A stretch of DNA of 20,702 nt, from the NCBI GenBank assembly GCA_030916665.1, contig JAUPWC010000042.1, forward strand, positions 1 to 20,702. Direction: 5' to 3'. Positions within the stretch are counted from its first letter, which is position 1; the number at the start of each line of letters is the position of its first letter. A model generated the notes under the pieces. That model was not told the DNA's origin, searched no databases, and was given only the letters and a program-made list of their open reading frames with translations. Origin of the DNA: Verrucomicrobiota bacterium. Lineage in GTDB: Bacteria; Verrucomicrobiota; Verrucomicrobiia; Opitutales; Opitutaceae. The position numbers were made by a program, and so were the translations under genes. Shown here piece after piece: positions 1-20,702 of the stretch.

Positions 1-389
1 AGGAATTTGCGCTCCTGCTCCGGGATGCCGAGGCGTTCGAAGGTCTGCTTGATGTCGTCGGGGACTTCGTCCCACGTGCGCTTGGGCTTCTGGCCCTGCG
101 AGAGGTAATAGCGGATCTTGTCGAAATCGATGTTCTCGAGGTCCTTGGTCGCCCAGTGCGTCGGCATGGGTTTGTCGCGGAAGGTCTGCAGGGCCTTCAG
201 GCGGAAATCGAGCAGCCACGGCTCCTCCTTCTTCACCGTGCTGATGTAGCGGACGGTGTCCTCGTTCAGGCCCGTGCCGGCGTCGAAGGCGTAATCGACC
301 TTGTACTGGAAGTCGCCCTTGGTCTGGTCGATGCCGACGACCGGGTTCTCCATCGGGGGGGCGGAGTCGATTTCGGGGGGTGGTTTCAT
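1..389 (-). CDS. sufB: Fe-S cluster assembly scaffold SufB, N-terminal part (runs off window)
   Basis: SufB is the scaffold subunit of the cytosolic SufBCD complex that builds iron-sulfur clusters. The first 129 residues are visible; the rest lies beyond the left edge. Translation from the ATG at 389-387 gives typical SufB N-terminal signatures: [44 protein letters not shown] and [17 protein letters not shown], in the expected order. The ATG at 389 is chosen because it is the first in frame; an internal ATG at 353 has no better ribosome-binding signal. The gene follows sufC on the same strand across a 118-base gap filled mostly by an inverted-repeat element, so it is probably transcribed from the fur/sufC promoter. 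Family assignment is firm; the exact start is less so. Confidence 0.93.
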
Positions 390-406
390 GGCGAAAATAT
401 TTTGCG

Positions 407-490
407 TGTCATCCTGAACGAAGTGAAGGATCCAGGATGATGGGCGATGGCGGTTGTGCTGATGGATTCTTCGCTGCGCTCAGAATGACA
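407..490. repeat. Imperfect inverted-repeat element between sufC and sufB
   Basis: Two 27-base arms, 407-433 and 464-490, are inverted copies matching at 22 of 27 positions, separated by 30 bases. The arms begin with TGTCATCCTGAACGAAG on one side and the complement of TGTCATTCTGAGCGCAG on the other. The element fills most of the sufC-sufB gap and would form a long hairpin in the mRNA. From memory, the phrase resembles short dispersed repeats in several bacterial phyla; that identity is not tested here. It could be a small non-autonomous mobile element, an mRNA-stabilising hairpin, or both. Confidence 0.75.
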
Positions 491-507
491 GGTGGAGGAG
501 ATGGTTA

Positions 508-1275
508 TCAGGCGTTGGCGGCGGCGAATTCCTGTTTCACCCAGTCGTAGCCCTTGGCCTCGAGCTCGAGGGCGAGGGACTTGTCGCCGCTCTTCACGAT
601 GCGGCCGTCGTGCATCACGTGCACGAAGTCTGGCACGATGTAGTCGAGCAGGCGCGGGTAGTGGGTGATGAGGAGGATGCCGGGGGCGACGGAGCTGGCG
701 CGCTGGGCGTTGACGCCTTCGGCGACGATGCGGAGCGCGTCGATGTCGAGGCCGGAGTCGGTTTCGTCCATCAGGGCGACCTTGGGCTCGAGCATGGCCA
801 TCTGGAGGATCTCGCAGCGCTTCTTTTCGCCGCCGGAGAAACCCTCGTTGACCGAGCGGGAGGTGAATTTCCGGTCGATCTTGAGCAGGTCCATCTTCGA
901 GTAGAGGCGCTTGTAGTAGCCGGTGGCGTCGAGCTCCTCGCCCTCGGCCATGCGGGCCTGGACGGCGGCGCGCAGGAAGTTGGCGATGGATACGCCCGGG
1001 ATCTCGCTCGGATACTGGAAGGCGAGGAAGAGGCCGGCGCGGGCGCGCTCATCGGGCTCCATCTCGAGCACGGAGACACCGTCGAGCAGCACCTCGCCGC
1101 TGGTGATGGTGTAGTCCGGGTGGCCGGCGATGGCCTTGGCGAGGGTGCTCTTGCCGGTGCCGTTGGGTCCCATGATGGCGTGAACTTCACCGCGCCTGAT
1201 CGTCAAGGTGAAGCCCTTGACGATGGGCTTGTTGCCGATGCTGATGTGGAGGTCTTTGATCTCGAGTTGGCTCAT
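508..1275 (-). CDS. sufC: Fe-S cluster assembly ATPase SufC
   Basis: SufC is the ABC-type ATPase that powers the SufBCD complex; it is soluble and cytosolic. The 255-residue product has the normal family length and all ABC motifs: Walker [10 protein letters not shown] at 36-44, Q-loop FQYP around Q87, signature FSGGEKKR at 146-153, Walker B ALMDETD at 167-173 and the H-loop histidine at 205. The chosen start (ATG at 1275) gives the standard [13 protein letters not shown] opening; a longer open frame upstream is non-homologous and overlaps fur. No clear Shine-Dalgarno sequence precedes it. It lies 44 bases after fur and 118 bases before sufB on the same strand. SufC ahead of SufB differs from the common sufBCD order. 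Confidence 0.96.
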
Positions 1276-1319
1276 TTTAGGAAAGGGAGAGTGAAAGTGA
1301 GTGGGAATCGACCTGCGCG

Positions 1320-1754
1320 TCAGTTGCGGGCGGAGGGTGTGGCCTTGCCGCGGAAGACGATTTCGACGGAGTCGGCGGCGTAGCCGGGCGGGAGGACGGA
1401 CTTGATCTTGGCGAGCACGCTCTCGGGCAGGTCGATGTCGTGGGTCGCGCCGCTGGCCACGTCGTGAAAATGGGCGTGCGGGTGGAGATTCGGGCAGTAA
1501 CGCGTCGGACCACGCTCGAAGTTTACGGAGCGGACGAGGCCGCAAGAAACGAGCGTTTCGAGGCAGTTATAGACCGTGGCGAGCGAGATGCTCGGCATGG
1601 TGGCCTTCACGCGGGCGAAAACTTCGTCGGCCGTGGGGTGATCGCGCTTCTCCAGGATGCTCTTCAGCACGACTTCTCGCTGCGGGGTGGGGCGGACATC
1701 GCAGGCCTTGAGCTGCTCGCAAAGGACGGCGTGGTTGTCGGATTGGGCGGACAT
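1320..1754 (-). CDS. Fur-family metal- or peroxide-responsive transcriptional regulator
   Basis: This 144-residue protein has the Fur fold: an N-terminal winged helix (about 15-88, with recognition segment [15 protein letters not shown] at 54-68) and a dimerisation/metal-binding part containing HPHAHFHD at 91-98. Fur proteins are dimeric repressors that bind 7-1-7 palindromes under metal or redox control. Unlike classical Fur and PerR, no CxxC structural zinc pair is visible; the region after the histidine cluster reads [13 protein letters not shown], closer to Irr-like members. Cysteines are at 12, 19, 64, 71 and 87. It is the first gene of an apparent fur-sufC-sufB transcript and has a strong palindrome about 50 bases upstream, which suggests autoregulation and control of Fe-S assembly. 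Whether it senses iron, peroxide or another signal cannot be read from sequence. Confidence 0.9.
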
Positions 1755-1803
1755 GAGGGAGGTGGGTCGGAAAACCCAACGCAGCGGAGAGCGGTTTTCA
1801 AGT

Positions 1804-1828
1804 AGTAATTAGAATTATTCTAATTACT
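1804..1828. promoter_or_regulatory. Fur/PerR-type palindromic operator upstream of the fur-suf cluster
   Basis: A perfect 12-1-12 inverted repeat centred at 1816; its core TTAGAATTATTCTAA has the 7-1-7 form of PerR/Fur boxes (family consensus close to TTATAATnATTATAA). It is an AT-rich island in GC-rich DNA, 50 bases upstream of the fur start codon. Candidate minus-strand -10 elements (TAATTA, TAGAAT) lie inside it, and TTGCAG 17 bases before TAATTA could serve as the -35. The position suits repression by the adjacent Fur-family protein; this is inferred. Confidence 0.8.
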
Positions 1829-1857
1829 GATACAGACTGTTGCCTGCAATGGAGTTG

Positions 1858-2403
1858 CTACATCAGCCAGCACCAATGCCAAGGCTCATAGCTGATACCC
1901 TGACGGTTGTTGCGCGGGTAGGAGAGGCGAAAACCAAAGCGGTTGGCGTGCTTTTTCAGCCAGCGAAACTCCGGTGTGCGGGCGAACGAGACTTCCAGCT
2001 TCAAGTGCCCGGGTGCGCCCAGATCGAGCGCGCGGCCGGTGTGATGCTCGCTGCACCCGGGCACGGCGCTCACGCGCAGAATGTCCTCGATGCGGTGTCC
2101 GGCCGCGAGCTTGCGGCGGATGATCGTGGTCTGGCGCGCCACGCTGCGAAAGCCCGACAGCGGCAACAGCGTGACGCCATCGGTCGAGGCGGCCGCCTGC
2201 ATTTTTCGCCAGGCACTCGCCGCGCGCGGGGTCAGGCGGAGGATGCGGCCGTCGTCTTTTGCACGACCGAGGAAAACCAGACGTTTCGCCTCGGGGTGGA
2301 TGCGCTTTGTCGCGCGGGTCGCAACGTCGGCCGGGATCCCGAGACGGGCCCAGAGCCGGCGGAGGCTCGCGCGGTTCGCGGGCGGCTTACGCCTTAAGGG
2401 CAT
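1858..2403 (-). CDS. M15-family D,D-carboxypeptidase/peptidase-like protein
   Basis: This 181-residue protein carries the M15 (VanY / D-Ala-D-Ala carboxypeptidase) zinc-peptidase motifs. SGFRS is at 83-87, SEHHTGRALD at 118-127 fits SxHxxGxAxD (zinc ligands H120 and D127), and YEPWHW at 172-177 holds the catalytic E173 and third ligand H176. The family cleaves peptidoglycan stem peptides. No signal peptide or membrane segment is visible; the N-terminus is short and basic, which is odd for a cell-wall enzyme and may mean an unusual export route or a misjudged start. Its start overlaps the end of ldhA by 17 bases, so the two are probably translationally coupled. Family is confident; substrate is not determined. 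Confidence 0.85.
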   Translation of the reverse strand: MPLRRKPPANRASLRRLWARLGIPADVATRATKRIHPEAKRLVFLGRAKDDGRILRLTPRAASAWRKMQAAASTDGVTLLPLSGFRSVARQTTIIRRKLAAGHRIEDILRVSAVPGCSEHHTGRALDLGAPGHLKLEVSFARTPEFRWLKKHANRFGFRLSYPRNNRQGISYEPWHWCWLM

Positions 2404-3376
2404 GGGGGCAGGGGCGGCCGGCGGCGAAATCGTCGAGGTTGCCGAGCGTGGTCGCGGCGATGGCGCTCACCGCCTCGCGCGTGAAGAACGCCTGGTGGCT
2501 CGTCACGAGCACATTCGGGAACGACAGGAGCCGCGCGAGCTGGTCGTCGGCGAGGATGCCGCCGGAGAGGTCTTCGTAGAACACGCCTTCTTCCTCCTCG
2601 TAAACGTCGAGTGCGAGGGCGCCGAGCTTGCCCGACTTGAGCGCGTCAATCACGTCGCCGGTGTCGATCAGCGGGCCGCGGCCCGTGTTGATGATGAAGA
2701 CGCCGTCGCGCATCTGCGTGAGCGTGCCGGCGTTGACGAGGTGATGCGTCTGGGGCGTGAGCGGGCAGTGCAGGCTGAGGACATGGCTCTCGGCAAAAAG
2801 TTTTTCCAAGGTCACATATTCCGCACCGAGCGCCTCGGCGGCGGGGTTGCGCGCGACGTCGTAGGCCAGCACGCGGCAGCCGAAGCCGCGCATGATCTGC
2901 GCGAAACACACGCCGATCTTGCCCGTGCCGACGACGCCGACGGTCTTGTCGTTCACGTCGAAACCCAGCAGGCCCTCCAGCGCGAAGTTGCCGTCGCGCA
3001 CGCGGTTGTAGGCACGGTGGACGCGGCGGTTGAGCGTCATGAACAGCGCGACCGCGTGCTCGGCCACGCCGTGCGGCGAGTAGGCGGGCACGCGGGCGAC
3101 CGTGATGCCCAGCCGCGCGGCGGCGGCGAGGTCCACGTTGTTGAAGCCCGCGCAGCGCAGCGCGACGTGCTTCACGCCGAGCGAGGCGAAGGTGGCGAGC
3201 GCCGCGGCGTCGGCGTGGTCATGCACGAAGAGGCACGCGGCCTGCGCGCCGGCGGCGAGCGCGGCGGTCTCCGGCAACAATCGGGCCTCCACGAAAACGA
3301 GTTCGTGCCGGCCGGCGTTGGCCGCGGTCAGAAACTGACGGTCGTGGGGTTTGGTGCTGAAGACGACGACGCGCAT
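2387..3376 (-). CDS. ldhA: D-lactate dehydrogenase (LdhA type)
   Basis: This 329-residue NAD-dependent D-2-hydroxyacid dehydrogenase aligns from memory along its whole length with E. coli LdhA, which is also 329 residues. Shared stretches include RCAGFNNVDL at 74-83, MTLNRRVHRAYNRVRDGNF at 113-131, nucleotide-binding GTGKIG at 150-155 and SLHCPLTP at 201-208. Catalytic residues are R233 (NTGRGP), E262 (DVYEEEE) and H294 (SHQAF). It reduces pyruvate to D-lactate, regenerating NAD+ during fermentation. It starts 15 bases after trxB and its 3' end overlaps the M15 peptidase gene, so a three-gene transcript is likely. A related 2-hydroxyacid substrate is possible, but the LdhA likeness is strong. 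Confidence 0.9.
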   Translation of the reverse strand: MRVVVFSTKPHDRQFLTAANAGRHELVFVEARLLPETAALAAGAQAACLFVHDHADAAALATFASLGVKHVALRCAGFNNVDLAAAARLGITVARVPAYSPHGVAEHAVALFMTLNRRVHRAYNRVRDGNFALEGLLGFDVNDKTVGVVGTGKIGVCFAQIMRGFGCRVLAYDVARNPAAEALGAEYVTLEKLFAESHVLSLHCPLTPQTHHLVNAGTLTQMRDGVFIINTGRGPLIDTGDVIDALKSGKLGALALDVYEEEEGVFYEDLSGGILADDQLARLLSFPNVLVTSHQAFFTREAVSAIAATTLGNLDDFAAGRPCPHALKA

Positions 3377-3391
3377 GTCGTCAGTCTTGGC

Positions 3392-4336
3392 TCAGCCGCC
3401 GTGTTCCGCAAGCCAGCGCTCGGCTTCGATGGCGGCCTGGCAACCCATGCCCGCGGCGGTGATCGCCTGCCGATAAACGTGGTCGGAGCAGTCGCCCGCC
3501 ACATAGACGCCGGGCGTCTTGGTGCGGACCTGTGAGCCGGCGAGCGGCACGATGTAGCCGCCCTCGTCGGTGTCCACGGCGCCCTTGAAGGGAGCGGTGT
3601 TCGGCACGTGGCCGATGGCAATGAAGATGCCCTTCACCGGCAGCACACTCTCGGCGCCGCTCTTCACGTTCTTGATCCTGAGGCCGCTGACGGCGCCCTG
3701 TTCGACTCCCTCCACGGCGACCGGCACGCTGTCCCACACGCACTGGATCTTCGGGTGCGAGGTGGCGCGGTCGGCCATGATCTTCGAGGCGCGCAGCGAG
3801 TCGCGGCGGTGCACGAGGTAAACCTTGCTGGCGAAACGCGTGAGGAACAAAGCCTCCTCGGCCGCGCTGTCGCCGCCGCCGATCACGGCGACGTCCATCT
3901 TGCGGTAGAACGCGCCGTCACAGGTCGCGCAGGTGGTCACGCCCTTGCCGCCGTAAAGTTCCTGCTCGCCCGGGATGCCGGTCATGCGCGGGGAGGCGCC
4001 GGTGGCGATGATGACGACCTTGGCCTTGATCTCCCGGTCGGCGAGCTTGAGCGTGTGCGGCCAGGAACCGGTGTCGAGGCTCAGCACGGTGCCGCTCTGG
4101 TAGCGGGCGCCGAACTTCTCCGCCTGCTTGCGGATGTTCTGCGTGAGCATGAAGCCGTCCACGCCCTCGGGGAAGCCGGGAAAGTTCTCCACCTCCGACG
4201 TCGTCGTGAGCTGGCCGCCGGGCTGGGCGCCCTCGAGGACGAGCGGGGAAAGGTTGGCGCGGCCGGTGTAAACCGCGGCGGTGAGGCCGGCGCAACCGGT
4301 GCCGACGATGACGACGTTTTCAACTTGGGCGGACAT
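3392..4336 (-). CDS. trxB: Thioredoxin-disulfide reductase
   Basis: TrxB is the cytosolic FAD enzyme that uses NADPH to reduce thioredoxin. The 314-residue length is typical. Motifs in order: FAD-binding GTGCAG at 12-17 (a cysteine where GxGPAG is more usual), PGGQLTTT at 39-46, the redox-active CATC at 136-139, NADPH-binding GGGDSAAEE at 153-161 with [10 protein letters not shown] at 176-185, and C-terminal VAGDCSD for FAD. It begins at the ATG at 4336, giving [14 protein letters not shown]. It is the first gene of the trxB-ldhA-M15 cluster and is divergent from the membrane-protein gene beginning near 4425. A possible weak promoter is TTGCGC, 16 bases, TCTGTT about 15 bases upstream of the start. 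Confidence 0.96.
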
Positions 4337-4424
4337 GGGAGAAAGGACCCAAACAGAGGCATCCGGGCACGGAGCGCAACTCCCGAGATGATTTCAGCCC
4401 GTTGGCCAATTCCATGCGCGCCAC

Positions 4425-5816
4425 TTGCGGCTGGCGCCGGCGGAGTTCGAAAGCTTGGCTCGCGGAGTGCCGACCAACCCGGGACCAGATTCTCCAGCCA
4501 GTCGCTATGAGCGTGGCCAGGCCGTGACGGCCGTCGTGGTTTATGGTTTCTTGGCGGTTTGCCTGGTTCGCCTGGCCGGGCTGGTGCGCGCGACGGCGGT
4601 TAACGTGCCGTTTCAGGATCAGTGGGACCTGCTCCGGCCCATGTTTGCCGGCGACGGCTGGTGGGCGGCTTTCCGCTGGCAGCATGGTCCGCATCGGCAG
4701 GGATTGGGCGGGGTGATAAACGGGTTGCTGTATCAGGCGACGAACTGGGACGTGCGTGCGGAATCGTGGGCGGCGGTCGCAGTGCTCGGGTGTGCCGCCC
4801 TGGCCGCCATCGTTCTGGCCCGCCGCCTGCGCGGCCGCCCGCATTGGGGCGACGCGGCATTTCCGCTGATCTTCATGAGCCCGGTGCACTGGGAAACGAT
4901 GATCCTCACGCCCAACCTCGCGCATGGCATCCTGCCGGTGCTGCTGGTGCTGCTGCTCGCGCTGGCATGGACCGCGAGGACGCTCCCCGGGCGCTTGGTT
5001 GGAGCGGGGGTGGTGGGGTCGCTCTGCCTGTTCACGGGTTTTGCCTTTTGCGCGGCGTTTCTCTCGGCCGGTTTGGCCATGCTGCTCATCTTGCGTCCGT
5101 CCGGGAGCGAGACGGAGCGACGGGCCGCGTTGGCCCTGCTGGTGATTTTCGCGCTGGCTTTGGTCGCCTTCGGCTGGGGCTATCGCTGGGATCCTGCGGT
5201 GCCGGGCTGGCGCTTCCCGGTGGAGGCCTGGTGGGATTACCCCCGGTTTGTGGCGTTGATGTTCTCCAGTCTCCTCGGCTGGCGTGCGATGGGGGCCGGA
5301 CCGGTTGTCCTGGGCGGATTGTTTCTGGGACCGGTGTTGCTGGCCTTCGCCTGGTCTGGGCGGGAACTCTGGGCCCGGCGCGATGGCCCGGCCGTGCGGG
5401 CGGTGTGGCTGCTGACGGGCACCAGTCTGGCCTTTGCCTCGTTCACGGCGATCGGGCGGCTGCCGGTGAACATCGAGGCGGCTTTCATGTGGCGTTACCT
5501 GCCCCTCCTGACCCCGGCGGTGGCCGGTCTGCTGATCTGGGCGGGGGTGGTGGTCCGGCCGTCCTGGCGCAGGGGAGGCGCGCTGCTCGGACTGGCGGTG
5601 GGCGCGGTGGTCTGGGGCAACTTCACGCCGGAACGCCATGCCGCTGTCATCGCCGAGGCCAAGCACCGCTGGATCGACGCCTATCTTGCCACGCGGAATC
5701 TTGGCGCCGCCAATCAAGCCGCGGATTTCTACGTTTATCGCGGCGATCCCGAATCGCCCGCGATCGCGGAGCGGCTGCGCTGGCTGGAACAGAACCGTTT
5801 GTCGTTTTTCCGGTAG
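4425..5816 (+). CDS. Polytopic membrane protein, GT-C glycosyltransferase-like
   Basis: The frame codes for about 463 residues with some nine or ten hydrophobic segments from residue 34 onward. After the first membrane segment comes VPFQDQWDLL (62-70) and then WQHGPHRQGL (85-94). The same arrangement, an acidic DQW loop followed by a histidine-rich HxxHR segment, occurs in uncharacterised GT-C-fold glycosyltransferase-like membrane proteins; that parallel is from memory. The C-terminal LRWLEQNRLSFF also fits. If correct, it would move a sugar from a polyprenyl-phosphate donor outside the membrane. No in-frame ATG exists near the 5' end: TTG at 4425 is the longest start, and GTG at 4467 or 4524 are alternatives. 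Function is unproven. Confidence 0.7.
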   Translation: MRLAPAEFESLARGVPTNPGPDSPASRYERGQAVTAVVVYGFLAVCLVRLAGLVRATAVNVPFQDQWDLLRPMFAGDGWWAAFRWQHGPHRQGLGGVINGLLYQATNWDVRAESWAAVAVLGCAALAAIVLARRLRGRPHWGDAAFPLIFMSPVHWETMILTPNLAHGILPVLLVLLLALAWTARTLPGRLVGAGVVGSLCLFTGFAFCAAFLSAGLAMLLILRPSGSETERRAALALLVIFALALVAFGWGYRWDPAVPGWRFPVEAWWDYPRFVALMFSSLLGWRAMGAGPVVLGGLFLGPVLLAFAWSGRELWARRDGPAVRAVWLLTGTSLAFASFTAIGRLPVNIEAAFMWRYLPLLTPAVAGLLIWAGVVVRPSWRRGGALLGLAVGAVVWGNFTPERHAAVIAEAKHRWIDAYLATRNLGAANQAADFYVYRGDPESPAIAERLRWLEQNRLSFFR

Positions 5817-5900
5817 GCTCGTCGGCGGAAGCGCGGGGGGAATCTCGGATTCACGGGGCTTGCGCTGCGAAGGGTCTTGGCTGAGGGTCCGGCCGTCGCC

Positions 5901-7976
5901 ATGTCCACGCCCGCGTCCAGTTCCGTCAAAGTCTATTCCCACGAACCCGTGTGGGATGCCAAGCGCTGGCTGCCCACGACGGCCGACGAGGTGGCGGCCC
6001 GCGGCTGGGACTACGTGGACGTGGTCATCGTGACCGGCGACGCCTATGTGGACCACCCGGCCTTTGGGGCCGCCGTTGTCGGCCGCCTGCTCGAATCCGA
6101 GGGCCTGCGCGTGGCGATCCTGCCGCAGCCCAACTGGCGCGACGATCTGCGCGACTTCAGGAAGTTCGGCGCGCCGCGCCTGTTCTTCGGCGTCACGGCC
6201 GGCTGCATGGACTCGATGGTCAACCGCTACACCGCGGCCAAGAAGCTCCGCAGCGAGGACGCCTACACCCCGGGCGGCGCGCACGGTTTCCGGCCGGACT
6301 ACGCGGCGAGCGTCTATGCACAGACCCTGAAAAGACTCTTCCCCGAGGTGCCCGTCCTGATCGGCGGCATCGAGGCCAGCCTGCGGCGTGTGACACACTA
6401 CGACTACTGGTCCGACACACTGAAAGCCCCGATCCTCGCCGACAGCGGAGCCGACCTGCTCGTTTATGGCATGGGCGAGATGCCGCTGCGCGAGACCGTG
6501 CGCCTGCTCAAGCGCGGCGTGCCCTTCTCCTCGCTCACGACCATCCCGCAGACGGCCGTGCTGCTGCCGCCGGGCGAGGCCGCGCCGAAGAACAAAAACT
6601 GGGACGACCACACCCTCCACGCGCACGAGGATTGCCTGCGCGATCGCACCCTGTATTCGCGGAATTTCAAAGACATCGAGACCGAGTCCAACCGCGTGAA
6701 GGCCCGCCGCCTGCTCCAGCCCGTCGGCGGGCGCCTGCTCGTCGTCAATCCGCCGTTCCCGACGATGAACGAGGAGCAGATCGACGCCGCCTTCGACCTG
6801 CCCTACACGCGCCTGCCGCACCCGAAATACCGCAAGCGCGGCCCCATCCCGGCCTACGAGATGATCAAGCACTCGATCAACATGCACCGCGGGTGCTTCG
6901 GCGGTTGCAGCTTCTGCACGATCTCGGCGCACCAGGGCAAATTCGTGGCCTCGCGTTCCAAGGCCTCGATCCTCCGCGAGGTCGAATCCATCAAGCAGAT
7001 GCCCGACTTCCGCGGCACGATCAGCGATCTCGGCGGCCCGTCGGCCAACATGTATAAGATGAAGGGCAAGGAGCAGTGGATCTGCGACGAGTGCGTCCGC
7101 CCGAGCTGCATCTGGCCCGACGTCTGCCGCAACCTCGACACCGACCACACCGCGCTCCTCGACATCTACGAATCCGTCCGCAACACCGAGGGCGTCAAGC
7201 ACGCCTACGTGGCCAGCGGCATCCGCTACGACCTGTTCCTCCACGACAAGGACAAGCGCCCCGAGGTGAAGGCCAGCCACGAGAAATATGTCGAGGAACT
7301 CGCCGCACACCATGTGCCCGGCCGCATCAAGGTCGCACCCGAACACACCAGCGACCACGTGCTGCGCGTCATGCGCAAGCCGACCTTCAATCTCTTCTAC
7401 CGGTTCAAGGAAAAGTTCGAGCGCGCCGCCGCCAAGGCCGGCAAGCCCGACATGCCGGTCACGCCGTATTTCATCAGCTCGCACCCCGGCTCGCGGCCCG
7501 AGGACATGGCCGACCTCGCGCTGAAGACCAAGGACCTCGGCTACCGCCTGGAAGCCGTGCAGGACTTCACGCCCACGCCGATGACCGTGGCCACCGAAAT
7601 CTACGCCACCGGCGTGCATCCCTACGACGGCAAACCCGTCTCCTGCGCCCACACGCCGGAGGAAAAGCAGGAGCAGCGCAGCTTCTTCTTCTGGTATAAG
7701 CCCGAGATGAAGGCCGCGCTCCGTTCCTCCATGCAGCGCATCGGTCTCGATGGCCTCGCCGCGCGCCTGCTCGACGAAAAAAAGCCCACGCGCGACGTCA
7801 CGCCGGCTCCGCCCATTGCCCCGTGCGGCCTGTCCGTCCCCGGCGCGCGTCTCGCCGCCGCGACCGCGCGGCCGAAGCGTTCCAAGAAACCCGCGCACCT
7901 CGACGACATGCTTCGCGCGGCTGGCGTGCGCACGGTCAAGGACCAGGTTTCCGTTGAGCCGGACCGGGCTGATTGA
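5901..7976 (+). CDS. YgiQ-family radical SAM protein
   Basis: This 691-residue protein belongs to the YgiQ (UPF0313) radical SAM family. It has the N-terminal YgiQ region (WLPTTADEVAARGWDYVDVV, GDAYVDHPAFG, FGVTAGCMDSMVNRYT), the Fe-S motif CFGGCSFC at 332-339 that holds the SAM cluster, and the C-terminal part (DFTPTPMTVATEIYATG) expected of this family. The reaction is not established for the family. ATG at 5901 is chosen over an upstream TTG at 5877 because the protein then opens MSTPASSSVKVYSHEP, just ahead of conserved sequence. It lies 84 bases after the membrane-protein gene on the same strand. The C-terminal 60 residues are basic and proline-rich. Confidence 0.93.
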   Translation: MSTPASSSVKVYSHEPVWDAKRWLPTTADEVAARGWDYVDVVIVTGDAYVDHPAFGAAVVGRLLESEGLRVAILPQPNWRDDLRDFRKFGAPRLFFGVTAGCMDSMVNRYTAAKKLRSEDAYTPGGAHGFRPDYAASVYAQTLKRLFPEVPVLIGGIEASLRRVTHYDYWSDTLKAPILADSGADLLVYGMGEMPLRETVRLLKRGVPFSSLTTIPQTAVLLPPGEAAPKNKNWDDHTLHAHEDCLRDRTLYSRNFKDIETESNRVKARRLLQPVGGRLLVVNPPFPTMNEEQIDAAFDLPYTRLPHPKYRKRGPIPAYEMIKHSINMHRGCFGGCSFCTISAHQGKFVASRSKASILREVESIKQMPDFRGTISDLGGPSANMYKMKGKEQWICDECVRPSCIWPDVCRNLDTDHTALLDIYESVRNTEGVKHAYVASGIRYDLFLHDKDKRPEVKASHEKYVEELAAHHVPGRIKVAPEHTSDHVLRVMRKPTFNLFYRFKEKFERAAAKAGKPDMPVTPYFISSHPGSRPEDMADLALKTKDLGYRLEAVQDFTPTPMTVATEIYATGVHPYDGKPVSCAHTPEEKQEQRSFFFWYKPEMKAALRSSMQRIGLDGLAARLLDEKKPTRDVTPAPPIAPCGLSVPGARLAAATARPKRSKKPAHLDDMLRAAGVRTVKDQVSVEPDRAD

Positions 7977-8012
7977 GATCCAATCGGCCCGAACGGCCCC
8001 GACTCGTGCCGG

Positions 8013-8046
8013 TTGACGCGGCGCGCCTTCGGCCCATGCTGTCGGC
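8013..8046 (+). promoter_or_regulatory. Promoter placing transcription start on the SYLF start codon
   Basis: TTGACG (8013-8018), a 16-base spacer, CATGCT (8035-8040), then 6 bases to the ATG at 8047. With normal spacing the first transcribed base is the A of the ATG, giving a leaderless message. The same layout recurs at 13040-13073, 16052-16085 and 18969-19002. No Shine-Dalgarno sequence is present. Confidence 0.6.
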
Positions 8047-8625
8047 ATGAACTTCCGTCACCTTCTTCACCCCGTCATGTCCCTGGCACTTGGTCTCGCC
8101 GTCCTGGCGGGTGTGCCCGGGGCGGTGGCGAAAACCGCGACCGAGGAGAAGCGCGAGGAGATCGACGACATGGCCAAGAGCATGCTCGACGACCTCTACA
8201 AGCTGAAGCCCATGGCCAAGGATCAGGTCAGGAAGTCCGCCGGCTACGCCGTGTTCTCCAACGTCGGCGTAAACCTCGTGCTCGCGAGCTTTGCCGGTGG
8301 CAAGGGTGTGGTCGTGGACAAAAAGGGCAACCGCACCTACATGAAGATGGGCTCGGCCGGCCTCGGCCTCGGGCTGGGCGTGAAGGATTTCCGCGCGGTC
8401 TTCATTTTTCGCACCAGGGCCAAACTCGATGCCTTCGTCGAGAAGGGCTGGGATTTCAGCGGACAGGTCGATGCCGCGGCCAAATCCGACAAAAAAGGCG
8501 CCGCCGTCGCCGCCGCCGAGACGGCGATTCCCGACGTCGAAATTTACCAGATCACCAAAAATGGACTCGCCCTCCAGGCCACTTTGCAAGGCACCAAATA
8601 CTGGCAGGACAAGGATTTGAACTGA
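8047..8625 (+). CDS. Secreted SYLF-domain (Ysc84-like) lipid-binding protein
   Basis: This 192-residue protein has an N-terminal signal peptide (hydrophobic 11-27, probable cleavage after AVA at 28) and then the SYLF/DUF500 lipid-binding fold. Landmarks are AGYAVFSNVGVNLVLASFAG at 65-84, GGKGVVVDKKGN at 84-95, YMKMGSAGLGLGLGVKDF at 98-115 and a TKYWQDKDLN end. SYLF domains bind phosphoinositides in eukaryotes; in bacteria they are exported proteins of uncertain role, probably at the envelope. The start has a promoter six bases upstream and probably no leader. The PilZ-like gene follows 59 bases downstream on the same strand and could be co-transcribed. Confidence 0.9.
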   Translation: MNFRHLLHPVMSLALGLAVLAGVPGAVAKTATEEKREEIDDMAKSMLDDLYKLKPMAKDQVRKSAGYAVFSNVGVNLVLASFAGGKGVVVDKKGNRTYMKMGSAGLGLGLGVKDFRAVFIFRTRAKLDAFVEKGWDFSGQVDAAAKSDKKGAAVAAAETAIPDVEIYQITKNGLALQATLQGTKYWQDKDLN

Positions 8626-8684
8626 TTCGCGCTCAAGCGCGGCCGGTCCGCGCCGATAGGGAGGAACAGCCCCATGCCCGCGTC

Positions 8685-9443
8685 ATGCTGTTCTTCAAGC
8701 GCATCCTCGATGTCAAAAAGCTCTCTACTCCGTCCGACCGGCGGGGCGGCACGCGCTATGCCGTGAAGCAGGGGTTTCCGATCAAGACCGTGCTCAACAT
8801 CCACGGGCGAGACGAAAGCGGCCACCTCCTCAAGTCCAGCGACGGCGAGGGGTGGGACTGGACCGGCCGACTGCTGGACATTTCTTTTTCGGGCGCCCGC
8901 ATGCAGCTGCCGCGCACCGTATCGGCGGTGCGCGGGGACATCTGCCACCTGAAGATCGACGTGCAGGGATTCGAGGTCACGGTTCCGGCGAAGATCGCGC
9001 ATATCGCCGACCGCCGTGACTCCTTTGTGTTCGGGCTCGCGCTCAACACTCCGGCTTCGGCCTCCGCGCCGGCCTTTCACCAGCTGGTCGAACTGATCGC
9101 GCTTGGCGCCACGCTGCGGCAGGTGCGGCCGCTCCAGCACGACGATTCGGGCTACCTCGTCGAGGAATACGCCGGCGAACTCGGTTCGCGTCTGGTCATC
9201 TGGCGGCATCTGGCCGGACGCGACGTGGCCGCGTTTGAATTTCACATCAAGGACTGTCTCGTGCGCGGACTCGCCGGCCGCAGCCAGCTCGAGTGTCTGG
9301 CCGGTGCCGACCCCGCGGGGGCCCGGCCGGTCTCGGGCGCCAAGGGGGCGGAGATCCAGCGGCTCTACCAGTGGGTGGTGTGCAACCTCGCGCCGGCGGT
9401 GCCGGCCGATGTCCGCGATTTCCTCCGCCAGCTCGCCGCCTGA
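8685..9443 (+). CDS. PilZ-like protein with an unrecognised C-terminal domain (paralogue 1)
   Basis: This 252-residue cytosolic protein has PilZ hallmarks: RGGTR at 20-24 (RxxxR) and DISFSG at 65-70 (DxSxxG), both used by PilZ domains to bind cyclic di-GMP. An approximately 130-residue C-terminal region follows, opening DDSGYLVEEYAG, with RLVIWRH and AFEFHIKDCLVRG, and closing QWVVCNLAPAVPADVRDFL; I do not recognise it. The product at 11230 shares the same architecture and the same C-terminal phrases, so the two are paralogues. Start ATG 8685 (MLFFKRIL) is supported by the matching MAFFKRFL of the paralogue. A GGGAGG lies 18 bases upstream, too far to be a good ribosome site. It ends 6 bases from a convergent gene. 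Confidence 0.8.
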   Translation: MLFFKRILDVKKLSTPSDRRGGTRYAVKQGFPIKTVLNIHGRDESGHLLKSSDGEGWDWTGRLLDISFSGARMQLPRTVSAVRGDICHLKIDVQGFEVTVPAKIAHIADRRDSFVFGLALNTPASASAPAFHQLVELIALGATLRQVRPLQHDDSGYLVEEYAGELGSRLVIWRHLAGRDVAAFEFHIKDCLVRGLAGRSQLECLAGADPAGARPVSGAKGAEIQRLYQWVVCNLAPAVPADVRDFLRQLAA

Positions 9444-9449
9444 ACGCGC

Positions 9450-9860
9450 TCAGCCCGTCGGCGGCCCACGCGTCGCGCTCCGGTGCGCGGCGAACTGTTT
9501 CCCCGCGCATTCGGGACAGATGCCGTGCGAGGTTTCGGTGGCGAGGCGTGAATCAAAAAATTCCTCCATGGTCAGCCACCGCCCCTGGTGCCCGAGGCGG
9601 CGGCACCAGCTGCACACGAGCAGGAACTCCTCAAGCTCGTGCAGGCGGCGCAGCAGCCGGCGGATGGTGAACTGCACCCAGCCCCAGATGCCGAGCCGCA
9701 CGACCGTGCGGCAGAGCACGCGGCCCCAGCGGAAGTCCGCGTCTTCGCCATAGAGCAGGTGCGGCAGGCGGAGGAGCTCGGCGAGCCAGGTGAGCACGAT
9801 GATGACCACGAATCCGATCGTGACCCTTGAGCGGATGGAGCGGCCGCTTTTGGAGGGCAT
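9450..9860 (-). CDS. Small membrane protein with a cytosolic four-cysteine zinc-ribbon-like module
   Basis: This is 136 residues from the ATG at 9860. There is a clear membrane segment at 14-33, perhaps a second at 50-65, a basic helical linker, then CSWC at 83-86 and HGICPEC at 112-118, four cysteines fit to bind zinc. The ending resembles a module at the end of some sensor and histidine-kinase proteins (C-W-C followed by a short loop and HGICPEC), here attached to membrane helices without a kinase. The start at 9860 has AGGA six bases upstream, better than the longer ATG at 9896. It converges on paralogue 1 with a 6-base gap. Function is unknown; a redox or metal-sensing role is only a guess. 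Confidence 0.7.
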   Translation of the reverse strand: MPSKSGRSIRSRVTIGFVVIIVLTWLAELLRLPHLLYGEDADFRWGRVLCRTVVRLGIWGWVQFTIRRLLRRLHELEEFLLVCSWCRRLGHQGRWLTMEEFFDSRLATETSHGICPECAGKQFAAHRSATRGPPTG

Positions 9861-9967
9861 GATTTTCCTGAGTTGAACCTGCCCGGAGCGGCACACAAGC
9901 CGGCAGAGCGCGCGACGGCGGCATTATCCCGCGGGTGGGATGGGCGGGTCGCGATCCCGCAAATTTT

Positions 9968-9991
9968 CCGCGCCGCTCCGTTGCGGCGCGG
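9968..9991. repeat. Perfect GC-rich inverted repeat upstream of the sigma-54 promoter
   Basis: Arms CCGCGCCGC (9968-9976) and GCGGCGCGG (9983-9991) are exact inverted copies around a 6-base loop. The centre is about 60 bases upstream of the -24 element at 10039, close to the range where enhancer-binding proteins of sigma-54 promoters bind. It may equally be a hairpin. An AAATTTTCCGCxCCGCT phrase is repeated at 9961-9977 and 10082-10098, flanking the promoter. Confidence 0.5.
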
Positions 9992-10038
9992 AGTGCGTTT
10001 GTCGTTACGCCCCAGCCGCTACGGTCCGGCGCGCCCGG

Positions 10039-10055
10039 TTGGCACGCGCATTGCA
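10039..10055 (+). promoter_or_regulatory. Sigma-54 (RpoN) -24/-12 promoter
   Basis: TTGGCACGCGCATTGCA matches the sigma-54 consensus (YTGGCACG, four bases, TTGCW) at every fixed position. Transcription would begin near 10066, leaving a leader of about 95 bases before the ATG at 10161. The leader holds a perfect inverted repeat TCCGCA-ACC-TGCGGA (10134-10148) 12 bases before the start codon, which could affect translation. The match is seen directly; use of the promoter is inferred and needs an RpoN in the genome. Confidence 0.72.
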
Positions 10056-10160
10056 AAGGGTGCTGGCGTTGCGTGTGCGGGAAATTTTCCGCTCCGCTCA
10101 CCCAAAAGACAAAAAACGAAAACCCTGAAACTGTCCGCAACCTGCGGAGTACTTCCCGCC

Positions 10161-10535
10161 ATGAATCTCAAGGAACTCATCCTCGCCGCCTCCGTCACCG
10201 GTGGTCTCTTCTCCGCCGGCGCTCTTTCCGCCGGTGTTGTCATCTCGCCCCTCGTCCCGGAATCCGGGTTCGTCGCGCCTGTGCCCACGAAGGTCGTCGC
10301 GCCCGCCGATATTCCGCGCCCCTATCAGAACGAAACGATCCGCGTCAGCCTCACGGTTGATGCCGAGGGCCGTGCGCGCAACGTGGACCTGCTCGACGGT
10401 CGAGACCCGAGCCTCGTGCGGCGCCTGCTGCCCGCCGTCGCGCAATGGCGGTTCACGCCCGCGCTGAGGAACGGCCGGCCGGTTTCCGCGCCGATCATCC
10501 TGCCCGTGCAGCTCGTCGATTCGCCGGCCTCCTGA
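10161..10535 (+). CDS. Small exported TonB C-terminal-domain protein
   Basis: This 124-residue protein has an N-terminal hydrophobic segment (5-28, ending SAGALSAG; signal peptide or anchor), a short spacer, then a TonB C-terminal fold. Signatures are IRVSLTVDAEGRARNVDLLDG and VAQWRFTPALRNGRPV, the usual x-V-D-x-x-G-x-V and W-x-F-x-P-A patterns of energy-transducing TonB-like proteins. It lacks the long proline-rich linker of a standard TonB. It may work with outer-membrane TonB-dependent receptors, but no ExbB, ExbD or receptor gene is in the window. It stands alone behind a consensus sigma-54 promoter and before a strong terminator, so it is probably a single-gene transcript under conditional control. 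Confidence 0.85.
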   Translation: MNLKELILAASVTGGLFSAGALSAGVVISPLVPESGFVAPVPTKVVAPADIPRPYQNETIRVSLTVDAEGRARNVDLLDGRDPSLVRRLLPAVAQWRFTPALRNGRPVSAPIILPVQLVDSPAS

Positions 10536-10561
10536 TTTCCGCCGGTCGCAGTCCAACCGGC

Positions 10562-10599
10562 GCGGACCGGCGCCAGTCAGCCGGTCCGCTTCTTTGTTC
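10562..10599 (+). terminator. Rho-independent terminator after the TonB-like gene
   Basis: A perfect 10-base stem, GCGGACCGGC (10562-10571) and GCCGGTCCGC (10580-10589), closes an 8-base loop and is followed by TTCTTTGTTC. It lies 27 bases after the stop codon at 10535. The stem also works on the other strand, towards which the YjbR-like gene reads, but that side lacks a T-run. Confidence 0.75.
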
Positions 10600-10680
10600 A
10601 GTGGATTGAACTGGAGCCGGACGGCCTCGTCCCGGTGCGTGGGCGGACCGGTCTTGCGTCTCCAATGCTTGGAGGTGGGA

Positions 10681-11070
10681 CTAACGGTCCCGCGATTTGA
10701 CTGGTTTCGTTTCCGGCGCCATCAGCCCGAGTGTGAGGCGCGTCTTCTTCGGCAGACCGGCGGCGACCAGGTCGAAGCTGCGGCGGATGCGCGCGTTCAG
10801 CTCCGTTTCGCTTAACGCCGCGAGATCGCCCACCTTCACCCACATCCGTTTCGCGCAGTAGGGCGCCTGGATGATGCCGTCATTTTCAGTGAGCTCGTCG
10901 AACTCATCCGGCGTGCATTTGAAAACCACACCCTCGATCGTGCTGCCGTCGGGCACGATGATCAGGAACATTTTCCCCGCGACCTTGAACACGTGGCAAC
11001 CGCCCCACTGGACGACCTTCGTGGTGTGGGGCAGCGACAGCGCGTGGCTTTGCAGGCGGGCGAGACGCAT
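10681..11070 (-). CDS. YjbR/MmcQ-family protein
   Basis: This is a 129-residue cytosolic protein of the YjbR/MmcQ (DUF419) family, a small CyaY-like fold in known members, often annotated DNA-binding without firm proof. Family-like stretches are LPHTTKVVQWGGCHVFKVAGK near the N-terminus, MFLIIVPDG, VVFKCTPDEFDEL and the C-terminal WVKVGDLAALSETELNARIRRSFDLVAAGLPKK. The start (ATG at 11070) gives MRLARLQSHALSLPHTT, just before the conserved block; a much longer frame upstream runs antisense to paralogue 2 and is not real. A possible promoter is TTGCCT, 17 bases, TTGGCT, giving a leader of about 10 bases. It is divergent from paralogue 2. The role is unknown. Confidence 0.85.
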   Translation of the reverse strand: MRLARLQSHALSLPHTTKVVQWGGCHVFKVAGKMFLIIVPDGSTIEGVVFKCTPDEFDELTENDGIIQAPYCAKRMWVKVGDLAALSETELNARIRRSFDLVAAGLPKKTRLTLGLMAPETKPVKSRDR

Positions 11071-11229
11071 GGGGGCGGTGCACCCGAGCCAAGTGGCCCT
11101 AAGCCAGGGAGGCAATCCGGCAGCAAATTGGCTGTCCGCAAATTGCCGCTCTTGTCTCCGCGCCCTGTGTCGATGTAGTGTGACGTTCCGATCCCATCCC
11201 GGTCGAATGTCCGCCCCCGCCATCACCCC

Positions 11230-12021
11230 ATGGCTTTCTTCAAACGATTTCTGAAGGACCGAGTCTCGTCGCCGGCTGATCCGGCGCCGGCCACGCCTGT
11301 CCCGGTGGCGCCTGCCGTCGAGCGACGGACGCAGGCGCGGCACGCCGTGAACCAGGATTTTGCGCTGAAGGCCACGCTCTGCTACGTGGGCCGCGACGAA
11401 ACCGGCGCGCCGATGAGCGACTCCCGCCACGGTTGGAACTGGAAGGGCCGGCTCATCGATTGCTCCGAGGCGGGCATGCGCATCCAGCTCGGCACCGGCT
11501 TGCAGGCCGTGATCGGCGAATCCTGCGACCTGCGCCTCGGCATTCAGGACTTCGAGGTCATCGTGCCGTGCCTGGTCACCAACATCAGCGAGACGCCGCA
11601 GGGCGCGGTGTTCGGTTTGCAGCACCAGATCTACGACGAAACCACGCGGCTCAATTATCTCCGGATCGTCGAGGGGGTGGCGATCCCGTCCACCCTGCGG
11701 CTGCAGTCGCGCACCCCCGGACCGGACGACTCCGGCTATGTCGTCGAGAACTACCTCAGCAGCCGTTCCGCGCGCCTGACCATCTGGCGGCATCCGTCCG
11801 ACGATTCCGTCTCGGCCTTCGAGCTGCGGCTCAACGACTGCCTCCTGCGGGCGGCGGAAGGGCAGGGCCTGGAGTATTTCACCGGCGAAGAAGCCGGCTC
11901 CCAGCCGGCGACGGCGGTGCAATGCCATGAGATCCACCAGCTGTTCCAGTGGGTTGTGGCCAACCTGCCCGCAACGGTGCCGGCCGATGTGCGGGAATTT
12001 CTGCGGCGCTTTGCGGCCTGA
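11230..12021 (+). CDS. PilZ-like protein with an unrecognised C-terminal domain (paralogue 2)
   Basis: This 263-residue paralogue of the gene at 8685 keeps the same order of parts: MAFFKRFL start, a proline/alanine-rich insert at 16-30, PilZ-like RTQAR at 33-37 (RxxxR) and DCSEAG at 77-82 (DxSxxG), then the shared C-terminal region with DDSGYVVENYLSSRS, RLTIWRH, AFELRLNDCLLRA and QWVVANLPATVPADVREFL. The C-terminal region is better conserved between the two copies than the PilZ part, suggesting a specific function there. Both should be cytosolic; cyclic di-GMP binding is plausible because both PilZ motifs are intact. A TAGTGT about 18 bases after TTGTCT, some 50 bases upstream, is a possible promoter. 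Confidence 0.82.
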   Translation: MAFFKRFLKDRVSSPADPAPATPVPVAPAVERRTQARHAVNQDFALKATLCYVGRDETGAPMSDSRHGWNWKGRLIDCSEAGMRIQLGTGLQAVIGESCDLRLGIQDFEVIVPCLVTNISETPQGAVFGLQHQIYDETTRLNYLRIVEGVAIPSTLRLQSRTPGPDDSGYVVENYLSSRSARLTIWRHPSDDSVSAFELRLNDCLLRAAEGQGLEYFTGEEAGSQPATAVQCHEIHQLFQWVVANLPATVPADVREFLRRFAA

Positions 12022-12023
12022 GG

Positions 12024-12052
12024 GCGCAAGCGCGCATGATCAGAGCTTGCGC
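12024..12052. terminator. Hairpin between convergent genes
   Basis: Arms GCGCAAGC (12024-12031) and GCTTGCGC (12045-12052) are exact inverted copies around a 13-base loop, immediately after paralogue 2 stops at 12021 and overlapping the end of the convergent small gene. There is no T-run, so it may limit read-through or protect 3' ends rather than terminate alone. Confidence 0.4.
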
Positions 12053-12240
12053 AGGAATGCCGGACCTTTCGCCCGGAGCTCCTGCTCGGTCTGTCGGCGG
12101 GTGGCGGCCATGTTGTCCACGAGATTGGGATAGCGGCGACCGGCCGCCTTGGCCCGGGCGCGCGCCCACTCGATGCTCTCGGCGCTGAGCTTCGTCTTGC
12201 CGGCGGGTTTTGCGGATTTTCTTTCCCAGGGTTTCGACAT
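12040..12240 (-). CDS. Small basic hypothetical protein
   Basis: This is 66 residues from the ATG at 12240 (MSKPWERKSAKPAGKTKLSA). It is strongly basic, rich in lysine, arginine and alanine, with a predicted helical core ESIEWARARAKAAGRRYPNL followed by VDNMAATRR. Short proteins with an R-A-x-A-A-G-R-x-YPNLVDNM-like segment seem familiar from other bacteria, but I know no function. It follows the PDZ-protein gene by 52 bases on the same strand and may share its transcript. The longer frame from 12288 is not favoured. Protein-like composition and the Y-P-N-L motif support it as real; its role is open. Confidence 0.6.
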   Translation of the reverse strand: MSKPWERKSAKPAGKTKLSAESIEWARARAKAAGRRYPNLVDNMAATRRQTEQELRAKGPAFLRKL

Positions 12241-12292
12241 GGACGGAGACCGAAGCGCGCGGGCGGTTTTTCGCAAGTCGTCCGGCATCCTG

Positions 12293-13039
12293 CTAGCGCG
12301 TGGCGAACGGCAGGCCGCGCTGCGCCTTCAGCGTGACCTCCTTCGTGCGCAGGCCGGCCGTTTCGAGCCGGAGCGTCGTGCCGGGCTTCCGGCCCACCAG
12401 CAGCCGGCCGAGCGGACTTTCAGGCGTGAGGGCGGAGTCGAGTCCCGGCACGGTCAGTTCGTCGAACTTCAGGACTTCGTCGCCTTTCTGCAGGTCGGCC
12501 TTCTCGGCATCGCTTTCCGGCCGCACGCGGCTGATGAAGACCTTGCCAACCTGTTTGGTCTGCGGATCGACATAGACCACGAAGTCGGCGGCGAAGCCGA
12601 CGCGGGTGTTTTCCTGCACCGCAGCACGCAGCGTGCATTCCTGCGTGCGCCGCATGACAACGCCGAACTTCAGCGAGTCGCCCGGGTCGCGTCCGAGCAA
12701 AAACCGGCCGAGCGGGCTGCCGGCGGCGACCGTGGCGTCCAACCCTTTTACCGCGACGCCGTCGAGGCTCACGATCTCGTCGCCTTCGCGCAGGCCGGCG
12801 CGCTCGGCGTCGGTGCGCGGCAGCACGCGGGTGATGAAGATCCGCGTCACGCTCCCCGTCGCCGGATCGGTGCGGACCACGATATCGACCGCGAAGGAGA
12901 TGATCGGCTTCTCGTGGATCTTGAACGGCTCGAGTTCGATGGCCTTGTCTTTTTCGCGGGGAACGGCCGGCTGCGGGCCGTCCTTGCCGTGGACTGCTAC
13001 GGGCAGCAGGAGGACGAGGGCAAGGACCGGAAAATTCAT
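12293..13039 (-). CDS. Secreted protein with two tandem PDZ-like repeats
   Basis: This 248-residue protein has a signal peptide (3-17, cleavage near AVHG) and two repeats of about 95 residues (roughly 45-137 and 147-240). Each contains an FI[TS]RVxPxxDAExAxLxxGDE block and an SPLGRxLxGRxPG block, so the gene arose by internal duplication. DAERAGLREGDEIVSLDG is the usual PDZ ligand-loop region; such domains bind C-terminal peptides. No protease domain is present, so it may be an adaptor or scaffold in the periplasm. Before repeat 1 sits AIELEPFKI, resembling motifs in the small secreted proteins at 16086 and 19003. It has a leaderless-type promoter. Confidence 0.85.
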   Translation of the reverse strand: MNFPVLALVLLLPVAVHGKDGPQPAVPREKDKAIELEPFKIHEKPIISFAVDIVVRTDPATGSVTRIFITRVLPRTDAERAGLREGDEIVSLDGVAVKGLDATVAAGSPLGRFLLGRDPGDSLKFGVVMRRTQECTLRAAVQENTRVGFAADFVVYVDPQTKQVGKVFISRVRPESDAEKADLQKGDEVLKFDELTVPGLDSALTPESPLGRLLVGRKPGTTLRLETAGLRTKEVTLKAQRGLPFATR

Positions 13040-13073
13040 GCGCGGATCCTAGGAACGTTGGTTCGCTGGCCAA
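13040..13073 (-). promoter_or_regulatory. Leaderless-type promoter of the tandem-PDZ gene
   Basis: On the minus strand: TTGGCC (13073-13068), 16 bases, TAGGAT (13051-13046), 6 bases, then the ATG at 13039. This is the best -10 of the set (TAGGAT against TATAAT). The transcript start would coincide with the start codon. The remaining bases up to 13295 contain only an unassigned GC-rich stretch before the pectate lyase gene. Confidence 0.6.
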
Positions 13074-13295
13074 GCGGCATTTGCGGGCTGTTTGATAATC
13101 TGCGACGGGCGAACCTGAACCCGAAGACGCGCGGGCGCCGCGGCGGGGGGCGGGGGCACCCTGCGGCGCTGTGATTCGCGCGCGGTTAGGATGTCGGCGA
13201 AAATGCCGTGTAATCCGGCAGCGCGGGCCGACGTCTTGTGGCAGACTCAACGATCCATGCCAGCTTCCGCGCTGCCCGAACCCCGCTTTGTCCGC

Positions 13296-14735
13296 ATGAA
13301 TTTTCTTCCGTTGCCCCGTCCTCTCGCCTGCCGGCTGCTGGCCGCCTTCTCGCTGGCGGCTTTGATCCCGGCTTCCGTCGTGGCTTTGACCGAAGCGTCC
13401 CGCCAGTTCGCCTTCCCGAGCGCGGAAGGCTATGGCCGCTTCGCGCAGGGCGGCCGCGGCGGTCGCGTCATCGCCGTGACCAATCTCAACGACTCCGGTC
13501 CCGGCAGCCTGCGTGCCGCCGTGGAGGCCGAGGGGCCGCGCACCGTCGTGTTCGACGTGTCCGGCCGCATCGAGCTGAAGTCCAAACTCGTCGTGCGCGC
13601 GGCCAATTCGCAGCTCACCATCGCCGGCCAGACCGCGCCGGGTCTCGGCATTTGCATCAGCAACTACAATTTCGGCGTCCTCGGGGCGCGCGACGTGATC
13701 ATCCGCTACCTCCGCGTGCGTCCCGGCAACACCTCCGGCACCACGCTCGACGGCATGGGCCTGGCCTCGGCCGACAACGCCATCATCGACCACTGCTCGA
13801 TCAGCTGGACGCTCGACGAGGCCTTCAGCTCGCGCGGCGCGAAGCACATCACGCTCCAGCGCACGCTCATCTCCGAGGCCCTCAACGCCGCCGGTCACAA
13901 AAAATATCCGCCCGGCACCGAGCACGGCTATGCGGCCAGCATCGGCGGCGACGTGGGCAGCTTCCATCACAACCTCCTCGCGCACTGCGCCGGCCGCAAC
14001 TGGAGCATGGCCGGCGGTCTCGACAAGACCAAGGACCACTTCTACGCGGGCCGTCTCGATATCCGGAACAACGTCGTCTATAACTGGAAGTCGCGCACGA
14101 CCGACGGCGGCGCCCACGAGGTGAACTTCGTGAACAATTGCTACAAGCCCGGCCCGGCCACGAAATATTTTGTCGCCCTCAAGGCCCAATACGGCGGCTT
14201 CAGTGGCTCGCAGCGGTATTTCGTCTCGGGCAACGTCATGCCGGGCCACTTCGGCCCCGATGACCGGGAGAAGGCGCGCACCGCCACCACCGAGCGCGGC
14301 GGCCGGTTGCCGACGGATTACAGCCCGTGGGTGGATACCCCGTTCTTCGAGTCGCACGTTCGCACGCAGTCCGCCGAAGAGGCTTACACCGACGTGCTCG
14401 CCAACGTGGGCTGCAACATTCCCGCGCTCGATCCGCATGACCAGCGCATCCTCGCCGAGGTTCGTGCGGGCACCGCGACCTACAAGGGCAGCCGCACCGG
14501 CCTGCCGGGCCTGCCCGATTCGCAGGACGACGTCGGCGGCTGGGACAATTACCCCGAAGTTCATCGCCCCGCCGGCTGGGACACCGATGGCGACGGCATG
14601 CCCGACGCCTGGGAAAAGGCGCACGGCCTGAATCCCTCCGATCCGGCCGACGGTCCCGCTGATCGCAACGGCGACGGCTACACCAACCTCGAGGATTACC
14701 TCAACTCGCTCGTCGGCGAGTGGCGCGCATCGTAG
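13296..14735 (+). CDS. Secreted pectate lyase-like beta-helix protein with calcium-binding tail
   Basis: This 479-residue exported protein has a signal peptide (about 1-31, ending ASVVA). Then comes a right-handed beta-helix fold of the pectate lyase (PL1-like) type: FPSAEGYGRFAQGGRGG, VTNLNDSGPGSLRAAVE, TIAGQTAPG, VIIRYLRVRPG, NAIIDHCSISWTLDE and a GSFHHNLLAHCAGRN block. The C-terminus carries DTDGDGMPDAWEKAHGLNP and DRNGDGYTNLEDYLNSL, two DxDxDG-type calcium sites as in thrombospondin type 3 or dockerin-like tails. It probably cleaves polygalacturonan-type polysaccharides by beta-elimination; specificity cannot be read. The start at 13296 (MNFLPLPRPL) is chosen because the signal peptide begins there; the frame is open from 13191. 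No other carbohydrate genes are in the window. Confidence 0.85.
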   Translation: MNFLPLPRPLACRLLAAFSLAALIPASVVALTEASRQFAFPSAEGYGRFAQGGRGGRVIAVTNLNDSGPGSLRAAVEAEGPRTVVFDVSGRIELKSKLVVRAANSQLTIAGQTAPGLGICISNYNFGVLGARDVIIRYLRVRPGNTSGTTLDGMGLASADNAIIDHCSISWTLDEAFSSRGAKHITLQRTLISEALNAAGHKKYPPGTEHGYAASIGGDVGSFHHNLLAHCAGRNWSMAGGLDKTKDHFYAGRLDIRNNVVYNWKSRTTDGGAHEVNFVNNCYKPGPATKYFVALKAQYGGFSGSQRYFVSGNVMPGHFGPDDREKARTATTERGGRLPTDYSPWVDTPFFESHVRTQSAEEAYTDVLANVGCNIPALDPHDQRILAEVRAGTATYKGSRTGLPGLPDSQDDVGGWDNYPEVHRPAGWDTDGDGMPDAWEKAHGLNPSDPADGPADRNGDGYTNLEDYLNSLVGEWRAS

Positions 14736-14779
14736 TCGCGGCGTCGTCCGCCGGTCTGCCGGTTCGCACCACCGCGCCG

Positions 14780-15316
14780 TCAGCGGCCTGCCTTGGCCTC
14801 GAAGGCGGTGAAAGCGGCCTGCGCCGCGGTGATCTCTGTTTCGTTGCGCGCGATTTTTTCCGCCAGCGTCTTCTGATGGTGTTCGAGGGCGCTCAGGGTG
14901 TCGGTCTCGCCCGCGCGGACGAGACGGCGTTTCTGTTCGTTGCGGCCAAAGGCGAACTTCATCTCGTCGCGCTCGCCGGTTTTGCGGCGCAGGTGCAGCT
15001 GCAGGCCCTCGCGCATCACCTCGGCGAGCGGGCGCCCGTGGATGGTCTGACGCAAGGCTTCGTCAACCGCTTTGCTGCCCGAGGCCTTGCCCTCCCGCAT
15101 GAGTTGGAACCGGTATTCCTGGAGCACCGTCTCGAACCAGCGCCACTCCGCCGGCGTGAGCGCATGGTTCACGCGCGAGCGCCACAGGTTGAGTTCCATC
15201 GGTGTTTCCGCCTCGATGGGTTGCAGGTAGGGCGGCGTGCGCGTGCAACCGCCCGACAGCAGGCAACCAAGCAGGAGAACAACCAAAGCGGAATGCAGGC
15301 GGGGTCGAAAGCGCAC
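14780..15316 (-). CDS. Putative lipoprotein with coiled-coil C-terminus
   Basis: From a GTG at 15316 this gives about 178 residues: basic start VRFRPRLH, hydrophobic core ALVVLLLGCLL and lipobox-like LLSGGC, so it is probably lipidated and anchored in the envelope. The middle has HALTPAEWRWFETVLQEYR; the C-terminal 60 residues, with repeated E, K and A, favour a coiled coil (TLSALEHHQKTLAEKIARN). No ATG lies close to the signal sequence; the open frame reaches 15496 without a convincing start, so the start is uncertain. It converges on the pectate lyase gene (45 bases between stops) and is divergent from the HTH gene. Function unknown. Confidence 0.65.
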   Translation of the reverse strand: MRFRPRLHSALVVLLLGCLLSGGCTRTPPYLQPIEAETPMELNLWRSRVNHALTPAEWRWFETVLQEYRFQLMREGKASGSKAVDEALRQTIHGRPLAEVMREGLQLHLRRKTGERDEMKFAFGRNEQKRRLVRAGETDTLSALEHHQKTLAEKIARNETEITAAQAAFTAFEAKAGR

Positions 15317-15453
15317 GCCGACAGGTTGCGGATGGCGTGCAGGAGTTCCAGAAAAACCTGCGCCCCCAACCGTCACTCCCGCCCGCCGGACTGGCGCCCA
15401 CCTTACCGCCCCCCCTAGTTTCAGCCCTCTTCCCCCAGTCGTCAGAATCCCAC

Positions 15454-15476
15454 CAAAGTTCGTAATACGAACTTTG
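15454..15476. repeat. Palindrome copy 1 (AAGTTCGTA-A-TACGAACTT core)
   Basis: A perfect 11-1-11 inverted repeat centred at 15465. It lies in the 281-base space between the lipoprotein start (15316) and the HTH gene, about 119 bases upstream of copy 2 and in the same orientation, with an A at the centre. It may be a second operator or a repeat end. The rest of this intergenic stretch shows nothing else I can name. Confidence 0.85.
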
Positions 15477-15571
15477 AACTTGGCGCATCTTGGCACTCCG
15501 CAGCGATAAAGCAGCCATATTCAGACGAGAAATGCCTCACCGTGGAGAAAAGACACAGGCTTGCCTTGATG

Positions 15572-15596
15572 CCAAAGTTCGTAATACGAACTTTGG
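15572..15596. repeat. Palindrome copy 2, at the HTH gene start
   Basis: A perfect 12-1-12 inverted repeat centred at 15584, ending 2 bases before the ATG at 15598. A possible promoter lies in it: TTGCC around 15562, 16 bases, TAATAC at 15582-15587. Binding here would block transcription or translation of the gene, as expected for an autoregulatory operator. The core is identical to copy 1. Confidence 0.85.
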
Positions 15597-15597
15597 T

Positions 15598-15966
15598 ATG
15601 GCTACTTACATGCCTTCGAGACTGGTGGGTATGATCGGGTTGGTGGACATCATTGACGCGCTCAGCCGGGATATGGAGCGGGAGATGCACAAGCGGCGCG
15701 AGGCGCGACGGCCGCGAATCAAGCGCGGGGCGACGCTCCGGCCGAGCGACGACACGCCGCTCTGGAATGCCGTGATTTCACTCGTGGAACCGCGCCTCGC
15801 GCGGCGCGGATCCAAGGCGTTGCTGGCGCGCGAACTGGGTCTGCACAAGGCCCGCGTGGGCGAGTTCTTCAAGCGGCGTTCCGCCATGCCCGATGCCGAA
15901 CGGACACTGCGTCTGCTGATCTGGCTCAGCCGCCAGCCGACCGAGAAATCCGACGCGGCGTTCTGA
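15598..15966 (+). CDS. Small HTH (XRE-like) protein bracketed by palindromes
   Basis: From the ATG at 15598 the product has 122 residues. The C-terminal part (about 52-112) reads DDTPLWNAVI, then GSKALLARELGLHKARVGEFFKRR, SAMPDAERTLRLLIWL: a helix-turn-helix of the XRE/lambda-repressor style, where SKALLARELGL would be helices 1-2 and HKARVGEFFKR the recognition helix. Residues 31-48 are strongly basic (HKRREARRPRIKRGATLR). It resembles short HTH proteins I associate with Opitutaceae, but I know no function. The N-terminus is uncertain (ATG 15610, 15673 or 15688 are alternatives, and the frame is open from 15490). A near-perfect palindrome ends just before the start and another overlaps its stop codon, so it probably binds those sequences. 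Confidence 0.75.
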   Translation: MATYMPSRLVGMIGLVDIIDALSRDMEREMHKRREARRPRIKRGATLRPSDDTPLWNAVISLVEPRLARRGSKALLARELGLHKARVGEFFKRRSAMPDAERTLRLLIWLSRQPTEKSDAAF

Positions 15967-15996
15967 ACCAAAAGTTCGTATTACGAACTTTGGTTC
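15965..15996. repeat. Palindrome copy 3, overlapping the HTH stop codon
   Basis: Core 15971-15991 is a perfect 10-1-10 inverted repeat with T at the centre, so it is the inverse orientation of copies 1 and 2. With one bulged base the stem extends out to GAACC (15965-15969) and GGTTC (15992-15996). It begins inside the TGA stop at 15964-15966 and would form a strong hairpin at the 3' end of the mRNA, so it may also act in termination. Confidence 0.82.
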
Positions 15997-16051
15997 GGCC
16001 GGACGATCGGGACCGGTGGGTGAATTTCTGGAGCGCTGGCGGACGGAACGC

Positions 16052-16085
16052 TCGACGCCGGTGTCGAGCGCAGTAGGCTCGCCCC
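16052..16085 (+). promoter_or_regulatory. Leaderless-type promoter of the 122-residue secreted protein
   Basis: TCGACG (16052-16057), 16 bases, TAGGCT (16074-16079), 6 bases, ATG at 16086. The 14 bases ACGGAACGCTCGAC (16043-16056) recur exactly at 18960-18973, in front of the gene at 19003, so the two promoters are related by duplication or share a binding site. Confidence 0.6.
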
Positions 16086-16454
16086 ATGAGATGGCTGTTG
16101 CTTTCCGCCGTCCTGTTCGCCGGCCCTGTGCGTGGGGCGGAGACGTCGTCGCCCGCGATGCGGGAGAAACTGCGGGCGCGGATCGCGGGGACCGTTGCGC
16201 CTTTGCCGGCCACCGGGGCAGCGGGGGAGAAATCCGAAGCGGAAGAACAGGTGCTCGTGTTGGAGCCGATCGTGGTCACGGAGTCACGCGGTGTGCGCGA
16301 ATTGGCGAAGGCCCTCGCGGACGCCAAGGAACGGCTGGCAGCCGAGCGGTTCACCGCGACCAAGGGCGGCACGATCTACCGGAGCGAGCGCGTGGAGGTC
16401 GGCAGCTGGTATTCGCCCGCGACAGGCTGGCGGTTCCTGAAGTTCAAGTGGTGA
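16086..16454 (+). CDS. Small exported protein, hypothetical
   Basis: This 122-residue protein has a short signal peptide (MRWLLLSAVLFAGPVRGAET). A predicted helical stretch follows, then EEQVLVLEPIVVTES at about 53-67, and RELAKALADAKERLAAE that looks coiled-coil. The end GSWYSPATGWRFLKFKW is rich in aromatics. The VLVLxPxxVT phrase recurs in the protein at 19003 (VLVLPKMEVTAE) and in weaker form in the PDZ protein. It is probably periplasmic. I recognise no named family and cannot assign a function. Confidence 0.7.
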   Translation: MRWLLLSAVLFAGPVRGAETSSPAMREKLRARIAGTVAPLPATGAAGEKSEAEEQVLVLEPIVVTESRGVRELAKALADAKERLAAERFTATKGGTIYRSERVEVGSWYSPATGWRFLKFKW

Positions 16455-16609
16455 GCGGCTTGCCGGGTGGGGCGCGACCGCAGCGTTTGCCAAGGTCGGG
16501 CCGGCCTGAATTGCAGAACGTCGAGTCCCACCTCCCGCGCCACCAGCCAGTTGGGAGTCCGGGCGGGAAAGGCCTCAAGCCACGGCCCGGAATAGCCGTA
16601 ACTGGCTGC

Positions 16610-16993
16610 ATGACCGAAGCAGAGGTAATCGACGTGATGCGCCGCTATCTTGAGGGAAGATTTCCCAAGAAGTGCGGCGTGTGCGACCGCACTTACGCGA
16701 ACCTGAAGGACTACCTGCTCCGCACCACCCACGTCGGCAAACCCCAGTCCTACGATGTGGAGATGGGCGTTTTCCGGCCGCGCAAGCCCTTCGGCACCAT
16801 GTCGCTCGCCAACTGCGCCTGCGGCAACACGCTGGTGATGGATTCCTCGGGCATGGAGCTCGCGACGCTCTGGCGGCTGATGGGCTGGCTGACCGGCGAG
16901 ATGTGGCGGCGCCGCGAAACGGCCCCGGTGATTCTCGAGGACCTGCGCCGCGCCATCGATGAGGCCACGCTAAACGATCCCGTCGCGCGGTGA
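16610..16993 (+). CDS. Small four-cysteine zinc-ribbon-like protein, hypothetical
   Basis: This 127-residue cytosolic protein has CGVC at 22-25 and CAC at 69-71 spaced as a likely zinc site, and conserved-looking intervening sequence: NLKDYLLRTTHVGKPQSYD, then FRPRKPFGTMSLANCACGN. The C-terminus (WRLMGWLTGEMWRRRE, VILEDLRRAIDEA) is helical. Similar proteins occur, in my memory, as uncharacterised single-domain proteins near signalling genes. ATG 16610 opens MTEAEVIDVMRRYLEGR. The 155 bases before it (16455-16609) contain nothing I can assign. Function unknown. Confidence 0.68.
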   Translation: MTEAEVIDVMRRYLEGRFPKKCGVCDRTYANLKDYLLRTTHVGKPQSYDVEMGVFRPRKPFGTMSLANCACGNTLVMDSSGMELATLWRLMGWLTGEMWRRRETAPVILEDLRRAIDEATLNDPVAR

Positions 16994-17078
16994 CTCGCCA
17001 CCGGCGCACAGCCCGGAGGGCAAGGGTCGAAGCCCGGACCTATTGGCTCCGTGCCTTCGTGGTGAACAACCCAGCCGC

Positions 17079-17630
17079 TCAGGCCGTCTTGATCCCGCGG
17101 ACCACGCCGGCGGCGTGACGGAAGATCAGGCCGGCGGCGATGAACATCGCGGCGAAGCCGGAGCTCAGCATCTGGACCTTCGGGTAACCCGGGTTGAAAT
17201 CGGCCGGCCAGGCGAGCACGGCGACGACGGGGATCAGGAGCAGGGCGCCGGCCATGGTGAAGGCGACCCGGGCGAGGGCTGCCGCCTGAAAACGTGAGAC
17301 GCCCACGCCGATGAAGCCGCCGAGGATCGTCAGCAGGTAGAGCCCGTTGCCGGGATTGTCTTCGCCGATGATCTGCACGGCCATCGTGATCCAGGTGATG
17401 AGGAAACCGGTGATGACGGCGAGACCGGCGCCGGCCTTGTAGGCGAGATTGGCCACGGGGCGCGTCACCAGGAACCGTAGGAACGCGGTCGTGATCGCGA
17501 AGACCACCCAGGCCATGACGAAGTCGTGCCAGGTCCAGTTCCAGCCTTCCACGGTGAGTTGCCCCGTGAGCGGCCCGAGCAGCAGGACCGGCGGCGCGAG
17601 GGCGATGATCAGGTAGTCTTTGCGTTTCAT
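17079..17630 (-). CDS. Integral membrane protein, hypothetical
   Basis: This 183-residue protein has about five hydrophobic segments (near 8-24, 38-58, 70-88, 100-120 and 125-145, with a further one around 155-170). It opens MKRKDYLIIALAPPVLLLGP. The first loop, VEGWNWTWHDFVMAWVVFAI, looks conserved. No enzymatic motif is seen. It starts at the ATG at 17630, and no Shine-Dalgarno sequence is obvious. It may be a small uncharacterised inner-membrane family, and neighbours give no pathway clue. It reads towards the gene at 16610. Confidence 0.68.
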   Translation of the reverse strand: MKRKDYLIIALAPPVLLLGPLTGQLTVEGWNWTWHDFVMAWVVFAITTAFLRFLVTRPVANLAYKAGAGLAVITGFLITWITMAVQIIGEDNPGNGLYLLTILGGFIGVGVSRFQAAALARVAFTMAGALLLIPVVAVLAWPADFNPGYPKVQMLSSGFAAMFIAAGLIFRHAAGVVRGIKTA

Positions 17631-17822
17631 GGGCGCTCAGGATGCCGGGACCCTGTGAAGTCTTGATGAAGGCACGATGAAATCACCACGAAATACGGCG
17701 GACCCCTGACGGGCGGAGGATCTCGCGCAACGGACGCAGCGGGCGCAACGGGCAGGCGGTCGCGGTTGAACCAACCTCTGCCAAACGGGTCGAAACCCGG
17801 CATGCACCCCGCACCCCCTGCC

Positions 17823-18194
17823 ATGTCCCCGGTTGGTCGCGCATTCGCGATCGGCTTTCTGCTGTTTCTGGCGCTCGGTCCCATGGGCCGTGCGCAGGAC
17901 TCGTATGCCCGTGAAACGACTCCCGGCGGACGCGACCGGCAGCTCCGGCTTCTGCGCTCGGATCTCGCGGCGCTTTCCGCGGAGGATGAGGCACGCGACG
18001 CGCGCGAGATTGCCGACCGCCTCAACGAGGCGCTGGGCCTGCGCCGCGAGGTCGTCATCACCCTCCTCAACGACTCCACCGTGAACGTGAGCGGCCGGGT
18101 GACGGCGCTGCGCTATTGGGTGATCATCACCGGCCACGATGGCAGCGAGTTCCGGTGCCGCGCCGCCATGATCGCCAGCGTCAGGATCAGGTGA
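17823..18194 (+). CDS. Small exported protein, hypothetical
   Basis: This is 123 residues from the ATG at 17823: MSPVGRAFAIGFLLFLALGPMGRAQ is a good signal peptide, probably cut after GRA. The mature part has a charged helical stretch (RQLRLLRSDLAALSAEDEARDAREI) and then a beta-rich segment, VVITLLNDSTVNVSGRVTALRYWVIITGHDGSEFRCRAAMIASVRIR. An ATG at 17802 and a TTG at 17766 could also start the protein; 17823 best places the signal peptide. I do not recognise a family. Confidence 0.55.
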   Translation: MSPVGRAFAIGFLLFLALGPMGRAQDSYARETTPGGRDRQLRLLRSDLAALSAEDEARDAREIADRLNEALGLRREVVITLLNDSTVNVSGRVTALRYWVIITGHDGSEFRCRAAMIASVRIR

Positions 18195-18237
18195 GGGGCC
18201 GCCGCGTTTGGCGCCTATCCGCATAACCCTGCCTTGG

Positions 18238-18300
18238 GTGGGTCAGCGTGCTTGCACGCGCTGCATTTCGCCCGGAGCGCGACCAAGGTCGCTGGCCCAC
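18238..18300. repeat. Structured palindromic intergenic element
   Basis: An 11-base outer stem (18238-18248 with 18290-18300; one G-U pair) encloses smaller hairpins: GTGCTTGCAC at 18248-18257, GCGACC-AA-GGTCGC at 18279-18292 (which competes with the outer stem), and a possible GCGCT/AGCGC pairing. The whole 63 bases could fold as a branched structure. It lies in the 138-base gap after the gene ending at 18194 and before the minus-strand gene ending at 18333. It resembles short dispersed REP-like repeats, but only this copy is in the window. Confidence 0.5.
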
Positions 18301-18332
18301 GACAAACCTAAAGGCGATATCCGGGTAAGCTC

Positions 18333-18839
18333 TTAACGAGCGGCCAGCAGTTTCACCGCGGCCTGCACGAGCCGCGCGGTGGTTTCGTCGGCGGGCTTGA
18401 GGCGGTCGGTGAAAATCACGGAGCAGGAGGCGAGGTGGCGGTCGCCCACCGCCACAATCAGGAGCTCGGCCCGGACGAGGTCCTTGCCGGACTTCACGCG
18501 CGCGGTGTAGCGGTAGCCGTGGTGGCCGGAGATCTCGACCGGCTCGCGGCTGTCCCACGGCGGGTTGTTCGCGCCGTTGAGCACGGCGCGGGCGAGGGCA
18601 TCGTGGGCACCGGCGGGGTTGGGGGCGTGGGCGAACGAAAAGGAGAAGAAGACGGTGCCGGCGGGGTTCGCGACCTGGAGGTTGCCCGTGGCGTCCACCG
18701 AGCTGCGCCAGTCCGCGGGCACGAGGCACCGGAACGAGGGCAGGTTCGCCTGCGGGTGGACGATTTCGCGGAGACCGTCACGTGCGGGGGCGGCGGCCAG
18801 CGTTGCGACGCTCAGGACGAGGAGGGGGAACAGGCGCAT
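18333..18839 (-). CDS. Exported protein, hypothetical (PsbP/DcrB-like size and shape)
   Basis: This 168-residue protein has a signal peptide MRLFPLLVLSVATLAAAPA. The mature part (FRCLVPADWRSSVDATGNLQ, VFFSFSFAHAPNPAGAHDAL, HGYRYTARVKSGKDLVRAELLIVAVGDRHLASCSVIF) is in the style of small alpha/beta periplasmic proteins that evaluate peptides or lipids. That is a general resemblance, not a family assignment. It ends KLLAAR. It is divergent from the gene at 19003, with a 163-base interval. Cysteines at two sites could form a disulfide. Confidence 0.65.
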   Translation of the reverse strand: MRLFPLLVLSVATLAAAPARDGLREIVHPQANLPSFRCLVPADWRSSVDATGNLQVANPAGTVFFSFSFAHAPNPAGAHDALARAVLNGANNPPWDSREPVEISGHHGYRYTARVKSGKDLVRAELLIVAVGDRHLASCSVIFTDRLKPADETTARLVQAAVKLLAAR

Positions 18840-18968
18840 GAGGTTCCGGGTTTGGCGTCATCGTCGCGCGCCCGCCACGAACGCCCAAGGCGATCCTGCG
18901 GGAAAATTCTTGGAACCGGCCGAGAAAACCGAGGGCCCCCGGCGGGGAAACGGGATGGCACGGAACGC

Positions 18969-19002
18969 TCGACCCGCCAGCCGGTCATGACAGGCTCACC
19001 GC
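18969..19002 (+). promoter_or_regulatory. Leaderless-type promoter of the 220-residue secreted protein
   Basis: TCGACC (18969-18974), 16 bases, CAGGCT (18991-18996), 6 bases, ATG at 19003. It shares 14 exact bases (18960-18973) with the promoter of the gene at 16086 and has the same spacing to the base. Confidence 0.55.
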
Positions 19003-19665
19003 ATGAAAAGGCTGCTGCTTCTCGCCCTGCTGACCGTGATCCACAGCGGGGCGGCGGAACCCCGGGAGCGACCCCGGTTGCCGCCGGGCGCGGCGGGAAG
19101 TCCCGGCCGGCCGGAGGAGGGCGGCCGGCAGACGACGGGTGAACTCGCGGAGCCGACCGGCGACGGTTCGTTTCAGGGTTTTCTCTCAGCCCGGTCCCGG
19201 CGTCCGGTCGGGCTGGACGCGGCTCCGGAAGTTGCCGCCGCCCGGGCGGAGAAGTCCGCGGAGAAACAGGCGGTCGCGGCGAAGGCGGGATCAGCCGGGA
19301 CGGCCGGGACGGAAGCCACCGACCCGGATGTGCTGGTGCTGCCGAAGATGGAAGTCACCGCGGAGAAGGTGACGAAGTTGAAGGCGCAGCTCGCCGAGTT
19401 GGAGTCGCGGCAGGCCTTGGAAGACAGGATCACCGCCCGGGCCGCGAAACCCTCCTGGCTGGAATCGTTCCTCAATCCCCCGTTTCTTCGCCTGGGCCCC
19501 TATTCCAGCGAGGCCAGCGCGGCCCTGGCGCAGAAGCGGCTCGAAGTGCTGGACTGGGTGAAGCTCCTGACGCTGTCGCTGGATCAGGCGAAAACGCCGG
19601 AGGAAAGGGCGCGCATCCAGGCCGACATCGACGGGCTGAACGAGATCACGCGAAAGTGGCGGTAG
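19003..19665 (+). CDS. Exported coiled-coil protein, hypothetical
   Basis: This 220-residue protein has a signal peptide (MKRLLLLALLTVIHSGAAEP). Next is a low-complexity proline/glycine/arginine region (about 20-60), then VLVLPKMEVTAE near 108-119, and a charged helical coiled-coil-like stretch (VTKLKAQLAELESRQALEDR). It ends with PSWLESFLNPPFLRLGPYSSE and a second helical part. The VLVLPxMxVT phrase matches that in the 122-residue protein at 16086 (VLVLEPIVVTES), and both have the same promoter; they are probably related. Related phrases are found near the start of TonB-dependent receptors in this group, from memory. Probably periplasmic; no function known. Confidence 0.68.
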   Translation: MKRLLLLALLTVIHSGAAEPRERPRLPPGAAGSPGRPEEGGRQTTGELAEPTGDGSFQGFLSARSRRPVGLDAAPEVAAARAEKSAEKQAVAAKAGSAGTAGTEATDPDVLVLPKMEVTAEKVTKLKAQLAELESRQALEDRITARAAKPSWLESFLNPPFLRLGPYSSEASAALAQKRLEVLDWVKLLTLSLDQAKTPEERARIQADIDGLNEITRKWR

Positions 19666-19685
19666 GCGCGTCGGGAGAGCTGTAG

Positions 19686-19711
19686 CCGCCTTGGAGTGAG
19701 CGACAAGGCGG
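19686..19711. repeat. Perfect inverted repeat after the 220-residue protein gene
   Basis: CCGCCTTG (19686-19693) and CAAGGCGG (19704-19711) are exact inverted copies with a 10-base loop, GAGTGAGCGA. It starts 21 bases after the stop at 19665. No T-run follows. It may slow read-through or be a dispersed repeat of the kind seen in Opitutaceae intergenic spaces (an impression, not checked). Confidence 0.5.
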
Positions 19712-19899
19712 TTGGTATCCCACCAAGACCACGCTTTCCTCCCACGAACACAGGATTCCAGCGCGGCCACACTCAAGGGTTAGTCCGGCCGCAAATGGTA
19801 AAATTCGCGGTCCACTGGGCGCACGTCGTCCCAACCGCCCAAAGTGACGGCATCTTTGAACGATTTCCGGTCGGCGCCGTCTGTCCCTGCACACCCCAC

Positions 19900-19986
19900 A
19901 TGCTCTCCACCCTTGTTATCCCGGCCCTGTGTGTTGCCCTTGTGTTGATTGTGGTGATCGATTGCCGGTCCTGCGGGCGGGACTGA
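19900..19986 (+). CDS. Possible 28-residue single-span membrane peptide
   Basis: ATG at 19900 to TGA at 19986 codes MLSTLVIPALCVALVLIVVI, then DCRSCGRD: a near-continuous hydrophobic helix with a short CxxC-containing tail. It stands in the otherwise gene-free 373-base interval from 19666 to 20038. TTGAAC, 17 bases, GTCTGT upstream is a weak promoter candidate. Small membrane peptides of this type exist in bacteria, but chance is quite possible with such a short frame. Confidence 0.25.
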   Translation: MLSTLVIPALCVALVLIVVIDCRSCGRD

Positions 19987-20002
19987 GGTCACCGGGTTCG
20001 GC

Positions 20003-20038
20003 TTGGCGGGAGCCGGCCGAGCCGCCACATTGGGGGGT
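20003..20038 (+). promoter_or_regulatory. Promoter of the DUF5069 gene
   Basis: TTGGCG (20003-20008), 17 bases, CACATT (20026-20031), then 7 bases to the ATG at 20039. The layout is close to the leaderless type seen at 8013, 13040, 16052 and 18969, but with a weaker -10 and one extra base. Confidence 0.4.
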
Positions 20039-20488
20039 ATGAAAATCCCCGGTTTGCGGAGTCCCCATGACAAGGTCGGCGGGTTGGTCTATTTTGGCCG
20101 GATGCTCGACAAGATCCGGTTGCACGCGGCGGGCAAACTGCCGGCGGACTATGTGGCCAACCTCGGGGAGAAGGACTGGTATTTCTATGACGCCCGCTGC
20201 TGCCGGTTCCTCGGGGTGAAATACCCGGCACTGGTGAAGCGCGTGAAGCGGGGCGGCACCGACGCCCAGATCCTGCGCTGGTGCTACAAGGAGGGCGGAA
20301 AGAAGAAGCCGGAGCAGATCGCGATCTGGAACACCTTCCTCGCCAAGCGCGGTTGGCGCGACGAGGCGAGCGGCGGCGTGGCGGAGGAGAAGGCCGCGAG
20401 CGGCCTGGGCCGCCGCAAGGACATCGTCACGTGGTTCGACCTGATCGACGCGGAGGAAGGCCGCAAACCCGCCGGCGTGATCGGCTGA
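20039..20488 (+). CDS. DUF5069-family protein
   Basis: This 149-residue soluble protein is recognised by its order: IPGLRSPHDKVGGLVYFGRM near the start (LRSPxxxVGGxVxxxRMLDK is the family's opening), then MLDKIRLHAAGKLPADY, DARCCRFLGVKYPALVKRVK and a lysine-rich tail. DUF5069 proteins are common in Verrucomicrobiota and have no assigned reaction. Start ATG 20039 matches the family opening. It stands alone, with a promoter just ahead and hairpins after it. Two adjacent cysteines (CC) within the core are a point of note. Confidence 0.8.
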   Translation: MKIPGLRSPHDKVGGLVYFGRMLDKIRLHAAGKLPADYVANLGEKDWYFYDARCCRFLGVKYPALVKRVKRGGTDAQILRWCYKEGGKKKPEQIAIWNTFLAKRGWRDEASGGVAEEKAASGLGRRKDIVTWFDLIDAEEGRKPAGVIG

Positions 20489-20544
20489 CGCTGCGGGTAA
20501 ACTCAAACCTCGGAAGGCCTCGGTTGTGGGTAGGTTGATTGTCG

Positions 20545-20563
20545 CGGCGCTCTGGGAGCGCCG
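20545..20563. repeat. Hairpin downstream of the DUF5069 gene
   Basis: CGGCGCTC (20545-20552) and GAGCGCCG (20556-20563) form a perfect 8-base stem with a 3-base TGG loop. It is followed by GC-rich sequence rather than a T-run. It lies between the gene ending at 20488 and the IS-like start at 20609 and may be a repeat element or a 3'-end structure. Confidence 0.45.
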
Positions 20564-20608
20564 ATCTCCCGACGGCGGTAGGGGCGGGGTCTCCGGGCAC
20601 AAGGACAC

Positions 20609-20646
20609 TGATGGGTGACACTTTTGGACTTTGATGGGTGACACTT
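20609..20646. repeat. Tandem direct repeat, probable insertion-sequence end
   Basis: TGATGGGTGACACTT occurs exactly at 20609-20623 and again at 20632-20646, a period of 23 bases. It lies directly ahead of a transposase-like start. Repeats of this sort near the edge are typical transposase-binding sites at an insertion-sequence terminus; the exact end of the element cannot be set without the right end. Confidence 0.55.
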
Positions 20647-20656
20647 GCATGGACGG

Positions 20657-20702
20657 ATGCCCTGGAAGTTCACAACCAAGAAGGCCGCGCGTCGGCAGTT
20701 CC
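20657..20702 (+). CDS. IS481-like transposase, N-terminal fragment (runs off window)
   Basis: Reading from the ATG at 20657 gives MPWKFTTKKAARRQF to the window edge. MPWK is the classic opening of IS481-type integrase-core transposases, which continue into an HTH region that is outside this window. Only 15 residues are visible, so the call rests on this opening and on the tandem repeats just upstream. If right, the transposase is complete beyond the right edge and the window ends inside an insertion sequence. Confidence 0.5.
   Translation, partial: MPWKFTTKKAARRQF

Follow-up and report, generated by a model that had tools for sequence, protein, structure and literature searches.

A candidate REPIN-like palindromic repeat system centred on a helix-turn-helix protein in Opitutaceae

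Introduction

REPINs with their RAYT transposases are the known example of a repeat population that is long-lived and linked to a single cognate gene. In the sections of the two papers drawn on here, a single cognate gene is flanked by its repeat and subfamilies have repeats of their own, and the dispersed unit consists of paired repeats with a preferred spacing, the populations persisting over long periods (PMC3116915; PMC8266576). Rickettsia palindromic elements (RPE), for which the source passage names no cognate gene, differ from the repeats described below, in which 21-bp palindromes make up 70-75-bp gene-less pairs (minis) accompanied by a cognate helix-turn-helix (HTH) gene.

Here we analyse a 20,702-nucleotide stretch of DNA (the window) from an Opitutaceae genome that is 85% complete in 698 contigs (G000). 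The best explanation of its central locus is a gene-bearing unit, palindrome-HTH gene-palindrome, of an intragenomic palindromic repeat family of Opitutaceae, and the best overall reading is a REPIN-like repeat system, so far undescribed, with a non-catalytic HTH protein at its centre; our literature search found no paper describing this HTH/palindrome family. By analogy, the system appears to work like REPIN/RAYT and is not a member of it. By prediction the gene encodes an XRE/YdaS-like HTH protein in place of the Y1 HUH transposase of RAYT (REP-associated tyrosine transposase, TnpA-REP), and its repeats are near-perfect palindromes around one central base, whereas REPs are GTAG/CGTC-tagged imperfect hairpins. 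Furthermore, many of its sites lie in frame within genes, in contrast to REPs, which the cited part of PMC3116915 counts in extragenic space. We consider it rather probable that the HTH protein would bind its palindromes and maintain or mobilise them with host enzymes.

Results and Discussion

Organization of the window locus

The sequence-only reading described three near-identical perfect palindromes at 15454-15476, 15572-15596 and 15965-15996. Their positions hold, and perfection applies to the first two, the third having one extra A in its left arm. A search with AAGTTCGTA-N-TACGAACTT (up to three mismatches) returned 15456-15474, 15575-15593 and 15972-15990 in the window and no match in 100 dinucleotide shuffles, and the 21-mer AAAGTTCGTAWTACGAACTTT is common to all three palindromes (15455-15475, 15574-15594 and 15971-15991). 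Palindrome 1 (15454..15476; 23 bp, perfect) is the left partner of palindrome 2 at a spacing of 119 bp, and an orthologous 119-bp pair also precedes the HTH gene of G017, a genome identified as Oleiharenicola lentus. The spacer between the two (15477..15571; like the palindromes, without strand), upstream of the HTH gene, presumably contains the promoter of that gene. Palindrome 2 (15572..15596; 25 bp, perfect) adjoins the start codon as had been noted, its end being at 15596 and the ATG at 15598, and is presumed to be the operator and the 5' end of the unit. The HTH gene itself (15598..15966, plus strand; start inferred) encodes 122 aa with a predicted XRE/YdaS-like fold, and its TGA (15964-15966) indeed falls within the outer arm of palindrome 3 (15965..15996), which combines a 21-bp core (15971-15991) with imperfect outer arms and marks the 3' end of the unit. 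Homology with genome G011 runs from 15571 to 15994. The proposed inverted orientation of the copies rests solely on the central base (A, A and T), because each site is self-complementary.

The 122-aa protein belongs to an unnamed Opitutaceae family and is a probable Cro/XRE-type DNA binder on the basis of its predicted XRE-like HTH. The Y1 HUH transposase family is absent among its Pfam and NCBIfam matches, there is no invariant His or Tyr across 24 HTH homologues, and no catalytic domain was recognised. PHROGs and PADLOC gave weak matches that include regulators (best 6e-4 and 8e-3). XRE/Cro-type repressors, R-M controller proteins and YdaS act on a few local operators; the HTH protein described here differs from them in its genome-wide repeat population and in an extra conserved N-terminal motif of its family, LRPGxxTPLWN, with a predicted N-terminal helix. 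A phage or plasmid origin was considered and dropped, no HTH homologue being present in phage and plasmid records; neither of two palindrome patterns was found in viral contigs.

Palindrome type follows the HTH subfamily

As in REPIN/RAYT, the HTH gene is flanked by its own repeat: matching TA-N-TA palindromes stand on both sides in 44 of 83 homologous loci under a strict rule, compared with 0/1660 in block-shuffled sequence and 0/450 for pseudo-genes placed in other loci. The remaining 39 loci fail this rule, and a looser one gives matching flanks in part of them. In 37 of the 44 flanked loci, no more than 63 bp separate the stop codon from the centre of the 3' palindrome. Repeats around the cognate gene are subfamily-specific, a further likeness to REPIN/RAYT, with types that include GTTCG, GTAAC, GTCAC, GTCAAC, GTAGTC, TTTCAC and TTGCC; left and right palindromes agree at 16 arm positions in 34/44 loci versus 74/1892 cross-locus comparisons. 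Moreover, position -4 of the half-site covaries with the residue that follows QR(L/V)(H/Q) in the presumed recognition helix (D/E with C, V/L with T; z 10, mutual information 1.07 bits), one of several strong pairs by a statistic that ignores the relatedness of the loci. Subfamily specificity and this covariation make it very probable that the HTH protein has the palindrome as its cognate binding site. Up to eight HTH paralogues occur per genome, and mapping the palindromes against them revealed that many paralogues have palindromes of their own.

This covariation lends weight to the earlier suggestion of a self-regulating operator set, and the flanking palindromes may well be sites at which the HTH protein regulates its own gene. 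The covariation and the flanking sites would also suit a regulon under an XRE transcription factor that regulates its own gene. On that reading, to which we return with the sites inside genes, the palindromes are operators, and selection on binding, not movement, has spread them.

Apart from one resident subfamily, no recurrent partner gene was found in the HTH neighbourhoods: the recurrent ORFs either overlap the HTH gene or belong to a transporter-like gene that adjoins that subfamily in nine loci (L061, L062, L067, L072, L077, L078, L081, L101 and L102). We take this neighbour to be of EamA type. Flanking palindromes are present at L072 and L101 and were not found in most other transporter-adjacent loci; the subfamily is perhaps a resident, domesticated branch. 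Several HTH genes have a GC-rich palindrome of the type AAACCGCCGCGG...CCGCGGCGGTTT at a distance of about 1.1-1.4 kb (for example L062:66-95, L077:345-374 and L081:207-236).

The HTH proteins of G000 and G011 are more similar (76% identity) than those of G000 and G017 (68%), whereas the relatedness of the flanking DNA is the opposite. Horizontal transfer of the unit was not adopted on this ground, as one membrane-protein-like gene follows the unit in G000, G011 and G017, which leaves fast evolution possible. A segment about 4.5 kb upstream of the unit in the window (10724-11071) lies directly behind the unit in G017 (L150:8228-8575), where an extra palindrome pair with a spacing of 53 bp follows it; this different placement indicates that the HTH neighbourhood has been rearranged.

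Genome-wide distribution of the palindromes

A genome-wide search for the 21-base core showed numerous copies, whose occurrence goes with that of the cognate HTH gene. In the window genome, AAAGTTCGTAWTACGAACTTT has 33 copies with up to three mismatches, 20 of them exact, and its reversed control has none. The exact core GTTCGTANTACGAAC occurs 27, 8, 52 and 10 times in G000, G011, G017 and G019, the four genomes in which it flanks an HTH gene; the other 53 have 0-4 copies, and 47 of the 57, congeners included, have none. Similarly, GTMACSTANTASGTKAC has a median of seven copies in 39 family genomes with the HTH gene (none in seven) and a median of zero in 22 family genomes without a detected one (eight have 1-5), and it is absent from all 34 genomes from other families of the order, all reversed controls being zero.

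In a collection of 84,980 species, AAWGTTCGTANTACGAACWTT was found in 86 stretches. Of the 80 listed, 79 bear titles of Verrucomicrobia or Opitutales type, and an HTH gene is present in each of the six intervals of 394-398 bp. The sole other title among the listed matches with the window-type palindrome is that of a metagenome assembly labelled Actinomycetota (L376, WLRQ01000072), which may reflect transfer or mis-binning.

Copies in the window genome are mostly paired, with 52-54 bp as the commonest spacing there and in G017. Such doublets with a preferred spacing, 46-48 bp in G067 and 54 bp in G079, are another likeness to REPIN/RAYT. Helical phasing of the pairs was rejected: the spacings are non-uniform, yet the periodicity has p = 0.41 without the 52-54 class.

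The populations are also stable in position. For 12 of the 18 G000 site clusters, G017 has a cluster at the orthologous position, and the outer bases differ in concert, mostly AAA...TTT in G000 versus AAT...ATT in G017. Lacunisphaera limnophila (G003), in which the only HTH relative found has 43% identity and another palindrome, has decayed relics at both places examined. Comparison of empty and filled sites yielded both states for sites inside genes and no exact empty site of the gene-bearing unit: in G003, G015 and G012 the unit is absent from the stretch examined upstream of the membrane-protein-like gene, and the intervening DNA is unalignable.

MatP, Noc and ParB are named examples of chromosome-organising proteins. 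A protein of this type with dispersed binding sites would suit the spread of the 52 copies over both contigs of G017, the recurrence there of 12 of the 18 G000 clusters and the tolerance of sites within genes; it is hardly credible given that the exact core is missing from 47/57 genomes, congeners among them, that a genome has up to eight HTH paralogues, and that in G017 5 of 27 loci are no further than 50 kb from the HTH gene (p 2e-4, with the distance picked after seeing the data).

Gene-less palindrome pairs

Apart from the gene-bearing unit, the repeats occur mostly as minis, two palindromes around a short spacer with no gene, about 70-75 bp long and located between genes or in frame within them. 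We examined 13 regions of G067 (palindrome GTCACGTANTACGTGAC) picked for holding pairs. They contain 15 pairs of about 69 bp in both orientations, spaced 46-48 bp, with similar interiors (type GTTTCGCCCGGGGASTTTCAGAGGGG) and unrelated flanks, none inside predicted genes; the HTH gene of G067 is bracketed by two of them, and some copies in the genome listing are single. These properties suggest that the gene-less pairs behave like mobile units, and the dispersed minis favour the sequence-only proposal of a small mobile or selfish, REP-like unit. In being short, lacking a gene and having inverted ends and unrelated flanks at their dispersed locations, the minis resemble MITEs; they differ in that each end is itself a palindrome and that neither a parent transposase (in the HTH neighbourhoods) nor a target-site duplication was recognised, inspection by eye of the 15 G067 copies revealing inverted ends without such a duplication. 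G095, a congener of G067, has a similar mini elsewhere in its genome; the 1.6 kb that follows the gene ahead of one G067 mini contains none, and beyond that gene the DNA is unalignable.

In G079, the eight pairs examined are all spaced 54 bp, six of them within predicted genes; spacings of 45-46 and 66 bp occur as well. Most spacers of G000 and G017 bear no relation to one another; recent copying is thus seen in G067 only, and the G000 and G017 populations look older. An interior motif from G067, TTTCAGAGGGG, is enriched in the spacers of G000 (0/500 shuffles), G017 (p 0.002) and G079 (0.02), with no enrichment in the other named genomes (0.49).

Palindromes within genes

Using a home-made gene caller for G000, G017 and G079, we found that 19 of the 46 site clusters of G000 and G017 lie within genes, with one more partly so. 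In 16 of these 19 all palindromes share one reading frame, with the translation (K/N/D)VR(N/I)TN(F/I), and seven of nine in-gene pairs are spaced 54 bp; several of these cases are orthologues and therefore not independent. The intergenic clusters comprise 7 divergent, 5 convergent, 11 tandem and 2 unassigned cases, revealing no upstream or downstream bias.

A gene for an O-GlcNAc-transferase-type protein carries a pair in G000 and G017, a relic in G003 and neither in 12 others. The motif is present in 13 of the 120 best homologues of this protein (seven with one copy, six with two), and three pair-bearing proteins exceed the usual length by 25 codons, which equals one 75-bp mini. Pair and single forms differ by 18 codons, exactly one spacer plus palindrome, and protein P0176 is seven codons (21 bp) longer than two relatives at 85-87% identity. 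Four proteins have the motif elsewhere in the loop, which suggests independent events. A second gene, presumably RsmB-like, has a single palindrome at unchanged length in G000 and G017, a relic in G003, a pair (+18 codons) in G019 and no palindrome in the remaining 18 of 22. For MoeA, 30 of 120 homologues match the motif with no clear length change, related forms often having VRI at that place. The lack of length gain at the single sites of the RsmB-like gene and MoeA indicates that point change or replacement may create some sites.

Sites without length change, together with the concerted change at orthologous positions, would also be expected of the regulon outlined above. Against it stand the 19 of 46 clusters inside genes, the divergent, convergent and tandem arrangement of intergenic clusters without upstream bias, the spacer that the G067 minis have in common in addition to their palindromes, and the in-frame gains of 75 and 21 bp, which make a regulon very unlikely.

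The 75-bp in-frame gains resemble transposition. As the main alternative, the minis could be ordinary non-autonomous elements moved by an unlinked IS-type or RAYT-type transposase, with the HTH protein not driving them but captured as a passenger or acting as their repressor. The HTH protein looks like a pure DNA binder from its predicted fold, a hairpin repeat of another kind, GTAG-type, is present in the same region of G067, and Opitutus terrae is rich in GTAG repeats according to the part of PMC3733652 cited here. We regard this explanation as unlikely, because copy number and palindrome type track the cognate HTH gene and no other gene recurs beside it in the neighbourhoods compared.

A proposed mechanism

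The reading that we prefer, a repeat system served by the HTH protein, builds on gene-palindrome linkage, covariation, dispersal, in-frame gains and orthologous sites changing in concert, all seen by comparison of sequences. The HTH protein would recognise its own palindrome of about 21 bp as double-stranded DNA, might regulate itself through the flanking palindromes, and may maintain or spread the minis by recruiting host repair, replication or recombination enzymes. Such recruitment is suggested by the lack of a recognised catalytic domain and of a transposase gene shared by HTH neighbourhoods. Each HTH subfamily has its own palindrome and repeat population, the sites changing in step with the HTH. 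A more far-reaching version, possible rather than probable, is a transposase-free mobile repeat system in which a small non-catalytic DNA binder spreads and homogenises its own site through host repair or replication acting on protein-bound palindromes, with site and protein specificity co-evolving and several such systems existing side by side in one genome.

New here are a REPIN-like anatomy with an unrelated DNA-binding protein, many palindrome subfamilies and minis within protein genes. The protein-site pairs of the family form a natural series from which HTH specificity could be read, its minis are a source of in-frame protein insertions, and the system would test the idea that repeats lacking a transposase of their own can spread. 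O. lentus, with its 52 copies in two contigs, would make it testable.

Other features

Rfam gave nothing at gathering score in the window. Integron attC sites and Verrucomicrobia LexA sites were weighed as candidates and rejected, since their motifs are a poor match. ARAGORN called a tRNA-Pro (ggg) at 20371-20454, inside ORF 20003-20488; the call may be spurious, as Rfam reports none there. In G067, the GTAG-like hairpin repeat, which is different from the minis, was read from the letters between two genes (L293:4592-4712); at the matching junction in G095 22 bp separate the matches, with related pieces at other places in G095 and in further genomes. Finally, about 38 bases of the window (18213-18250) recur at four further places in the window genome and once in G018, at 88-95% identity, and appear to be another small repeat family.
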